From NCBI RefSeq assembly GCF_000498495.1, contig NZ_AVCS01000009.1:124001-188000 (forward strand): a stretch of DNA of 64,000 nt, in the 5' to 3' direction. The stretch's first letter is position 1, and each line of letters opens with the position of its first letter. The notes beneath the pieces are model-generated. The model was given only the letters and a program-made list of their open reading frames with translations. It had not been told where the DNA came from and searched no databases. Origin of the DNA: Flavobacterium enshiense DK69 (GTDB lineage: Bacteria > Bacteroidota > Bacteroidia > Flavobacteriales > Flavobacteriaceae). The position numbers were made by a program, and so were the translations under genes. Positions 1 through 64,000 of this stretch are shown here, in pieces.

Positions 1-465
1 GAATTGTTAACCACCATCGTTCAGCGAAGTTCAGCGATTTTAAATATGCCTATTTCTATGGAAGCCGCCATCGAAATTGCCGGTCGCAGTCGCGGAACGC
101 CTCGTATCGCCAATGCACTTTTACGCCGTGTTCGTGATTTTGCGCAAATCAAGGGCAACGGTAAAATCGATATTGAAATTGCCCGATATGCCTTGAAGGC
201 TTTACATGTAGATGCGCACGGCCTGGACGAAATGGATAACAAGATTCTTACGACCATTATCGATAAATTCAAAGGAGGTCCTGTGGGTCTGACCACTTTG
301 GCGACCGCTGTTTCCGAAAGCGGCGAAACCATCGAGGAAGTATACGAACCGTTTTTAATCCAGGAAGGATTTATCATCCGCACGCCAAGAGGAAGGGAAG
401 TTACCGAGAAAGCCTATAAGCACTTGGGGAAAATCCGAAATAATATCCAAGGAGGTCTTTTTTAG
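1..465 (+). CDS. ruvB: Holliday junction branch migration helicase RuvB, C-terminal part (5' truncated by window edge)
   Basis: RuvB is the hexameric AAA+ motor that drives Holliday junction branch migration together with RuvA. Only the last 154 or so codons are present, open from base 1 with no start. The visible part covers the end of the AAA+ lid, including the sensor-2-like segment [19 protein letters not shown], then the winged-helix DNA-binding domain ([23 protein letters not shown], then [17 protein letters not shown]), as is typical for RuvB. The Walker motifs lie outside the window. ruvA is about 5.4 kb downstream rather than adjacent. queG follows on the same strand, separated by a hairpin-rich spacer that begins right at the stop codon. 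The identification is firm. Confidence 0.95.
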
Positions 466-592
466 GGCATTCCCCGTAGGGTCGGGCTTTCGCACTCGCT
501 TTTTTAGTTCCGCGAAGCTCCACTAAAAAGAGCTCAGACAATTGCTCACCCGAACGAAGTGAACTGATCGCAGATAATCCCTAATGCGGCCC
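466..592. repeat. Hairpin-rich intergenic element after ruvB
   Basis: The spacer between ruvB and queG starts exactly at the ruvB stop and holds nested inverted repeats. An inner stem pairs 498-508 with 522-533 (11 bp, one bulged G). Imperfect outer arms lie at about 466-482 and 579-592. A 17-base segment at 551-567 recurs with two mismatches at 26767-26783. The look resembles dispersed palindromic repeats that I recall in Flavobacterium intergenic DNA; this is memory, not a search result. It could also act as the ruvB transcript end, although the classic T-tract is weak. Confidence 0.5.
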
Positions 593-652
593 ATGAGCAT
601 TAAAATTTGCTCAATTCGGAAAATCTGCGTGATTTTCATAATGTGATTTCAA

Positions 653-1576
653 ATGATAAACCAGCAATCAAAATATACCCAAATGATAAAGTCCGAAGCT
701 GCTCGCCTCGGGTTTTTGTCATGCGGTATTTCCAAAGCTGGTTTTCTGGAAGAAGAAGCGCCGCGACTGGAACGTTGGCTGAAAAACGGAATGCAGGGCG
801 AAATGCATTACATGGAAAATCATTTCGACAAACGCCTCGATCCGACCTTATTGGTAGATGATGCCAAAAGCGTTATCTCCTTACTGCTGAATTACTATCC
901 GTCGGAAAACCAAAATCCGGAAAGTTATAAAATCTCGAAATACGCTTACGGAGAGGATTACCACTTCGTCATCAAAGACAAGCTCAAAGACCTGCTGCAA
1001 TTCATCCAAACCGAAATCGGAGAAGTGTCTGGGCGCGCGTTTGTAGATTCAGCACCAGTATTGGATAAGGCTTGGGCGGCCAAAAGCGGCTTGGGTTGGA
1101 TTGGCAAAAATGCCAATCTGCTTTCTAAACAAGTAGGCTCCTTCTTTTTTATTGCCGAATTAATTGTCGATTTGGATTTGGACTACGATACCATCACCAC
1201 GGATCACTGCGGGAAATGTACTGCCTGTATTGATGCTTGTCCAACGGAAGCTATTGTGGCGCCGTATGTGGTCGATGGCAGCAAATGTATTTCCTATTTC
1301 ACCATCGAATTGAAAGACAATCTTCCTGAAAGTATGAAAGGTAAATTCGATGAATGGATGTTCGGCTGCGATGTTTGTCAGGATGTTTGTCCGTGGAACC
1401 GTTTTTCAAAACCGCATAATGAACCTTTATTTAACCCGAATCCCGAATTGCTGTCGTTTTCCAAAAGAGACTGGGAAGAAATCACCGAAGAAACTTTCCG
1501 CAGGGTTTTTAAAAATTCGGCCGTAAAAAGAACCAAGTTAAGCGGACTAAAGCGCAATATTGATTTTTTAAAATAA
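653..1576 (+). CDS. queG: Epoxyqueuosine reductase QueG
   Basis: QueG carries out the last step of queuosine synthesis in tRNA, reducing epoxyqueuosine to queuosine with a cobalamin cofactor and two [4Fe-4S] clusters. The 307-residue product has the N-terminal cobalamin-binding region, the [20 protein letters not shown] segment typical of QueG, and two ferredoxin-like cysteine motifs: [12 protein letters not shown] at about residues 185-196 and [11 protein letters not shown] at about 239-249. It lacks the C-terminal HEAT repeats found in longer QueG proteins such as that of E. coli. An alternative start lies ten codons downstream. It follows ruvB on the same strand and its stop abuts the convergent DUF2062 gene with no gap. 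Confidence 0.95.
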
Positions 1577-2002
1577 TCAGGTTTGGTTTTTATTCCTCAA
1601 TTTCAAAACCATGAATTTTGAAAAGAAATAGGCGATAACCGCCATAGCACCACTGACAATAATTGCCCCGATTAAAATAGTCAATCCTGTATCTTTCAGA
1701 TTTTCTTTCCAGTTATCGACGTCAAACACAATGGGATTCTCGAAAAACAACGATCCGATCTTATAATTCAAAAGCATGAAAAACGGACTGGTGAACGGGT
1801 TCGAAATAATGCTTGCTGCTAATGCAATCGCTAAATTAAATTTCAATATCCGGCTTAATACAATTACAAGCGGTGTTCCCAACCCGAAAGTGGGAAATAC
1901 ACTGATGAATGTTCCAATGGCAGCTCCCCATGCAATCTCTTCCGCACTGTTGTGTGATTTGGCGATCTTCCAAAAAAAATCGATTATAGCTTGCCTTTTC
2001 AT
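1577..2002 (-). CDS. DUF2062 family small membrane protein
   Basis: This 141-residue protein has the DUF2062 pattern: a positively charged N-terminus, AIGTFISVFPTFGLGTPLV, then ISNPFTSPFFMLLNYKIGS, and hydrophobic segments near residues 25-70 and 105-130. The family is integral to the inner membrane and its biochemical role is unknown; in other bacteria it is often fused to or located beside glycosyltransferases. Here its start overlaps the stop of the upstream phospholipase D gene by 4 bp (ATGA type), so the two are probably cotranscribed and translationally coupled. A link to membrane lipid metabolism is inferred from that neighbour only. Confidence 0.85.
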   Translation of the reverse strand: MKRQAIIDFFWKIAKSHNSAEEIAWGAAIGTFISVFPTFGLGTPLVIVLSRILKFNLAIALAASIISNPFTSPFFMLLNYKIGSLFFENPIVFDVDNWKENLKDTGLTILIGAIIVSGAMAVIAYFFSKFMVLKLRNKNQT

Positions 2003-3165
2003 TTAATACTGCCTTTAAGGAACCGCTTGTGCGGTAAGTAAGTTAGTAAGATCTCGAAAAAGCGTACAACGTAATAGGAAATCCATTGTTTAAAACGGAT
2101 TAGCTTGCCGTTTCTGTTTTGAAACGCTTCCGATGTTATTTGTTTGCATTTCGACATAATATCGATCAAATGATTCCGGTAATTTTCCGCAAAAAGTTCC
2201 GAGTTGATTGAGGTGTTCATTTCGATACTGGCCTGGGAACTTAAATGGTTCAGGTTGAACGAGCCAATAGTGGTCCATTTTTTGTCGACAACGGCCGTTT
2301 TTCCATGTAAAATAGATTGGCGCCATTCATAAAGTTCGATATTATTCTTTAATAGAAAGGCATAATAATAATTTATGGCCGACTTAACCAATGGAACATC
2401 CGAAACTTCCGAAAGTATAAGTCGGATACGGACGTTTCTTTGCGCTGCCCTTTTAAGTGCCTGGGTAAGTTTTCTTCCGGGTAAAAAATAACCGCACACG
2501 ATGATGATTTCGCTCTGTGCCGTTTGTATGGATTTCAGATAGGCGTTCTGAATTTCGTTTTTCCGCCGGAGCCAATCATTTTGAATTAGTTTTATAGTGT
2601 TTCGGTTGTTTATTTCTCCTGGCAGTATTTTTCCGTTAGGACGTTTTCTTTTTTTGAAAAAATAGTAATAGCAAATCGATTGTGCCTGTTGTGCGATTGA
2701 ACTGTCATTGATTAAAACGGCATAGTCCAGCCAGGGAGCTTCTGTTGAAGTGCGATCATATTTTTCGGCAATATTTATACCGCCAATTAGGACGGTTTTG
2801 GCATCGGCGACGATAATTTTATGATGCAGCCGTCTTCCGAAATAAAACGAATGGTAGGAAAGCAGAGGGGCGAAAAAACGAAAATGGATACCGCTTTGTT
2901 GTAAATCGGCGACAAATTCGTCCGGTAAAGAACGCGAACCCAATCCGTCCAATAAAAGATATATGTTTACCTTGCGCAAAGCGGCTTTTTTGAGAGCGTT
3001 GGCTATTTTGTTTCCGGTAATATCATCTTCCAGGATGTAGGTTTGAAAATGAATTTCGCTAGTGGCTTCGTTTATTAGTTTTAGCAGCCGGTCAAAGTAA
3101 TCTCTTCCACTGTGCACGAGTGTGATTGTGTCTGCAGCAAAGTTTGAAGAAAAACCATTTTTCAT
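1999..3165 (-). CDS. Phospholipase D / cardiolipin synthase-like protein
   Basis: This 388-residue protein of the PLD superfamily carries two complete HKD motifs: His114-Lys116-Asp121 (in HHKIIVAD, followed by GGINI) and His287-Lys289-Asp294 (in HGKTAVVD, followed by GSFNL). Two HKD motifs in this spacing are typical of ClsB-type cardiolipin synthases, which condense phospholipids to cardiolipin at the inner membrane. The protein has no N-terminal membrane segments, as in ClsB rather than ClsA. A phosphodiesterase or nuclease role cannot be excluded. It is the first gene of a leftward pair with the DUF2062 gene and is divergent from maeB. Confidence 0.85.
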   Translation of the reverse strand: MKNGFSSNFAADTITLVHSGRDYFDRLLKLINEATSEIHFQTYILEDDITGNKIANALKKAALRKVNIYLLLDGLGSRSLPDEFVADLQQSGIHFRFFAPLLSYHSFYFGRRLHHKIIVADAKTVLIGGINIAEKYDRTSTEAPWLDYAVLINDSSIAQQAQSICYYYFFKKRKRPNGKILPGEINNRNTIKLIQNDWLRRKNEIQNAYLKSIQTAQSEIIIVCGYFLPGRKLTQALKRAAQRNVRIRLILSEVSDVPLVKSAINYYYAFLLKNNIELYEWRQSILHGKTAVVDKKWTTIGSFNLNHLSSQASIEMNTSINSELFAENYRNHLIDIMSKCKQITSEAFQNRNGKLIRFKQWISYYVVRFFEILLTYLPHKRFLKGSIK

Positions 3166-3278
3166 TTTCTGTCATTCAAAATTAATCGGTATGGGTTGAA
3201 AGTCTGCTGTTTATCAATTTAGGAATAATAAATAAACTGGACAACAACTTAATGATACTTTCTTTTTAGGTTTTTTAA

Positions 3279-3295
3279 GGTTAAAAATGTTAACC
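3279..3295. promoter_or_regulatory. Short palindrome in the PLD-maeB divergent spacer
   Basis: GGTTAA at 3279-3284 and TTAACC at 3290-3295 form a perfect 6-bp inverted repeat around a 5-nt centre in the 266-bp spacer between divergent genes. It could be an operator or a chance palindrome in AT-rich DNA. Nothing else distinct is visible in the spacer apart from the -7 motif before maeB. Confidence 0.25.
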
Positions 3296-3401
3296 GCTTA
3301 AAATCAGGCACTTGTAAATGTAGTGATTTAATATAGATAAATTCTTGTAAAACTTTTTTAAAGATTGGGGGCAAAAATTTCAATTATTCTCATCATCCTC
3401 A

Positions 3402-3409
3402 TATCTTTG
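3402..3409 (+). promoter_or_regulatory. Putative -7 element of the maeB promoter
   Basis: TATCTTTG matches the Bacteroidota -7 consensus TAnnTTTG, 22 bp before the maeB start codon. No TTG lies at the expected -33 distance, so the assignment rests on the -7 motif and its position. Confidence 0.5.
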
Positions 3410-3431
3410 TTAGTTAGTAAATAAACAAATC

Positions 3432-5726
3432 ATGCACAAAGACAGTAAAAGAAGAGAAGCTTTATTATACCACGCTAAACCCACCCCTGGTAAAATTCAG
3501 GTGGTGCCCACTAAAAAATATGCAACACAAAGAGACTTGGCATTAGCCTATTCACCTGGAGTTGCCGAGCCTTGTTTAGAAATCGAAAAAGACGTTGAAA
3601 ACGTTTATAAATATACTGCAAAAGGAAACTTAGTAGCTGTAATTTCAAATGGTACAGCAGTATTAGGTTTGGGGGATATCGGTCCTGAGGCCTCAAAACC
3701 CGTAATGGAAGGAAAAGGTCTTTTGTTTAAAATCTTCGCCGATATTGATGTTTTCGATATTGAAGTAGATACCAAAGATGTTGAGAAATTCATCGAAACC
3801 GTTAAAAATATAGCGCCAACTTTCGGAGGTATCAATTTAGAGGATATCAAAGCGCCAGAGTCTTTTGAAATCGAAAGACGTTTGGTGGAAGAATTGAATA
3901 TTCCGGTTATGCACGATGACCAACACGGAACCGCAATTATTTCGGCAGCAGCATTATTGAATGCTGTGGAATTAGCCGGAAAGAAAATGGAAGAGGTAAA
4001 AGTTGTGGTTTCAGGAGCAGGTTCGGCAGCTATAGCTTGTGCGAAACTGTATGTGTCGTTTGGCGTAAAAACTGAAAATATCGTAATGTTCAACAGTAAA
4101 GGGGCATTACGTAAAGACGATCCTAATATTTCCGAGATGCAAAGACAATTTGCTAGCGATAAAAAATACGAATCACTGGGCGATGCGATGCAAGGTTCAG
4201 ATGTGTTTATCGGTCTTTCTTCGGGAGATATAGTAACGCCTGAGATGTTAATGGGAATGGCTGAAAATCCAATCGTTTTTGCGATGGCGAATCCAAGGCC
4301 GGAAATCAATTACGATCTGGCTATTGCTACCCGCAAAGATATTATTATGGCAACCGGTCGTTCCGATCATCCTAACCAGGTGAATAACGTGCTTGGTTTC
4401 CCGTTCATTTTCCGTGGTGCCTTAGATGTTCGTGCGACAAAAATCAACGAAGAAATGAAAAAGGCAGCGGTAATTGCCTTAGCGAACCTGGCAAAGGCTT
4501 CTGTGCCTGAGCAGGTTAATATTGCTTATGGTGAAACAAAGCTGGCTTTTGGCCGTGATTATATCATTCCGAAGCCGTTCGACCCGAGATTGATTGCCGA
4601 AGTGCCGCCTGCGGTTGCAAAAGCCGCCATAGAATCAGGTGTTGCTACAGCACCTATTACGGATTGGGGGAAATACCGAGAGGAGCTTTTGGAACGAATG
4701 GGCTCGGATAACAAAATGGTTCGTTTGTTGCATAACCGAGCGAAAACCGATCCTAAAAGAATAATTTTCGCCGAAGCCGATCATTTGGACGTATTGAAAG
4801 CTGCCCAAATCGTGATGGAGGAAGGCATCGGAAAGCCTATCTTGTTAGGAAATAAAGAGACGATTTTAGAATTGAAAGAGGAAATCGGTTTTGACGACGA
4901 TGTGGTTATTATCGATCCTAAAACCAAGGAAGAAGAGGGAAGAAGAAACCGTTTTGCTGATGTATATTGGGAAGCCAGAAGACGAAGAGGAACTTCGTTG
5001 TTGGATGCTCAAAAGTGGATGCGTGAGCGTAATTATTTTGCTGCCATGATGGTGAATGAAGGCGAGGCGGACGCTCTCGTTACAGGGTATTCCAGAAGTT
5101 ACCCGACTGTAGTAAAACCAATGCTGGAACTAATCCCAAGACAGCAAGGGGTTCATCGTATTGCAACCACAAACATGATGATGACTAAACGCGGTCCTGT
5201 GTTTTTAGCGGATACAGCCATCAACCCTAATCCTTCAGCTGAAGACTTGGCCAGAATTGCATTAATGGCTGCGAAAACGGTGCGTATGTTCGGAATGGAA
5301 CCTGTAATCGCGATGGTTTCTTTTTCCAATTTCGGATCTTCCTCTGCTGAAAGTGCAGTGAAAATCAGAAAAGCCGTAGAAATTTTACATGAATTCCATC
5401 CGGATTTGATTGTAGATGGTGAAATTCAAACCGATTTTGCGCTAAATCAGGAAATGTTGGCAAGTAAATTCCCGTTCTCGAAGCTAGCCAATAAAAATGT
5501 AAATACTTTGGTGTTTCCTAATCTGGATGCGGCCAACATCACTTACAAAATGTTGAAAGAATTGAATAAAGTGATGTCTGTGGGGCCAATTATGATGGGG
5601 TTAGATAAACCGGTTCATATTTTTCAGTTGGGAGCCAGTGTGGAAGAGATGGTAAATATGGCAGCCGTTGCGGTGGTTGATGCCCAGGAAAAAGAAAAAA
5701 AATTAAAACAGATAGTAGTAAAATAA
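3432..5726 (+). CDS. maeB: NADP-dependent malic enzyme with C-terminal phosphotransacetylase-like domain
   Basis: The N-terminal half (about residues 1-430) is a malic enzyme that decarboxylates malate to pyruvate while reducing NADP. It has LALAYSPGVAEPCLEIEKD near residue 36, MHDDQHGTA near 160, the Rossmann motif VVSGAGSAAIACA near 195, and MATGRSDHPNQVNN. The C-terminal part (about 435-764) is a phosphate acetyl/butyryltransferase-like domain that in MaeB is thought to be regulatory, binding acetyl-CoA. At 764 residues the length is normal for the fused MaeB family. It is a single-gene unit with its own -7 motif upstream and a strong hairpin terminator downstream. It would supply NADPH and pyruvate in the cytoplasm. 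Confidence 0.95.
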   Translation: MHKDSKRREALLYHAKPTPGKIQVVPTKKYATQRDLALAYSPGVAEPCLEIEKDVENVYKYTAKGNLVAVISNGTAVLGLGDIGPEASKPVMEGKGLLFKIFADIDVFDIEVDTKDVEKFIETVKNIAPTFGGINLEDIKAPESFEIERRLVEELNIPVMHDDQHGTAIISAAALLNAVELAGKKMEEVKVVVSGAGSAAIACAKLYVSFGVKTENIVMFNSKGALRKDDPNISEMQRQFASDKKYESLGDAMQGSDVFIGLSSGDIVTPEMLMGMAENPIVFAMANPRPEINYDLAIATRKDIIMATGRSDHPNQVNNVLGFPFIFRGALDVRATKINEEMKKAAVIALANLAKASVPEQVNIAYGETKLAFGRDYIIPKPFDPRLIAEVPPAVAKAAIESGVATAPITDWGKYREELLERMGSDNKMVRLLHNRAKTDPKRIIFAEADHLDVLKAAQIVMEEGIGKPILLGNKETILELKEEIGFDDDVVIIDPKTKEEEGRRNRFADVYWEARRRRGTSLLDAQKWMRERNYFAAMMVNEGEADALVTGYSRSYPTVVKPMLELIPRQQGVHRIATTNMMMTKRGPVFLADTAINPNPSAEDLARIALMAAKTVRMFGMEPVIAMVSFSNFGSSSAESAVKIRKAVEILHEFHPDLIVDGEIQTDFALNQEMLASKFPFSKLANKNVNTLVFPNLDAANITYKMLKELNKVMSVGPIMMGLDKPVHIFQLGASVEEMVNMAAVAVVDAQEKEKKLKQIVVK

Positions 5727-5728
5727 TC

Positions 5729-5805
5729 TAAGAAAAATCTTTTATCCGATAAAAGTGAACTTCCTCGGTTCTGATTATCAGGATAAAAGATTTTTCTTAT
5801 TTTTG
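5729..5805 (+). terminator. Long perfect-stem terminator after maeB merging into a ruvA -7 motif
   Basis: Bases 5729-5747 and 5781-5799 are perfect 19-bp inverted repeats, extendable to about 22 bp with one bulge, around a loop of about 33 nt. The right arm runs into a T-rich tract. The T-tract itself supplies TATTTTTG (5798-5805), a match to the Bacteroidota -7 consensus, 18 bp before the ruvA start. This is seen directly; use as terminator and promoter is inferred. Confidence 0.7.
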
Positions 5806-5823
5806 ATAGAACAATTAATAAGT

Positions 5824-6405
5824 ATGATTGCGCATATTCAGGGAAAATTAGTAGAAAAAACACCTACTGAAGTTGTAATTGATTGTAACGGAGTAGGTTA
5901 TCATGTTAATATTTCATTGCATACCTTTTCTTTACTGCCGGAATCCGATTATCTGAAGTTATTTACTTTTCTTCAGGTGAAAGAAGATGCCCATACATTA
6001 TTTGGTTTTGTCGAAAAAGCGGAACGTGAGCTGTTTAAACTTCTATTATCCGTTTCCGGTGTGGGAGCCGGAACAGCAAGAACTATGTTGTCCTCAATTG
6101 CTCCGCAGCAGATTATTCAGGCAATCGCTTCGGGTGATGTGGCTGCCGTGCAATCGATAAAAGGTATCGGGGCAAAAACTGCCCAACGCATTATTTTAGA
6201 CCTGAAAGACAAGGTGTTGAAAATATACAATTTGGATGAAGTGTCTTTCTTACAAAGCAATACAAATAAAGATGAAGCGTTATCTGCTTTGGAAGTTTTA
6301 GGATTTGCCCGAAAATCGGCTGAAAAAGTAGTCGACAAAATTGTAAAAGCAGAGGCAGATGCTTCTGTGGAAACTATTATTAAACTAGCTTTAAAAAACC
6401 TGTAA
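5824..6405 (+). CDS. ruvA: Holliday junction branch migration protein RuvA
   Basis: RuvA binds the four-way junction as a tetramer and loads RuvB. The 193-residue product starts MIAHIQGKLVEKTP, the canonical RuvA N-terminus, which is why I chose this ATG over an upstream in-frame start at 5755. Domain I is an OB fold (about 1-63). Domain II has two helix-hairpin-helix motifs (LLSVSGVGAGTARTML and SIKGIGAKTAQRIILDLKDK). Domain III is the C-terminal RuvB-binding bundle (EALSALEVLGFARKSAEKVV). sprA begins 4 bp after the stop, so the two are probably cotranscribed. Confidence 0.95.
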   Translation: MIAHIQGKLVEKTPTEVVIDCNGVGYHVNISLHTFSLLPESDYLKLFTFLQVKEDAHTLFGFVEKAERELFKLLLSVSGVGAGTARTMLSSIAPQQIIQAIASGDVAAVQSIKGIGAKTAQRIILDLKDKVLKIYNLDEVSFLQSNTNKDEALSALEVLGFARKSAEKVVDKIVKAEADASVETIIKLALKNL

Positions 6406-6409
6406 TCAT

Positions 6410-9400
6410 TTGAAAACACAATATATTAGAAACTTTTTCAAGATATTTAAAATTAGGGCAACCTTATTGATATTGTTTTTTGGTGTTTCCATGCACGCGC
6501 AGGTTGATGAAGAAGAGAAGGATTCGATTAAAACAGGGGTCGATTTAGGGCATTTGGAAATGGGTAATCCTCAAAGTATTACAGAGGCATATACCTATGA
6601 TCCTGCTTCTGATCGTTATATCTATACGAAAACCTTTGACGGTTTTAATATCAATTATCCAATTATTTTAACGCCTAAGGAGTATGAAGAACTCTTGACT
6701 CGTGAGTCTATAAGGGATTATTACCAAAAGAAATTGGATGCCATCGATGGTAAAAAAGAAGGTTCGGAAGAAGCAAAAAAAGATTTATTGCCGAGATACT
6801 ATGTGAATTCAGGTCTGTTCGAAACCATATTCGGTAGTAACACAATAGACATTAAGCCTACAGGGTCCGTCGAGATGGATTTGGGGATTCGATTTACAAA
6901 ACAGGATAACCCTTCGTTTTCGCCAAGAAACAGAAAAAGCCTTACTTTCGATTTCGATCAGCGAATCAGTTTGAGTCTTCAGGGTAAAGTAGGAACGCGT
7001 TTGATGGTTAACATCAATTATGATACGCAGTCGACTTTTGCCTTCCAAAACCTGATCAAATTAGAATACACTCCGACGGAAGACGATATCATACGAAAAA
7101 TTGAAGTCGGTAACGTAAGTTTCCCGTTAAACAGTTCCTTAATTCGCGGAGCGCAGAGTTTGTTTGGGGTTAAAACGCAATTACAGTTTGGTAAGACGAC
7201 TGTAACGGGGGTTTTCTCCGAGCAAAAATCGCAAACAAGATCTGTATCTGCCCAGGGTGGGGGAACATTGCAGGACTTCGAGTTGTTTGCTTTGGATTAT
7301 GATAACGACAGGCACTATTTCCTTTCGCAGTATTTCAGAAATAAATATGATGATGCATTAAGAACCTATCCTGTCATCAGTAGCAGGGTTCAGATTACGC
7401 GTATTGAAGTTTGGATTACCAACAAACAAAACCGCGTTAATGCGAATGACAATAACTTAAGAAACATTCTTGCTTTACAGGATTTGGGAGAAGGTCAGTT
7501 AACTGATGCGGCAGGTAATGATATTACGGATTCTACCGTTGGTGTGCATGATCAGAATATTAACAACTTTTACCTTGGATCTACATTTAATGTACCGTCG
7601 AACAATGCCAATAACCGTTTTGATCCTTCATTGATTGGAGCCTCTAATGGTTTACTGAAACCGGAAATCCGTGATATAGCTAAAGCTAACCTCGGATTTG
7701 TTACTGTTCCGCCTGATGGGGTTAATGTTATAGAAGGCAGGGATTATGCCAAACTGGAGAATGCCAGAAAATTATCACCAAGCGATTATACCTATCATCC
7801 GCAGCTAGGATACATTTCCTTAAACCAGCGATTGGCGAATGATGAAGTTTTGGCTGTCGCTTATCAGTACAGCATTGGGAATGAGATTTACCAGGTGGGT
7901 GAATTCGGAACGGATGGCGTTGATGCGACCGAGATAAGTGGCGGGATACCGACGTCACAGAGTTTGATACTGAAAATGCTGAAAAGTAATCTGAACAATA
8001 TTGATCAGCCGGTATGGGATATAATGATGAAAAACATCTATCAGATTCCTGGAGCCTATCAGTTGTCTCAGGAGGATTTCCGATTCAATATCCTTTATAC
8101 GGATCCTTCACCGTTGAATTACATTACTCCGGCTCCGGCAGGAGGTATAACACAACCTGCCATTCCGCTTCCGGTGGATAACCCTGCTACAATAAATGTT
8201 GATGAAGCAGTAGCCGAAACACCACTTTTGAGGGTGTTAAATTTGGATAAACTTAATTACACCAATGATCCACAAGTTGGAGGTGATGGGTTTTTCGATT
8301 TTATTCCGGGAATGACAGTAGATACCCAAAACGGACGATTGATTTTTACTACTGTAGAACCATTCGGAAAATTTTTGTTTGAGAAGTTGAGAAGCTCTCC
8401 AACGTCTGGCGAAGATTATGAGGGTGATCCAACAAATGGATCCGATTATAATTCGAATCAAAGAAAATATGTATTCCGAAGTTTGTATCAGAAAACACAG
8501 GCTTTAGCACTTCAGGAAAGTGAGAAGAATAAATTTCAGTTAAAAGGAAAATTTAAATCAACCGGAGGTGACGGAATATCCATTGGCGCTTTCAACGTGC
8601 CTCAGGGTTCAGTTGTGGTTTCCACGGGAGGACGTGTTTTGGTAGAAGGTGTGGATTATACTGTAGATTATCAGAGAGGCCGTGTTCAGATTTTAGACCC
8701 TACGCTTGCAAATGCCCCAATAGACGTTTCACTTGAAAACAACTCGGTTTTCGGACAACAGACAAGACGTTTTTACGGAGTTAACGTAGAGCATAAAATC
8801 AGTGATAAATTCCAGGTAGCAGGAACATTCCTTCGATTATCTGAAAAACCGTTTACGCAAAAATCAAATTACGGACAGGAATCCGTAAACAATACTATAG
8901 TTGGCATGAACGGTAACTTTTCAACAGAAGTTCCGTTTTTTACCCGTATGGTAAATAAATTGCCTAATCTTGATACGGACGTGCCTTCTAATTTATCTTT
9001 CCGAGGAGAGATTGCTTATCTTATGCCGGATGCTTCCAAAAATGACAGTTTTGATGGAGAGGCGACCGTTTATATAGATGATTTTGAAGGTTCTCAATCA
9101 ACCATAGATATGCGCGCTCCTCTGTCTTGGTCATTGGCTAGTACGCCTTTGGAAGGAGATTTGGATGGAGTTCCCGGTGAAGCTGCCGATTCTCCGTCAG
9201 ATGATTTGTCGGTTGGACACAAAAGGGCTAAATTATCCTGGTATACCATAGATCCGGTGTTTTACGTGGAATCGCAACGACCATCCGGAATTTCAGAACA
9301 GGATATGCTTACTAACAGGGTACGACGAATCTACAGTGACGAGTTATATCCAAATACTGATATTGCCCAAGGACAGACTACTGTAGTGAGTACGCTCGAT

Positions 9401-12400
9401 ATGACGTATTATCCTGGCGAAAGAGGGCCTTACAATTACAGTCTTCAGGCGAATCCTGCCACTGATGCTTTGGCCAATCCTACAGGTAACTGGGGCGGAA
9501 TTATGCGTCCGATCAATTCAACCAATTTTGAACAGTCCAATGTGGAATACGTTCAGTTTTGGATGATGGATCCTTATTATGGACAAAATCCGGGAGATAC
9601 AACTCCGGTGACCAATGTCGGTAAACTGACAATCAACTTGGGGGAAATTTCAGAAGACATTCTTAACGATGGAAGAAAATTATACGAAAACGGATTGCCG
9701 GAAGTAGGCTCTACTATTCCAACTCATGTCTCAAATTGGGGTAAAATTCCGTCGGCACAATCCTTAATTTATGCTTTTGATTCCGATGAAGCAAACCGAG
9801 CCCTTCAGGATGTGGGGTTAAACGGATTAAGTGACGCTGAAGAAGCAGTTAAACATTCGCTATTTGCTGCTAATCCAGATCCATCGGCTGATAACTATCA
9901 ATATTATCTGAATGCCAGCGGGGATGTGCTTCAACGCTATAAAAAATATAATGGTTTAGAAGGGAACTCGCCGGTTAGTTTATCGGATACCAACAGAGGA
10001 TCCACAACTTTGCCGGATGTAGAGGACATCAATCGTGATAACACGATGAACACGATTAATGCCTATTATAAATTTGAAGTGGATATTAAGCCGGAGATTG
10101 TAATAGGCCAGAATTATGTTGTTGATATTAGAGAGAATAATTCTGTTCCACTGGCTAATGGAACAACAAAAGTAAGATGGGTTTTATACAAAATTCCAAT
10201 TCAGGAAGCAACCAGTAAGGTTGGTGAGATTTCTGATTTTCGTTCGATTCGTTTCATGCGTATGTTCTTAACGGATTTCCCGGAAGAGCTTACCCTGCGT
10301 TTTGGTTCCCTTGACTTGGTGCGTGGCGAATGGAGACGCTATTTATCTTCAATGGATGCAGATGCGAATAATGATAGCGATAATACAGGTTTTGATGTGA
10401 CATCCGTGAATATTCAGGAAAATGGCGATAGATTCCCAATTAACTATGTAATGCCTCCCGGAGTAGCACGCGAGCAGTTAAATAACAATAACTCGATTAT
10501 CAATCAGAACGAGCAATCGCTTTCGTTACGAGTGTACACAAAAGAACCAGCAACAATTGGTGGTCTGGAACCAAAAGATGCCCGCTCTGTGTTTAAGAAT
10601 GTGAATGTCGACATGCGTCAGTTTAAAAAATTGAGAATGTTCCTTCATGCGGAATCTTTGGAGACAAGCAATGATTTGAAAAAAGATGAAATGGTGGCCT
10701 TTCTTCGCTTCGGAAACGATTTTACAGAAAATTTCTATGAAGTTCAGATTCCGTTGGAGCCAACCGCTTTTGGAGAAAAAGACCCTGCTAAAATTTGGCC
10801 TGCAGCCAATGAAATTGATTTGGCTTTATCGTTACTTACGCAGTTAAAGATTAGAGCTTTACAAGGGACACTTCCTCCGGACGACGATTTGACGGACGGT
10901 ATTCAGTTCGTTAATGAAGATTTTCTTGACGGATCGCTGGCTGGAAAAGAAAACCTGTTGCGAATTGGGGTAAAAGGAAACCCTAATTTTGGTCTGGTAA
11001 GAACTTTAATGGTTGGGGTCAGAAACAGAACAAATCCTGATAAAACAATTCGTGGGGAGGTTTGGTTCAACGAATTGCGTATGTCTGAAATGGATAACAA
11101 AGGAGGCTGGGCTGCTGTAGCTGCCATGGATACAAATTTTGCCGATTTTGCCGACGTTTCTGCGACTACCAGAAAATCAACTATTGGATTTGGCGGATTG
11201 GAAGAGGGGCCAAACGAGAGAAGCCGTGAAGATGTATTCCAGTATAATGTGGTAACCAATGTTAATGTAGGGAAATTGCTTCCTAAAAAATGGGGAATCA
11301 CTATTCCGTTCAATTATGCTGTAGGAGAAGAAACAATAACGCCAAAATATGATCCTTTCTATCAGGATATCGAATTGGAGGAGTTGTTGGATGTGACTCA
11401 GGATCCGGCCGAAAGGGATAACATTGAAGAGCGCGCTATTGATTATACAAAGCGTACCAGCATTAATTTTATCGGTGTTAAAAAAGAGAGAGCCCAAGAT
11501 CAGAAACAGCATTTCTACGATCCGGAAAATTTAACTTTGTCGCATTCGTATAACGAAACGAATCACCATGATTTTCAGATTGAGAATATGCTGGACCAAC
11601 AGGTGAAGACCTCTGCCGATTATGCTTTTGCCTTCAAACCAAATTCTGTGGAGCCTTTCAAGAAGACAGAATTCATGAAGAAGAGCAGTTATTGGAAGTT
11701 GCTGAGTGATTTTAATTTCAGTTATTTGCCGACTACGGTTTCTTTTTCAACCAATATACTTCGTCAGTATAACAGGCAGAAGTTCAGACAGGTTGAGGTG
11801 GAAGGTATTGGTTTGGATCCATTATACAGAAGAAATTACCTGTATAACTTTAATTACGGATTTAATTACAGTTTTTCCAAGGCATTGCGTTTCAGCTATA
11901 ATGCGGCAACAAATAACATTGTCCGAAATTATTTTGATGAAAACAAAGTCCCTATCGATGATCTGACTATCTGGGATGATTATTTCAATGTAGGAGAGCC
12001 TAATTTACATACGCAGCAATTGATAGTTAATTACGATTTACCGATCAATAAAATTCCGTTTTTGGCATTCGTTAAGTCTGTTTATTCGTATACGAGTGAT
12101 TATAGCTGGATGCGTTCTTCAGATGCTCTTTCTTCAGTAGTAGATGAACAAGGGGCGGTTTGGTCTTTGGGTAACACTATTCAGAATGCGGCATCCCATA
12201 AGCTGAATACTACTTTGACCATGGATTTATTCTATAAATACATAGGATTGACAGCTAAGAAGAGTAAAAGTGCCAAGCCGCAGCCTAAACCTGCCACGCC
12301 AAAACCAGGGCAAAAAGTAACGGCTGCCCCAACAAATGTAGCGGAAGAAAGAAGCTTGTTTGGAGAAAGAATGATAGGATTGGTTACCGCATTAAAAACA

Positions 12401-13717
12401 CTTCAGGTGAATTATACCCAAAATGAAGGTACTATGTTGCCGGGATATTTGCCAAGAGTTGGTTTTATTGGAACTACTAGGCCTACCGTTGGTTTCGTGT
12501 TGGGAAGTCAGGATGATGTGCGTTACGATGCCGCCCGAAACGGTTGGTTGACATACTATCCCGAATTCAACCAGAACTTTACGCAGGTAAACAATAAAAT
12601 TCTGAATGTAACAGGGCAATTGGAACCGTTTCCGGATTTTAAAATTGATATTCTGGCTGATTGGCTTAAGAGCAAGAATTTTTCTGAACAATACGACGTG
12701 TCCCCAGACGGACATTATAATTCACGTTCGCCGTACACCTTTGGTAATTTTTCGATGACGACGATTCTTATTAGCACGGCTTTCAGTCAAAGTGATGAAA
12801 ACGTATCCACAGCTTTCGATGACTTCAGAGAAAACCGTTTGAAAATTGCTAATCGATTGGCTATAGAACGAGGAATTGATATTAATAATCCTGACAACAT
12901 TGACGCAGACGGCTATCCTAAGGGGTATGGGAAAAACAGTCAGGCAGTTTTACTTCCGGCATTCTATGCGGCCTATAAGGGAACCGATGCTTCGAAAATC
13001 AAAATGGAACCTTTCAGGGATTTGCCGCTTCCTAACTGGAATGTTAAATACACCGGGCTAATGCGTTATGGCTGGTTTAAAGATAAGTTCAAACGTTTCT
13101 CGCTACAGCATGGTTATCGTGCTGCATATACGTTAAATCAGTTCCGCTCTAATTTTGAATACTACGAGGATCCAAATCCGAATGTATCGTCTGGAACTGT
13201 TAATTATCCGACTAAAGACATTATTTCCAATGTGAATCTGGTGGAACAGTTCAATCCGTTGATACGAATGGATTTTGAAATGAAAAGTTCGATTAAAGTT
13301 CTTGCAGAAATGAGGAAAGACCGTGCCTTGTCGATGAGTTTTGATAATAACTTGCTGACGGAAGTAAAAGGTAATGAATACATAGTAGGTTTGGGTTACC
13401 GTGTTAAAGATGTAACTTTCTCATCTTCTTTGGCGGAAGATCCTTCGGGAGTTATCAAAAGTGATATTAACCTGAAAGCGGATGTGTCATACAGAAGCAA
13501 TAAAACGATTGTTCGTTATCTGGATTATGATAACAATCAGTTGGGTGGCGGTCAAGATATCTGGTCAATCAAATTCACTGCCGATTATTCGTTCAGCAGA
13601 AACCTGACTGCCATTTTCTATTATGATCATTCGTTCTCAAAAGCAGTTATATCTACTACATTCCCGATAACAAATATTCGTTCAGGATTTACACTACGAT
13701 ATAACTTTGGAAATTAA
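6410..13717 (+). CDS. sprA: SprA, type IX secretion outer-membrane translocon / gliding motility protein
   Basis: SprA (Sov in Porphyromonas) is the giant 36-strand outer-membrane barrel through which type IX secretion cargo leaves the cell; it is needed for gliding. The 2435-residue length is typical. A TTG start is used: it gives a basic N-terminus and a hydrophobic stretch ending GVSMHAQ, a signal peptide cleaved at about residue 30, while the next in-frame ATG would remove it. Recognisable family segments include GNVSFPLNSSLIRGAQSLFG, FNVPQGSVVVSTGGRVLVEG, FDGEATVYIDDFEGSQSTID and GEVWFNELRMSEMDNKGGWA. A Lys/Pro/Ala-rich linker lies near residues 1950-1975. The C-terminus ends in barrel-like strands with FTLRYNFGN. 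It follows ruvA by 4 bp. Confidence 0.97.
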   Translation: MKTQYIRNFFKIFKIRATLLILFFGVSMHAQVDEEEKDSIKTGVDLGHLEMGNPQSITEAYTYDPASDRYIYTKTFDGFNINYPIILTPKEYEELLTRESIRDYYQKKLDAIDGKKEGSEEAKKDLLPRYYVNSGLFETIFGSNTIDIKPTGSVEMDLGIRFTKQDNPSFSPRNRKSLTFDFDQRISLSLQGKVGTRLMVNINYDTQSTFAFQNLIKLEYTPTEDDIIRKIEVGNVSFPLNSSLIRGAQSLFGVKTQLQFGKTTVTGVFSEQKSQTRSVSAQGGGTLQDFELFALDYDNDRHYFLSQYFRNKYDDALRTYPVISSRVQITRIEVWITNKQNRVNANDNNLRNILALQDLGEGQLTDAAGNDITDSTVGVHDQNINNFYLGSTFNVPSNNANNRFDPSLIGASNGLLKPEIRDIAKANLGFVTVPPDGVNVIEGRDYAKLENARKLSPSDYTYHPQLGYISLNQRLANDEVLAVAYQYSIGNEIYQVGEFGTDGVDATEISGGIPTSQSLILKMLKSNLNNIDQPVWDIMMKNIYQIPGAYQLSQEDFRFNILYTDPSPLNYITPAPAGGITQPAIPLPVDNPATINVDEAVAETPLLRVLNLDKLNYTNDPQVGGDGFFDFIPGMTVDTQNGRLIFTTVEPFGKFLFEKLRSSPTSGEDYEGDPTNGSDYNSNQRKYVFRSLYQKTQALALQESEKNKFQLKGKFKSTGGDGISIGAFNVPQGSVVVSTGGRVLVEGVDYTVDYQRGRVQILDPTLANAPIDVSLENNSVFGQQTRRFYGVNVEHKISDKFQVAGTFLRLSEKPFTQKSNYGQESVNNTIVGMNGNFSTEVPFFTRMVNKLPNLDTDVPSNLSFRGEIAYLMPDASKNDSFDGEATVYIDDFEGSQSTIDMRAPLSWSLASTPLEGDLDGVPGEAADSPSDDLSVGHKRAKLSWYTIDPVFYVESQRPSGISEQDMLTNRVRRIYSDELYPNTDIAQGQTTVVSTLDMTYYPGERGPYNYSLQANPATDALANPTGNWGGIMRPINSTNFEQSNVEYVQFWMMDPYYGQNPGDTTPVTNVGKLTINLGEISEDILNDGRKLYENGLPEVGSTIPTHVSNWGKIPSAQSLIYAFDSDEANRALQDVGLNGLSDAEEAVKHSLFAANPDPSADNYQYYLNASGDVLQRYKKYNGLEGNSPVSLSDTNRGSTTLPDVEDINRDNTMNTINAYYKFEVDIKPEIVIGQNYVVDIRENNSVPLANGTTKVRWVLYKIPIQEATSKVGEISDFRSIRFMRMFLTDFPEELTLRFGSLDLVRGEWRRYLSSMDADANNDSDNTGFDVTSVNIQENGDRFPINYVMPPGVAREQLNNNNSIINQNEQSLSLRVYTKEPATIGGLEPKDARSVFKNVNVDMRQFKKLRMFLHAESLETSNDLKKDEMVAFLRFGNDFTENFYEVQIPLEPTAFGEKDPAKIWPAANEIDLALSLLTQLKIRALQGTLPPDDDLTDGIQFVNEDFLDGSLAGKENLLRIGVKGNPNFGLVRTLMVGVRNRTNPDKTIRGEVWFNELRMSEMDNKGGWAAVAAMDTNFADFADVSATTRKSTIGFGGLEEGPNERSREDVFQYNVVTNVNVGKLLPKKWGITIPFNYAVGEETITPKYDPFYQDIELEELLDVTQDPAERDNIEERAIDYTKRTSINFIGVKKERAQDQKQHFYDPENLTLSHSYNETNHHDFQIENMLDQQVKTSADYAFAFKPNSVEPFKKTEFMKKSSYWKLLSDFNFSYLPTTVSFSTNILRQYNRQKFRQVEVEGIGLDPLYRRNYLYNFNYGFNYSFSKALRFSYNAATNNIVRNYFDENKVPIDDLTIWDDYFNVGEPNLHTQQLIVNYDLPINKIPFLAFVKSVYSYTSDYSWMRSSDALSSVVDEQGAVWSLGNTIQNAASHKLNTTLTMDLFYKYIGLTAKKSKSAKPQPKPATPKPGQKVTAAPTNVAEERSLFGERMIGLVTALKTLQVNYTQNEGTMLPGYLPRVGFIGTTRPTVGFVLGSQDDVRYDAARNGWLTYYPEFNQNFTQVNNKILNVTGQLEPFPDFKIDILADWLKSKNFSEQYDVSPDGHYNSRSPYTFGNFSMTTILISTAFSQSDENVSTAFDDFRENRLKIANRLAIERGIDINNPDNIDADGYPKGYGKNSQAVLLPAFYAAYKGTDASKIKMEPFRDLPLPNWNVKYTGLMRYGWFKDKFKRFSLQHGYRAAYTLNQFRSNFEYYEDPNPNVSSGTVNYPTKDIISNVNLVEQFNPLIRMDFEMKSSIKVLAEMRKDRALSMSFDNNLLTEVKGNEYIVGLGYRVKDVTFSSSLAEDPSGVIKSDINLKADVSYRSNKTIVRYLDYDNNQLGGGQDIWSIKFTADYSFSRNLTAIFYYDHSFSKAVISTTFPITNIRSGFTLRYNFGN

Positions 13718-13751
13718 AGGAAAAACATTTTATAGTTAACGCGAATAAATA

Positions 13752-13759
13752 TACATTTG
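13752..13759 (+). promoter_or_regulatory. Putative -7 element of the gcvH promoter
   Basis: TACATTTG matches TAnnTTTG 19 bp before the gcvH start codon. No good -33 TTG is visible. It suggests gcvH has its own promoter after sprA. Confidence 0.45.
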
Positions 13760-13778
13760 TCGAATAAAAATTAACACA

Positions 13779-14159
13779 ATGAATATACCAGCTAATTTAA
13801 AGTACACAAAAGACCATGAATGGGTTAGCATTGATGGCGATGTTGCAACTGTAGGGATTACAGATTTTGCACAGAAAGAACTTGGAGATATCGTTTACGT
13901 TGAAGTAGAAACGTTAGATCAAACTTTAGCAAAAGATGAAGTTTTCGGTACTGTTGAGGCAGTAAAAACGGTTTCTGATTTATTTTTACCGCTTTCAGGT
14001 GAGATCATCGAGTTCAACGAAGAATTGGAAACAACTCCGGAAGCTGTTAATTCAGATGCTTATGGAGCAGGATGGATGGTGAAAGTTAAAATTTCTGATG
14101 CTTCTGAAATCGATTCATTGTTGTCAAGCGAGCAATACAAAGAACTGATTGGAGCATAA
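13779..14159 (+). CDS. gcvH: Glycine cleavage system H protein
   Basis: The H protein is the lipoyl carrier that shuttles the aminomethyl group between the P, T and L proteins of glycine cleavage. The 126-residue product has the full family sequence: [28 protein letters not shown], and the lipoylation site EAVKTVSD with Lys63 as acceptor, followed by GAGWMVKVK. The other gcv genes are not in this window. Its position after sprA is conserved in Flavobacterium as I recall, with no known functional reason. The downstream VanZ-like gene overlaps its 3' end by 11 bp, implying cotranscription. Confidence 0.97.
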
Positions 14160-14538
14160 GAAAAATTTTCTTTTTGCTGTTCTCTGGACTGCGGTAATAG
14201 GCGTGGCATGCTTGCTTAGTACAGGCAATATGCCCAATGTGGCAGTTTTTGGTAAAGACAAAACGATACATGCTATTTTCTATTTTGTTTTTTCTGTATT
14301 GTGGTTTTTGTTTCTCACTAAGGAAGTACCCAAACTGACATTTGCCCAAAAGGCTTGGTTTGTTCTGGCTTCTTCTTTTTTATACGGTGGAATAATAGAA
14401 ATTTGCCAGGGTCTGTTTACCGCTACTCGACAAGCCGATATGTATGATGTAGTTGCTAATGTGTCCGGCAGTATAGTCGGAATCATAGTTCTGCATTTTG
14501 TGATGAAACCCAGAGAGGGCAACGCTTCAAAAAAATAG
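14149..14538 (+). CDS. VanZ-like family membrane protein
   Basis: This 129-residue protein has four hydrophobic segments and the VanZ-like signature [16 protein letters not shown] followed by [20 protein letters not shown] and a final membrane helix. VanZ itself confers low-level teicoplanin resistance; most VanZ-like proteins have no known function. I chose the TTG start at 14149, overlapping gcvH by 11 bp, because later starts (ATG at 14230) would delete the first membrane helix. The exact start is uncertain. A hairpin terminator follows directly, so gcvH and this gene form one unit. Confidence 0.8.
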
Positions 14539-14545
14539 TACAAAT

Positions 14546-14578
14546 AAATCTCCCACTTCGGGGGATTTTTTTATTTTT
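14546..14578 (+). terminator. Intrinsic terminator after the VanZ-like gene
   Basis: AAATCTCCC and GGGGGATTT form a 9-bp stem with one G-T pair and a short loop, followed by a T-tract. The tract ends in TATTTTTA, one base off the -7 consensus, just before deoC. Confidence 0.75.
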
Positions 14579-14583
14579 ATCGC

Positions 14584-15327
14584 ATGGATATAAGACAATA
14601 TTTGGATTCAACCTACTTAAAAACAGCCTCCCAAGCCGGTTTGACAAAAGCCCAGAACAGAGAAGTTGTTAAAAATTATGTGCGGGAAGCCATTGATGAG
14701 AAATTCAAACTGATAATGCTTCGTCCAGACATGGTTGCTATGGCCAATGAGATGGTTTCCCAAGCGAATTCAAAAGTCTGTATAGGGACAGTGATAGATT
14801 TTCCGGATGGAAATGGGTCGCTTGAAAAAAAGCTAAATGAGGCCAATATGGCAATAGCTGATGGCGCAGACGATCTCGATTTTGTAGTCGACTATGAAGC
14901 GTTCAAGCAAGGTGAGGTTGATTTGGTGAAAAAACAAGTGTTGGAAGGAACCCGTTTGGGACTTTCTCATAACCGGATCGTTAAGTGGATTATTGAAGTG
15001 GCTGCTTTGGATGCTCATCAAATTGTCCAACTTACTGCGCTGATTAAAAATGTGGTCATCGCTAATTTTAAGGAAGAGCAGTATGCCAGTGTCTTTGTAA
15101 AGTCTTCCACCGGTTTTTATAAAACAGAAGCAGGTTTGCCTAATGGAGCAACCACTCCGACGATAAAACTGATGATTGAAAATGCTTTTCCGTTACCGGT
15201 TAAGGCAGCTGGAGGTGTGCGTAGCTACGAGGAAGCAATGGAGATGATTTCGCTCGGAGTAAAACGAATCGGAACATCATCAGCCAAAGCCATCACCGAC
15301 GGTCAAGTGTCCCAAAACGAATATTGA
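14584..15327 (+). CDS. deoC: Deoxyribose-phosphate aldolase
   Basis: DeoC reversibly cleaves 2-deoxyribose-5-phosphate to acetaldehyde and glyceraldehyde-3-phosphate in nucleoside catabolism. The 247-residue TIM-barrel protein has the Schiff-base lysine in FVKSSTGF (Lys173), the second active-site lysine in VKAAGGVRS (Lys207), and the conserved early Asp in DFVVDYEAF. It starts almost immediately after the terminator of the VanZ-like gene. No other deo genes are present here. A RemB-like gene follows 73 bp downstream on the same strand. Confidence 0.95.
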   Translation: MDIRQYLDSTYLKTASQAGLTKAQNREVVKNYVREAIDEKFKLIMLRPDMVAMANEMVSQANSKVCIGTVIDFPDGNGSLEKKLNEANMAIADGADDLDFVVDYEAFKQGEVDLVKKQVLEGTRLGLSHNRIVKWIIEVAALDAHQIVQLTALIKNVVIANFKEEQYASVFVKSSTGFYKTEAGLPNGATTPTIKLMIENAFPLPVKAAGGVRSYEEAMEMISLGVKRIGTSSAKAITDGQVSQNEY

Positions 15328-15400
15328 ATTAAGAATCTATCACAAGAATAACTATCAGATATAAAGCCCCAAAAAATCTAGTTATAATCCCCAAAATCAA

Positions 15401-17536
15401 ATGAAGTATTTATTACCGTTATTTTTTTTCTTTGGCTTCGGCCAATTTGTTACTGCTCAAGTTAATTCCAAGGAACAGTTTCCGGTTTTTCCGGACTGTA
15501 AAGTAATTACTGCCCGTGAACAAGAGGCTTGTTTTTATAATCAACTCCAGAATTTTGTCTACGACAATTTTAAAGTACCGCAACCAGTTACCGATCAAAA
15601 TTTTAAAGGCAATGTCATTGCTCTTTTTGAAGTAGATACTACCGGAACATTCAAGGTGCTTTATGTTGACGCTGCATATCCGGAATTGGTTGATGAAACG
15701 AAGCGGGTATTTTCGAAATTGCCAAAAGTCGAACCTTCCAAATATGCGGGAAAGCCTACGTATTCAAAATATTCTATAAAAATTGCCATCCCAACGGTTA
15801 AGCCGGCTGTTTTCGGTGCGCCGGCAATAGTGGATCAGGCTCAAAAGAATGCAACCATTGATCCTAAATCGGAATCGAAAGAATATGAATCGGTAAATTA
15901 TCAGAAGTTCGACAACCCTCAGTATAAAAGCAGTTTGAATATTCCTTTTACGCATACGGCTTATAGTGAGTTCGATGCTTCTCTGAATCAGGTTGGAACT
16001 AACAATCATACTGCTTCAAAACCTTACGTTTATACTGAGGTGACCAAGTATCAGGATTTGGAAGGGATGTACAAACAAAACCTGCTTAAAAAGGAATCTT
16101 GGTTCGGCCGTAAATTGTGGAACGAACATTTGATTGCGCTTAAAGGCGATATTTATTGGTTTACCCTGGATCCGATTTTTGACTTCCGATTAGGGAAAGA
16201 CTTCAGCAGCGAAACCGTTGATAATACTTTTGTAAATACCCGAGGTATAAATGTTCAGGGAGGTCTTGGGGAACAGTTGTTTTTTACAACATCAATTTTT
16301 GAAAGCCAGGGAAGATTCGCCGATTACTACAATGAGTATGCTGAATCGATTAAACCTTCGGGTGGAAATCCGGCTATTATTCCTGGAATTGGTATTGCGA
16401 AACGATTTAAAGAAGATGCCTATGATTTTCCTTCAGCCGATGCGAACCTTATGTTTGCGCCTGCTAAGTTTATTAATCTTCAGCTTGGTTATGGTCGAAA
16501 TTTTATAGGAGATGGTTACCGCTCTTTGTTTACCAGTGACGCGGCAAGTCCGTATCCTTATTTTAAAATTAATACCACATTCTGGAAAATTAAATACACA
16601 AATACATATATGTGGCTGAAAGATGTTCGCCCTGAAGTTACCGTTGATGGAACTTATGCGTCAAAATATATGGCCAATCACTATTTGAGTTGGAATGTAT
16701 CAAAACGTGTCAATATTGGTTTCTTTGAATCGGTTGTCTGGACGGATACTAACGGCAGAGGATTTGATATGAGTTTTGTTAATCCGATTATTTTCTTCCG
16801 TTCCGTAGAGTTTTCATCTTCCTCAAAAAGCGGAAATGCTACTTTAGGATTCGCTTCCAAATATAAATGGAACAGTAAAGTAAATCTGTATGGGCAGTTT
16901 TTCCTGGATGAATTTTCATTGGATGATATGAAGACAGGCAATCAAAGCTGGAAGAATAAATTTGCCTATCAGTTAGGAGCAAAATACTATGATGCTTTCA
17001 AAGTTAAAAATCTGATGCTTCAGTCGGAGTTCAACCTGGTTCGTCCGTATACATATTCGCATAGTTCCGCTATCACTAATTATGGTCACAATAATCAAAG
17101 CATGGCTCACTTATGGGGAGCGAATTTTTATGAATTGGCGCTTATCGGACGTTATTATAAAGGAAGATGGTTTGCTAATACGAAGTTAACATATGGAGTA
17201 AAAGGGTTCGATTTTGAAAAACCAGCTCCGGATGCCGAGATCGCTAATTCCAATTATGGGGGAGATATCTATCGCGAATATGATCAGGATCGTTATGCTG
17301 ACACCGGTGTAAAAGTCGGACAGGGAAACAAAACCAATATCCTGATTGCCGATTTGCAGGGAGGTTATGTGGTTAACCCTGCCATGAATCTGAAAATTTT
17401 CGGAAATTTAATTTACCGAAACTTTGATCCGACCGCTGAAGTTAACAGTGAGACTTTAAAAATTACTCGAAGAAGTACAACTTGGTTTTCCATAGGTTTG
17501 AGATCGGATTTATTTAACTGGTATTACGATTTTTAA
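15401..17536 (+). CDS. remB: RemB-like gliding motility outer-membrane protein
   Basis: The 711-residue product has a signal peptide (hydrophobic start, cleavage near TAQVNS at about residue 20). The region around residues 65-130 resembles a TonB C-terminal fold (GNVIALFEVDTTGTFKVLYV, then the Pro/Lys-rich segment). The rest is rich in aromatic alternating strands such as FINLQLGYGRNFIGDG and ends FSIGLRSDLFNWYYDF, as expected for an outer-membrane barrel. In F. johnsoniae, remB is, as I recall, four loci after sprA, after gcvH, a VanZ-like gene and one more; the same order is seen here, which is the main basis for the name. RemB affects gliding in a redundant way; its molecular role is not settled. 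Confidence 0.75.
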   Translation: MKYLLPLFFFFGFGQFVTAQVNSKEQFPVFPDCKVITAREQEACFYNQLQNFVYDNFKVPQPVTDQNFKGNVIALFEVDTTGTFKVLYVDAAYPELVDETKRVFSKLPKVEPSKYAGKPTYSKYSIKIAIPTVKPAVFGAPAIVDQAQKNATIDPKSESKEYESVNYQKFDNPQYKSSLNIPFTHTAYSEFDASLNQVGTNNHTASKPYVYTEVTKYQDLEGMYKQNLLKKESWFGRKLWNEHLIALKGDIYWFTLDPIFDFRLGKDFSSETVDNTFVNTRGINVQGGLGEQLFFTTSIFESQGRFADYYNEYAESIKPSGGNPAIIPGIGIAKRFKEDAYDFPSADANLMFAPAKFINLQLGYGRNFIGDGYRSLFTSDAASPYPYFKINTTFWKIKYTNTYMWLKDVRPEVTVDGTYASKYMANHYLSWNVSKRVNIGFFESVVWTDTNGRGFDMSFVNPIIFFRSVEFSSSSKSGNATLGFASKYKWNSKVNLYGQFFLDEFSLDDMKTGNQSWKNKFAYQLGAKYYDAFKVKNLMLQSEFNLVRPYTYSHSSAITNYGHNNQSMAHLWGANFYELALIGRYYKGRWFANTKLTYGVKGFDFEKPAPDAEIANSNYGGDIYREYDQDRYADTGVKVGQGNKTNILIADLQGGYVVNPAMNLKIFGNLIYRNFDPTAEVNSETLKITRRSTTWFSIGLRSDLFNWYYDF

Positions 17537-17590
17537 TTTTTTATAAATTTTTTTCGTACATTTAATAGCCAACTTTTAAAAATCAACGGT

Positions 17591-18133
17591 ATGCAAATTT
17601 TAAAAAAACTACTATTATTTGTGCTGGCCATTGCTGTCATCTTAATGGTTGCCGGCCTTTTTGTTAAGAAAGACTACGCTTTGGAACGAGAAATTATTAT
17701 TAAAAAACCAGTGGCAGAAGTTTTCAAGTACATACGAATGGTCAAAAATCAGGATAATTTCAGTGTTTGGAATAAAAAAGATCCCAACGCTAAAAAAGAA
17801 TACAAAGGAACTGATGGAGAAGTGGGTTTTGTGTATTCCTGGGATAGTGAGAATGATGAAGTTGGTAAAGGCGAACAGGAAATTATGAAAATTGTTGAAA
17901 ATGAAAGAATCGATTTGAAATTACGTTTCAAAGAGCCTTTTGAGGCTGAGGATGATGCTTATTTTGTGACTGAAGGTCTTTCTCCAAACGAAACCAAAGT
18001 GAAGTGGGGCTTTAAAGGTCATCTGGATTATCCGATGAATTTGTTCCTTTTGATGGTGGATATGGAAAAAGAGATTGGCGGAGCTATGGAGATGGGTTTG
18101 AGTGATCTGAAGGTAATTTTGGAAAAAAAATAA
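17591..18133 (+). CDS. SRPBCC (START-like) family protein, membrane anchored
   Basis: This 180-residue protein has an N-terminal hydrophobic helix (about 5-24) and then a polyketide cyclase/START-like SRPBCC fold (REIIIKKPVAEVFKYIRMVK, then GFVYSWDSENDEVGKGEQEI and KWGFKGHLDYPMNL). Such folds bind hydrophobic ligands in a deep cavity, but no ligand can be read from the sequence. A near-consensus -7 motif (TACATTTA) lies about 30 bp upstream and a hairpin terminator follows, so it looks like a single-gene unit. Confidence 0.8.
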   Translation: MQILKKLLLFVLAIAVILMVAGLFVKKDYALEREIIIKKPVAEVFKYIRMVKNQDNFSVWNKKDPNAKKEYKGTDGEVGFVYSWDSENDEVGKGEQEIMKIVENERIDLKLRFKEPFEAEDDAYFVTEGLSPNETKVKWGFKGHLDYPMNLFLLMVDMEKEIGGAMEMGLSDLKVILEKK

Positions 18134-18153
18134 GATTGAAATGATAAAAAACG

Positions 18154-18183
18154 AAAGGCAGGCTGAAAAGTTTGTCTTTTTTT
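18154..18183 (+). terminator. Intrinsic terminator after the SRPBCC gene
   Basis: AAAGGCAGGCT (18154-18164) pairs with AGTTTGTCTTT (18169-18179) over 11 bp with three G-T pairs and a 4-nt loop, followed by a T-run. Confidence 0.65.
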
Positions 18184-18223
18184 GTTAAAACTTATTTTGC
18201 AGTTTGATTTTAAAGGATTGCTG

Positions 18224-18253
18224 TTGAGAAATATAAATTTTGAAGTATATTTG
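18224..18253 (+). promoter_or_regulatory. Promoter of the cyoE / cytochrome oxidase cluster
   Basis: TTG at 18224-18226, a 19-bp spacer, then TATATTTG at 18246-18253. This is a full match to the Bacteroidota promoter consensus, 19 bp before the cyoE start codon. It probably drives the whole respiratory cluster. Confidence 0.75.
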
Positions 18254-18272
18254 CCACCGTTTTGAAAATTAA

Positions 18273-19187
18273 ATGAAAACTGCATTGGATACACCGGGAA
18301 AAACGTTAACACTGACTTCTTTGCTTACTGATTTTAAAGAAATCACAAAGGCCGGATTGGCTATCAGTGTGGTTTTTTCTTCTATCGTTGGATATCTTTT
18401 AGGTGTTTCGGAAGAATTTCCGTTTTCATGGATGACCTTCATTTTTCTTGCCATTGGGGGGTACTGTATGGTGGGAGCTTCCAATGTTTTCAATCAAATC
18501 ATTGAAAAAGATTTGGATGTGTTGATGGACAGAACCAAGAACAGGCCTTTGCCTTCCGGTAGGACATCAAAACAAAATGCATTTATTCTGGGCGTAGTGC
18601 TTACGCTGATTGGATTGTCGATTTTGTACAGCATCAATCCGAAAACAGCCATGTTCGGTGCAATTTCAATTTTTCTTTATACCTGTGTTTATACGCCTTT
18701 AAAGACGGTTACGCCACTTTCTGTTTTTGTTGGTGCATTCCCCGGAGCCATTCCCTTTATGTTAGGTTGGGTTGCGGCTACCAATAATTTCGGGATAGAG
18801 GCCGGAACCTTGTTTTTGATTCAATTTTTCTGGCAGTTTCCTCATTTTTGGGCAATTGGCTGGTTTTTATATAAGGATTATGAAAAAGCTGGTTTCTTTA
18901 TGTTGCCTACTGGGAAACAGGATAAGAAAACGGCGCTGCAAACCATTTTATATACCGTTTGGCTGATAGTGGCTTCATTGCTGCCTGTATTAGGTTTTAC
19001 AGGGGAATTGAAGTTGAGTTATATCGCTGCAGGGATTGTATTGCTTCTGGGTTTATGGATGCTTTATTTTGCAGTGAAATTATATAAAGAAATGGATGAG
19101 AAAGCGGCAAGGAAGCTAATGTTGGTAAGCGTGTCTTATATTTCCTTGTTGCAGTTGGTGTATGTTATAGATAAATTTTTAAGATAA
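18273..19187 (+). CDS. cyoE: Protoheme IX farnesyltransferase (heme o synthase)
   Basis: CyoE/CtaB is an inner-membrane UbiA-family prenyltransferase that adds farnesyl to protoheme to make heme o, the precursor of heme a for cytochrome oxidases. The 304-residue product has eight or nine hydrophobic segments and the aspartate-rich motif IIEKDLDVLMDRTKNRPLPS near residue 76, plus YTPLKTVTPLSVFVGAFPGA near 144. It leads a rightward run of oxidase genes; the first subunit III gene starts 6 bp after its stop. A consensus promoter sits directly upstream. Confidence 0.95.
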   Translation: MKTALDTPGKTLTLTSLLTDFKEITKAGLAISVVFSSIVGYLLGVSEEFPFSWMTFIFLAIGGYCMVGASNVFNQIIEKDLDVLMDRTKNRPLPSGRTSKQNAFILGVVLTLIGLSILYSINPKTAMFGAISIFLYTCVYTPLKTVTPLSVFVGAFPGAIPFMLGWVAATNNFGIEAGTLFLIQFFWQFPHFWAIGWFLYKDYEKAGFFMLPTGKQDKKTALQTILYTVWLIVASLLPVLGFTGELKLSYIAAGIVLLLGLWMLYFAVKLYKEMDEKAARKLMLVSVSYISLLQLVYVIDKFLR

Positions 19188-19193
19188 AGTATT

Positions 19194-19781
19194 ATGGAAA
19201 TGGAAATGTCACTTCAGGAGCATAATGAAAGAAAAGCAAAATCGTATAAGATGTTGCTTTGGTTTGCAATGATAAGTATTGTTATGGTTTTTGCCGGATT
19301 GACAAGTGCTTATGTAATCAGTAAATCACGACCGGACTGGTTGAATACTTTTACCTTGCCATCGGCATTTATTGCAAGTACAGTGGTAATGGTGTTGAGC
19401 AGTCTTTCTTTTCATTTGGCAAAAAAAGCCATTCAGAAAGACGACAGAAAAGCTACAACCATGTATTTGTTAGCTACATTGGTGTTAGGTTTAGCTTTCG
19501 TTTTTTTACAGTTTCAAGGATTTAGTCAGGTAATTGCTTCCGGGTATTTTTTTACCGGAAGTGAAAGTACTATTACTACCTCCTTTCTTTATGTGGTGGT
19601 TATGGTGCACTTAGCTCACCTTTTTGGCGGGCTTGCGGCACTTTTAATCATAATTTATAATCATTTTAAACAAAAATACAATTCAACTCAAACCCTTGGT
19701 ATTGAGCTAGGTGCGATGTTTTGGCACTTTCTTGATTTCTTATGGTTGTACTTGTTTTTATTTTTCTATTTCTACAAATAG
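19194..19781 (+). CDS. Cytochrome c oxidase subunit III family protein (short form)
   Basis: This 195-residue membrane protein of the heme-copper oxidase subunit III family has five hydrophobic segments, MVFAGLTSAYVISKSRPDW near the N-terminus, and the subunit III C-terminal signature HLAHLFGGLAALL, then MFWHFLDFLWLYLFLFFYFY. Three in-frame ATGs within five codons leave the exact start open. A second, longer subunit III gene follows at once, a pairing I recall as common in Flavobacteriia. It acts in the inner-membrane terminal oxidase; subunits I and II are not in this window. Confidence 0.9.
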   Translation: MEMEMSLQEHNERKAKSYKMLLWFAMISIVMVFAGLTSAYVISKSRPDWLNTFTLPSAFIASTVVMVLSSLSFHLAKKAIQKDDRKATTMYLLATLVLGLAFVFLQFQGFSQVIASGYFFTGSESTITTSFLYVVVMVHLAHLFGGLAALLIIIYNHFKQKYNSTQTLGIELGAMFWHFLDFLWLYLFLFFYFYK

Positions 19782-19791
19782 AAAAAAAATG

Positions 19792-19799
19792 TAAATTTG
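19792..19799 (+). promoter_or_regulatory. Possible internal -7 element before the second subunit III gene
   Basis: TAAATTTG matches the -7 consensus in the 44-bp gap between the two subunit III genes. There is no -33 TTG at a suitable distance, so an internal promoter is only possible. Confidence 0.3.
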
Positions 19800-19825
19800 G
19801 GAACTTTTTAACTAATAACTTTACA

Positions 19826-20803
19826 ATGGGAGCGACAGTTACTACAACAGCTACTAACGAAAAAACTTGGGATGGCGGAAATGAGCCAATGGGAGCAAGT
19901 TACGGCAAAATGATGATGTGGTTTTTCATCGTATCAGATGCTTTAACATTCTCAGGATTCCTTGCAGCTTACGGATTTTCAAGATTTAAATTTATCGAAA
20001 CTTGGCCAATTGCCGATGAAGTGTTTACTCACTTTCCTTTCTTACATGGTGTAGATGCGCCTATGTATTATGTGGCCTTAATGACATTCATATTAATCTT
20101 CTCCTCTGTAACTATGGTGTTGGCTGTAGATGCAGGGCACCAATTGCAAAAAACAAAAGTTGCAATTTACATGCTTTTAACTATTTTGGGAGGTTTGATC
20201 TTCTTGGGTTCTCAGGCATGGGAGTGGAAAAATTTCATTCAGGGTTCTCACGGAGCTGTGGAAACTAAAGGTGGATCTATTCTTCAATTTGTTGACAAGG
20301 ATGGTAAGCGAGTAGCTTTGGCTGACTTTGCATTACATTTGCCGAAAGAAAGAATTCAAAAAGAAAGCCAGTTAGGTATTTGGTTTGAAAAAGGTGAGAC
20401 AATAGCTAGTTACTCAGTTGAAGAGGTTGTTGAAGGTTTCAAAGCAAACCCGAGTTTATTAATCCGTTCTGAGCATTTAAATAGTGATAAAAAGAAAACC
20501 GTTTTAACTAGAGAAGAGTCTTTGGCTCGTTTGAAAGAGGCTACTATGGTTGTTGAAGGTGCTAACCTGAAACATAACGAATACGGTCATAAATTATTTG
20601 CTAACTTCTTTTTCTTTATCACAGGATTCCACGGATTCCACGTGTTCTCCGGAGTGGTTATCAATATTTTGATTTTCTTCAACGTAGTTCTAGGAACATA
20701 TGAGAAAAGAAGAAGCTATGAAATGGTTGAAAAAGTTGGATTATACTGGCACTTTGTAGATTTAGTTTGGGTGTTTGTATTTACATTCTTCTATTTAGTA
20801 TAA
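19826..20803 (+). CDS. Cytochrome c oxidase subunit III with a large hydrophilic insert
   Basis: This is the second subunit III of the cluster, 325 residues from the ATG at 19826. I chose that start because the upstream in-frame extension to 19742 overlaps the previous gene and is not conserved-looking. The N-terminal part has MMMWFFIVSDALTFSGFLAA and a TM pair; the C-terminal part has FFFITGFHGFHVFSGV and YWHFVDLVWVFVFTFFYLV, both classic subunit III. Between them, residues of about 138-250 form a hydrophilic, charged stretch that breaks the subunit III fold after the AWEWKNFI helix. The insert reads as a genuine soluble segment; its role is unknown. Confidence 0.9.
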   Translation: MGATVTTTATNEKTWDGGNEPMGASYGKMMMWFFIVSDALTFSGFLAAYGFSRFKFIETWPIADEVFTHFPFLHGVDAPMYYVALMTFILIFSSVTMVLAVDAGHQLQKTKVAIYMLLTILGGLIFLGSQAWEWKNFIQGSHGAVETKGGSILQFVDKDGKRVALADFALHLPKERIQKESQLGIWFEKGETIASYSVEEVVEGFKANPSLLIRSEHLNSDKKKTVLTREESLARLKEATMVVEGANLKHNEYGHKLFANFFFFITGFHGFHVFSGVVINILIFFNVVLGTYEKRRSYEMVEKVGLYWHFVDLVWVFVFTFFYLV

Positions 20804-20825
20804 TTTATATAATAAAGAAAGTATC

Positions 20826-21182
20826 ATGGGACAAGCACACGCACACGAATCAAATACAAAAAGAATATGGATAGTTTTTGCCCTTTTGTCGGCAGTAACT
20901 ATAGTAGAGGTTTTCTTGGGAATACATAAGCCACTTTGGTTGTATAAACCAGAGCTTTTATCAATGAATTTACTAAACTGGATATTCATCATATTGACGA
21001 TTGTTAAAGCTTACTACATTATGTGGGCTTTCATGCACTTGGAAGGGGAGAAAAACAATTTCAAAACGTCAATTGTTGGACCACTGGTGTTTTTAATACT
21101 CTATTTAGTGTTCATCTTACTAGTAGAAGGTAATTATGTTTTTGATGTGTTTAAAACTTCACATTATAAGTGGATTTTTTAA
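20826..21182 (+). CDS. Cytochrome c oxidase subunit IV (prokaryotic, COX4 family)
   Basis: This 118-residue protein has three hydrophobic helices with IWIVFALLSAVTIVEVFLGI, LLNWIFIILTIVKAYYIMWA and FMHLEGEKNNFKTSIVGPLV, the pattern of the small prokaryotic subunit IV that stabilises heme-copper oxidases. A His-rich start (GQAHAHESN) is noticeable. It lies 22 bp after subunit III and is followed by a clear terminator, so it closes the first transcription unit of the cluster. Confidence 0.9.
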   Translation: MGQAHAHESNTKRIWIVFALLSAVTIVEVFLGIHKPLWLYKPELLSMNLLNWIFIILTIVKAYYIMWAFMHLEGEKNNFKTSIVGPLVFLILYLVFILLVEGNYVFDVFKTSHYKWIF

Positions 21183-21200
21183 GAACATATTAACTTATAA

Positions 21201-21236
21201 AAAGGGTACGCTATTGCGTACCTTTTTTTATTTTTG
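21201..21236 (+). terminator. Terminator after subunit IV, tail doubling as a -7 motif
   Basis: AAGGGTACG and CGTACCTTT form a stem with loop CTATTG, followed by a T-tract. The tract ends TATTTTTG (21229-21236), a match to the -7 consensus, 24 bp before the next start codon. Confidence 0.7.
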
Positions 21237-21260
21237 CACCCAAGTAATCAGTAGTATAAC

Positions 21261-21911
21261 ATGAAAAAATATATTGTCCTTACAGTTTTATTCGCTTTGC
21301 CTATTTGTGCCTATCTTTTTTTCTCTTCCGGCGTAAATAACTTTGTGAAATTGCCTACCCTTACGCCTAATGTGCCGGAGGTGTCACAATGGACTTCCTT
21401 AGACGGAACGCCAATACAGCTTAAGGAAAAAATAACCGTATTGGGTTTTCCCGGTTCAGAGATTATAAAGGAAAAAGGAAATGCGTTCAATCTGGATCAG
21501 AAAATCTACGATAAGAACAAAGAGTTTAAAGATTTCCAGGTGGTGATGGTGGCTCCGATAGGAACTGAAAATCAGGCTAAGCAGTTAATGACAGAATTGG
21601 GAACTATTTCTGATTTGTCCCACTGGCATTTCGTTTTTGCTAAGCCGGAAGAAATAAAAGCATTCTACTCCAAATTGAAACTGGTAGGACAGCTGAATGA
21701 TAACTTAGCGACTTCCAATGTCTATATAATCGATAAAGACTTAAATCTTCGAGGGCGTAAAGGAAAAAACAAAAAAGGAGAAGTAGAGTATAAAGAAGGT
21801 TATAATACCATTTCAGCAGCCGATCTTCACAATGAAATGGCCGATGATGTAAAAATCATTTTAGCCGAATACCGCCTGGAACTAAAAAGAAACAATAAAA
21901 GAAAAATATAA
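21261..21911 (+). CDS. Membrane-anchored SCO/thioredoxin-fold-like protein lacking the cysteine pair
   Basis: This 216-residue protein has one N-terminal membrane anchor (about 5-22) and a periplasmic domain resembling SCO/thioredoxin folds: SQWTSLDGTPIQLKEKITVL, then FPGSEIIKEKGNAFNLDQKI where the CxxxC site would be, and NVYIIDKDLNLRGRKGK near the end. The only cysteine is in the membrane anchor (residue 16), so thiol redox or CxxxC copper binding is not possible. It sits 6 bp before the canonical SCO gene, so it is probably its partner in oxidase assembly. That role is inferred from position. Confidence 0.65.
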   Translation: MKKYIVLTVLFALPICAYLFFSSGVNNFVKLPTLTPNVPEVSQWTSLDGTPIQLKEKITVLGFPGSEIIKEKGNAFNLDQKIYDKNKEFKDFQVVMVAPIGTENQAKQLMTELGTISDLSHWHFVFAKPEEIKAFYSKLKLVGQLNDNLATSNVYIIDKDLNLRGRKGKNKKGEVEYKEGYNTISAADLHNEMADDVKIILAEYRLELKRNNKRKI

Positions 21912-21917
21912 TAAGTA

Positions 21918-22544
21918 ATGAAAAACAAATCTTATATAGGTATTTCATTCATCGTATTGCTGTTCGGGATATGGGCGGTGCCGAAAATAGTGGCAAAATT
22001 CCAGAAATCGGATTTGCATACCATGGGATCGGTTCCTGCTTTCGAATTAACGGATCAGAACAATAAGAAGATTTCTAATAAGGATTATTTTGGTAAAGTG
22101 TATGTGGTGGAGTTTTTCTTTTCAACCTGTCCGACCATCTGCCCGAAAATGAATCAGAACATGTTGCAGTTGCAAAAAGAGTTCTATGGTAAACCGGATT
22201 TCGGAATTGCATCGATAACGATTGATCCTGAAAAGGATACATCGGAACATTTAAAGCGACATGCTGAAACATTGGGCGTAAAGCACTATAACTGGCATTT
22301 TCTAACAGGCAATAAAGAATATATTTATAAATTGGCTCAAAGCGGATTCAATCTTTATGCGGGAGAAAACAAAGAGGTGAACGGTGGATTCGAACATTCC
22401 GGAATGTTTGCCTTAATCGACAAAGAAGGTAATATTCGTTGCAGAAGAGACACGTACGATAATCCGATTTTATACTATGACGGATTGGAGCAACCAGGTA
22501 TTGACATGTTAAAAGAAGATATTAAAAAACTATTAGAAGAATAA
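21918..22544 (+). CDS. SCO1/SenC family copper chaperone
   Basis: SCO proteins deliver copper to the CuA site of cytochrome oxidase subunit II. This 208-residue, membrane-anchored protein (helix at about 6-22) has the copper-binding CxxxC in FFFSTCPTICPKMNQ (Cys71, Cys75) and the distal ligand histidine in GGFEHSGMFALIDKEG (His160). It is between the cysteine-less paralogue-like gene and a DUF420 gene, with start and stop spacing of 6 and 0 bp, so all are cotranscribed. The length and motif set are typical. Confidence 0.93.
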   Translation: MKNKSYIGISFIVLLFGIWAVPKIVAKFQKSDLHTMGSVPAFELTDQNNKKISNKDYFGKVYVVEFFFSTCPTICPKMNQNMLQLQKEFYGKPDFGIASITIDPEKDTSEHLKRHAETLGVKHYNWHFLTGNKEYIYKLAQSGFNLYAGENKEVNGGFEHSGMFALIDKEGNIRCRRDTYDNPILYYDGLEQPGIDMLKEDIKKLLEE

Positions 22545-23096
22545 ATGGAAAATACATTAACAAACGCGGAAGAAAGCAAATACAATAAATGGATTGTGCT
22601 CTTGTCTGTGGCAATTCCTTTGGTGGTTGCCTTATTGTTCGGGGTTAATCTTAGAAAGTTAGGATACGATGTGCAGCCACTATCCTTTTTGCCGCCTATT
22701 TACGCTACTATCAACGGAATTACAGCTGTATTGCTGGTTGCGGCTGTTTGGGCTATTAAAAACGGCAAACGAGCACTTCATGAGCGTCTTATTAAAGTTG
22801 CCATAGCATGTTCGGTAGCTTTTTTAGGAATGTATGTGGCGTATCACATGACGTCGGATTCTACAAAATTCGGAGGGGAAGGAATGATTAAATACGTTTA
22901 CTATTTCATTTTGGTAACTCATATTTTGCTTTCAGTGGTTATTATTCCTTTTGTTTTGATTACTTACGTTCGTGCGATTTCCAAAAGCTTTGAGCGTCAT
23001 AAAAAGATTGCTAAGATTACATTTCCTTTGTGGCTGTATGTGGCAGTAACAGGTGTAATTGTTTATTTAATGATTTCTCCATATTATGTTCAGTAA
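22545..23096 (+). CDS. DUF420 family membrane protein (CtaM-like)
   Basis: This 183-residue protein has five hydrophobic segments and the DUF420 histidine pattern: HERLIKVAIACSVAFLGMYV then AYHM, THILLSVVIIPFVLITYVRA, and FERHKKIAKITFPLWLYVAV. DUF420 proteins include CtaM, needed for heme-copper oxidase maturation in Firmicutes. The gene starts on the base after the SCO stop codon, in line with a role in oxidase assembly. Its last codons overlap the next small gene if that gene uses its first ATG. Confidence 0.88.
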   Translation: MENTLTNAEESKYNKWIVLLSVAIPLVVALLFGVNLRKLGYDVQPLSFLPPIYATINGITAVLLVAAVWAIKNGKRALHERLIKVAIACSVAFLGMYVAYHMTSDSTKFGGEGMIKYVYYFILVTHILLSVVIIPFVLITYVRAISKSFERHKKIAKITFPLWLYVAVTGVIVYLMISPYYVQ

Positions 23097-23124
23097 AGAA
23101 AAAATTGGAAAAGGAAGAAAGGGA

Positions 23125-23352
23125 ATGAGGGTAGTATTGCTTCTGCTTCTTGTTTCTTGTTTCTTTTCTGTTGATGCCAATGCACAATGTGCTATGTGTC
23201 GTGCCGCTTTAGAAAGTGAAGAATCTGGAGTTCAGGCAGGCGCGGTTAACGACGGAATCGTTTACTTAATGGCTATTCCGTATATATTGGTTGGTGCGAT
23301 AGGTTATGCGATTTACCGATTGAAATACGGGAGCAAGAGAAAAGAAAAATAG
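23125..23352 (+). CDS. Small exported protein with a CxxC motif and one membrane helix
   Basis: From the ATG at 23125 the product is 75 residues: a signal peptide ending DANAQ, then CAMCRAALESEE at the mature N-terminus, then one membrane helix (about 45-63) and a basic tail (KYGSKRKEK). I prefer this start because it gives a standard signal peptide and follows a purine-rich ribosome site; an ATG at 23086, overlapping DUF420, is the alternative. I do not recognise a named family. The CxxC next to the membrane and the position at the end of the SCO/DUF420 unit suggest a part in copper or heme handling, which is inference. Confidence 0.7.
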   Translation: MRVVLLLLLVSCFFSVDANAQCAMCRAALESEESGVQAGAVNDGIVYLMAIPYILVGAIGYAIYRLKYGSKRKEK

Positions 23353-23354
23353 AT

Positions 23355-23386
23355 AAAAAAAGCCGTTACATTGAAACGGCTTTTTT
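23355..23386 (+). terminator. Intrinsic terminator ending the oxidase cluster
   Basis: AAAAAAAGCCGTT and AACGGCTTTTTT form a strong stem around ACATTGA, ending in a seven-T run. It starts 3 bp after the stop codon of the small CxxC protein. Confidence 0.85.
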
Positions 23387-23848
23387 ATTACAATGTTACC
23401 TTGTGGGTCATTCCTTCTTGTGTTAAGCCTAAAAGGTTTTTTATAGTTATAGTGTCTTTCACTGTTGTTCTAATTTTGAATTTTTTTTAAAAGTGAAACA
23501 GTTTTTGTTTATTTTTTGAAAAAAAAATCATTTTAGAACAAGGACTTTCCATATAGGTCATCATAATGCCGCACTCAAAAAAATCACCTGATTTGGTGAT
23601 TGTGTGGATGGTTATTTATGGGTTGGTTTGGAATCTGCGATTAAGAACAGTTGTTGAAAGATGATCGGTAGCGTTGGTAGTAACACCTCGCTATCGCATG
23701 AGGAGTTTTTTATTACAAATTGGTATCTTAGTGCAAGATTAAATTTTCTTTTTTGATAAAAAGAGATGGTTTGATTCTAGATATATATTGAAGTTAGCAG
23801 CTAGTAGTTTCCCGCGACGGAAACTAGATGATAAATAAACCTATATAA
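23387..23848 (+). other. Gene-poor, hairpin-rich leader region
   Basis: No convincing gene is seen. The first half is very AT-rich and featureless. From 23580 there are three separate inverted repeats: AATCACC/GGTGATT at 23582-23601; CGGTAGCG/CGCTATCG (one G-T) at 23666-23696, extendable outwards by ATG/CAT; and AGTTTCC/GGAAACT at 23806-23825. The last one lies just inside GTTAGCAGCT (23793-23802), whose inverted copy occurs at 24125-24134 beyond the next ORF. The layout looks like a structured leader of a small mobile or cassette-like unit. I recall similar leaders in Flavobacterium but cannot verify that here. Confidence 0.45.
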
Positions 23849-24134
23849 ATGAAAACAGTTAATGTGCTTGGAAAAGTTATTTTGAAACTTCTTAATTCTT
23901 TTCGTAAAAAAACTAATGCAAGTGAAAATCTAGTCGAAAATAACGTCGTCGTTCAAAACGTAATTGAACTTCAAAATAAAATGAAAAATAGTTGGCTTTA
24001 TCCGGTAGATCAATTCGGAAAAATGAAAATAGGAATAGAAAACGAATCGCAGAATTATGAAAGAGAAATGCCGACTACGAAATCAGACTATGAGATTATA
24101 AATTCATAATAGTAAAATTCTGCCAGCTGCTAAC
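23793..24134. repeat. 10-bp inverted repeats bounding a small ORF
   Basis: GTTAGCAGCT at 23793-23802 and AGCTGCTAAC at 24125-24134 are perfect inverted copies 322 bp apart. They enclose a 7-bp hairpin and the 86-codon ORF. No transposase or flanking target duplication was recognised. The arrangement suggests a cassette-like or non-autonomous element. Confidence 0.45.
23849..24109 (+). CDS. Small hypothetical protein (86 aa)
   Basis: I do not recognise this product. It is 86 residues, has no membrane segment, and is rich in Asn, Lys, Glu and Val, with an amphipathic N-terminal half (VLGKVILKLLNSFRKK) and a polar C-terminal half. The start is an ATG after an A-rich stretch typical of Flavobacterium translation starts. 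It is the only ORF inside the inverted repeats at 23793 and 24134, and a clear intrinsic terminator follows at 24171-24204, which argues for real transcription. It could also be a non-coding segment, since 86 codons in AT-rich DNA is near the chance limit. Confidence 0.45.
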   Translation: MKTVNVLGKVILKLLNSFRKKTNASENLVENNVVVQNVIELQNKMKNSWLYPVDQFGKMKIGIENESQNYEREMPTTKSDYEIINS

Positions 24135-24170
24135 AACGGTTTTAAGAAATGGGGGGTTTTGTCAAGAATT

Positions 24171-24204
24171 AAAAGCTACAGCGTTAAGTTGTAGCTTTTT
24201 GTTT
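24171..24204 (+). terminator. Intrinsic terminator after the small ORF
   Basis: AAAAGCTACA (24171-24180) pairs with TGTAGCTTTT (24190-24199) around a 9-nt loop, followed by a T-rich tract. The 155 bp from here to the DUF445 gene contain only a CTGTGG/CCACAG inverted repeat (24290-24320) and no other clear signal. Confidence 0.75.
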
Positions 24205-24359
24205 TGGTCTAGAAATGAGCGCGCAAAGTAGGGTAATTAATTATCGTACACGTATCAATTTATTCAATAACTTTAATATGAAATTAAATCTGTGGCTGAC
24301 AAATTAAAAAGTGTCCACAGAATTCAGCGTTTCTTAAGTCCTAAACAATAGCTGCGGGT

Positions 24360-25640
24360 ATGAAAAACAGGGTCGGGTCCATTTCGTTACTGATTGCCTT
24401 TGGCGGTTTTGCCGTTTTGGAAACAATGATGCAATTGGGGCTAATTGATCATTGGGGCTGGAGCGTGTTTAAAGCTGGTTTTGAGGCCGGCACAGTCGGC
24501 GGCATGGCCGATTGGTTTGCGGTGAGTGCCCTTTTCCACGAAATCCCGATTCCTTATGTCCGAAAGCATACCGATATCATAGCCAAGAACAGGGAAAAGC
24601 TCACCGAAGGAATAGTAGACCTGGTGACCAACAAGTGGCTGTCGCCTGAAGTCATTGCCGAAAAACTGCACGACATCGATCTGGCTCAAAAAGTAATTGT
24701 ATTCCTCAAGAAGCCTTCCAATCAGGAAAAGGCAATTGACCTTATCAAGAAAATTGCGTTGAAACTATCCGATGAACTGGACAATCCCAATCTGGCAAAG
24801 TCACTGCAGTCGATGCTGACAGAACAGCTGTCGGAATTGGATTTGGCTTCCTCATTAGGAGTCTGGCTGGAGAAGTCGATCAAAAACGATGACCACAATC
24901 AAATCTGGGAACAGTTGCTTGAGGCGGGTGCAAAGTCAGTCAGCGAACCGGAGATAAAGGAACTGCTGATTGACAAACTGCGAGATGCTGCCAAAGAGTA
25001 TGGCAATAAGTCCATTCTAAAAGGACTGACGGTAGCTTTAGGGAGAACATTTAATGCTCTCGATTATGAGGCTATTGCCGATGAGCTGCTGGTGAAAGCT
25101 AATGAATTTTTAACCGAAGCCAGGTATAATCCGAATCATCCGGTGCGCACTAAATTTGACAGTTGGATGCTTGATTTTGCCCATAGGTTGGCAACCGGTG
25201 ATGAGGAAACCCGTAAACTGGTTGATGACTTCACCAATCGCTTTATCGGACATGCCGACCTTAGCAAGATTATCCAACGGATGTTGGGGGGATTTAAAAA
25301 TACGCTGGCCGAACAGCTCGATAACAATGAAACCCCACTGATGCAGTTTGTGATTGGGAAACTGAACCAAATTTTAGACAATTTGGAAAATGACGTTCAA
25401 GCACGGGAGAGAATCAACCACTGGATAAAGGATACCATTTCCCAAATGCTTGAAGAATTCCACGGCGAGATAGGAAACATGGTGCGCTCAAGCCTGGAAA
25501 AATTGGATAATAAGGAATTGGTAGTGCAAATAGAGGAAAAAGTTGGCAATGATTTGCAGTACATACGACTGAATGGTGCCTTGGTTGGCGGATTGGTCGG
25601 AGTAATGATTGCCTTGGTGAAAGTTATGTTCGAGATTTAA
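24360..25640 (+). CDS. DUF445 family membrane protein
   Basis: This 426-residue DUF445 protein starts with a membrane segment and the family signature FKAGFEAGTVGGMADWFAVS ALF, followed by HEIPIPYVRKHTDIIAKNRE. The middle is a long helical, probably coiled region, and the C-terminus is a second membrane helix (GALVGGLVGVMIALVKVMF). The family is widespread, sits in the inner membrane and has no settled function. The codons are noticeably more G+C-rich than in neighbouring genes at the 5' end. No clear promoter was found; the gene after it is 54 bp downstream on the same strand. Confidence 0.85.
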   Translation: MKNRVGSISLLIAFGGFAVLETMMQLGLIDHWGWSVFKAGFEAGTVGGMADWFAVSALFHEIPIPYVRKHTDIIAKNREKLTEGIVDLVTNKWLSPEVIAEKLHDIDLAQKVIVFLKKPSNQEKAIDLIKKIALKLSDELDNPNLAKSLQSMLTEQLSELDLASSLGVWLEKSIKNDDHNQIWEQLLEAGAKSVSEPEIKELLIDKLRDAAKEYGNKSILKGLTVALGRTFNALDYEAIADELLVKANEFLTEARYNPNHPVRTKFDSWMLDFAHRLATGDEETRKLVDDFTNRFIGHADLSKIIQRMLGGFKNTLAEQLDNNETPLMQFVIGKLNQILDNLENDVQARERINHWIKDTISQMLEEFHGEIGNMVRSSLEKLDNKELVVQIEEKVGNDLQYIRLNGALVGGLVGVMIALVKVMFEI

Positions 25641-25694
25641 TTCTGCAAAATCCTAAAAAATAGATTGACAAAAAATTAAACAACACTCCCGCTG

Positions 25695-26783
25695 ATGCAA
25701 AAAAAAATACAATATGATTTAAGGTTGCAGCCATTATGGACAAGAATTGTTTTATTGTCTGTACTCGGTTATGAGGGCTTAGGGGGATTGGTTGGCGGTA
25801 GCTTTTTGGTTGCAAAATCAAATGGTGAATTGATGAAAATGCCGGTTGAAATAATGCATGGCACCTTTAATGATTTTCTCATCCCCGGGATTATACTTTT
25901 TGTGATGGGGGTTCTGAGCCTGTTTGCTTTTTTCAGAATCCTTCGCAAAAGGCAAAACGATTGGCTTTGGTCTTGTGTTGGACTTTTGGGTTGGTACATA
26001 TGGTTTGTTGTTGAAATAATTATTCTGCAGGAACTGCATTGGCTGCACCTTATGTGGGGAGTGCCTGTCCTGCTGGGAATTATAACCGCTGTTCCTCTTG
26101 TTGTGGCGAGAAATAATACGTCTTCAATGCTTAACTATTTATTGTACTGTGGTATTCTTTCTTCATTGTGGTACACATTTATGAACGTATTCGTGCCATT
26201 GCATTATCCGGGATATTCATCCACTTCGTTAACCGTTAGCGAACTTTCAGCCATAGGAGCGCCTACACGGATTCTTTGGGTATTGTTGGGTACACTGTAT
26301 CCATTGCTTTATGCTGCATTTGGCTGGGGAGTTTTATATGCATCCGGAAATAATAAAAAGCTGAAAATTCTTTCGGCACTAATTATTGGTTACAGTGTCC
26401 TCAATCTTTACTGGCCGCCCATGCATACACGCGAGGCAATTGCTTCGGGCGCAAAGTCTTTAAGTGACACCCTTCATATTGCATGGACTATTGCTACGGT
26501 GTTGCTGTTTGTCTTCACTATGGCATTCGGAGCCGCGGTATTTGGAAAAACATTCCGCATTTATACCATCATCAGTATCACGCTCCTAGTGGGATTTGGA
26601 ATACTAACAAGCCAAGATGCTCCAAATCTTGAAGCCAATTTGCCAACACCGATGATGGGTTTATGGGAGCGCATCAACCAATATATCTATTTCCTGTGGG
26701 TGATTGTACTGTCAATTCAACTGATAAAGAAAAATAAAATCAACTCCAATAGACCGGATTTGCCCACGAGCGAAGCGAACTGA
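25695..26783 (+). CDS. Polytopic membrane protein, C-terminal half DUF998-like
   Basis: This 362-residue protein has about ten hydrophobic segments in two groups. The N-terminal group (about 15-140) is not assigned to a family with confidence. The C-terminal group (about 145-345) resembles DUF998 with ELSAIGAPTRILWVLLGTLY and NLYWPPMHTREAIASGAKSL. The final residues (LPTSEAN) and stop codon are encoded within a 17-base segment that also occurs near 551, so the natural C-terminus may have been altered by a repeat. A role is not known. It is probably cotranscribed with the DUF445 gene. Confidence 0.6.
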   Translation: MQKKIQYDLRLQPLWTRIVLLSVLGYEGLGGLVGGSFLVAKSNGELMKMPVEIMHGTFNDFLIPGIILFVMGVLSLFAFFRILRKRQNDWLWSCVGLLGWYIWFVVEIIILQELHWLHLMWGVPVLLGIITAVPLVVARNNTSSMLNYLLYCGILSSLWYTFMNVFVPLHYPGYSSTSLTVSELSAIGAPTRILWVLLGTLYPLLYAAFGWGVLYASGNNKKLKILSALIIGYSVLNLYWPPMHTREAIASGAKSLSDTLHIAWTIATVLLFVFTMAFGAAVFGKTFRIYTIISITLLVGFGILTSQDAPNLEANLPTPMMGLWERINQYIYFLWVIVLSIQLIKKNKINSNRPDLPTSEAN

Positions 26784-26910
26784 CGAAACGAGTTCAGCAT
26801 GACGGAGCAACGGTCAGATTTATAAAAAACATTTTTGAGACGGCTTTTTTATATGTTCGGTTTGAATGTTACTGCTAACTGTTACTGCGACTGAAGACTG
26901 CGACTGTTGA

Positions 26911-28302
26911 CTAATCCATTCCCTCAATTTTCACGTTCATCTGGCCGGTGCCTTTTATGAAAGCAATGATTGCTTTGTCCGTAAGGGCTACCCTGTCAAA
27001 TTCAAGGTCGTTTAATGTACCGTTTACAAAAACACCTTTCATGGGCGAATAATTGGTAAGGTACGGCAATAGGTTTTTCTTCGCTTCGTCTAAATTCCCC
27101 TGAATCGAATAACGGCAGGTCTTCTGAATTTTATTCAGGATGATCCCGCTCAGAAGCCAGTTGGCAGTTCTCGTTAATGCACCCTTGGTGTCTAAGACAT
27201 AATCCAACTGGTCGAAGTATATTTCTTTGGTTGCGGCATTGTAACTCGGATAACCGGACAAATAAATGGTTCCGTTTACACTTCCGATCATATCCAACGC
27301 AACAATCATCTTGCCGTCTTTGTGCCATAAATCCACTTTCTGTACTGTTATTTTTCGGCTTCCCGATGAGAAGACCTGTCCCTGGAATTTCTTATTTATA
27401 AGGCGTGAAGCTGTTTCGTAGGTGGAAACGGCTGCTACGCTGGCTTCAATTTTATTCGGCATGCTGGTTACCGGTTTCAGTACGATGTTTTCCTTTTTAA
27501 AGGTATTGGCGGGTTTTTCTCCCACGACGGTCTGCATACTGCATTTCAATCCCATGTCCATGGTGATTTTGTTTTTAGCCAAGACAGCATCGGTTACATA
27601 CAATTCGGCCGGGATCATTTTAAACCAAGCTTCATATTGCTCACTGGTTTGGATCGGAATGCTCAATTTTTCCAGAACCGATAAAACTGTCGGCCTGAAA
27701 TCAACCGATTTGCCAATGGCATTGTCTATTTTATTGGCGATTTTCGATTTGAAAATGCGAAGTGTCGGATTCACTATGTAGGTAATTGGTATATTTTTTC
27801 CTGAAACAACAATGGACGGGCTTTCACTCCATTCAAAATCTTCAATGCTGGATGAAGTGGTAAGTTTCCAGTTCGAGAGTTTTACATCACTTAAAATAGT
27901 AACCGTTCCGTTAAGATTGATTTCACGGGTGTCATTCAGTCCCAAGTAATCGGTTCCGTATTTTAGTTTAATCCACATTTTCAAAGGGACTACCGATTCG
28001 AGTTTTCCGTTTTTCTCGGTTAGTTTTATGGGCGCCTGTTTCCATATTTTCATCTCGGTTTTATCATCAGACAGTATGCTGTCGTTGTAAACTAAGCCGG
28101 TTAAGGCTTTGTTGAGTTGGGTTTCAACTTCCTTTAACGGGATTTCGACAGGCATGTTGATGAAGGAAGTGCTTGTTTCGTAAACCGCTGGGGCGTTATC
28201 GCTTGGTAAAGGTTTTAGCGCTTCTATTTTTTTTGAGGATGAGCAGCCAATTGGGACAGTCAATAAAGAAAAAAAAACTAATAAAGAGAAAAGTAGCTTC
28301 AT
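26911..28302 (-). CDS. DUF4403 family lipoprotein
   Basis: The product is 463 residues from the ATG at 28302, chosen because it gives a lipoprotein signal peptide with lipobox VPIGC (Cys20); the reading frame stays open 45 codons further upstream without a plausible start. The sequence matches the DUF4403 pattern: FINMPVEIPLKEVETQLNKA, then repeated paired strand regions and IDNAIGKSVDFRPTVLSVLE. DUF4403 proteins are predicted to be tubular lipid-binding-like folds in the envelope with no known function. The gene is divergent from the TolC-family gene, with a 144-bp spacer between them. Confidence 0.8.
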   Translation of the reverse strand: MKLLFSLLVFFSLLTVPIGCSSSKKIEALKPLPSDNAPAVYETSTSFINMPVEIPLKEVETQLNKALTGLVYNDSILSDDKTEMKIWKQAPIKLTEKNGKLESVVPLKMWIKLKYGTDYLGLNDTREINLNGTVTILSDVKLSNWKLTTSSSIEDFEWSESPSIVVSGKNIPITYIVNPTLRIFKSKIANKIDNAIGKSVDFRPTVLSVLEKLSIPIQTSEQYEAWFKMIPAELYVTDAVLAKNKITMDMGLKCSMQTVVGEKPANTFKKENIVLKPVTSMPNKIEASVAAVSTYETASRLINKKFQGQVFSSGSRKITVQKVDLWHKDGKMIVALDMIGSVNGTIYLSGYPSYNAATKEIYFDQLDYVLDTKGALTRTANWLLSGIILNKIQKTCRYSIQGNLDEAKKNLLPYLTNYSPMKGVFVNGTLNDLEFDRVALTDKAIIAFIKGTGQMNVKIEGMD

Positions 28303-28446
28303 GTGGGTTTTAATAAATCGGAGTAAAAGTAAAATTTTTATTCTTAGCGTGCTGTAACTTTTTGTAAAGAAATGCGTCTTATGGTTTTTAAGAATAAGAG
28401 CGTACTTTCTGATAAAATCGGTACGGCCTCTTTTCAAAATCAGTAT

Positions 28447-29892
28447 ATGAAAAGAACAATTAAAGTTAAAACATTGTTTTTCGGATTGCTGTTGATGTCA
28501 TTTCATTCCAAAGGGCAATCCAAAAAATGGACGCTTGAAGAATGTGTGAACTATGCAATGGAAAAAAACATATCCATACGGAACACAACCTTGGATAAGG
28601 AACTTTCGGATATTTCCAAAAAGGAGGCGTATGGTAATTTCCTGCCATCCGTGAATGGGTCGGCCTCACATTCCTGGAACATTGGTTTGAATCAGGATAT
28701 CACTACGGGTTTGTTGAGAAACCAGACCACGCAGTATAGCAATGTTGGGATTAATGCCGGCGTTGATATTTATAAAGGGCTTCAGAATCAAAACAGGTTA
28801 CGAAAAGCTAATCTTTCCATCATAGCGACACAGTATCAGCTTACCAAAATGCAGGAAGATGTTTCGCTTAATGTAGTGAACGCCTATCTGCAGATTATTT
28901 TCAACAAGGAAAATTTAAAAGTGCAGCAGGAGCAGTTGAGTTATGAAAATAAACAAATGCAGCGTACCCAAGAATTGGTTGATGCCGGCGTTGTGCCAAA
29001 AGGCGATTTGATGGACGTGAAAGCCACAGTAGCGACCACTACCCAAAGGATGATTGCTGCTGAAAACGCTTTGCTGATTTCAAAACTGAGCCTTTCGCAG
29101 TTACTTCAGTTAGAGGATTTTCAGAACTTTGATATTGCCGACACTTCAGTGCCTGTCCAGGAGAGCAGTATTTTGCTGCAGGAACCTAAGACTATTTTTG
29201 ATAAGGCGAAGGAAATAAGAACCGATATCAAAATGGCCGAAACAAACGTGGAAATTGCCGAAAGAGATTTGAAAATAGCGCGTGGGGCCTATCAACCGAC
29301 GCTTAGCGGATTCTACAGTTTTGCAACTCGTGCTTCGTATTCGGATAGGATAGTGGGGGTACAGCCTGATACTCAGAATCCAACATCTGTTATTGGTTAT
29401 GTGGACGGAACTAATCAATTGGTTTTACAGCCCAATTTCACACCAGTATTAGGGGGACCGAAGCCGATTTTAGATCAGTTCGATGAGAATAAAGGACAGA
29501 ATATTGCATTGTCATTGAATGTTCCGATTTTACAAGGTTTGTCAGCCAGAAATAATGTAGCGCGTTCAAAAGTAGCCTTGGAACGTTCTAAAATTAATTT
29601 GGAACAAAACCAGCTGGATTTAGAGCGTACCGTCTATACAGCCTACACCGATACAAAAGGTGCTTTGAAATCGTATGAAGCTGCGGTGACTACTTTAGAA
29701 GCCAGAGAACAGTCATATAATTATGCTAAAGAGCGCTACGAAGTAGGCTTGATGAATGTTTTCGATTTCAATCAGGCACAAACATTATATGTAAATGCTC
29801 AATCGGAGGTTTTAAGAACTAAATACGATTATATTTTCAGAACAAAAATATTGGAATTTTACTTCGGAATCCCAATTGTACAAAAACAATAA
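28447..29892 (+). CDS. TolC family outer-membrane efflux protein
   Basis: TolC proteins form trimeric outer-membrane tunnels for tripartite pumps and type I secretion. From the ATG at 28447 the product is 481 residues with a signal peptide (cleavage near SKGQ), then WTLEECVNYAMEKNISIRN, the typical TolC N-terminus, and two repeats of long helices (about 150-230 and 375-470) with FDFNQAQTLYVNAQSEVLRT near the end. I prefer this start to one 25 codons upstream because the signal peptide follows directly. The adaptor gene begins 3 bp after the stop, so the two form an operon. Confidence 0.92.
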   Translation: MKRTIKVKTLFFGLLLMSFHSKGQSKKWTLEECVNYAMEKNISIRNTTLDKELSDISKKEAYGNFLPSVNGSASHSWNIGLNQDITTGLLRNQTTQYSNVGINAGVDIYKGLQNQNRLRKANLSIIATQYQLTKMQEDVSLNVVNAYLQIIFNKENLKVQQEQLSYENKQMQRTQELVDAGVVPKGDLMDVKATVATTTQRMIAAENALLISKLSLSQLLQLEDFQNFDIADTSVPVQESSILLQEPKTIFDKAKEIRTDIKMAETNVEIAERDLKIARGAYQPTLSGFYSFATRASYSDRIVGVQPDTQNPTSVIGYVDGTNQLVLQPNFTPVLGGPKPILDQFDENKGQNIALSLNVPILQGLSARNNVARSKVALERSKINLEQNQLDLERTVYTAYTDTKGALKSYEAAVTTLEAREQSYNYAKERYEVGLMNVFDFNQAQTLYVNAQSEVLRTKYDYIFRTKILEFYFGIPIVQKQ

Positions 29893-29895
29893 ATC

Positions 29896-31218
29896 ATGAC
29901 AAAAAAGACAAAATATTTAGTATTAGGAGGAACTTTAGTCTTAGTTGCGGCATTGGTAATGCTAAGCAAAAAAGGGGTTATCGGGAATAAAGACGAAGGA
30001 AAAGAAGTTGAAATTGCAAAGACCGACGCCATCACTATTGTGGAAACGGTTTCGGCTACCGGGAAAGTCCAGCCAGAAGTGGAGGTTAAAATTTCTTCGG
30101 AAGTGTCGGGAGAGATTATTTCGCTGCCTGTTAAGGAAGGACAAACCGTTAAGAAAGGGGATCTACTGGTGAAAATCAATCCTGATATTTATGAGTCGGG
30201 TGTGAATCGTACCGTGGCTTCCCTGTCGACAACCAAAGCGGGATTAAATCAGGCCGATGCCCAATTGAAAGAAGCAAAATCAAATTACGACAGAAACAAA
30301 AGGCTGTTTGAAAAAGGGGTGATTTCAAAATCGGAATGGGATAAGGTGGTTTCTGCATATGAGGTTGCCGAAGCGAATAAACAATCGGCTTACTATAACG
30401 TGAAAAGTGCTTCTGCTACTGTAACGGAAGCAAAGGATAACCTTGGAAGAACTACCATTTACTCTCCGGCAGACGGAACGATTTCAAGATTGGATGTGGA
30501 ATTGGGAGAGCGCGTTTTAGGAACCCAGCAAATGGCAGGAACTGAATTACTACGCGTAGCCAACCTGAACAATATGGAAGTGGAAGTGGATGTTAATGAA
30601 AATGATATCGTTAAGATCAGCATAGGGGATGAGGCTAAAATTGAAGTGGATGCCTATTTGAAAAAAGAATTCAAAGGGATTGTTACCAGTATTTCCAATT
30701 CATCTGTAGCAACGACTTCTGCGGATCAGGTGACCAATTTTAAAGTGAAAGTTCGTATTTTGAAGGAATCGTATGCCGATTTAACCGAAGGGAAGCCGGC
30801 TAACTTTTCGCCTTTCCGTCCAGGGATGACGGCTACTGTTGATATCATTACCACTCGAAAAGAGAATATCCTTGCAGTGCCGATCAGTGCCGTTGTGATG
30901 AAAACCGATACGACTGCTGTTAAAAAGGATGTGGTAGAGGAATTGGAAAAAGAACAGGAAGAGAAAATCAAAGGTTCTACCGATAAAAAATACGAATGTG
31001 TATTTGTGAAAGTTGGGGACAAAGCAAAATTGCGCGTTATCAAAACCGGTATTCAGGACGATACCAATATCGAAGTGCTTAGCGGACTGAAAAAAGGAGA
31101 TGTTGTGATCGTGGGGCCTTATACCACTGTAACCAAAGAATTGAATCCGGGAGATAAAGTCACTATTAAGAAGAAAGATGCCGGGGAAAAAGATAAAGAC
31201 AAGGAAGAAAAAGCATAG
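29896..31218 (+). CDS. Periplasmic adaptor (HlyD/MacA family) of an efflux pump
   Basis: The 440-residue protein is a membrane fusion protein linking an inner-membrane pump to the TolC-like tunnel encoded just upstream. It has an N-terminal anchor (about 7-23), a biotinyl-lipoyl half motif (KISSEVSGEIISLPVKEGQT), a helical hairpin (about 100-180), the second half (TIYSPADGTISRLDVELGER), a beta-barrel domain and a Lys/Asp/Glu-rich tail. The insert VEELEKEQEEKIKGSTDKK near residue 345 is unusual. The overall pattern is closest to MacA-type adaptors, but no MacB-like ATPase or RND pump follows: the next gene is tsaB. Confidence 0.9.
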   Translation: MTKKTKYLVLGGTLVLVAALVMLSKKGVIGNKDEGKEVEIAKTDAITIVETVSATGKVQPEVEVKISSEVSGEIISLPVKEGQTVKKGDLLVKINPDIYESGVNRTVASLSTTKAGLNQADAQLKEAKSNYDRNKRLFEKGVISKSEWDKVVSAYEVAEANKQSAYYNVKSASATVTEAKDNLGRTTIYSPADGTISRLDVELGERVLGTQQMAGTELLRVANLNNMEVEVDVNENDIVKISIGDEAKIEVDAYLKKEFKGIVTSISNSSVATTSADQVTNFKVKVRILKESYADLTEGKPANFSPFRPGMTATVDIITTRKENILAVPISAVVMKTDTTAVKKDVVEELEKEQEEKIKGSTDKKYECVFVKVGDKAKLRVIKTGIQDDTNIEVLSGLKKGDVVIVGPYTTVTKELNPGDKVTIKKKDAGEKDKDKEEKA

Positions 31219-31240
31219 AGGAAGTAATTCGAAATAAATC

Positions 31241-31319
31241 AAATTCCAAAATCCAAATGGTTTGCATAAAGCAGCTGTTTGGTTTTTTTTTGGAATTTTG
31301 GATTTGTAATTTGGAATTT
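31241..31319 (+). repeat. Long imperfect inverted repeat between the adaptor gene and tsaB
   Basis: Bases 31241-31258 and 31302-31319 are inverted copies matching at 16 of 18 positions, separated by 43 nt that include a T-run. It may end transcription of the efflux operon. Its right arm overlaps the -33 region of the tsaB promoter. Motifs built on AATTCCAAA/TTTGGAATT are, as I recall, frequent in Flavobacterium spacers. Confidence 0.55.
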
Positions 31320-31335
31320 CAAAAACGTATCTTTG
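31304..31335 (+). promoter_or_regulatory. Putative tsaB promoter
   Basis: TTG (31304-31306), a 21-bp spacer and TATCTTTG (31328-31335) fit the Bacteroidota consensus, 17 bp before the tsaB start codon. Confidence 0.6.
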
Positions 31336-31352
31336 CCAATAATTTCAAAATC

Positions 31353-32024
31353 ATGGCTTATATTTTAAATATTGAAACGGCAACCAAAAACTGTTCTGTA
31401 ACAATTGCAAACGAAGGGAAAACCATCGTTTGTCTGGAAGTAGCCGATGAAGGGTATTCCCATGCGGAGAAGCTGCATCTTTTTTTTGAGGAAGCTTTGC
31501 GTCAGGCTGGGATAACGTTTCGGGATTTAAAAGCAGTGGCTGTTAGTCAGGGGCCGGGTTCTTATACCGGATTACGCATTGGTGTTTCGGCTGCGAAAGG
31601 ATTGTCGTATTCACTCAATATTCCATTGATCGCAACTGATACGTTGGAGGCTTTGGCCCGTAAAATCATTATCGAAAATGGTTTTATAGTTCCTATGATT
31701 GATGCGCGTCGTATGGAAGTATTCGCTTCCGGTTTTGATCGAAATTATGTGAAGCAGTTTGAAACCAGAGCAGATATAATCGATGGAAATTCGTATTCCG
31801 AATTATCCGGAATTATACACTTGGTGGGTGATGGCGCCCAAAAATGCAAAGAAGTTCTCAACTCGGAACGCTTTGTGTACCACGATGAAGTCGTTTATCC
31901 GTCTTCTAATGAAATGGCCGCAATGTCATTTGAAAAGTACAAAAAAAGCGACTTTGTAGATGTCGCTTATTTTGAACCTTTTTATTTGAAAGACTTTGTG
32001 ATGACCACTAAACCTAAAGTTTAA
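31353..32024 (+). CDS. tsaB: tRNA threonylcarbamoyladenosine synthesis protein TsaB
   Basis: TsaB is the inactive partner that dimerises with TsaD in making the t6A37 modification of ANN-decoding tRNAs. The product is 223 residues from the ATG at 31353, chosen because MAYILNIETATKNCSVTI is the family N-terminus; the longer frame to 31257 reads through the inverted repeat. The signature AVSQGPGSYTGLRIGVSAAK is complete. The gene overlaps the convergent mechanosensitive channel gene by 11 bp at the 3' end. Confidence 0.92.
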   Translation: MAYILNIETATKNCSVTIANEGKTIVCLEVADEGYSHAEKLHLFFEEALRQAGITFRDLKAVAVSQGPGSYTGLRIGVSAAKGLSYSLNIPLIATDTLEALARKIIIENGFIVPMIDARRMEVFASGFDRNYVKQFETRADIIDGNSYSELSGIIHLVGDGAQKCKEVLNSERFVYHDEVVYPSSNEMAAMSFEKYKKSDFVDVAYFEPFYLKDFVMTTKPKV

Positions 32025-32790
32025 CTACATTTTTACTTCGTTCCAGTATATCCGAATTCACCATTTGGAAATCGGCGTTCTTTACCCATACGCGAACGGC
32101 GAAATTTACGGTAGAGTCGGTAAGTTCGTTCACGGTAACTTCTGGAGCCGGTGATTTTAATACTTTCGGATGAGTGGTAACAATCGTTTCCAGTTCGCCT
32201 TTTACAGCTTTGATATTTGAATCATAGCTTGTACGTACAATCAAGTCACTTCGGCGCGTGCTTTTTTGAGAAAGGTTTTTGATCTTTCCGTTGGATAAAA
32301 TACCGTTTGGAATATAGATGATGTGGTTTTGCCCGGTTAGGATTTTGGTTGTGAAAATCTGAATTTCCAATACTTTTCCGGATTCTGACTGCGCTTCAAT
32401 AGTGTCGCCCACTTTAAAAGGTTTGAACATGATGATCAGCATTCCGCCCGCAAAATTCGAAAGTGAACCCTGCAGTGACATACCTATAGCCAAACCGATG
32501 GCTCCAAAGATGGCCACGAATGAAGTAGTTTCAATGCCAAGGCGTGAAATAACCGTTACAAAGAGTAATACTCGGGCACCCCACATCAGAATGTCGGAGA
32601 TGAAATGGATTACCGTAGGCTCCAATTCTCGTTTGGTCATGATTTGTTCGGCCACTTTTCTGAAGATCTTAATTCCCCAGATACCGACAAGCAATACCAA
32701 GGCTGCAGAAATTACCTTTGGCGAAAAATCGATTAAAACATTTATATAATGCACGACGAGATTGTGTACTTCTTCTACTTGAATAGTCAT
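32014..32790 (-). CDS. mscS: Small-conductance mechanosensitive channel (MscS family)
   Basis: The 258-residue protein has the MscS architecture: three membrane segments, of which the pore-lining third carries FGAIGLAIGMSLQGSLSNFA and GGMLIIMFKPFKVGDTIEAQ, followed by the beta domain and a C-terminal alpha/beta domain (TVNELTDSTVNFAVRVWVKN). MscS opens on hypo-osmotic shock to vent solutes. The YyaL-like gene ends on the base before its start codon, so both are read from the upstream promoter. Length and motifs are typical of the short MscS type. Confidence 0.92.
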   Translation of the reverse strand: MTIQVEEVHNLVVHYINVLIDFSPKVISAALVLLVGIWGIKIFRKVAEQIMTKRELEPTVIHFISDILMWGARVLLFVTVISRLGIETTSFVAIFGAIGLAIGMSLQGSLSNFAGGMLIIMFKPFKVGDTIEAQSESGKVLEIQIFTTKILTGQNHIIYIPNGILSNGKIKNLSQKSTRRSDLIVRTSYDSNIKAVKGELETIVTTHPKVLKSPAPEVTVNELTDSTVNFAVRVWVKNADFQMVNSDILERSKNVVKL

Positions 32791-34812
32791 TTAGTTGATT
32801 TTTAGTTCAGATACCGTTGCCTCGAGTGAGGTATTGGGTAGCAGACATTTTTTATTGTGGCAAATATAAAACAGAAGATTTTCTTCGTCAAACCTGTTGG
32901 TTAAAAAAGGTAGGTCGGATTGGGTTGTACTTCCCGCAACTATTATATTGGGAAGGTATTCGGCGTTTATCTTTTTTAGACTGTCAAGGGCTTTTTTACC
33001 GCAAATGGCTAGTTCTTTATTGTCTTCGGACAGATGTAACCACAAATTCATCCAGTTTGAATAAGCCGAAGCATAATCCAGATGCGGAATCATGTGATGC
33101 AGCATTTGCAAAGCTGTTTTTTCGTAATAAGAGTTATGGTATAAAAGAGATAAGACAAATAAATTATTGGCCATAACCGAATTGGATGCCGGAATAACAT
33201 TGTCTTCCGTTTCGAAATGGGAGGCAATGAGCTGTATTTCGTTACGGGCAGTAAAGGCAAAAAACTGCTGGGTTTCATCATAGAAATGTTCCAGGCAATA
33301 GTCCGCCAGCTGTTTGGCGTGCATCAGGTAATTTTCTTCTAAAGTAGCCTGATATAATCCGATAAAAGCATCGATTACAAAAGCATAATCTTCTAAGAAA
33401 CCTTTAATGGTGCTTTTTCCGTTTTTATAGGAATGCCACAGGAAGCCTTCTTCCGACCATTGTTTATGAAGGATAAAATCTGCATTTTTTTTAGCGATGG
33501 TCAGATAGTGTTCGTTGCCAAGTGCTTTGTAAGCGTCCACGTAACCTTTCAGCATGATGGCATTCCACGATGTTAATGATTTATCATCAAGCCTTGGTTT
33601 TGGGCGTTTTTCCCTTTCGGCAAATAGCAGTTGTTCCCAATTTTTCTTTTTAATGAGTAATTCGGTTTCGGTCAGGCCGAATTGTGATGCTATGTCTTCT
33701 GTTGACTGGCTTTGAATCAGAACATAATTGTCGTTTTCCCAAAAACCGAAATCATTTATGTTGAATAGCTCTGAAAAAACTTCAAAATCATCTTTTAGTA
33801 ATTTCTGTAATTGATCCTTTTTCCACACATAAAAAGCGCCTTCTTCCAGTTCGGCAATTTCGTTGATGCTGTCTGCATCCAATGCGGAATAAAACGCATC
33901 GTCAGGATTGAGCAATTCTCGTTCAATGAATGTCAGTGTTTTTTCGATGACTTCTTTATACAGCGGATTTTGTGTTCTTTTGTAGGCTTCGGAATACAAT
34001 GAAATCAATTGCCCGTTATCGTACAACATCTTTTCAAAGTGAGGAACGTGCCAACGCATGTCCACCGAATATCTTGAAAAACCGCCCCCAACTGTGTCAA
34101 AAAGGCCGCCGGAAGCCATCCGCATAAGCGTTAAATCGACAAAGTCTAATAAATCAGCCGATTTGGTTTGATAGCCATAACGTTGTAAAAACAAATAATT
34201 GTTGGGCATCATGAACTTAGGAGCCCTTGCATAACCGCCAAATTCCCAGTCGAAACTTCGCGACCATTTTTCTACCATGGGCTTGATATTAGCGGGGTCG
34301 ATTTTTTCGTCGGATGGATTTTTTTGAACCAGGCCCAGAAGTGTAATTCCCTGATGGAGTTTTTCCGCATAGTCGATCATTTTTTCCGGACTTTCCGTAA
34401 AAAGTTTTTGAAGCTGCTGGAGGATGTCGATCCAATCCTCTTTTCTGTGATAGGTTCCGCCCCATACTGGACGACCATCGGGAAGGCAAACCACATTCAA
34501 AGGCCAGCCGCCCTGTTTTGTCATTAACTGAACAGCTTTCATGTAAATGGCGTCAACATCGGGACGTTCCTCGCGGTCAACTTTTATGGATATGAAGTTC
34601 GGATTCATGACGTTTGCAACATCTTCGTCTTCAAAACTTTCATGCTCCATTACGTGGCACCAATGGCAGGACGAATATCCGACGCTCACCAGAATGAGTT
34701 TGTTTTCGTTTTTGGCTGATAACAGGGTTCGGTCATTCCATGCCTTCCAATGGATTGGGTTGTTGGCATGCTGTAATAAATACGGACTTGTTTCGTGCTG
34801 TAGTTCGTTCAT
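32791..34812 (-). CDS. Thioredoxin-domain protein, YyaL/SSP411 (DUF255) family
   Basis: The 673-residue protein starts with a thioredoxin-like domain (about 1-160) carrying YSSCHWCHVMEHESFED with Cys49 and Cys52, then a six-hairpin-glycosidase-like alpha/alpha barrel (NYLFLQRYGYQTKSADLLDF, GGGFSRYSVDMRWHVPHFEK and others). This matches the widely conserved YyaL/spermatogenesis-associated protein 20 family, whose substrate is not known. Its stop is directly followed by the mscS start. A hairpin with a T-run lies just upstream of the start codon. Confidence 0.9.
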   Translation of the reverse strand: MNELQHETSPYLLQHANNPIHWKAWNDRTLLSAKNENKLILVSVGYSSCHWCHVMEHESFEDEDVANVMNPNFISIKVDREERPDVDAIYMKAVQLMTKQGGWPLNVVCLPDGRPVWGGTYHRKEDWIDILQQLQKLFTESPEKMIDYAEKLHQGITLLGLVQKNPSDEKIDPANIKPMVEKWSRSFDWEFGGYARAPKFMMPNNYLFLQRYGYQTKSADLLDFVDLTLMRMASGGLFDTVGGGFSRYSVDMRWHVPHFEKMLYDNGQLISLYSEAYKRTQNPLYKEVIEKTLTFIERELLNPDDAFYSALDADSINEIAELEEGAFYVWKKDQLQKLLKDDFEVFSELFNINDFGFWENDNYVLIQSQSTEDIASQFGLTETELLIKKKNWEQLLFAEREKRPKPRLDDKSLTSWNAIMLKGYVDAYKALGNEHYLTIAKKNADFILHKQWSEEGFLWHSYKNGKSTIKGFLEDYAFVIDAFIGLYQATLEENYLMHAKQLADYCLEHFYDETQQFFAFTARNEIQLIASHFETEDNVIPASNSVMANNLFVLSLLYHNSYYEKTALQMLHHMIPHLDYASAYSNWMNLWLHLSEDNKELAICGKKALDSLKKINAEYLPNIIVAGSTTQSDLPFLTNRFDEENLLFYICHNKKCLLPNTSLEATVSELKIN

Positions 34813-34822
34813 AATCGAAGAT

Positions 34823-34848
34823 AAAAAAAGCGTTCAACATTGAACGCT
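34823..34848 (-). terminator. Terminator after dodecin, leftward
   Basis: AGCGTTCAA (34829-34837) and TTGAACGCT (34840-34848) are perfect 9-bp arms with a 2-nt loop; on the minus strand a seven-T run follows. On the same strand TATCTTTA (34849-34856), one base from the -7 consensus, directly precedes the hairpin and may serve the YyaL-like gene. Confidence 0.75.
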
Positions 34849-34872
34849 TAAAGATACGGTGATTTCCCGATA

Positions 34873-35076
34873 TTATTTTATTTCGAATGTCAGTTTCAGA
34901 TTGACCCTGTAGTGTGTGACTTTGCCTTCGTCGTTCACAACAGCACTTTGCTCCTGAACATAAGCCGATCGGATATGTTTTAGTGTTTTGGCAGCTTCAG
35001 CTACTCCTTTACGGGTTGCTTCTTCCCAGCTGACATCCGAGCTGGATAAAATTTCAATTACTTTTAGGACTCCCAT
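34873..35076 (-). CDS. Dodecin family flavin-binding protein
   Basis: Dodecins are 65-75-residue proteins that assemble into hollow dodecamers storing flavins. The 67-residue product matches the family across its length: VIEILSSSDVSWEEATRKGV, then AAKTLKHIRSAYVQEQSAVV and HYRVNLKLTFEIK. The tryptophan that stacks with flavin (Trp16 in VSWEEA) is present. It is a single-gene unit with its own leftward terminator. Confidence 0.92.
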   Translation of the reverse strand: MGVLKVIEILSSSDVSWEEATRKGVAEAAKTLKHIRSAYVQEQSAVVNDEGKVTHYRVNLKLTFEIK

Positions 35077-35169
35077 AATCTATTGTTTTTAAATGTTTTA
35101 CCTGATAAAATTAAAAGGTAATCATGTTGAAAACAATTCCTATGGGAAGTTTTAGAGCAAAGGGCAGAA

Positions 35170-36069
35170 TTATCCGTTAACCGCTTCTACTTTGATTTCC
35201 TGATCGTGAAGCATCTCTTTTAGCATGTTTTCGATACCGCTTTTCAATGTAAATGTTGATGACGGACAACCACTGCATGCACCCTGAAGGATCACTTTTA
35301 CACGTTTTTCTTTTTCATCATATGATTGGAATGCGATGTTTCCGCCGTCTGACTGAACCGCCGGTTTTACGTATTCTTCCAAGATGTTTATGATCTGTTG
35401 TGAAATCGCATCAAGTTTGTCGAAATACGCTTCCTGTTGTTTTTCGTGGTTGGCTGTTTTTACAATTTGAGTTTCATCAATAATTGTTTTGCCTTCCTCG
35501 ATGTATGTTTTAATGAAGGAACGGATTTCCTGTGTGATTTCTATCCAGTCAGCGATTTCGTATTTGGAGATGGAAACGTAATTTTCGTCGATGAACACCT
35601 CTTTAACGAATGGGAATCTGAATAATTCTTTGGCTAATGGTGAAACGGCGCTATCGTCGATATTTTTGCATTCCACTGCCGTTTTAGTCAGCATTTTGCT
35701 GGCTACGAATTTCATTACCGATGGGTTAGGAGTGGTTTCGCTGTAAACTGTTACCGGGATTTTTTTGTTATCCGAATCTTCTGTGTTTAGTATTTTACCG
35801 CCTTTGTCAACAAACGTTTCGATTTGCTCAGCTACCAGTTCCTTCACTTCGTGCCATTCCACGATTGAAAATTTTTCGATGGCGATGAAATTTCCTGAGA
35901 TGTAAACCGTTTTTACAAACGGAAGGTAGAATAATTGTTTAGCGAGAGGAGACTGTGCGGTCTCATCTATGTTCTTGAATTCAAAATTCTGGCTTTTGGT
36001 TATGAAATCCGGGAATTCAAACTTTAATATGCTGGGATTCTGCGTTTCGCGTATGATTACTTTTTGCAT
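35170..36069 (-). CDS. NifU/Nfu family Fe-S protein with duplicated N-terminal domain
   Basis: Nfu proteins carry Fe-S clusters to client enzymes. The 299-residue product has two copies of the Nfu N-terminal domain (about 1-95 and 103-198), recognised by SPLAKQLFYLPFVKTVYISG and SPLAKELFRFPFVKEVFIDE, and then the NifU C-terminal domain (about 218-299) with the cluster-binding CSGCPSS (Cys265, Cys268) and YVKPAVQSDGGNIAFQSYDE. The usual protein has one N-terminal copy; duplication is direct from the sequence. A -7 motif (TAAATTTG, minus strand, 36087-36094) lies 18 bp upstream. Confidence 0.93.
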   Translation of the reverse strand: MQKVIIRETQNPSILKFEFPDFITKSQNFEFKNIDETAQSPLAKQLFYLPFVKTVYISGNFIAIEKFSIVEWHEVKELVAEQIETFVDKGGKILNTEDSDNKKIPVTVYSETTPNPSVMKFVASKMLTKTAVECKNIDDSAVSPLAKELFRFPFVKEVFIDENYVSISKYEIADWIEITQEIRSFIKTYIEEGKTIIDETQIVKTANHEKQQEAYFDKLDAISQQIINILEEYVKPAVQSDGGNIAFQSYDEKEKRVKVILQGACSGCPSSTFTLKSGIENMLKEMLHDQEIKVEAVNG

Positions 36070-36086
36070 GCTTTTGAGATTTTTTG

Positions 36087-36094
36087 CAAATTTA
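36087..36094 (-). promoter_or_regulatory. Putative -7 element of the Nfu gene promoter
   Basis: On the minus strand this reads TAAATTTG, 18 bp before the start codon. No -33 TTG is evident. Confidence 0.45.
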
Positions 36095-36220
36095 ACGAAG
36101 TTATATGCTATGAATAATTATATTTGATTTTTTAAGGAAAAAATTAACACATCATTTTCTGTTTTTTCACATTAATTTGTGCAAAAAATAAATCGAGTGT
36201 TTTTGTTATTCAAAAATTTA

Positions 36221-36228
36221 TATATTTG
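36221..36228 (+). promoter_or_regulatory. Putative -7 element of the PorP/SprF-family gene
   Basis: TATATTTG matches the -7 consensus, about 66 bp before the start codon, implying a fairly long leader. The nearest TTG (36203-36205) is only 15 bp away, closer than usual. Confidence 0.4.
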
Positions 36229-36293
36229 GGGGGTGTGAAAAATACCACTATTTTTTAAAACAAAACGACCCCTATTTTCAATAATAAAGAAAT

Positions 36294-37292
36294 ATGAACA
36301 TACTGAAAAATCGCTTTTTAATTTTAGCTTTATTTTTGACCCAGCTATCATTCTCACAGGAGGGACTTCCTGTTTATTCAGATTATTTATCGGATAACTA
36401 TTATTTGATTCACCCTTCTATGGCGGGAGCTTCGAACTGTGCAAAAGTAAGATTGACCGCTCGTCAGCAATGGTTTGGAGAGGCAGATGCACCAAGATTG
36501 CAAACATTAAGTTTTAATACATCTTTAGGTGATGAAGGAACTTCTGGTTTTGGAGCGATTGTGTTCAATGACCGTAACGGATACCATTCTCAAACTGGTG
36601 CCAAAGTTACATATGCGCATCATATCCGTTTTTCCGAAGGGAATGACGATTTGAATATGCTTTCTTTTGGAGCAAACGTGGGAATTATTCAGAGTAGATT
36701 GGACGAATCTGAATTTGAAGAATTTGATCCGGCTGTTGGAGGCACAAAGCAAAATTATACTTATTTCAATGTTGATTTGGGAATGTCTTATCACTTTGTT
36801 GATTTTTATGCTCATTTCACAGTGAAAAATGCGATTGAATCTAAGCGTGAAATTTATACGGATATCGAATTCGATAATCTAAGAAAATATATTGTTTCTG
36901 CAGGTTATACTTTTGGAAATGAAGAGGGGCTTTTATGGGAGCCTTCTGTAATGTTCCAGGCTTTTGAGCAAACCAAAGAGAAGTCCATTGATATAAACCT
37001 TAAGCTTTATAAGAATATGGAAGATTTTGGTAAAATCTGGGGAGGTCTGTCATACAGAAGAAGTTTCGAGGCTACTCAATTCTATGAAGGTGGTACTGTG
37101 GATGATCAAACGTTGCAATATTGGACGCCAATCGTTGGTGTAAATTACAAAAATTTCATGTTCGCTTACACATATTCTTATTTATCACAAGCTGTTAAAT
37201 TCGATAACAGTGGTTTCCACCAAATTACATTAGGATTCAACTTTAACTGTAAACGTGAGCCTTACCACTGTAACTGTCCTGCAGTAAACTAA
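36294..37292 (+). CDS. Type IX secretion system membrane protein, PorP/SprF family
   Basis: The 332-residue protein has a signal peptide ending SFSQ and the PorP/SprF pattern: GLPVYSDYLSDNYYLIHPSM AGA, then repeated barrel strands and YTYSYLSQAVKFDNSGFHQI near the C-terminus. SprF-type proteins are outer-membrane barrels needed to secrete or attach particular C-terminal-domain cargo, usually beside the cargo gene (SprB in the case of SprF). Here no large adhesin gene is adjacent, so the paralogue is an orphan. The tail CKREPYHCNCPAVN carries three cysteines, unusual for this family. A terminator follows at once. Confidence 0.88.
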   Translation: MNILKNRFLILALFLTQLSFSQEGLPVYSDYLSDNYYLIHPSMAGASNCAKVRLTARQQWFGEADAPRLQTLSFNTSLGDEGTSGFGAIVFNDRNGYHSQTGAKVTYAHHIRFSEGNDDLNMLSFGANVGIIQSRLDESEFEEFDPAVGGTKQNYTYFNVDLGMSYHFVDFYAHFTVKNAIESKREIYTDIEFDNLRKYIVSAGYTFGNEEGLLWEPSVMFQAFEQTKEKSIDINLKLYKNMEDFGKIWGGLSYRRSFEATQFYEGGTVDDQTLQYWTPIVGVNYKNFMFAYTYSYLSQAVKFDNSGFHQITLGFNFNCKREPYHCNCPAVN

Positions 37293-37306
37293 TTAAAATT
37301 TAATAT

Positions 37307-37331
37307 GTCCCGTTTATCGGGACTTTTTTTT
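37307..37331 (+). terminator. Intrinsic terminator after the PorP/SprF-family gene
   Basis: GTCCCG and CGGGAC form a 6-bp G+C-rich stem with loop TTTAT, followed by an eight-T run. Confidence 0.85.
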
Positions 37332-37339
37332 GATATATT

Positions 37340-37861
37340 ATGGCATTGATTAAAGAAGTCAGAGGAAAATATCCTCAAATACCGGAGGATTGTTATGTAG
37401 CGGAAAATGCTACTATAGTTGGTGATGTTACTTTAGGGGCGTCTTGCAGTATTTGGTTTAATGCTGTTGTACGCGGCGATGTTAACTCGATTACCATTGG
37501 AAATAAAGTGAATATCCAGGATGGAGCTGTAATTCATTGTACTTATCAAAAGCACCCAACTGTTATAGGGAATAATGTTTCCATCGGTCATAATGCTATT
37601 GTTCATGGTTGTACGGTGCATGATAATGTGTTGATTGGAATGGGAGCCATTGTTATGGATAATTGTGTTATCAATAGCAATACGATCATTGGCGCAGGAT
37701 CTGTCGTTACACAAAATACTGTAGTTGAATCCGGGGCGATTTACGCGGGAATCCCTGCAAAGAAGGTGAAAGATATCAATGCGTCTGATTTCGCAGGAGA
37801 AATCGAACGTATATCGAATAATTACGTTATGTATTCCAGTTGGTTTAAAGAGGAGAATTAA
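37340..37861 (+). CDS. Gamma-class carbonic anhydrase family protein
   Basis: The 173-residue left-handed beta-helix protein has hexapeptide repeats and the three metal-ligand histidines of gamma carbonic anhydrases: His66 (VIHCTYQ), His84 and His89 (SIGHNAIVHGC). The YrdA/CaiE-like subfamily matches best, in which carbonic anhydrase activity is not always shown. The start codon is 9 bp after the T-run of the preceding terminator. The stop overlaps the convergent murI stop by 3 bp. Confidence 0.9.
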   Translation: MALIKEVRGKYPQIPEDCYVAENATIVGDVTLGASCSIWFNAVVRGDVNSITIGNKVNIQDGAVIHCTYQKHPTVIGNNVSIGHNAIVHGCTVHDNVLIGMGAIVMDNCVINSNTIIGAGSVVTQNTVVESGAIYAGIPAKKVKDINASDFAGEIERISNNYVMYSSWFKEEN

Positions 37862-38637
37862 AAATCCTTTTCAAATACATTTTCGGTGAATCCAAGTATG
37901 TCTTTAAGAACCTTTGAATCACTGTTGCAATAGAAAATCTGCTTTTTAGTTTCATCGAAGCTATTTAGCAGATTGTTTTTTATTAGGATGTTCTGGGTTT
38001 GCTTAGCCACTGCTTGTCCTGAATCAATTATTTTGATATGGTCCGGTAGGATCTTTTTGATTTGAGGAATCAGGTAGGGGTAATGGGTGCATCCTAAAAC
38101 CAAATAGTCTATGTTGGCTGCAATCATTGGTTTGAGATACTCTTCCAAAAGTGTTGTCATTTCAGGCGAGTTTATTTTACCTTCCTCTACTAACTGAACA
38201 AGCCCATGTCCGATTTGTTCAATAATTTTTACGTTGGAGTAGGAGGCAACCGCTTTGCTGAAAAGTTCGCTGTTAATGGTTCCTTTGGTGGCTAAAATAC
38301 CGATGGTTTGTGTCTGCGATTGATTTGCGGCAGGTTTAATGGCCGGTTCTATTCCTATGAATGGTACATTGTATTTGGCGCGCAGTTCTTTAATAGCATT
38401 TGTTGTGGCTGTATTGCAGGCAACTACAATTATTTTGCATCCGAGTTCTAACAGAATGTCTGTGTTTTTACAGCTTAATTCGATTATTTCCTCCTTCGGG
38501 CGTTGCCCGTAAGGCGCGTTTTTGCTGTCTGCAAGGTAAATAGTGTTTTCGTTGGGCAAAAGAGCGTGAATTTCTTTCCAGATGGAAGTTCCTCCTATGC
38601 CTGAGTCGAAGATGCCTATGGGGTTGTTACTGCTCAT
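37858..38637 (-). CDS. murI: Glutamate racemase
   Basis: MurI makes D-glutamate for peptidoglycan. The 259-residue protein has the N-terminal IGIFDSGIGG (Asp11) and the two catalytic cysteines: Cys74 in VVACNTATTNA and Cys183 in LGCTHYPYLI, plus APYGQRPKEEI. It lies downstream of the Skp/BamA operon on the same strand, but a strong terminator separates them, so murI probably has its own promoter. Confidence 0.96.
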   Translation of the reverse strand: MSSNNPIGIFDSGIGGTSIWKEIHALLPNENTIYLADSKNAPYGQRPKEEIIELSCKNTDILLELGCKIIVVACNTATTNAIKELRAKYNVPFIGIEPAIKPAANQSQTQTIGILATKGTINSELFSKAVASYSNVKIIEQIGHGLVQLVEEGKINSPEMTTLLEEYLKPMIAANIDYLVLGCTHYPYLIPQIKKILPDHIKIIDSGQAVAKQTQNILIKNNLLNSFDETKKQIFYCNSDSKVLKDILGFTENVFEKDF

Positions 38638-38648
38638 AAAACAAATGT

Positions 38649-38680
38649 AAAAAAAAACTGCTCTAACTTGAGAGCAGTTT
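38649..38680 (-). terminator. Terminator of the bamA-skp operon, leftward
   Basis: On the minus strand AAACTGCTCT pairs with AGAGCAGTTT around a 6-nt loop and runs into nine T residues. It separates the OmpH genes from murI. Confidence 0.85.
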
Positions 38681-38701
38681 GTTGTATTTAGGAAAATTTT
38701 A

Positions 38702-39211
38702 TTAGAACCCTAATTCTTTTTTAACATCCGTCAATAAGCTTGGACCGTCTGCTACGATAACACCACTACCTGGAGTTGCATCAAGCACATATTGGAAACC
38801 TTTAGCTTTAGCTACTTTTTGAATAGCGGCTTTAGCTTTGTCCATGATTGGTTTTACAAGGTCCATTTCTTTTTGCTGTAACTCTTTCTGAGCAGTATCT
38901 CTGTATTGCTGGATGCGTTGTCCCATATCCTGCATTTCTTTTGCGCGGGTTTCGTTTACAGCCTCAGTTACTGTTGTAGCTTCTGATTCGTATTTTTTCA
39001 TTTTATTTTGGTACTCAGTTACCATGGTTTTGTATTCGTTGTCATAAGTCTCGCTTATTTTCTTAACCTGAGCCTGAGCAGTTTTCATTTCCGGCATGTT
39101 AGTCATTAGCTCCTGAACATCGATATGAGCTACTTTTGCTTGTGCTGTAATGGTTTGGTTTGCACCGATGAATAGTGCTGCAGCGATAAGTAAAGTTTTT
39201 AATTGTTTCAT
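38702..39211 (-). CDS. OmpH/Skp-like periplasmic chaperone (short)
   Basis: Skp/OmpH proteins hold unfolded outer-membrane proteins on their way to BamA. The 169-residue product has a signal peptide ending TITAQ, the start of the Skp core AKVAHIDVQELMTNMPEM, a long coiled-coil middle (about 45-115), and the conserved FQYVLDATPGSGVIVADG end. It is the last gene of the leftward operon and follows a longer paralogue by 24 bp. Confidence 0.93.
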   Translation of the reverse strand: MKQLKTLLIAAALFIGANQTITAQAKVAHIDVQELMTNMPEMKTAQAQVKKISETYDNEYKTMVTEYQNKMKKYESEATTVTEAVNETRAKEMQDMGQRIQQYRDTAQKELQQKEMDLVKPIMDKAKAAIQKVAKAKGFQYVLDATPGSGVIVADGPSLLTDVKKELGF

Positions 39212-39235
39212 TGTTAGAATAGTTATTAGTAATTT

Positions 39236-40408
39236 TTAATTTTTGTTTTGTTCTGTTTTATTTTCCTCTGTTTTGTTTTCTGCAGGTTTGCTTTCTCCTG
39301 TTTTGTTTTCTTCAGCTTTTGTTTTGTTTTCTTCAGCTTTCTTTTTTAAGGCTTCTTCTCTTTCTTTTTTGGCTTTTTCTCTGTCTTCTATAATTTTTTT
39401 ACGTTTTTCTTCCAGTATTTTTTTTCTTTCTTCCAAAAGTTTCTGGCGCTCTTCAGCGGCTGTTTTCTTTTTTGCTTCGGCTTCCGCTTTTTTGTCGGTG
39501 TTTATTTCAGACTGTGTTTTTTCTTTTGGCTTTTCTTCTGAAGCTTTTTCTTCTACTGTTTTTCCATCAGCAGGTTTTTCCTCAGCAGTTTTTCCGTCTT
39601 TTGAATCCGGAGCCTTCCCGTCAGGGGTGTCTGTCGCAGGTTCTGTTGTTGTTTTTCCCTGTTTCTTTTTTCTTTCTTCTAAAAGTTGTTTTCTTTTTTC
39701 TTCAGCTTCTTTTTTCTTTTGATCGATAGCCTGTTTTCTTTCTTCTATAAGTTTTTCACGAGCCGCTTTTTTCTCGTCTAATTTTTTCTGTCTTTCTATC
39801 TGATCCGGATTTTCGGCTGCCATATCATCTAAAGCATCCTGTTTTTCCTGCTCCTTTATTTGTTTTTTAGACATTTGCTCTTTCTTCTGAGCACGCATTA
39901 AAGTTCGCAACACTCGGTCGCTTAAGTCGAATCGCTGATTGGCAAACAGCATGGTTAAATCCGATGACTTGTCGAATATAAAATCATATTTCTGAGCCGT
40001 AGCTATATCTTGTACCGCTGTAAAAACCTGATCCTGTATTGGCTTAATCAAGGTAGCTTTCTGAATCATTAAGTCACCATTAGGGCCAAATCTTTTTTGC
40101 TGGTATTCCAACAATTCTTTTTCAAGGAAAGCAATCGCTTCTTCTCTTTCCGCGATCAGCTCTTTGGTTAAAAGAACTTTTTCGGTATTTAAATTGTCTT
40201 TCAGTTTGTTTATCTCAGTCTTCTTAACTTCAATTTCCTGTTTCCAGGTTTGTGCTTTCTGTTCCAACTGGTTTTTGGCTTCGGCATATTCCGGAGCTTT
40301 CTCCAAAATATAATCCATATCAATATAACCTACCTTCACGCCTTTGCTTTGGGCGTTTGCAGTTAAAAAAGCGAAGCTTACAAGTACAAGTAAAAAATGT
40401 TTTCTCAT
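39236..40408 (-). CDS. OmpH/Skp-like chaperone with a long Lys/Glu-rich tail
   Basis: The first about 190 residues are a Skp/OmpH domain: signal peptide (TANAQ), VKVGYIDMDYILEKAPEY, a coiled coil and YDFIFDKSSDLTMLFANQRF. The rest, about residues 200-390, is a low-complexity charged tail of Lys, Glu, Ala and Gln with motifs such as KKEAEEKRKQLLEERKK and the near-repeats AEENKTGESKPAENKTEENK at the end. Skp is normally about 170 residues. I chose the start at 40408 because it opens the signal peptide. The gene lies 38 bp after bamA. The tail may be a long helix or disordered linker. Confidence 0.9.
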   Translation of the reverse strand: MRKHFLLVLVSFAFLTANAQSKGVKVGYIDMDYILEKAPEYAEAKNQLEQKAQTWKQEIEVKKTEINKLKDNLNTEKVLLTKELIAEREEAIAFLEKELLEYQQKRFGPNGDLMIQKATLIKPIQDQVFTAVQDIATAQKYDFIFDKSSDLTMLFANQRFDLSDRVLRTLMRAQKKEQMSKKQIKEQEKQDALDDMAAENPDQIERQKKLDEKKAAREKLIEERKQAIDQKKKEAEEKRKQLLEERKKKQGKTTTEPATDTPDGKAPDSKDGKTAEEKPADGKTVEEKASEEKPKEKTQSEINTDKKAEAEAKKKTAAEERQKLLEERKKILEEKRKKIIEDREKAKKEREEALKKKAEENKTKAEENKTGESKPAENKTEENKTEQNKN

Positions 40409-40446
40409 AATGTTGATAAAGTTAATTTCAACTATCATGCCAAACT

Positions 40447-43104
40447 TTAAAACTGTTGGCCAATGATGAAATGGGTTTGCCATCCGCTTTTTTGGGTTTG
40501 TCCCGGAATAGCATCAAATCCGTGAGCAAAATCAATACCCAATAAACCGAAGGCCGGCATAAATACTCTCAAACCAACTCCTGCTGATCGTTTTAAAGAA
40601 AATGGCGTATAGTTCTTAAACGAATCAAAGGATGCACCTGCTTCTGCGAAGGTGAGGGCGTAAATGGATGCCGACTGTGCTAAAGTTATCGGATAACGTA
40701 ATTCTAATGAAAACTTATTAAACACGGTCGCTCCAACCTGTTGTCCATATTTCGGACCTGGTTCTTCAATAATAGGGGCTAAGGACTGATTCGGATATCC
40801 TCTCAACTGAATCACCTCGCGGCCATCCATAGAGAAGTTCGCCAAACCGTCACCTCCTAAATAAAAACGTTCGAAAGGTACGAGGCCTCTTTCCTGGTTA
40901 TAAGCACCAAGGAATCCGAATTCTCCTAAGGTACGTAAAACTAATTTTTCATACACTTTAGTATACCAGTCGGCTTTAAATTTTATTTTATAATATTCTA
41001 ACCATTTGAAACGAATCTGATCCACTTTGGCCTGATCTGGGGCAGCTTGCGTGTAATCGGTACTTGGATTGCCTTGGCTGTCTAAAATTTGGTTTCCGTC
41101 CTCATCCAAATAGACTCCGTCTGCATTCTTTAATTTATTTTCCTCTAAATTACCTAAATTTCCGTAATCTACACCATTAAAAAGTGAATATGGAAGAGTA
41201 AATTTACCTGTAAGAGTAAATTCCGAACCATAAGTTGGGTAAATTGGGTTAAAACCTTTACTGTTTCTTGATAGTGCTACGGTATAGGTTAAGTTTCTTG
41301 AATCCCCATTACCAAAGGTAAAAAGACCATTAAAATAGTTATGTAGGTTATAGTACTGGAAGGATACCGATTGCGATAAAATAAAGTAATCATCCGGCAC
41401 CGTTAATTTTTTAGCCATACCCACTGAAATTGCAGAAATGGTAAAGCTTTGTTCTTTCGTTACATCGCGTGTTGAATAGTTGTACAGATATTGTTTACTA
41501 TGAGATAGGGAAGTTGAAAAACTTACCGGTTTCTTACCTCCCAACCAAGGCTCTGTAAACGATAAGCTGTACGTTTGGAAATAGGAACTACCTTGTAAAC
41601 GCAGTGCCATTTTTTGACCATCCCCCATAGGAAGTGGTTTGTAAGCCTCTTTGTTGAATAGGTTTCTTATGGAGAAGTTGTTAAAGGAAAGCCCTAGGGT
41701 TCCGATAAAGCCACCTCCGCCGTAACCACCTTGTAATTCTACCTGGCTTGATCCTTTTTCAGCTACATTGTAATTGATATCTACAGTTCCGTCGGCTCCA
41801 TTCGGTTTAACATCAGGTTTGAGCGCCTCCGGGTCAAAAAAGCCCAACTGACCTAGCTCGCGGATGCTTCGGATAACATTGTCCTTGCTCCATTTTTGAC
41901 CTGGCTTGGTACGTAGTTCACGGTAAATAACATGGTCATTCGTTCTGTCGTTTCCGGTAATGGTAACTTTGTTGAAATAGGCAATAGGTCCTTCTGTGAT
42001 TCGAATTTCAAAGTCGATAGTGTCGTTAGCCGTTTTTACTTCAACTGCATTTATGTTCGAGAATAAATAACCGTTGTTTTGGTATTCGTTTGTAAGATCT
42101 TCTCCGTCCGGTCTTGATTTATCGGCAATACGTTCCTGAAGCAATTTTCCGTTATAAACATCACCTTTTTTGATGCCTAATATTTGTTCAAGATGTTGGT
42201 TGTTGTATACCGTATTTCCTAAAAATCGGATGTCGCCAAAATAATATTTTTTCCCTTCTTCAAGTTTGATCTTGATGTCGACTGTATTTTTTTTCTTGTC
42301 GTAAGTTACCGTTTCATCAGTGATTCTTGCATCGCGGTATCCATTTTCCTTGTACTCGTCTATAACGGCAACCAAATCCTCGTTGTATTTGTCTTTGATG
42401 AATTTGGAAGATTTGTAGATGCGCATAGGATTCCAAATACTTTTTTCTTTAGTATTTGATAGCGTTCTTTTAAGTTTAGGTGTTGTGAATTCGGAGTTGC
42501 CTTCGAATACGATATTTTTGATTTTTACTTTTTTTCCGCGGTCAACATTAACCACCATGTTTACCTTGTTTTCGGTAGAATCGGGAATAGTGTTGATAGT
42601 TACTTTTGTATTGTAATAACCGTCTTTTTTGTATTTGTTTTCGATGTAATTTTTGGTGGTTGTCAAAAGATTTTCATTGACAACTTTATCTTTTTTAAGG
42701 TCGTTGTCTTTGATTAAATCGTCTACCTTTCCCTTTTTTACTCCCTGAAATTTGACTTCGTTTAGTTTTGGTAATTCGTTGATATTTAACTCTAGAAATA
42801 TGCTGTCGTTCTGAATTTTTTCGACATAAAAGTTGATGTCATTGAAAAGGCCTAATTTCCAAAGTTTTTTAATGGCACTGCTGATTTCATCACCGGGAAC
42901 GGTAATGGTTTCTCCTTTTTCCAGACCTGAAAATGTAACGATTGTCTGTTGGTTGTAGGTTATTTTACCGGTTACATCAACATTGGCAAGAACGTATTTT
43001 TTCCCAGCTTCGGGTGTGTTGTTATCTTGATCTTGAGCGTTTACAGTGGAAATACTTCCTAAAAATATAATTGCAAAAACTAGTCTTATAGTTTTTTGAA
43101 ACAT
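40447..43104 (-). CDS. bamA: Outer-membrane protein assembly factor BamA
   Basis: BamA inserts beta-barrel proteins in the outer membrane. From the ATG at 43104 the product is 885 residues with a signal peptide ending TVNAQ; the frame continues upstream into uppS but lacks a sensible start there. Five POTRA domains (about 35-445) are followed by the barrel with the conserved FGLLGIDFAHGFD and RSAGVGLRVFMPAFG segments, ending IIGQQF. The DUF KYYFGDIRFLGNTVYNNQ segment is a typical POTRA. It is 7 bp after uppS and precedes two Skp genes, an arrangement I recall from Porphyromonas as well. Confidence 0.96.
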   Translation of the reverse strand: MFQKTIRLVFAIIFLGSISTVNAQDQDNNTPEAGKKYVLANVDVTGKITYNQQTIVTFSGLEKGETITVPGDEISSAIKKLWKLGLFNDINFYVEKIQNDSIFLELNINELPKLNEVKFQGVKKGKVDDLIKDNDLKKDKVVNENLLTTTKNYIENKYKKDGYYNTKVTINTIPDSTENKVNMVVNVDRGKKVKIKNIVFEGNSEFTTPKLKRTLSNTKEKSIWNPMRIYKSSKFIKDKYNEDLVAVIDEYKENGYRDARITDETVTYDKKKNTVDIKIKLEEGKKYYFGDIRFLGNTVYNNQHLEQILGIKKGDVYNGKLLQERIADKSRPDGEDLTNEYQNNGYLFSNINAVEVKTANDTIDFEIRITEGPIAYFNKVTITGNDRTNDHVIYRELRTKPGQKWSKDNVIRSIRELGQLGFFDPEALKPDVKPNGADGTVDINYNVAEKGSSQVELQGGYGGGGFIGTLGLSFNNFSIRNLFNKEAYKPLPMGDGQKMALRLQGSSYFQTYSLSFTEPWLGGKKPVSFSTSLSHSKQYLYNYSTRDVTKEQSFTISAISVGMAKKLTVPDDYFILSQSVSFQYYNLHNYFNGLFTFGNGDSRNLTYTVALSRNSKGFNPIYPTYGSEFTLTGKFTLPYSLFNGVDYGNLGNLEENKLKNADGVYLDEDGNQILDSQGNPSTDYTQAAPDQAKVDQIRFKWLEYYKIKFKADWYTKVYEKLVLRTLGEFGFLGAYNQERGLVPFERFYLGGDGLANFSMDGREVIQLRGYPNQSLAPIIEEPGPKYGQQVGATVFNKFSLELRYPITLAQSASIYALTFAEAGASFDSFKNYTPFSLKRSAGVGLRVFMPAFGLLGIDFAHGFDAIPGQTQKSGWQTHFIIGQQF

Positions 43105-43111
43105 TCTGAAA

Positions 43112-43852
43112 TTATTTAATTTGTTCACTTGTTTTTCCAAATCTTCGTTCTCTTTTTTGATAACTGATAATCGCGTCATATAAGTCTTTTTCTCTAAAGT
43201 CAGGCCATAATACATCAGTAAAATAGAACTCAGCGTAAGCAATTTGCCACAACAAAAAGTTGCTGATGCGGTGCTCACCACTAGTTCTAATTACTAGATC
43301 TACATCGGGTAGATCATGCGTGTAAAGATGCTGATTAATAATCGATTCATCAATATCGGTTATCGAAATTATGTTATTTTTAACTTTATCGCTGATGTTT
43401 CTTACAGCTCTCATGATTTCTTCACGGGAGCCATAACTTAAAGCAAGCGTTAAAGTCATTCGTTTGTTGTCTTTTGTTTTCTCGATTACGTCAAGTAATT
43501 CTTTCTTTACCGAAGCGGGAAGACTATCGAGATTTCCGATGGAATTCAAGCGGATGTCGTTCTTGGCAAGTGTTTTCAGTTCTCCCTTTAAAGAAGAAAT
43601 TAAAAGTTTCATCAATGCTTCAACTTCTAATTTTGGTCGGTTCCAGTTTTCAGTTGAAAAGGCATAAAGGGTTAGGTTTTCGATGCCTAATTTGGCACAG
43701 CTTTCCACCACGGCACGAACCGATTTTGTTCCGCTTTCATGGCCAAAAGCGCGAAGCATTCCTTTTTGTTTTGCCCAACGTCCGTTCCCGTCCATGATTA
43801 TGGCCAGGTGTTTGGGTAAATTATCTTTGTTTATATTTTCCGGTAAACTCAT
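43112..43852 (-). CDS. uppS: Isoprenyl transferase (undecaprenyl diphosphate synthase)
   Basis: UppS adds eight isoprene units to farnesyl diphosphate to make the lipid carrier of cell-wall synthesis. The 246-residue product starts at 43852 with HLAIIMDGNGRWAKQKGMLR holding the catalytic Asp21, and later RTSGEHRISNFLLWQIAYAE and FTDVLWPDF. An ATG 11 codons upstream would overlap the previous gene. It lies between the PorG-like gene (1 bp gap) and bamA (7 bp), so the three are cotranscribed. Confidence 0.96.
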   Translation of the reverse strand: MSLPENINKDNLPKHLAIIMDGNGRWAKQKGMLRAFGHESGTKSVRAVVESCAKLGIENLTLYAFSTENWNRPKLEVEALMKLLISSLKGELKTLAKNDIRLNSIGNLDSLPASVKKELLDVIEKTKDNKRMTLTLALSYGSREEIMRAVRNISDKVKNNIISITDIDESIINQHLYTHDLPDVDLVIRTSGEHRISNFLLWQIAYAEFYFTDVLWPDFREKDLYDAIISYQKRERRFGKTSEQIK

Positions 43853-43853
43853 T

Positions 43854-44537
43854 TTATTCTGCGCAAAAACAAGGATTTTGTCCAAAAGTATACGTTAAAG
43901 TCACTCCTGTAAAAACGTACCAATCATTGCTGTTTAAATTTCCAAAACGTAAAGAAGCATAATCCGAATTACTAGGGTTGCTTCCGTCTAAATTATCTGT
44001 AAACGTATATTTCACACTGCTTTCCAATCCCAAAACAAAGCTGTTGGCGATTCGGGTTTTTACGCCCAAAGTCATCGGTATGGCTAAAGAATATTTGCTG
44101 TCGTCGGTTTTAGTTTGTCCATTCAGTACATACAATTCATCATAACGAAAACCGCTTATCCCTGTATATACATATGGTGTAAATAAAAAGCCGCTGTTAT
44201 GCAGGTCAAAATCGAAGAAATTGAATTCTAAGCCGGCTGAGAGCTCTTTGATTTCGTTTTCAAAATTATAACCTCGCTTTTTTCTTGCCGAGGCATCTGA
44301 ATCCAAATCGTCGGAGGTTATCTTTCCTTGGGTATACGAAATGCGATAGGAGTGTCGGGTACTTCGGTTCCATTTATATAAAACTCCGAAACTAAAATCC
44401 TTTGGCGCAATGTAAGTCGTCGGGCCAACATCCCCAATGTAATTGCTTCCGCCCAGAAAAACCCCCAATTCATGAATTTGCGCATTGGTTTGTGTCCAGA
44501 GCAGAAGAAAGAATACAGCTGTAAAGAGTCTCTTCAT
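43854..44537 (-). CDS. DUF6089 / PorG-like outer-membrane protein of the type IX secretion system
   Basis: The 227-residue product has a signal peptide ending TNAQ, then HELGVFLGGSNYIGDVGPTT, KWNRSTRHSYRISYTQGKIT and NFENEIKELSAGLEFNFFDF, and ends VTLTYTFGQNPCFCAE, an eight-strand-type barrel. The HELGVFLGGSNYIGD start and gene order PorG-UppS-BamA-OmpH-OmpH match PorG of Porphyromonas gingivalis, as I recall that locus. PorG tethers the periplasmic PorK/PorN ring to the outer membrane. I start at 44537 because the signal peptide opens there. The C-terminal CFC is worth noting as a possible lipid or metal site. Confidence 0.8.
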   Translation of the reverse strand: MKRLFTAVFFLLLWTQTNAQIHELGVFLGGSNYIGDVGPTTYIAPKDFSFGVLYKWNRSTRHSYRISYTQGKITSDDLDSDASARKKRGYNFENEIKELSAGLEFNFFDFDLHNSGFLFTPYVYTGISGFRYDELYVLNGQTKTDDSKYSLAIPMTLGVKTRIANSFVLGLESSVKYTFTDNLDGSNPSNSDYASLRFGNLNSNDWYVFTGVTLTYTFGQNPCFCAE

Positions 44538-44554
44538 TTTGTTAAAATAGTGTG

Positions 44555-44562
44555 CAAATATA
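44555..44562 (-). promoter_or_regulatory. Putative -7 element of the porG-like/uppS/bamA operon
   Basis: The minus strand reads TATATTTG, 17 bp before the start codon. The -33 position has ATG rather than TTG at a 19-bp spacing, so the match is partial. Confidence 0.5.
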
Positions 44563-44690
44563 ACAATATAGATTTCTAAACCATCTTTGTTATAGGATTT
44601 TCGCACCGTTAAATGTAATAAAATTCGAATTAATCTTTACCTAACGGAATTTGTGGGCTTTGTAGTATGAATCTGGGGGGTAAAATTCGT

Positions 44691-45575
44691 TTAATTGCGT
44701 TTGTCTTCTCCCCAAAGCAATTTGTTTCGCAATGTTTTCAGGAAGCCTTCTTCAGGAAAATCGACCATGTTTATGGTAAACGGGGCTTTTTTTATGTGAA
44801 TCTCGTTTTCGTTGTCAATTGCCTTAGTGCCTGAGTCGAGTGAAACTAAAAATTGAGGTTCTCTTCCTGATACTTTGAGTTTTATTTCGGTTTCATCGCA
44901 AATCACTAAGGGACGGACATTTAAATTATGCGGGGCGATTGGTGTGATTACAAGGCATTTTGATTCCGGAGTGATTACGGGGCCGCCGCAGCTTAAATTG
45001 TATCCCGTTGAACCTGTTGGAGTCGAGATGATTAATCCGTCTGCCCAGAAAGAAGTCAGGTATTCGCCGTTCAGACAGGTCTCGATGGTAATCATCGATG
45101 TTGTGTTTTTGCGTGAAACGGTGATTTCGTTTAAGGCGACATTCAAATCGAAGATATCACAAGGGTCAGGGTAACATTCCAGGCTCAATAATGTTCTTTC
45201 AGATACCTTATAATTGCCCTCAAGTAAAAAAAGAATCGATTTTTCTACGGATTCACGTTGTACATTGGCCAGGAAACCCAAACGGCCAGCATTGATTCCA
45301 ACGATGGGGATGTTTTTGTTTTTTACGAAAGTGGCCGCACGAAGCATGGTTCCGTCACCGCCGATACTGATGAAGAAATCGAAACCGTCATTTAGTTCAG
45401 TATGGTTTGAAAAAGTAGGTATTTCTTTTGCGAAAACGTTGTTCTCGGATAAGATGGCATGATAATTAGCTTCAAAAACCACTTCAGCGTTGTTTTTTTG
45501 AGTAACTGACAAAATCCTGTCGATGATGTCTTTGGTGTTTTGCTGATAGGTTTGTCCGTAAATCGCTAACTTCAT
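44691..45575 (-). CDS. nadK: NAD kinase
   Basis: NadK phosphorylates NAD to NADP. The 294-residue protein has ISIGGDGTMLRAATFV with the catalytic GGDG (Gly72-Asp74-Gly75), the NE/D region, and SADGLIISTPTGSTGYNLSC GGP. Length and motifs are typical. It is the second gene of a leftward pair with the CBS protein, 15 bp apart. Confidence 0.96.
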   Translation of the reverse strand: MKLAIYGQTYQQNTKDIIDRILSVTQKNNAEVVFEANYHAILSENNVFAKEIPTFSNHTELNDGFDFFISIGGDGTMLRAATFVKNKNIPIVGINAGRLGFLANVQRESVEKSILFLLEGNYKVSERTLLSLECYPDPCDIFDLNVALNEITVSRKNTTSMITIETCLNGEYLTSFWADGLIISTPTGSTGYNLSCGGPVITPESKCLVITPIAPHNLNVRPLVICDETEIKLKVSGREPQFLVSLDSGTKAIDNENEIHIKKAPFTINMVDFPEEGFLKTLRNKLLWGEDKRN

Positions 45576-45590
45576 AGAATGATTTTCTAA

Positions 45591-46250
45591 TTACATATTT
45601 AAATATTTGTCCAGATAATCCGAACGGTCTTTCAGGTTATTCAGGTACGCATCTTCCTGGTGCTCAGTGATGATGTCATATTCGTATCTTCGGAATGTCT
45701 GAATGATTTCGTTCATTCCTCCAAGGCTAAGTTTTAGCGTGATCTGTACTTTTTCCATATCATTATGGGAAATAAAAAGCCCTAGTAGTTTTGCATTGTT
45801 GCTCTCTACAATCTGAGCGATTTCGCTCATACTGTACTCTTTTATGCCTTTTTGGACTACAATGAAGCCTCCGTCTTCTCTCAGAAATGGTGTGTCGTGA
45901 AAACATTTGATTACATCTGCAATTTCATAATATCCGATGTAGGTATTGGTTTCATCTAAAATAGGGACGACGTTGGTTTCGTTTTTTGCAAAAATTTCAA
46001 GTACATCCAGCCAAGGCATTGTGTTTCTCACAAAAAAACGTTCGAAAGTATAGCGAAATTCGCCAATTTTTCGGTCGCTGTCTAAAAGTTCGATATCCTC
46101 GGCACTGGCGCAACCAATATAAACGCCCTCTTCCAGAACAGGAAAATGGCTGTACGGGAATTCAAGAAATAGATCCTGAACCTTTTCAATGGTGTCTTCA
46201 ATGTGAATCGGGTCGACCTCATTGTTGATATATTCGGTAATTTCACTCAT
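45591..46250 (-). CDS. CBS-domain protein
   Basis: The 219-residue protein has two CBS motifs (about 8-60, VDPIHIEDTIEKVQDLFLEF, and 70-125, TMPWLDVLEIFAKNETNVVP) followed by an ACT-like C-terminal region (EIAQIVESNNAKLLGLFISH, then VQITLKLSLGGMNEIIQTFR). CBS pairs sense adenosyl ligands. It is encoded before nadK, a linkage common in Bacteroidota, so a role in sensing nucleotide state for NAD kinase is attractive but is inference. Confidence 0.88.
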   Translation of the reverse strand: MSEITEYINNEVDPIHIEDTIEKVQDLFLEFPYSHFPVLEEGVYIGCASAEDIELLDSDRKIGEFRYTFERFFVRNTMPWLDVLEIFAKNETNVVPILDETNTYIGYYEIADVIKCFHDTPFLREDGGFIVVQKGIKEYSMSEIAQIVESNNAKLLGLFISHNDMEKVQITLKLSLGGMNEIIQTFRRYEYDIITEHQEDAYLNNLKDRSDYLDKYLNM

Positions 46251-46317
46251 AGCTTAAAAATCGAAATCGACTGCAAAATAATCAAAAAATAGGACATTTC
46301 AGCTTAATTTTACTTTG

Positions 46318-46325
46318 TATTTTTG
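46318..46325 (+). promoter_or_regulatory. Putative -7 element of the pdxJ promoter
   Basis: TATTTTTG matches the -7 consensus, 18 bp before the pdxJ start codon. No -33 TTG at a good distance. Confidence 0.45.
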
Positions 46326-46343
46326 TTGGAAAATTATTTTAGC

Positions 46344-47057
46344 ATGACAAAATTATCTGTAAACATAAATAAAATAGCCACGCTGCGAAATTCCCGCGGC
46401 GGCAATGTGCCTAATCTGCTTCAGGTTGCAGTCGATGTTCAGCGTTTTGGAGCAGAGGGAATCACGGTGCATCCACGACCTGATGAACGCCATATCCGCT
46501 ATCAGGATGCAAGGGATTTGGTTTCGGTTGTTTCGACTGAATACAATATTGAAGGAAATCCTCAGCATAATTTTATCGATTTGGTATTGGAGTGTAAACC
46601 GACGCAGGTGACTTTGGTGCCGGATGCTATTGGGGCGCTGACTTCAAATGCGGGTTGGGATACGGTAAAAAATCAAGCCTATCTGAAAGAAGTTATTGCT
46701 GAATTTAAAGCCAACGGGATTCGTACTTCTATTTTCGTGGATCCGGTTCTGGAAATGATTGAAGGTGCAAAAGAAACTGGTACCGATCGCATCGAATTGT
46801 ACACAGAAGAATTCGCGCATCAGTACGGATTGGGGAATAAAAAAGGAATCGAACCATATATTGCTTCGGCGGTTTTGGCCAACGATCTTGGTCTGGGGAT
46901 TAATGCAGGGCACGATTTGAGTTTGGATAATATTAAATTCTTCAAAGAAAATATTCCAGGGCTTTTGGAAGTTTCGATTGGGCACGCCTTGATTTCCGAA
47001 TCGCTTTACCTCGGGTTGGAAAATGTGGTTAATATGTATTTGCAACGTTTGAAATAA
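46344..47057 (+). CDS. pdxJ: Pyridoxine 5'-phosphate synthase
   Basis: PdxJ condenses 3-amino-1-phosphoacetone with deoxyxylulose-5-phosphate to form pyridoxine 5'-phosphate. The 237-residue TIM-barrel protein starts at 46344 (MTKLSVNINKIATLRNSRGG), with the catalytic HPRPDERHIRYQDARDL and the closing SIGHALISESLYLGLENVV. A start seven codons upstream is less family-like. Its stop overlaps the next start by one base (TAATG), giving translational coupling to the hydrolase gene. Confidence 0.96.
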   Translation: MTKLSVNINKIATLRNSRGGNVPNLLQVAVDVQRFGAEGITVHPRPDERHIRYQDARDLVSVVSTEYNIEGNPQHNFIDLVLECKPTQVTLVPDAIGALTSNAGWDTVKNQAYLKEVIAEFKANGIRTSIFVDPVLEMIEGAKETGTDRIELYTEEFAHQYGLGNKKGIEPYIASAVLANDLGLGINAGHDLSLDNIKFFKENIPGLLEVSIGHALISESLYLGLENVVNMYLQRLK

Positions 47058-47824
47058 TGGAATTACACTCAAGAATAGAAGGCGAAGGACAGCCACTGAT
47101 AATCATTCATGGTTTTTTGGGAATGTCAGACAACTGGAAAACATTAGGTACGCAGTTTGCTCTACAGGGATTTCAGGTGCACATGATCGATATGCGTAAC
47201 CACGGAAAAAGTCCGCACTCTGAAGATTTCACATATGAGATTATGGCTCAGGATGTGTTTGATTATTGCGAAAAGTATCAATTGAAAAAAATAAACCTTA
47301 TAGGGCATTCTATGGGAGGGAAGATTGCTATGCTTTTTGCTACAACTTATCCTGAAAAAGTAGTTAAGCTTATTGTTGCCGATATCGGTCCGAAATATTA
47401 CGCACCACATCATCAAACTATTTTGGCAGGATTAAATGCGGTGGATTTTTCAACAAAACCAAGTCGGGCTGAAGTTGAAGAGACGGTTTCGAATTACATA
47501 AAAGACTTCGGAACACGGCAGTTTCTTTTAAAAAGTTTGTACTGGCTAGAGCCGGGGCAACTTGGGTTCCGATTTAACTTAGATGTTTTTAACCGAAAAA
47601 TCGAAACCATCGGCAATGCGCTTCCGTTTGAAAATCATTTTGACGGCCCTGTTTTGTTCCTTCGTGGGGACAAATCCGATTATGTATTGGATTCGGATTT
47701 TGAAACTATTCGTCATCATTTTTCAGATGTTGAGGTAGTTACGATCAAAAATGCCGGACATTGGCTGCATGCCGAGAATCCAAAGGGTTTTTACGAGTCA
47801 GTTATGGCTTTTCTGAATAAATAA
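47057..47824 (+). CDS. Alpha/beta hydrolase (YbfF-like esterase)
   Basis: The 255-residue alpha/beta hydrolase has the oxyanion HGFLGMSDNW, the nucleophile elbow GHSMGG (Ser in LIGHSMGGKIA), and the catalytic His in NAGHWLHAENP, the set seen in the YbfF esterase subfamily. The natural substrate is unknown. It is coupled to pdxJ by a one-base overlap. Confidence 0.9.
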   Translation: MELHSRIEGEGQPLIIIHGFLGMSDNWKTLGTQFALQGFQVHMIDMRNHGKSPHSEDFTYEIMAQDVFDYCEKYQLKKINLIGHSMGGKIAMLFATTYPEKVVKLIVADIGPKYYAPHHQTILAGLNAVDFSTKPSRAEVEETVSNYIKDFGTRQFLLKSLYWLEPGQLGFRFNLDVFNRKIETIGNALPFENHFDGPVLFLRGDKSDYVLDSDFETIRHHFSDVEVVTIKNAGHWLHAENPKGFYESVMAFLNK

Positions 47825-47886
47825 AACAGTTTTCTGTAAGGTGTTCGTTAAAATAGTATGTTTGCATAACATTTTTCTTAAAAAAA

Positions 47887-47916
47887 TTGTAAAATCCATA
47901 TTTTGTTATAAATTTG
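47887..47916 (+). promoter_or_regulatory. Promoter of the FadL/GDSL operon
   Basis: TTG (47887-47889), a 19-bp spacer and TAAATTTG (47909-47916): a full match to the Bacteroidota consensus, 50 bp before the start codon. Confidence 0.75.
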
Positions 47917-47966
47917 GAATAATCATTTAAGAAAATGACCAGAAACTAACTCCTATTTTATAACCT

Positions 47967-49235
47967 ATGAGAAAACTATTATCCTTAACATTATTGGCTT
48001 TAGCGTCGACTTCTGTATTTGCGGGAGGGTATCGCGTGAGTTTACAAGGGCAGAAGCAGCTAGCAATGGGGCATACCGGCGTGGCTGTTGTGAATAGTGC
48101 CGAAGTCTTGTTTTTTAATCCTGCGGGGATTTCTTTTTTGGAAGATAAATTCAATGCTTCTATCGGAGGCAATCTTCTTTTTGCAGAAACAAAATTCCAA
48201 AATGAAACCTATAATTGGCAAAATTCTACTGATAATATGGGGACGCCATTCAGTATATATGCTTCCTATAAAATAAACAAATGGTTGTCGGCAGGTATTG
48301 CTGTCTATACACCATATGGTAGTGAAGTGGAATGGGATCGGGATTGGCAGGGTTCACATCTGGTAAACAGAATCGATTTAAAAGCGATTTATATTCAGCC
48401 TACCGTTTCATTTAAGGTGAATGATGCGTTTGCAATTGGGGGTGGTCCTATCTATGTTATCGGGTCGGTGGAGTTTAACAAAAACCTGAACAGAAGTTTG
48501 ACCGATGAAAGCGGAAACCGATCAGACGTGTCACTGGATGCCAACGGGATTAACGCTTGGGGCTATGCTGCCGGATTTATGTTAAATCCTTGTAAAGAGA
48601 TGCGTCTAGGGGTGAATTATCGTTCTGAAATTATTATGGAAGCCCGTGGAGGTATGGCTGCTTTTAATGAAATTCCAGTTTTTTTGCAAGAAAAGTTTTC
48701 GAATACTACTTTCAGCGCTGATTTGCCGTTGCCGGCTGAATTAACGGCGGGTTTGTCTCTTAATCTTACGGATAAATGGATGATTGCTTTCGATTACAAC
48801 AGAACGATGTGGAGTGCTTATAAAGACTTGACCATTGATTTCGATAATAGTGTAGAGACTTCAGTAAATCCAAGAAATTACCAGAATACTAATACGTACC
48901 GTGTAGGAACGCAGTATGAAGCAACTGATAAATTTACGTTCAGAGCGGGATGGTATAAAGATGAAAGTCCGATTGCGTCAGGTTATTTTGCTCCTGAAAC
49001 ACCTCGTAACGATTCAATGGGGTATACAGGAGGTTTGACTTACCAAATCAATAAAAATTTAGGTGTTGATGCTTCATTCTTGTATTTACATTTTGATGAG
49101 ATTGATGCGTCTTATGATCATTACCAGGAAACGACTTTGGTTAACGGACAAGCTGTTACCAGTACAATTCCGTTTGGAGGTACTTATAAGTCAACGGTTT
49201 TCTCTCCGGGTGTTGGTGTAACGTATAGCTTCTAA
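47967..49235 (+). CDS. OmpP1/FadL family outer-membrane transporter
   Basis: FadL proteins are 14-strand barrels moving hydrophobic compounds such as fatty acids across the outer membrane. The 422-residue product has a signal peptide ending VFAGGYRVS, the N-terminal plug QGQKQLAMGHTGVAVVNSAE, the NPAGIS segment, the family strand IAVYTPYGSEVEWDRDW, and a C-terminal aromatic end VGVTYSF. It is followed at 20 bp by a GDSL-type lipoprotein gene, with a consensus promoter upstream of both. Confidence 0.92.
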   Translation: MRKLLSLTLLALASTSVFAGGYRVSLQGQKQLAMGHTGVAVVNSAEVLFFNPAGISFLEDKFNASIGGNLLFAETKFQNETYNWQNSTDNMGTPFSIYASYKINKWLSAGIAVYTPYGSEVEWDRDWQGSHLVNRIDLKAIYIQPTVSFKVNDAFAIGGGPIYVIGSVEFNKNLNRSLTDESGNRSDVSLDANGINAWGYAAGFMLNPCKEMRLGVNYRSEIIMEARGGMAAFNEIPVFLQEKFSNTTFSADLPLPAELTAGLSLNLTDKWMIAFDYNRTMWSAYKDLTIDFDNSVETSVNPRNYQNTNTYRVGTQYEATDKFTFRAGWYKDESPIASGYFAPETPRNDSMGYTGGLTYQINKNLGVDASFLYLHFDEIDASYDHYQETTLVNGQAVTSTIPFGGTYKSTVFSPGVGVTYSF

Positions 49236-49255
49236 ATCATTTAAAGGAAATTAAG

Positions 49256-50845
49256 ATGAAAAATAAATTTATATATTTTGCAGTAATTGCAGCTTTGGGT
49301 TTGGCATCGTGCGAACCTGAATTTGAGACTGAGGTTAGCGATGCTTCTTACTCATCCGGAGAGGCGGATTTCTCTTCTTATGTGGCTATCGGGAATTCCC
49401 TTACGGCTGGTTTTATGGATAATACGGTTTCCCGCGGTGGTCAAGCGTATTCTTATCCAAACCTTTTGGCCAAGCAGTTTAAGATTGTTGGAGGTGGTGA
49501 ATTTACTCAGCCTTCGTTTGCGGACGACGTGAATAATCTGGGAGGCCTGACTTTGGGCGGACAGGTGATAAGAGGAACCCGACTGGTAATTGACTACTCC
49601 GTAAAACTTCCTGAACCTATTGCCGGAACCCCGACAATTGAAGTTTCAGCAGGCGTTCATGGGGCAGTTAATAATATGGGTGTGCCTGGTGCAAAATCGT
49701 TCCATTTATTGGCGCCGGGTTATGGTAGTCTTGATGGCGTGGTTCCAGGGACGGCTAATCCGTATTTTGTTCGACACGCCTCATCTCCGACTGCAACGGT
49801 CTTGGGAGATGCGATGTCTAAAAAACCAACGTTTTTCACTAATTGGATTGGTTCAAACGATGTGCTGTCTTATGCTACTTCCGGAGGTGTTGGAGTAGAT
49901 CATAATGCAACCGGAAATATGGATCCTTCGACTTATGGGGGTAATGATATTACGAATGCTACTGTATTTGGAGGTGTTTATACGCAAATAGTTAATACCT
50001 TAACTTCTGCAGGGGCGAAAGGAGTGGTCTGTACTATTCCGAGTGTTACAGCAATTCCGTTCTTTACAACTATACCTTATAATCCGTTAACTGTCGTAAC
50101 TGTGGCAGGAGGTAATCAGGCAGCTTACGAGGCGACTATCAATGCTTTGAATACGCAATTGTATGGTCCGCTAAAACAAGTTTTGACTGCTTTCGGTGCC
50201 GGAAACAGAATTAAATTATTGTCTACCACATCGGCAAATCCTTTGTTGATTAAAGATGAAACACTTCCGGATTTAAAAGATCAGTTGACAGCGGCACTTA
50301 CTCCGATGTTTGGTCCGGAAGTTGCTGCGGATTTTGGTGAGGCGTTTGGGCAGGCAAGACAGACCACTGCCCAGGATTTAGTTCTTTTAACTACAAGACC
50401 GGTAATTGGAACAGCTCCTGAAGATGTTCCTGCTCTGATTAACAAGTATGGTATTACCTATCCGTTGGAAGACAATCATATTTTGATTCCATCTGAAAAA
50501 ACGGCTATTGCAGATGCAACTTCGGCTTATAATGCGGCAATTAAATCAGCTGCTGCTACCAAAGGTCTTGCGGTTGCCGATATGAATGCAGTTATGAATA
50601 AGTTGGCAAACGGATTGCGATTGGACGATGGTCAGATTTATACGGCTGATTATTTTACATTAGCTGGTAGTCTGAATAACTACAGTACGGTATTGTTCTC
50701 TTTGGATGGAGTGCATCCGAATCCGAGAGGCTATGCGGTGCTTGCCAATGAAATTATCAAAGTAATCAACTCTCATTATAAAGCGAAACTGCCGATTCAT
50801 GAAGTAGGAGGCTTCCCGGGGATTACCATATTGGGATCCAACTAA
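49256..50845 (+). CDS. SGNH/GDSL-family lipoprotein
   Basis: The 529-residue product has a lipoprotein signal with lipobox GLASC (Cys19) and the full SGNH catalytic set: block I AIGNSLTAGF (Ser48), block III WIGSNDVLSY, and block V DGVHPNPRGYAVLANEI with the Asp and His near the C-terminus. It is therefore probably an active ester or lipid hydrolase on the outer membrane. It lies 20 bp after the FadL gene in one operon, which fits a lipid-release-and-uptake pair (inference). Confidence 0.88.
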   Translation: MKNKFIYFAVIAALGLASCEPEFETEVSDASYSSGEADFSSYVAIGNSLTAGFMDNTVSRGGQAYSYPNLLAKQFKIVGGGEFTQPSFADDVNNLGGLTLGGQVIRGTRLVIDYSVKLPEPIAGTPTIEVSAGVHGAVNNMGVPGAKSFHLLAPGYGSLDGVVPGTANPYFVRHASSPTATVLGDAMSKKPTFFTNWIGSNDVLSYATSGGVGVDHNATGNMDPSTYGGNDITNATVFGGVYTQIVNTLTSAGAKGVVCTIPSVTAIPFFTTIPYNPLTVVTVAGGNQAAYEATINALNTQLYGPLKQVLTAFGAGNRIKLLSTTSANPLLIKDETLPDLKDQLTAALTPMFGPEVAADFGEAFGQARQTTAQDLVLLTTRPVIGTAPEDVPALINKYGITYPLEDNHILIPSEKTAIADATSAYNAAIKSAAATKGLAVADMNAVMNKLANGLRLDDGQIYTADYFTLAGSLNNYSTVLFSLDGVHPNPRGYAVLANEIIKVINSHYKAKLPIHEVGGFPGITILGSN

Positions 50846-50859
50846 AAAATATTAGTTTG

Positions 50860-50890
50860 AAAAAAGCGCTGAATTTTCAGCGCTTTTTTT
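50860..50890 (+). terminator. Terminator after the FadL/GDSL operon
   Basis: AAAAAAGCGCTGAA pairs with TTCAGCGCTTTTTT around a tiny loop, a very strong stem with a T-run. The T-run leads into TATTTTTA, one base from the -7 consensus. Confidence 0.85.
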
Positions 50891-50993
50891 ATTTTTACCG
50901 CCTTTAAAATAATTCCGTGAAACCGGCTGATTGTAAAATACAAATTAGAGTATCCTCTGATATTCCGGTTTCTGAAAAAAACACCATTTACAT

Positions 50994-51338
50994 ATGAAAA
51001 ATTTACTTGTCCGACTTTTGATTACAACAATTCTGATTATTGTTTTGTCGTATTTTCTACCGGGTATTGACGTTACTTTCAAGGCGGCTTTAATAACAGC
51101 AGTAGTGTTGGGGTTGCTTAATACATTTCTGAAGCCTATTTTGGTGTTTTTTACCTTGCCAATCACCTTGATGACGTTGGGGTTGTTTTTGTTGGTTATC
51201 AATACCTTTATGGTTTTGCTGGCAGACTATTTGATTGACGATTTTACAGTCAAACCGAACATATTTGTTAATGCTTTTATTTTTAGCGTTGTGCTGTCTT
51301 TGAGTCAGTGGTTTTTGAATCTGTTTGTTAAAGATTAA
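50994..51338 (+). CDS. Small membrane protein, phage holin 4 family (DUF360-like)
   Basis: The 114-residue protein has four hydrophobic helices and the family motif FKAALITAVVLGLLNTFLKP, then LPITLMTLGLFLLVINTFMV and a final helix. Despite the family name these are chromosomal membrane proteins of unknown role, and there are no phage genes nearby. It stands alone between a terminator and the tig leader. Confidence 0.85.
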   Translation: MKNLLVRLLITTILIIVLSYFLPGIDVTFKAALITAVVLGLLNTFLKPILVFFTLPITLMTLGLFLLVINTFMVLLADYLIDDFTVKPNIFVNAFIFSVVLSLSQWFLNLFVKD

Positions 51339-51474
51339 TTTTAAGGCGGTGTTGTTTGTCTTATGAAAGACAGTTTTTCTGCTAAGAATAGTGAATATTT
51401 ATTCGTTTTTTGTTGTCTTTCGGCCTAAGAAATGCGAATAATTATAATCAAATGAATGACAATAAGTTAAAAAC

Positions 51475-51505
51475 TTGGTTGGGTTGTAAAAAATCTATAT
51501 TTTTG
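51475..51505 (+). promoter_or_regulatory. Promoter of tig
   Basis: TTG (51475-51477), a 20-bp spacer and TATTTTTG (51498-51505) match the Bacteroidota consensus, 34 bp before the tig start. The 200-bp spacer upstream shows nothing else distinct. Confidence 0.7.
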
Positions 51506-51538
51506 CGACCCTATTTTAGTATGTAAAAAAAGTAAATA

Positions 51539-52864
51539 ATGAATATTACAAGAAACAACGTAGACGCGTTAAATGCGATTGTAACGGTGGAAGTTACAAA
51601 AGACGATTATGCAGGTCAGGTAGAAAAAGTATTGGCTGATTACCGTAAGAATGCTAGTATTCCGGGATTCCGTAAAGGTGCTGTGCCAATGAGTTTAATC
51701 AAAAAGCAATATGGTAAAGCAGTTCTTTTGGATGAGGTGAACAAGTTGTTGCAAAATTCATTAAACAATTATTTGGTTGAAGAGAAATTGGATATTTTGG
51801 GGAACCCACTTCCTAAAGTAACTGAAGATTTCAACTGGGATGCTGAAGATTATAAGTTCGAATTCGAATTAGGTTTGGCTCCTGAGTTCAATGTGGATTT
51901 AACTGCAAAAAATAAAATTACAAAATATACCATTGTTGCTGACGATAAAATGTTAGACGAACAAGTGGAGCGTATTCAGAAACAATACGGTAAATTGATT
52001 TCAAAAGAAAAAGTTGAAGAAGGTGATGATATCAGAGGAACTTTCTCTAACGAAGAAAAAGGAATCAACAATTCTGTAAATATTTCTTTGGATATTTTCA
52101 AAAGAAAAACAGATGTTAAGAAATTCATCGGTAAAAAAGTTGGTGACGTAGTTGCTTTAGGAACAAAAGGTCTTTTTGACGATGATCACAAATTAATGGA
52201 TTACCTAAGAGTAGATCACGACGATGTTCATGGATTGGATGTCGAAGTTAACTTTACTGTTGAGGAAATCAACACATCAGAGAAAGCTGAATTAAACCAA
52301 GAGTTATTCGATAAATTATTTGGAGCTGGAAACGTGACTTCAGTTGAAGAAGTAAAAGCGAAAATCAAAGAAGATGCAGAACAGCAATTCGCTGCTCAGG
52401 CAGATCAGAAATTCTTAAACGATGTTACTGAGTTCTTAATCGAAAATACAAAATTTGATTTACCGGCTGAATTCCTTAAAAAATGGATCCAAACTGTTGG
52501 TGAGAATCCTTTAACTGAGGAGCAGGCAGAAGAAGAGTATGCAAAATCAGAAAACGGGTTACGTTACCAGTTAATCGAAGGAAAAGTTATCGTAGAAAAT
52601 AATTTACAAACTACTTTCGATGAATTAAAAGACTTCACTGCTGATTTGATCAAAAAACAAATGGCGCAATTCGGTCAAATGAACCCGACTGATGCTGATG
52701 TTGATGGTATCGTGGCACGAGTGTTGTCAAATCAAGAAGAAGTAAAGCGTCTTTCTGAGCAGATCATGAGTCAGAAGATGGTAAACTTGTTCAAAGAAAA
52801 AGTTTCTGCTACCACTAAAGAAGTTTCTTATCAAGACTTTATTAAAGAAATGTACGGAGAATAA
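51539..52864 (+). CDS. tig: Trigger factor
   Basis: Trigger factor is the ribosome-bound chaperone for nascent proteins. The 441-residue product has the N-terminal ribosome-binding signature (IPGFRKGAVPMSLIKKQYGK), a central FKBP-like region (residues of about 150-240, GDDIRGTFSNEEKGINNSVN), and a long helical C-terminal substrate domain. The PPIase domain looks degenerate, as I recall for other Bacteroidota trigger factors. It leads the tig-clpP-clpX group, although clpP has its own signals. Confidence 0.95.
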   Translation: MNITRNNVDALNAIVTVEVTKDDYAGQVEKVLADYRKNASIPGFRKGAVPMSLIKKQYGKAVLLDEVNKLLQNSLNNYLVEEKLDILGNPLPKVTEDFNWDAEDYKFEFELGLAPEFNVDLTAKNKITKYTIVADDKMLDEQVERIQKQYGKLISKEKVEEGDDIRGTFSNEEKGINNSVNISLDIFKRKTDVKKFIGKKVGDVVALGTKGLFDDDHKLMDYLRVDHDDVHGLDVEVNFTVEEINTSEKAELNQELFDKLFGAGNVTSVEEVKAKIKEDAEQQFAAQADQKFLNDVTEFLIENTKFDLPAEFLKKWIQTVGENPLTEEQAEEEYAKSENGLRYQLIEGKVIVENNLQTTFDELKDFTADLIKKQMAQFGQMNPTDADVDGIVARVLSNQEEVKRLSEQIMSQKMVNLFKEKVSATTKEVSYQDFIKEMYGE

Positions 52865-52882
52865 TTTTTCATAAAAAATAAG

Positions 52883-52920
52883 TATATTTGAGCGTCAGAC
52901 ATTTGTTTGGCGCTTTTTTT
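52883..52920 (+). terminator. tig terminator hairpin with a -7 motif at its 5' edge
   Basis: AGCGTCAGACA (52891-52901) pairs with TGTTTGGCGCT over 11 bp (three G-T) and ends in a T-run. TATATTTG (52883-52890) abuts the left arm. A transcript starting from that -7 motif would lack part of the left arm and so could escape the terminator and serve clpP. Confidence 0.6.
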
Positions 52921-52948
52921 AACCTTATAAACCAATAAAGTTTACGAT

Positions 52949-53608
52949 ATGAATTACGGTAAAGAATTTAAAAAATATGCCACGAAGCATCACGGAGTGA
53001 ACAGTATGTATTACGATAAAATCGTAGGAAGTATGACTCCGTACATTATAGAAGAACGTCAGTTAAATGTAGCGTCAATGGATGTGTTTTCCCGTTTGAT
53101 GATGGACAGGATCATTTTTTTAGGTACAGGTGTTGATGATTATGTGGCAAACATTATTCAGGCGCAATTGTTGTTTTTGGAAAGTGTGGATGCTTCAAAA
53201 GATATCAGTATTTATATTAACTCGCCGGGAGGTAGTGTATATGCCGGATTGGGGATTTACGATACCATGCAGTTTGTTAAACCGGATGTGGCAACTATCT
53301 GTACAGGAATGGCAGCTTCCATGGGGGCAGTTTTGTTATGTGCGGGTGCGGACGGAAAACGTTCGGCATTACCGCATTCTCGAGTGATGATTCACCAGCC
53401 GTCAGGAGGGGCACAAGGTGTTGCTACTGATATGGAAATTAATTTGAAAGAGATGTTGAAATTAAAAGAAGAATTGTATCAGATCATTTCGCATCATTCA
53501 AAACAACCTTTCGAGAAGGTGTTTAAAGACAGTGAGAGAGATTACTGGATGAAGTCTGAAGAGGCTAAAGAATACGGTATGATCGATGAGGTTTTGAGAA
53601 GAAGTTAA
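52949..53608 (+). CDS. clpP: ATP-dependent Clp protease proteolytic subunit
   Basis: ClpP forms the double-heptamer protease chamber used by ClpX. The 219-residue protein has the catalytic Ser124 in TGMAASMGAVLL, His149 in SRVMIHQPSGGAQGVATD, and the Asp in the VFKDSERDYW segment near 195, plus INSPGGSVYAGLGIYD. clpX follows 72 bp downstream with its own -7 motif. Confidence 0.97.
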   Translation: MNYGKEFKKYATKHHGVNSMYYDKIVGSMTPYIIEERQLNVASMDVFSRLMMDRIIFLGTGVDDYVANIIQAQLLFLESVDASKDISIYINSPGGSVYAGLGIYDTMQFVKPDVATICTGMAASMGAVLLCAGADGKRSALPHSRVMIHQPSGGAQGVATDMEINLKEMLKLKEELYQIISHHSKQPFEKVFKDSERDYWMKSEEAKEYGMIDEVLRRS

Positions 53609-53657
53609 ATTAACGCAAGTTAAAAGTTAAAGGGCTTAAAGTCAGGAATATACTTTG

Positions 53658-53665
53658 TAAATTTG
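53658..53665 (+). promoter_or_regulatory. Putative -7 element of clpX
   Basis: TAAATTTG lies 15 bp before the clpX start codon. The -33 position has TTA instead of TTG at 19 bp, a near match. Confidence 0.45.
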
Positions 53666-53680
53666 CACAAAAATAAAAAT

Positions 53681-54913
53681 ATGGCTAAAGAAGTTTTAGA
53701 GTGTTCTTTTTGCGGAAGGAAAAAGCCAGAAACCAATTTGCTGATCGCTGGTATCAATGCGCACATCTGTGATAAATGTATTGAACAGGCACACGGCATT
53801 GTATTGGAAGAATTAAAACAAAGCGGAGCCTCCGGATTGCTTACCGATTTGGTATTGAACAAGCCGAAGGAAATCCGTGCGTTCCTGGATCAATATGTGA
53901 TTGGTCAGGATCAAACGAAAAAAGTATTGTCCGTAGCGGTGTATAATCACTATAAGCGTTTGTTGCAAAAGCAATTTGACGATGAGGTTGAAATTGAAAA
54001 AAGCAACATTATCATGGTTGGGCAAACGGGTACCGGAAAAACTCTGGTGGCTAAAACGATTGCCAAAATGCTTAATGTTCCACTTGCCATCGTTGATGCT
54101 ACTGTATTAACAGAAGCTGGATATGTGGGAGAGGACGTAGAAAGTATTTTAACCCGATTGTTGCAGGCGGCCGATTATGATGTGGCTAAAGCCGAAAGAG
54201 GAATCGTTTTTATCGACGAAATTGATAAAATCGCCCGTAAGAGTGATAATCCATCTATTACACGAGATGTTTCCGGAGAAGGCGTGCAACAGGCTTTGTT
54301 GAAGCTGCTGGAAGGGACTGTTGTGAATGTTCCGCCTAAAGGTGGTCGTAAGCATCCGGATCAGAAGTTTGTAGAGGTAAATACCCAGAATATATTATTT
54401 ATTGCCGGAGGAGCTTTTGATGGTATTGATCGTATCATCTCCAAACGTCTGAATCGTCAGGCTGTTGGATATGGTTCGTCTAAAAACACAGATGCTATCG
54501 ATAAGGATAATTTGCTGCAGTATATCATTCCGAAAGACATTAAGGATTATGGATTGATTCCTGAGATTATCGGACGTCTTCCTGTGTTGACTCATATGGA
54601 TCCGTTGGATAAAGCTACGTTGAGAGCAATCTTAACAGAGCCTAAAAATGCCTTGGTGAAACAGTATAAAAAACTGTTTGCTATGGACGATGTGGAGTTT
54701 GCGATTTCGGACGATGCTCTGGATTTTATAGTGGATAAAGCTTTAGAATACAAATTAGGGGCACGTGGATTGCGTTCGCTTTGTGAGGCTATCTTAACCG
54801 ATGCGATGTATGATTTGCCAAGCTCTGATGAAACCAGTTTGTTTATTGATAAAGAATATGCGGAACATTCGCTGAGTAAAAATTTGCTTCAGCGTTTGCA
54901 GGCTGCATCCTAA
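53681..54913 (+). CDS. clpX: ATP-dependent Clp protease ATP-binding subunit ClpX
   Basis: ClpX unfolds substrates and feeds them to ClpP. The 410-residue protein has an N-terminal zinc-binding domain with Cys8, Cys11, Cys30 and Cys33, Walker A GQTGTGKT, Walker [11 protein letters not shown], the pore loop GYVGEDVE, and the ClpP-contacting loop in the large domain. I start at 53681 because [12 protein letters not shown] is the family N-terminus; an in-frame TTG six codons upstream is less likely. A strong terminator follows. Confidence 0.97.
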
Positions 54914-54919
54914 TAAAAG

Positions 54920-54945
54920 AATCCCGACTTGTTCGGGATTTTTTT
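54920..54945 (+). terminator. Terminator after clpX
   Basis: AATCCCGA and TCGGGATT form an 8-bp stem with loop CTTGT, followed by a seven-T run. The convergent YegP-like gene ends six bases later and may share it. Confidence 0.85.
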
Positions 54946-54950
54946 ATGTT

Positions 54951-55292
54951 TTAATCGAAAAATATTTCCTCCGAGAAGTCCAGGATTTCAGATTCAGCGA
55001 AGTTGTTTTTCATTTCGTCCAATCCTTTGGAAAGAAGTCGCTCGGTAGTGAATTTTCTGCTGATGCCGTGTATGTGGTCTTTGTATATCAGTTTAAAGAA
55101 AAACTTTCCTGCAGGGGTCTTGAATTTCAAAAAAGCGGTATTTATGATGCGCTCTTTTAGAAAAAGGATGTCTTTCTCACAGTCTTGCTTGGTTTTGTAA
55201 CTCTGACTTGTAAAAATGGTTTTTCCTCTTCGGGAATTGAATTCGAATTTGATAAGTCCGTTCTCTTTTCTGCTGATGACGAAAGTTCCCAT
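54951..55292 (-). CDS. YegP/DUF1508 family protein
   Basis: The 113-residue product starts at 55292 with MGTFVISRKENGLIKFEFNS and a first YegP repeat (about 2-50, ending YKTKQDCEKDI), followed by a second, more diverged copy (FLKFKTPAGKFFFKLIYKDH). The family is a small domain-swapped dimer fold of unknown function. On its strand TATTTTTG (55316-55323) lies 24 bp upstream and itself follows a hairpin. An ATG 17 codons further upstream is unlikely. Confidence 0.8.
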   Translation of the reverse strand: MGTFVISRKENGLIKFEFNSRRGKTIFTSQSYKTKQDCEKDILFLKERIINTAFLKFKTPAGKFFFKLIYKDHIHGISRKFTTERLLSKGLDEMKNNFAESEILDFSEEIFFD

Positions 55293-55315
55293 TTGTAGTG
55301 CTTGTTTAAAGGCTG

Positions 55316-55352
55316 CAAAAATATAAAAGTCTCGATATAACACGAGACTTTT
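55316..55352 (-). terminator. Leftward hairpin followed by a -7 motif
   Basis: AAAAGTCTCG and CGAGACTTTT (55325-55334 and 55343-55352) form a 10-bp stem; on the minus strand the T-rich tail merges into TATTTTTG (55323 to 55316), a -7 match for the YegP-like gene. The tRNA transcript has its own terminator upstream, so this is a second stop or a leader structure. Confidence 0.55.
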
Positions 55353-55496
55353 TATTTAACTAAATGTTGTTTTTTGTTCTTTTTGATTCGTTAGGTTTTT
55401 ACTGTCCGACTGATCTGTTTGTTAGGCAGGTTTGCTTCGTGTCTGCAAAAAACTTGAACAATTTTACTTGTGACAAAAAATGAAAATTATGGGAAT

Positions 55497-55526
55497 AAAA
55501 AAAGCTCCAAACATAGTTTGAAGCTT
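55497..55526 (-). terminator. Terminator of the tRNA transcript, leftward
   Basis: On the minus strand AAGCTTCAAAC pairs with GTTTGGAGCTT (one G-T) around ATA, followed by a T-run, four bases past the tRNA-Leu gene. Confidence 0.75.
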
Positions 55527-55529
55527 TTG

Positions 55530-55613
55530 TACTCAAGGCGGGACTTGAACCCGCACGGACTAATGTCCACTGGATTTTAAGTCCAGCGTGTCTACCAATT
55601 CCACCACTCGAGC
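55530..55613 (-). tRNA. tRNA-Leu (UAA)
   Basis: The minus strand folds as a class II tRNA of 84 nt: acceptor GCTCGAG/CTTGAGT (with G-T pairs), D arm with GGTAGACAC, anticodon stem CTGGA/TCCAG with loop CTTAAAA giving anticodon UAA, a long variable arm, and T arm GTTCAAGTC. CCA is not encoded. It is followed on the same strand by a terminator and preceded by tRNA-Gly. Confidence 0.95.
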
Positions 55614-55627
55614 ATTATATTGGTTTG

Positions 55628-55700
55628 AGCGAAAAACGGGGTTCGAACCCGCGACCTCAACCTTGGCAAGGTTGCGCTCTACCAACTGAGCTATTTTCGC
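55628..55700 (-). tRNA. tRNA-Gly (GCC)
   Basis: The minus strand gives a 73-nt tRNA: acceptor GCGAAAA/TTTTCGC with discriminator U, D arm AGCTCAGTTGGTAGAGC, anticodon stem CAACC/GGTTG with loop TTGCCAA giving anticodon GCC, and T arm GGTTCGAACCC. It lies 14 bp before tRNA-Leu and is probably cotranscribed with it. Confidence 0.96.
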
Positions 55701-55843
55701 ATTGTCATCTTTTTAAAGAACCGCAACACTTGTTCTGTATTGCGAGTGCAAATGTAACACATAAATTTAATTCTGCAAGTGTTTTTGCTAAAAAAAAATA
55801 AACTTTTTTTTAATTCTTTGATAACGTATGATTTACAAATCGG

Positions 55844-58450
55844 TTATTTTTTAGCCAGCATGCGCTTGATTTCATTCAGCTTCATTAAAGCTTCAACCGG
55901 AGTCAAGGTGTTAATGTCTAAATTCAGAATTTCTTCTTTGATTTCTTCCAAAAGTGGATCGTCTAAATTGAAAATACTTAACTGCATTTCTTCTTTGTCT
56001 GATTTTATTCCTGCCAGTGCTTCTCCGGAATGATCCTTTTCCAGCTTCTTAAGGATTTTTTGCGCTTTCTGGATCACGGTTTGCGGCATTCCGGCCATTT
56101 TAGCCACATGAATACCAAAACTGTGAGCGCTTCCTCCTTTTACCAGCTTTCTGATGAAAAGTACGGTGTCTTTTAATTCTTTTACGGAAACGTTGAAATT
56201 CTGAATGCGTTCAAAAGTAAGTTCCATTTCATTCAGTTCGTGATAATGGGTGGCAAACAGCGTTTTTGGTTTATTCGGATGTTCGTGCAGGTATTCCGCA
56301 ATCGCCCACGCAATCGAAATTCCATCATAAGTAGAAGTTCCTCGTCCGATTTCATCCAATAAAACTAGGCTTCGGTTCGAAATGTTGTTCAAAATAGAAG
56401 CCGTTTCATTCATTTCCACCATGAATGTGGATTCTCCCATCGAAATATTGTCGCTGGCACCCACACGAGTGAAGATTTTGTCTACTATGCCCATACGAAC
56501 GTTTTCTGCCGGAACAAAGCTTCCCATCTGTGCCAACAAAACAATCAAGGCGGTTTGGCGAAGAATGGCCGATTTACCCGACATGTTCGGACCGGTGATC
56601 ATGATAATCTGTTGGGTTGCGTTGTCAAGGAAAACATCGTTTGAAATATAAGGTGTTCCTACAGGTAATTGTTTTTCAATCACAGGGTGGCGGCCGTTTT
56701 TAATGTCTAAATCGAAACTCTCGTCGATTTCCGGGCGAATGTAATTGTTTTCAATTGCCAATTGGGTGAAAGAACACAAGCAGTCTAATTGGGCAACCAG
56801 GTTAGCATTCAGCTGTACTGGTTTGATGTAAGTGGAAATCCAAAGGACCAGTTGTTCGAATAAATCGGTTTCAAGTTTGTGGATTTTTTCCTCAGCCCCT
56901 AAAATCTTGGTTTCGTATTCTTTCAGTTCTTCCGTGATGTAACGCTCGGCATTTACTAAAGTTTGCTTGCGGATCCACTCGGAAGGCACTTTGTCTTTAT
57001 GTGTGTTTCGGATCTCAATATAGTAACCGAAAACATTGTTGAATGATATTTTTAAGGAAGGGATTCCGGTTTTCTCGCTTTCGCGTGCCTCCATAGCTTC
57101 CAGGTATTCTTTCCCGGAAAAAGCAATGCTGCGCAATTCGTCTAATTCCGGGTGAATTCCTTTGGCGATTGCATTTCCTTTGCTGATGGCAACCGGCGCT
57201 TCCGGATTTAAAGTGTTTTTGATTTTTTCACGCAATAAATCGCAGGAATGCAAGCTGTCGCCAATTGTTTTCAAGGCTTCATTAGTGCTTTCCAAAGCTT
57301 GTGTTTTCATTGGGATGATGGCGTCCAACGAATTACATAGGTAGACTACTTCACGTGGACTCACTTTGCCTGTGGCAATTTTCGAGATCAAACGCTCCAG
57401 GTCGGAAATCTGTTTGATTTGGGATTGCATATTTTGCAGTACTTCCGAGTTGGTTTTCAGGTAATCCACCACTTCATGGCGCCCTTCGATTTTCTTTGCA
57501 TCTTTCAACGGAAGCGCTAACCAGCGCTTCAGCAAGCGTCCTCCCATTGGTGAAAGGGTACGGTCGATAACTTCCAAAAGGGTAACCGCGTTCGGATTGT
57601 AGCTGTGGTATAATTCAAGATTTCGAATCGTGAACTTGTCCATCCAAACGTAAGCGTCTTCGGCTATACGATGGATGTTGGTGATATGCTGTATTTTATT
57701 GTGTTGTGTTTCGGATAAATAGTATAAAATCGCTCCCGAAGCAATGACGCCCTCTTGTAATTCTTCAATTCCGAAACCTTTTAATGAATTGGTCTGAAAA
57801 TGGGAGGTAAGGCGTTCGAAAGCGTAATCTTCTTTGTAAATCCAGTCTTCCAGAAAGAAGGAGTGGAAATCTTCTCCAAAATGTTCTTTAAACTGGTTTT
57901 TATAATGTTTCTGAACTAAAATTTCACTCGGATTAAAGTTCTGTAGCAATTTGTCAATATATTCTTCGTTCCCCTGTGCCGTTAAAAATTCTCCGGTAGA
58001 TACGTCCAAAAAGGCAACTCCGATGTTTTTCTTTCCGAAATGAATGGAAGCCAGGAAGTTGTTGGATTTCGAATGTAGTACTTCGTCATTTAAAGCTACG
58101 CCTGGCGTTACCAATTCCGTCACTCCTCTTTTTACAATGGTTTTGGTCATTTTCGGATCTTCCAACTGATCGCAGATGGCTACGCGAAGACCGGCCTTCA
58201 CCAATTTTGGGAGGTAGGTGTTCAGGGAGTGGTGCGGAAATCCGGCTAAAGCGGTTTCCGAATCAGAACCGGCACCTCTTTTGGTTAAGGTGATTCCTAA
58301 AATGCCCGCGGCTCTTATGGCATCGTCTCCAAAAGTTTCATAAAAATCGCCCACACGGAATAAAAGACAAGCATCGGGATATTTGTTTTTTATCTCGTTG
58401 TACTGCTTCATTAACGGTGTTTCCTTCGGCGCTTTTTCTTTTGTCGACAT
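55844..58450 (-). CDS. mutS: DNA mismatch repair protein MutS
   Basis: MutS recognises mismatches and small loops and recruits MutL. The 868-residue protein has the N-terminal mismatch-binding domain with the FxE motif ([10 protein letters not shown]), Walker [15 protein letters not shown], the MutS signature [12 protein letters not shown] and Walker B region, and a C-terminal helix-turn-helix. It is full length for MutS. On its strand TATATTTG (58468-58475) lies 17 bp upstream. The tRNA pair is downstream on the same strand. Confidence 0.97.
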
Positions 58451-58467
58451 AATACTAGGTTTGTTTG

Positions 58468-58475
58468 CAAATATA
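58468..58475 (-). promoter_or_regulatory. Putative -7 element of mutS
   Basis: Minus strand TATATTTG, 17 bp before the start codon. No -33 TTG at a suitable distance. Confidence 0.5.
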
Positions 58476-58558
58476 CATGAAGACTTTATTTCAGAAGTGG
58501 CTGTCTTAAAAATTAATTAAAATTATGATTTCGTATAAATCGAATAATCTTTTTTTAA

Positions 58559-58566
58559 TAGATTTG
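58559..58566 (+). promoter_or_regulatory. Putative -7 element of the DUF1573 gene
   Basis: TAGATTTG matches the -7 consensus 28 bp before the start codon. No -33 TTG is seen. Confidence 0.4.
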
Positions 58567-58594
58567 CGTTCTAAATGTTTAAAAACAAAAAGTT

Positions 58595-59137
58595 ATGAAA
58601 AAAATATTGTTACTAAGCGCATTTTTTGTATTCGGTCTTACGGCTGCTACAGCGCAGGAAACGGCGAAAACAAATAAAGCTACTACTGAAGTAAAAAAAA
58701 CTAAAAAATCTAAGAAGTCTACAAAGGCTGTTGCTCCTGCAGTTAAAGGGCCTGGTATCGTTTTTGAAAATGAAACTATTGATTACGGAACAATCAATCA
58801 GAACGAAAACGGTCAGAGAGAATTCGTATTCACTAACAATGGTGATGAGCCTTTGGTGATTAAGAGTGCACAAGGATCTTGCGGATGTACAGTTCCTGAA
58901 GCTCCAAAAGAGCCAATCGCACCAGGAGCAAAAGGAGTTATTAAAGTGAAATATGATACTAACAGAGTAGGTGTGTTTACTAAGAACGTTACAGTTACAA
59001 CAAACGCTTCTGAAACTCCTAAATTGTTAATGATCAAAGGTGATGTGAAAGCAGTTGCGGCTCCGGCAACACCAGCTACTCCGGCAACACCTGCTACTCC
59101 AGCAGCACCTATAAAAATTCAGGAAGTAAAAAGCTAA
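58595..59137 (+). CDS. DUF1573 family exported protein with Pro/Ala/Thr repeat tail
   Basis: The 180-residue product has a signal peptide ending ATAQE, a Lys/Thr-rich linker, then the DUF1573 immunoglobulin-like domain (about 50-150) with GTINQNENGQREFVFTNNGD, the CGCTVPEAP motif (two cysteines), and KNVTVTTNASETPKLLMIKG. The C-terminus is a four-times-repeated Pro-Ala-Thr stretch, then KIQEVKS. DUF1573 is common in Bacteroidota envelopes; its role is unknown. The tail DNA is itself a tandem repeat, open to length change. A terminator follows. Confidence 0.88.
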   Translation: MKKILLLSAFFVFGLTAATAQETAKTNKATTEVKKTKKSKKSTKAVAPAVKGPGIVFENETIDYGTINQNENGQREFVFTNNGDEPLVIKSAQGSCGCTVPEAPKEPIAPGAKGVIKVKYDTNRVGVFTKNVTVTTNASETPKLLMIKGDVKAVAAPATPATPATPATPAAPIKIQEVKS

Positions 59138-59150
59138 TTTTTATAAAAAA

Positions 59151-59193
59151 TAAATTTGAAGCCTTCAAAATGTTTAATTTTGAAGGCTTTTTT
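59151..59193 (+). terminator. Terminator with a -7 motif at its 5' edge
   Basis: AAGCCTTCAAAAT (59159-59171) pairs with ATTTTGAAGGCTT (59177-59189), a 13-bp perfect stem with a T-run. TAAATTTG (59151-59158) directly precedes it. As at tig/clpP, a start from that motif would leave out part of the left arm. Confidence 0.65.
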
Positions 59194-59204
59194 AATGCAA
59201 TAAA

Positions 59205-59735
59205 ATGAGAAAACTGGAGAATAGCGAACTGGAGCGCAAAAACATAGAAGAATTCAAACAGGCAAATAAGACGCCTTTAATTATTGTTTTGGATGATATC
59301 CGAAGCCTTCATAACATCGGTTCGGTTTTTAGGACGGCCGATGCATTTTTAATCGAGAAAATCTTTTTATGTGGAATAACGGCGACACCTCCCAATAAAG
59401 AAATCCATAAAACAGCTTTGGGGGCTACCGAAACCGTAACATGGGAATATGCCAAAGATGTTTTGGAAGTTATTGATAGTCTGAAAAAAGACAACGTTGT
59501 TGTTTATGCTGTGGAACAGGTTGAAAATTCAGTGATGCTGAACGATTTTCAGGTGAAAGAAAACCAAAAATATGCTTTAGTTTTTGGAAATGAAGTCAAA
59601 GGAGTGGCGCAGGAAGCCGTTCATTTGTGTGATGGTGTTATCGAAATTCCTCAATTAGGAACCAAGCACTCGTTAAATATTTCGGTAAGTGCCGGAATTG
59701 TGGTTTGGGATTTGTTTCAAAAGATAGCAAAATAG
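59205..59735 (+). CDS. SpoU/TrmH-family RNA 2'-O-methyltransferase
   Basis: The 176-residue protein has the three SpoU motifs of the trefoil-knot methyltransferase fold: HNIGSVFRTADAF (motif 1), LVFGNEVKGVAQEA (motif 2) and IEIPQLGTKHSLNISVSAGI (motif 3). It transfers methyl from S-adenosylmethionine to ribose 2'-OH of tRNA or rRNA; the exact nucleotide cannot be told from the sequence. The length is that of the core domain without an extra RNA-binding N-terminus. Confidence 0.92.
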   Translation: MRKLENSELERKNIEEFKQANKTPLIIVLDDIRSLHNIGSVFRTADAFLIEKIFLCGITATPPNKEIHKTALGATETVTWEYAKDVLEVIDSLKKDNVVVYAVEQVENSVMLNDFQVKENQKYALVFGNEVKGVAQEAVHLCDGVIEIPQLGTKHSLNISVSAGIVVWDLFQKIAK

Positions 59736-59761
59736 CGTTGGTTTTGAATAGCGAAATTTTC

Positions 59762-60271
59762 TCAGGGAGCCTTTAAGTCGCCTATTGCCACACAGTCACT
59801 GCTGTCTTTTGTTTCTGTTATTAGTTCGGCTATTGATTTATTCGTTTTCGGATGGTGCCAGTCATGGTTTAAATCCTGCATAGGTAACAAAACGAACAGT
59901 CGGTTTTGCATCTGCGGATGCGGAATATGTAATGTTTCGGTCTCAATTACAAGGTCGTCAAAAGTGATAATGTCGATATCGATGATTCTCGCCTGATACC
60001 CAAGTTGACCGTTTCGGATACGGCCAAGTTGTTTTTCGGCTTCCAGAATTTTGGTTAAAAGCTTTTCAGCCGGCAAGACAGTATGCAGCAATAAGGTACA
60101 ATTGTAAAAATCCTCGCTTTCAAATCCCCAGGAAGGTGTTTCATATACTTTCGAAACACGAATAACGGTACCTACGGTTTTGTGGATTAAGGAAATACAT
60201 GTTTGGATGTTCTCCAAACGGTCTCCCTGATTGCTCCCTAATGATAAAACGACTTGATGCTGACGGTCCAT
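59762..60271 (-). CDS. folK: 2-amino-4-hydroxy-6-hydroxymethyldihydropteridine diphosphokinase
   Basis: FolK transfers pyrophosphate from ATP to the pterin in folate synthesis. The 169-residue protein has LSLGSNQGDRLENIQTCI, VYETPSWGFESEDFYNCTLL, and RIRNGQLGYQARIIDIDIIT with the conserved acidic residues, then HIPHPQMQNRLFVLLPMQDL. It is divergent from sppA and convergent with the SpoU gene. Confidence 0.95.
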   Translation of the reverse strand: MDRQHQVVLSLGSNQGDRLENIQTCISLIHKTVGTVIRVSKVYETPSWGFESEDFYNCTLLLHTVLPAEKLLTKILEAEKQLGRIRNGQLGYQARIIDIDIITFDDLVIETETLHIPHPQMQNRLFVLLPMQDLNHDWHHPKTNKSIAELITETKDSSDCVAIGDLKAP

Positions 60272-60399
60272 ACGGCAAAATAACTAAAAGAAATTCAGAA
60301 TTGGAGTGTTTTTTTTTATTCTTCTTTGGGAATTAATTTTTAGCCCTTACCTGTAACATTTTTAACATTTTGGCTACCTATCTTATAAAATAAAAAGCG

Positions 60400-62166
60400 A
60401 TGAAATTTTTAGGGAATGTATTGGCGACAGTCGTTGGATTGTTTGTGTTTTTTATGATTTTCTTCTTTGGGATTGTTTTGATCGGCGCCATTTTTGGTGG
60501 TGATGGCGATCATGTCAAAGTGAAGAAGAATTCGGTTATTGAATTGGATTTGAAGGAAGTGACGCAGGACTATGGAGGACAATTCAAGTTCACGGATTTT
60601 GATTATTTTGAAACCAAACACGATGGCGTAACTGATGTTTTAAATGCTATCGATGCAGCCAAAACCGACGATAAAATTAAAGGGATTTCGATTTTGAACG
60701 ACGAATCCGTAGTAGGATTAGCGCAAAGTAAAGCCATTCGCCGTAAACTGGAAGAATTCAAGAAATCGGGGAAATTTGTTGTAGCTTATGCTAATGCGTT
60801 TTCACAGAAAGAATATTATCTGAATTCCGTTGCCGATACGATTTATCTTAATCCGGTAGGGGAAATGGAATTTAAAGGATTGTCTGCCGAAGTGTTGTTC
60901 TTTAAAGATTTCGAAGATAAATCCGGAGTTAAAATGGAAGTCATCCGTCACGGTAAATACAAAAGTGCAGTTGAGCCGTTTTTGGAAAATGAAATGAGCG
61001 AGGCAAATAGAGAGCAAATGAGCGCTTTGTTGAATTCAATGTGGACTTCAGTGGTTGCTGATATTTCCAAGAGCAGAAAGATTTCCGTAGATAGTTTGAA
61101 CGCCATTGCCAACTCACTTGGAGCGCGTACCCCTGAATTAGCGTTGCAGAAACATCTGATTGATAAAATAGGGTATGAAGACGAATACCACAACGGTATC
61201 CGTAAAGCGCTGAAGGTTGAAAAAGATGAAGAGTACAACAAAATAAGTATTTTGGATTATGCCGAGGGCGTAGCTAGAACCAACAGCGATTATTCCAAGA
61301 AAGACAAAATTGCCATCGTCTATGCTCAGGGGGAAATACAATCTGGAGAAGGCGATGTAAGTTATATTGGAGAAGGTTCGATGCGCCGTTCATTGGAAGA
61401 AGCGAGAAATGACGATGATGTAAAAGCTGTGGTTTTACGCGTGGATTCTCCAGGGGGAAATGCGTTGACTTCCGAATTGATCTGGAGGGAAATTGAGCTG
61501 ACTAAAAAAGTAAAACCGGTTGTTGTTTCCATGGGGAATTTAGCGGCTTCAGGGGGTTATTACATTTCGTGCAATGCTAATACGATTTTTGCCGAAGCCA
61601 ATACGATTACTGGGTCTATCGGGGTTTTCGGGGCCTTGCCTAATTTCCATCCGTTGGCTACTAAACTGGGGATTAATGCCGAACAGGTAAAAACACATCA
61701 GAATGCAAGCGGTTACAGCATTTTTGAACCAATTGATGATAAATTTAAGGAAGTGGTAACGGAGAGTATTGAAACTATTTACACCACATTTTTAAAGCGT
61801 GTGTCGGCAGGAAGAAAAATGACTGTTGAACAGGTTGATGCCGTTGCGCAAGGACGTGTATGGACTGGGGCCGATGCTTTAAAATTAGGATTGGTGGATA
61901 AAATCGGCGGAATGGATGCGGCGATTAAACATGCGGCTACATTGGCAAAAATAAAAGAATACAGAACAGAAGATTTTCCGGAATACGAAAAAACCTTTGA
62001 AGATTTGCTTCGTAATTTAGGAGGTATTTCGATGTTTCAGTCAAAAGAAGCTTTGATTAAGGAGGAAATCGGTGAGGAAAATTATCAGGTTTTAGACCGA
62101 ATCAGAAAGGTAAACCAGCGAAGAGGCGTTCAGGCGGTAATGCCTTTTGAAATGAATATTCAGTAA
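60400..62166 (+). CDS. sppA: Signal peptide peptidase SppA (67 kDa type)
   Basis: SppA is a membrane-anchored serine protease that cleaves leftover signal peptides. The 588-residue product has an N-terminal membrane anchor (about 8-30), and two S49 domains: the first carries the general-base Lys in RHGKYKSAVEPF, the second the nucleophile Ser in GNLAASGGYYISC, followed by GSIGVFGALPNFH. This is the long, tandem form. It is divergent from folK, and a G+C-poor hairpin terminator follows. Confidence 0.95.
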   Translation: MKFLGNVLATVVGLFVFFMIFFFGIVLIGAIFGGDGDHVKVKKNSVIELDLKEVTQDYGGQFKFTDFDYFETKHDGVTDVLNAIDAAKTDDKIKGISILNDESVVGLAQSKAIRRKLEEFKKSGKFVVAYANAFSQKEYYLNSVADTIYLNPVGEMEFKGLSAEVLFFKDFEDKSGVKMEVIRHGKYKSAVEPFLENEMSEANREQMSALLNSMWTSVVADISKSRKISVDSLNAIANSLGARTPELALQKHLIDKIGYEDEYHNGIRKALKVEKDEEYNKISILDYAEGVARTNSDYSKKDKIAIVYAQGEIQSGEGDVSYIGEGSMRRSLEEARNDDDVKAVVLRVDSPGGNALTSELIWREIELTKKVKPVVVSMGNLAASGGYYISCNANTIFAEANTITGSIGVFGALPNFHPLATKLGINAEQVKTHQNASGYSIFEPIDDKFKEVVTESIETIYTTFLKRVSAGRKMTVEQVDAVAQGRVWTGADALKLGLVDKIGGMDAAIKHAATLAKIKEYRTEDFPEYEKTFEDLLRNLGGISMFQSKEALIKEEIGEENYQVLDRIRKVNQRRGVQAVMPFEMNIQ

Positions 62167-62188
62167 AAATCAACGACCATAAACAACT

Positions 62189-62229
62189 AAACCAGCTTAT
62201 TTACGTTTTATAGATAAGTTGGTTTTGTT
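62189..62229 (+). terminator. Terminator after sppA
   Basis: AAACCAGCTTAT (62189-62200) pairs with ATAAGTTGGTTT (one G-T) around a 13-nt loop, followed by a T-rich tract. Confidence 0.7.
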
Positions 62230-62265
62230 TTTTGTAGTATTTTCGTAAGATTAATAGTTTTAAAA

Positions 62266-64000
62266 ATGGCAAAGAAAATTTTGAAGATAGCAGGGATTTC
62301 TCTGTTGGTTATTATTGTCGCTTTAGCAGCTACTCCTTTTTTGTTCAAAGACAAAATAAAAGAGCTGGTAACTAAATCCATAAACGAAAAAGTTGATGCT
62401 AAAATAGCTTTTGAAGATGTTGGGTTAAGTCTTTTTAAAAACTTTCCCAATGCCAGTGTAACTATTGATAAGCTGAGTATTATCAACAAAGCGCCTTTTG
62501 AAGGGGATACGTTGTTTTATGCCGGTGAAGTCAACCTGAAAATGTCGGTAAAAGAGTTGTTCAAAGGGGAAGGCGAAGCCATGAACATTGAAGGTTTCTC
62601 TTCAAAAGACGGATTGGTGAACATTATTTTTAATAAAGACGGTATCGGCAATTTCGACATCGCTTTAAAAGAAGAAAAGCCTGAAGACGAGTCTAAGAGC
62701 AAGCCGTTTGCCATGAGTATCCAAAAATATTCGATCGAGAATCTTCGTTTCCGTTATACGGATGAAAAATCGAAAATCAAAATGGTTATCGATAGCCTGA
62801 ACCATGAAGGAACAGGTGATTTAGCAGCGGATAATCTGGATTTAAAGACCAAGTCGACAGCTAAATTGTCATTGGATATGGATAAAATGAATTACATGAA
62901 TAATGTAGCCTTGTCCCTTGATGCAGTTTTGGGAATCGATATGAAAAATCAAAAGTATACGTTCCGAAACAATAAGGCGTTAATTAATCAATTGCCATTG
63001 GAGTTTGACGGGTTTATCCAGATGGTGGAAAAAGGACAGGTGTATGACTTGAAATTTAAAACACCGACTTCTGATTTTAAAAATTTCTTAGGACTGATTC
63101 CGGCGGCTTATGCGGGTAACATCAGTACGGTAAAAACTACCGGTGAATTCAGAGTGGATGGAACTGTAAAAGGTGAATTGACCGATACAACTATTCCAAA
63201 ATTCAATATTGCTATCGCTTCTGATAATGCTTCGTTCCAATATCCTGATTTACCAAAATCGGTTCAGGATATTAAAATAGATACTAAAATCATCAACGAA
63301 ACCGGTTTAATGAATGATACTTATGTGAATCTGGATAAATTGTCATTCCGTATCGATCAGGATATTTTCAGCGCAAAAGCCAACATTAGAAATGTAGCCG
63401 AAAATGCCTTGGTAAATGCTGAATTAAAAGGTGTTGTTAATCTGGCCAATGTGACGAAAGCTTATCCGGTTAAATTGGATAAACCGCTTTCCGGGATCCT
63501 GAAAGCCGACGTGGTTACGAAGTTTGATATGAAATCGGTAGAAACGAGTCAGTACCAGAATATTCAGAATTCAGGGAATATGACGCTTACCGGATTTAAT
63601 TACACGGGTCCGGAAATGGCGAAACCTGTTCAGATCTCACAAGCAGTTGTGGCGTTTAATCCGAATCAGATTCGTTTGAATCAGTTGGATTTAAAAACAG
63701 GTAAATCAGATGTACATCTAACGGGAACTTTGGATAATTTCTATGGATTTGTATTCAAAGATCAGATTTTGAAAGCGAATTTCAATATGAGTTCTAATCA
63801 GTTTTTGGTTTCAGATTTCATGGCGCCATCAGCTCCGTCGTCTAAAGAAGGAAAAGAAGGAGCAGTTAAAAAAGAAGCGGTTAAAATTCCGGCCTTCCTG
63901 GATTGCGCCGTTACTGCTAAAGCGAATACCGTTGTGTATGATAATCTGACGTTGAAAGATGTTTCCGGAAAAATGATTATCCGTGATGAAGCTGTTACGC
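62266..64000 (+). CDS. AsmA family envelope protein, N-terminal part (cut by window end)
   Basis: The frame is open from the ATG at 62266 to the window end, at least 578 codons. The product starts with a single membrane helix (about 6-23) and then AsmA-like beta-rich sequence: VDAKIAFEDVGLSLFKNFPN, then repeated strands such as IEGFSSKDGLVNIIFNKDGI and LDNFYGFVFKDQILKANFNM. AsmA-like proteins are bridge-like lipid-transfer proteins between the inner and outer membrane in other Gram-negatives. A Ser/Lys/Gly-rich linker lies near residue 525. The C-terminus is not visible. Confidence 0.88.
   Translation, partial: MAKKILKIAGISLLVIIVALAATPFLFKDKIKELVTKSINEKVDAKIAFEDVGLSLFKNFPNASVTIDKLSIINKAPFEGDTLFYAGEVNLKMSVKELFKGEGEAMNIEGFSSKDGLVNIIFNKDGIGNFDIALKEEKPEDESKSKPFAMSIQKYSIENLRFRYTDEKSKIKMVIDSLNHEGTGDLAADNLDLKTKSTAKLSLDMDKMNYMNNVALSLDAVLGIDMKNQKYTFRNNKALINQLPLEFDGFIQMVEKGQVYDLKFKTPTSDFKNFLGLIPAAYAGNISTVKTTGEFRVDGTVKGELTDTTIPKFNIAIASDNASFQYPDLPKSVQDIKIDTKIINETGLMNDTYVNLDKLSFRIDQDIFSAKANIRNVAENALVNAELKGVVNLANVTKAYPVKLDKPLSGILKADVVTKFDMKSVETSQYQNIQNSGNMTLTGFNYTGPEMAKPVQISQAVVAFNPNQIRLNQLDLKTGKSDVHLTGTLDNFYGFVFKDQILKANFNMSSNQFLVSDFMAPSAPSSKEGKEGAVKKEAVKIPAFLDCAVTAKANTVVYDNLTLKDVSGKMIIRDEAVT

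Follow-up and report, generated by a model that had tools for sequence, protein, structure and literature searches.

The window analysed here, a stretch of 64,000 nucleotides from the 3.39-Mb draft genome of Flavobacterium enshiense DK69 (contig C9, positions 124001-188000), raises the question of what a small gene enclosed by perfect 10-bp inverted repeats is, and by which system it arrived. An initial annotation of the sequence had suggested an integron-like cassette, of a kind carrying variable small genes. The repeats, GTTAGCAGCT (23793-23802) and AGCTGCTAAC (24125-24134), are exact reverse complements, and the hairpin, the 86-codon open reading frame (ORF) and the terminator described with them were all found in place (Table 1). 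The suggestion is supported by cassette arrays elsewhere in the genome, by the pairing of cassette ends and by empty sites in relatives. The unit is very probably one gene cassette from a capture system of the integron type, and the repeats are its two ends.

The window unit and the insertion around it

Cassette ends were examined with a pairing test, in which a cassette's first bases are set against the reverse complement of its last bases. For the window unit (GTTAGCAGCTAGTAG vs GTTAGCAGCTGGCAG), the test gives ten matches, an A facing a C at position 11, and then three matches out of four. A strict 15-position detector of such ends returned one match on both strands of the 64-kb window, namely the unit itself. 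The inverted repeat alone is weak evidence; the same detector finds a mean of 0.35 matches on one strand of shuffled windows (n = 20), and the match of the adjoining arm is therefore needed as a second line of evidence. The arm run 3′ of the unit, which agrees closely with the array consensus (Table 1), raises it above chance. Given this arm and the A/C pair at position 11, an ordinary small gene that has an inverted repeat around it by chance, as the detector's yield on shuffled windows would allow, is hardly credible.

Table 1. Features of the cassette unit and its surroundings (window coordinates)
Feature	Position	Strand	Basis or remarks
Insertion absent at this place in relatives	23391..26910		Gene order, nucleotide matches; right border is the end of the DUF4403 gene
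Element U	23690..23792	+	Promoter-like TATCTTAG (23724-23731), then attI-like end CTAGATATATATTGAA abutting the cassette GTT
5′ cassette end	23793..23807	+	15 positions, GTTAGCAGCTAGTAG; A at position 11
Hairpin TAGTTTC...GAAACTA in cassette leader	23805..23826		7-bp stem; by eye
Cassette ORF, 86 codons	23849..24109	+	ORF list, Pfam, relatives
3′ cassette end	24120..24134	+	CTGCCAGCTGCTAAC; C opposite the A of position 11
Left arm of attC-type recombination site	24132..24156	+	23/25 bases as in array consensus
Dispersed repeat	24163..24208	+	Intrinsic terminator-like hairpin at 24171-24199
DUF445 gene	24360..25640	+	Accessory
DUF998 gene	25695..26783	+	Inside the same insertion

A BLAST search of bases 23560-24210 against the whole genome found 26 places: the segment itself (1), the 3′ arm (17, E = 1.3e-8 to 5.4e-4), the stretch preceding the 5′ end (3), the terminator repeat (4, three on contig C16 and one at C28:98455) and a stretch further upstream (1). 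The GCTAACAACGGTTT ends that the initial annotation had mentioned correspond to the left arm of the recombination site. Separately, window bases 23578-23630 recur at C6:328642 (81% identity); by eye, they are also found on C16 and, in two relatives (G009 and G011), upstream of element U.

No right arm was found in bases 24135-24420 (286 bases), where the best match was 8/16 and 50 shuffles gave 8-10; the place expected for the inner part and right arm of the site is taken by the dispersed terminator repeat. Lacking a right arm, the cassette should be unable to leave, and the window copy is probably stranded and immobile.

The 86-codon ORF matched no Pfam family at E<=1, and in the window as a whole Rfam reported, at gathering thresholds, two tRNAs only, both far from the unit. 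Weak matches to the 86-aa product occur in 11 other genomes. Short relatives in G003 and G124 share a KNKWLYPxDxFG motif (read by eye), two further matches lie in G128 and G035, and the remaining seven fall in long frames; the five of these that were inspected resemble TonB receptors and were judged to be chance.

The initial annotation had placed the unit in a gene-poor stretch of a dense core region. This description does not hold, as the DUF445 and DUF998 genes belong to the same insertion of about 3.5 kb, which comprises the attI-like element, the cassette, the terminator repeat and these two genes. The DUF445 gene is present in 3 of 61 genomes of the genus at E<=1e-50, this one included. 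The comparison with relatives showed the site empty in 11 of 12, where an 88-aa gene and the DUF4403 gene, convergent to it, are separated by 10-146 bp; the approximately 860 bp examined in the twelfth relative (G028) contained no DUF4403. Nucleotide matches of all 12 relatives end before 23,480, and none of them has a DUF445 or 86-codon ORF match at the locus.

Cassette arrays and their recombination sites

In the same genome, one-way series of repeats run along the last 9 kb of contig C28 and along C29, C30, C32, C40 and C41. The repeat has the form TAAC-AGCGGTTT...GCCGGCGGGAC-GTT and recurs mostly every 500-1000 bp (about 700), so arranged that a palindromic attC-type site, from AAC to GTT, lies between cassettes. 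Core-anchored extraction, adopted after loose cassette chaining had given many false sites, yielded 75 complete sites, along with 77 cassettes that have both ends. None of the 77 are identical and two pairs (4/77 cassettes) are near-identical; the site arms are conserved and the genes inside differ, an outcome that the initial annotation took to support a cassette family. A single-copy segment, the same ORF in all relatives, or unconserved ends, any of which the initial annotation took to speak against a cassette, is not what was seen. The C28 array adjoins a recombinase gene; what connects the other five series with this integrase is their site sequence only.

A much longer array is present in a complete genome of the same genus (G073), where it takes up 177 kb (about 3,076,100 to 3,253,060). 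It has 251 right cores and 254 left ones, and successive right cores are never more than 3.5 kb apart. A motif built from the arms of the F. enshiense sites missed the arrays of relatives, and the own-end-pairing detector found them. The G073 statistics given here come from the 198 cassettes in the first 140 kb of its array. The longest ORF of at least 60 aa lies on the array strand in 175/198 of these (2 opposite, 21 with none) and in 74/77 of the F. enshiense cassettes (0 opposite, 3 with none). The cassettes are thus one-way, in tandem and mostly single-gene, as in integrons. Near-identical cassettes are common in G073 (51/198, in 15 groups); the largest group, 15 copies, is of a 122-bp cassette that lacks an ORF of 60 aa, the others being mostly distinct. 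No exchange between the two genomes was seen, because they have no cassette in common at the settings used. An ORF scan covered the first 40 kb of the G073 array, C28 and C29 (67 ORFs, of which one preceding the array was dropped); the 66 cassette ORFs included 17 Pfam families with one member each, among them MerT, HMA, HepT-like, PIN and CHAT, and matched three PADLOC models.

The pairing of ends is a property of each cassette. In G073 the matching fraction is 0.97-1.0 at positions 1-9, 0.68 at position 10, 0.01 at position 11, 0.90-0.96 at positions 12-15 and 0.14 at position 16, with an A facing a C at position 11 in 193/198 cassettes (69/77 in F. enshiense). Perfect 10/10 pairing is found between a cassette's start and its own end in 126/198 cassettes of G073, vs 6/194 when the start is set against the previous cassette's end; the corresponding figures in F. 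enshiense are 48/77 and, with the neighbour's end, 0/59. A start and the previous cassette's end behave as shuffled pairs, in which only the fixed positions 1-3, 4 and 8 score high. Such own-end pairing is what would be predicted of circles that open and close inside GTT, and mutually complementary cassette ends are likewise found in integrons; in a class 1 integron used as a control (four cassettes, two distinct end types), own ends pair over 12-13 bp without the A/C mismatch. Two points go beyond the initial annotation: the ends pair within each cassette, with no single repeat shared by all, and the window copy is without half its site.

These data also bear on a non-autonomous, MITE-like transposon with terminal inverted repeats, moved by a transposase. 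The ends are inverted and site arms are dispersed over several contigs, as such an element would have them; however, the ends vary between cassettes and yet pair with their own other end, where terminal inverted repeats would be fixed, and the copies form tandem series in one direction, next to a tyrosine recombinase gene. We consider a MITE-like origin very improbable.

The core sequences depart from those of integrons. Either of the integron cores RYYYAAC and GTTRRRY was present in only 2/77 cassettes of F. enshiense and 1/198 of G073, while the shorter GTTR is present in all 275 cassette starts. When sites were folded as circles, the bottom strand was the more stable in 196/196 sites of G073 (means of -33.2 vs -25.7 kcal/mol for the top strand) and in 43/67 sites of F. 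enshiense (-27.2 vs -26.1 kcal/mol); mononucleotide shuffles, 40 each, gave about -13 to -15 kcal/mol. A top-strand A/C corresponds to a bottom-strand T-G, and the wobble may therefore mark the strand. Two extrahelical bases six pairs apart, as in a classical attC, were sought as a common element and dropped (0/67 in F. enshiense, 0/196 in G073). A four-base spacer on one side facing 0-2 bases on the other recurs in the folds (61/67 and 195/196, respectively), and the commonest folds show, by eye, a 1x1 mismatch and, six pairs further on, a single bulge.

As candidates for a promoter Pc of the array, TAnnTTTG-like boxes follow the stop codons of many integrase genes (by eye). A box of this kind lies inside 72/75 F. 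enshiense sites (7.1 in shuffles) but in only 1/200 in G073, the other genome counted, and a promoter box in nearly every site was accordingly abandoned as a general rule.

The recombinase and its distribution

No integrase is visible in the window, as the initial annotation remarked; elsewhere in the genome, however, one adjoins an array. This is a gene for a tyrosine recombinase of 356 aa (C28:262207-263277), which stands at the head of the C28 series and points toward it, with an attI-like site between the gene and the array. The position of this site, beside the integrase gene and at the start of the first cassette, is that of an integron attI on anatomy alone. A TATA-rich end before GTT is common to 24 such integrase-side ends (by eye, from 30 loci).

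The protein carries the Pfam domains Phage_integrase and Phage_int_SAM_4. Its best NCBIfam score is for XerA (NF040815), whose cut-off it narrowly misses (219.3 vs 220 bits); it stays well below that for IntI (TIGR02249, 211 vs 265 bits), with a match split between 5-176 and 239-315. Two anchors of the alignment are 76 residues apart, as compared with 75-87 (most 76-77) in other Bacteroidota sequences and 118 in IntI1 and its four companions in the tree; these four loci are called IntI here from the spacing and the tree, not from annotation. The IntI additional domain, an insertion of about 41 residues, is absent. Two features of integrons are therefore wanting, since the recombinase lacks this insertion and cassette starts are almost never GTTRRRY. 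In a quick tree of 104 sequences, the five IntI group together, separately from the Bacteroidota sequences, and F. luminosum and F. aciduliphilum are placed among those of the genus. Across 24 aligned members R214, K239, K241, H303, R306 and Y338 are invariant and H329 is nearly so, in keeping with the catalytic set of tyrosine recombinases.

An AlphaFold model of the recombinase (pLDDT 79.7, pTM 0.51) is matched best by XerA (4a8e, Z 23.4 over 253 residues, rmsd 6.6), then by 5hxy (Z 20.7) and by IntI4 (2a3v, Z 18.6 over 247 residues, rmsd 11.4). By sequence, IntI4 is the best match among solved structures (E 7.6e-42), and its residues from about 211 to 244 have no counterpart in the recombinase. 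The protein has in addition an extra N-terminal region of about 75 residues, for which no Pfam family scored over its cut-off in the 6 members searched and which modelled poorly alone (pLDDT 56); it may be akin to HARP domains.

Relatives of the recombinase were found in 79 of 150 genomes of the genus (E<=1e-60) and in 94 of 296 genomes drawn from the phylum (profile, E<=1e-70), F. enshiense included in both. Among 26 integrase loci of the genus, chosen for contig extent and identity and not at random, 19 have at least two signature cassettes on the integrase strand and 7 have 0-1; one of the 19 (L082) rests on two detector matches without site context and looks false, leaving 18. A further 80 loci from named records, many of them short or distant, gave 8 with at least two, including Winogradskyella ursingii, Seonamhaeicola aphaedonensis, Algibacter onchidii and a Rufibacter sp. 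(11). A prediction set down in advance was then tried on 15 new full-length loci, taken from 13 genomes: at least two signature cassettes were present on the integrase strand in 10/15 and at least one in 14/15, as against at least two on the opposite strand in 1/15. The accompanying prediction, that arrays would be absent where the N-terminal model has no match, failed: 3 of 5 such loci had at least two signature cassettes. The frames of these three loci are long, and the N-terminal region may therefore be present in them in divergent form.

Several observations at other loci deserve mention. A stretch of the Chryseobacterium sp. SNU WT5 plasmid NZ_CP041688.1 (L158:11995-25035) encodes an integrase 42% identical to that of F. 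enshiense and a group II intron reverse transcriptase, with three signature cassettes on the integrase strand and two matches on the other; the plasmid is possibly a mobile form of the system. Outside the Bacteroidota, Firmicutes bacterium HGW-Firmicutes-8 (L209) has a shorter recombinase and, on the other strand, four consecutive signature cassettes. In two relatives, a repeated hairpin of about 50 bases begins at AACAGC inside sites (L079:3293 and 10787, L099:4132) and may be a site-targeting insertion or another site type. Right after the integrase in L068 and L062, attI is apparently interrupted by a hairpin-rich element starting GATGG, and an end similar to that of this element also precedes cassettes in L158.

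A proposed landing site away from the array, and comparison with known systems

In the mechanism that we propose, the recombinase would join the folded single strand of a site at its GTT core, as in integrons; cassettes would be cut out as circles and then inserted at attI, and the top-strand A/C would become a T-G wobble pair on the bottom strand, favouring the folding of that strand. The window cassette would have been inserted outside the platform, at an element with an attI-like end and a promoter, and its right arm would have been lost afterwards.

The element concerned, U, has three more copies on C16 (78-84% identity). In relatives, one long (77%) and one partial copy were found in G009 and a partial copy in G011; some match at E<=0.001 exists in 17 of 150 genomes of the genus, consisting beyond these two of short pieces only. 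An attI score was built from the 24 integrase-side attI ends, which themselves score 8.2-18.9. The start of the window cassette ranks 9th of 2614 GTT sites with a score of 0.9, far below these model sites, while the starts of lone cassettes on C16 rank 1st and 2nd of 511 and the G011 copy 1st of 141. U is therefore attI-like as a family, and the window copy is degenerate at best. The C16 region (L031:2800-11200), with its U elements, lone cassettes with decayed arms and terminator repeats, resembles a graveyard of captured genes. In G009 (L115:1485-1600 on), U is followed by a gene with roughly pairing ends (by eye) whose start is ATT and not GTT, perhaps a decayed lone cassette.

We infer that U is a landing site and not a relic. 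The converse would be that the lone cassettes of the window and C16 are the remains of decayed platforms, with U as the true attI and the integrase and array deleted. Several degraded site arms and lone cassettes do lie within 12 kb on C16, and U has the promoter-like box and attI-like end of integrase-side sites. However, the nine integrase matches of the genome are on different contigs or, within C9, at a distance of about 300 kb, and with an insertion of only 3.5 kb and 11 of 12 relatives empty, a whole platform would have to have been gained and lost in one lineage. We regard platform decay as possible and rather doubt it. It has also to be considered that U and the terminator repeat together form a second, divergent type of cassette junction, the window unit then coming from another type of array than that of C28. 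This would fit C16, where successive genes have a U copy before them and a terminator repeat after them; yet one C16 unit (L031:6109-6762) passes the strict end-pairing detector, another (L031:10142 to about 10660) pairs at 9/10 positions (by eye), both end in the left arm of a known site type, and the window arm is of the C28 type. A second junction type is unlikely.

The additional domain of IntI is given as defining for integron integrases (PMC9668308), and integrons are on record in Bacteroidota (PMC8618304). The IntegronFinder 2.0 paper lists a single complete integron in Bacteroidetes proper, in Salinibacter ruber (PMC9024848). Among the matches listed in the open literature, titles and the starts of abstracts held no paper on arrays such as these; preprints and most subscription papers lay outside this scope, and a description may be in print. 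Tentatively, the present system may be a second, phylum-wide integron lineage, perhaps of separate origin, with a XerA-type recombinase that has a new N-terminal region and no site-reading insertion of the IntI kind, folded sites with a T-G wobble and arrays of up to about 250 cassettes, and which would also fill dispersed orphan promoter-attI landing sites like that of the window. If it works as proposed, a large route of gene gain in Bacteroidota has been overlooked. In VchIntIA (2a3v), it is the I2 helix together with two histidines that touch the site's extrahelical bases (PMC3053210); the recombinase described here has no counterpart to most of this stretch, which makes for a testable mechanistic question.

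Like large sedentary chromosomal integrons, the system has one-way cassettes, mostly with one gene each and with pairing own ends, palindromic sites that run between AAC and GTT, an attI-like site beside a tyrosine recombinase gene and a better-folding bottom strand. Unlike them, it has a recombinase without the IntI additional domain and with an N-terminal region of about 75 extra residues, an integrase gene that points toward the array, rare GTTRRRY cores and, at position 11, a near-invariant A/C. XerA recombinases work at a single dif site; the recombinase described here differs from it in the array of sites attached to it and in the added N-terminal region. In having no integrase nearby, the window cassette resembles the clusters of attC sites lacking an integron integrase that are termed CALIN in the IntegronFinder paper (PMC9024848), from which it differs in being one cassette with half a site, in a genome that does carry the recombinase.
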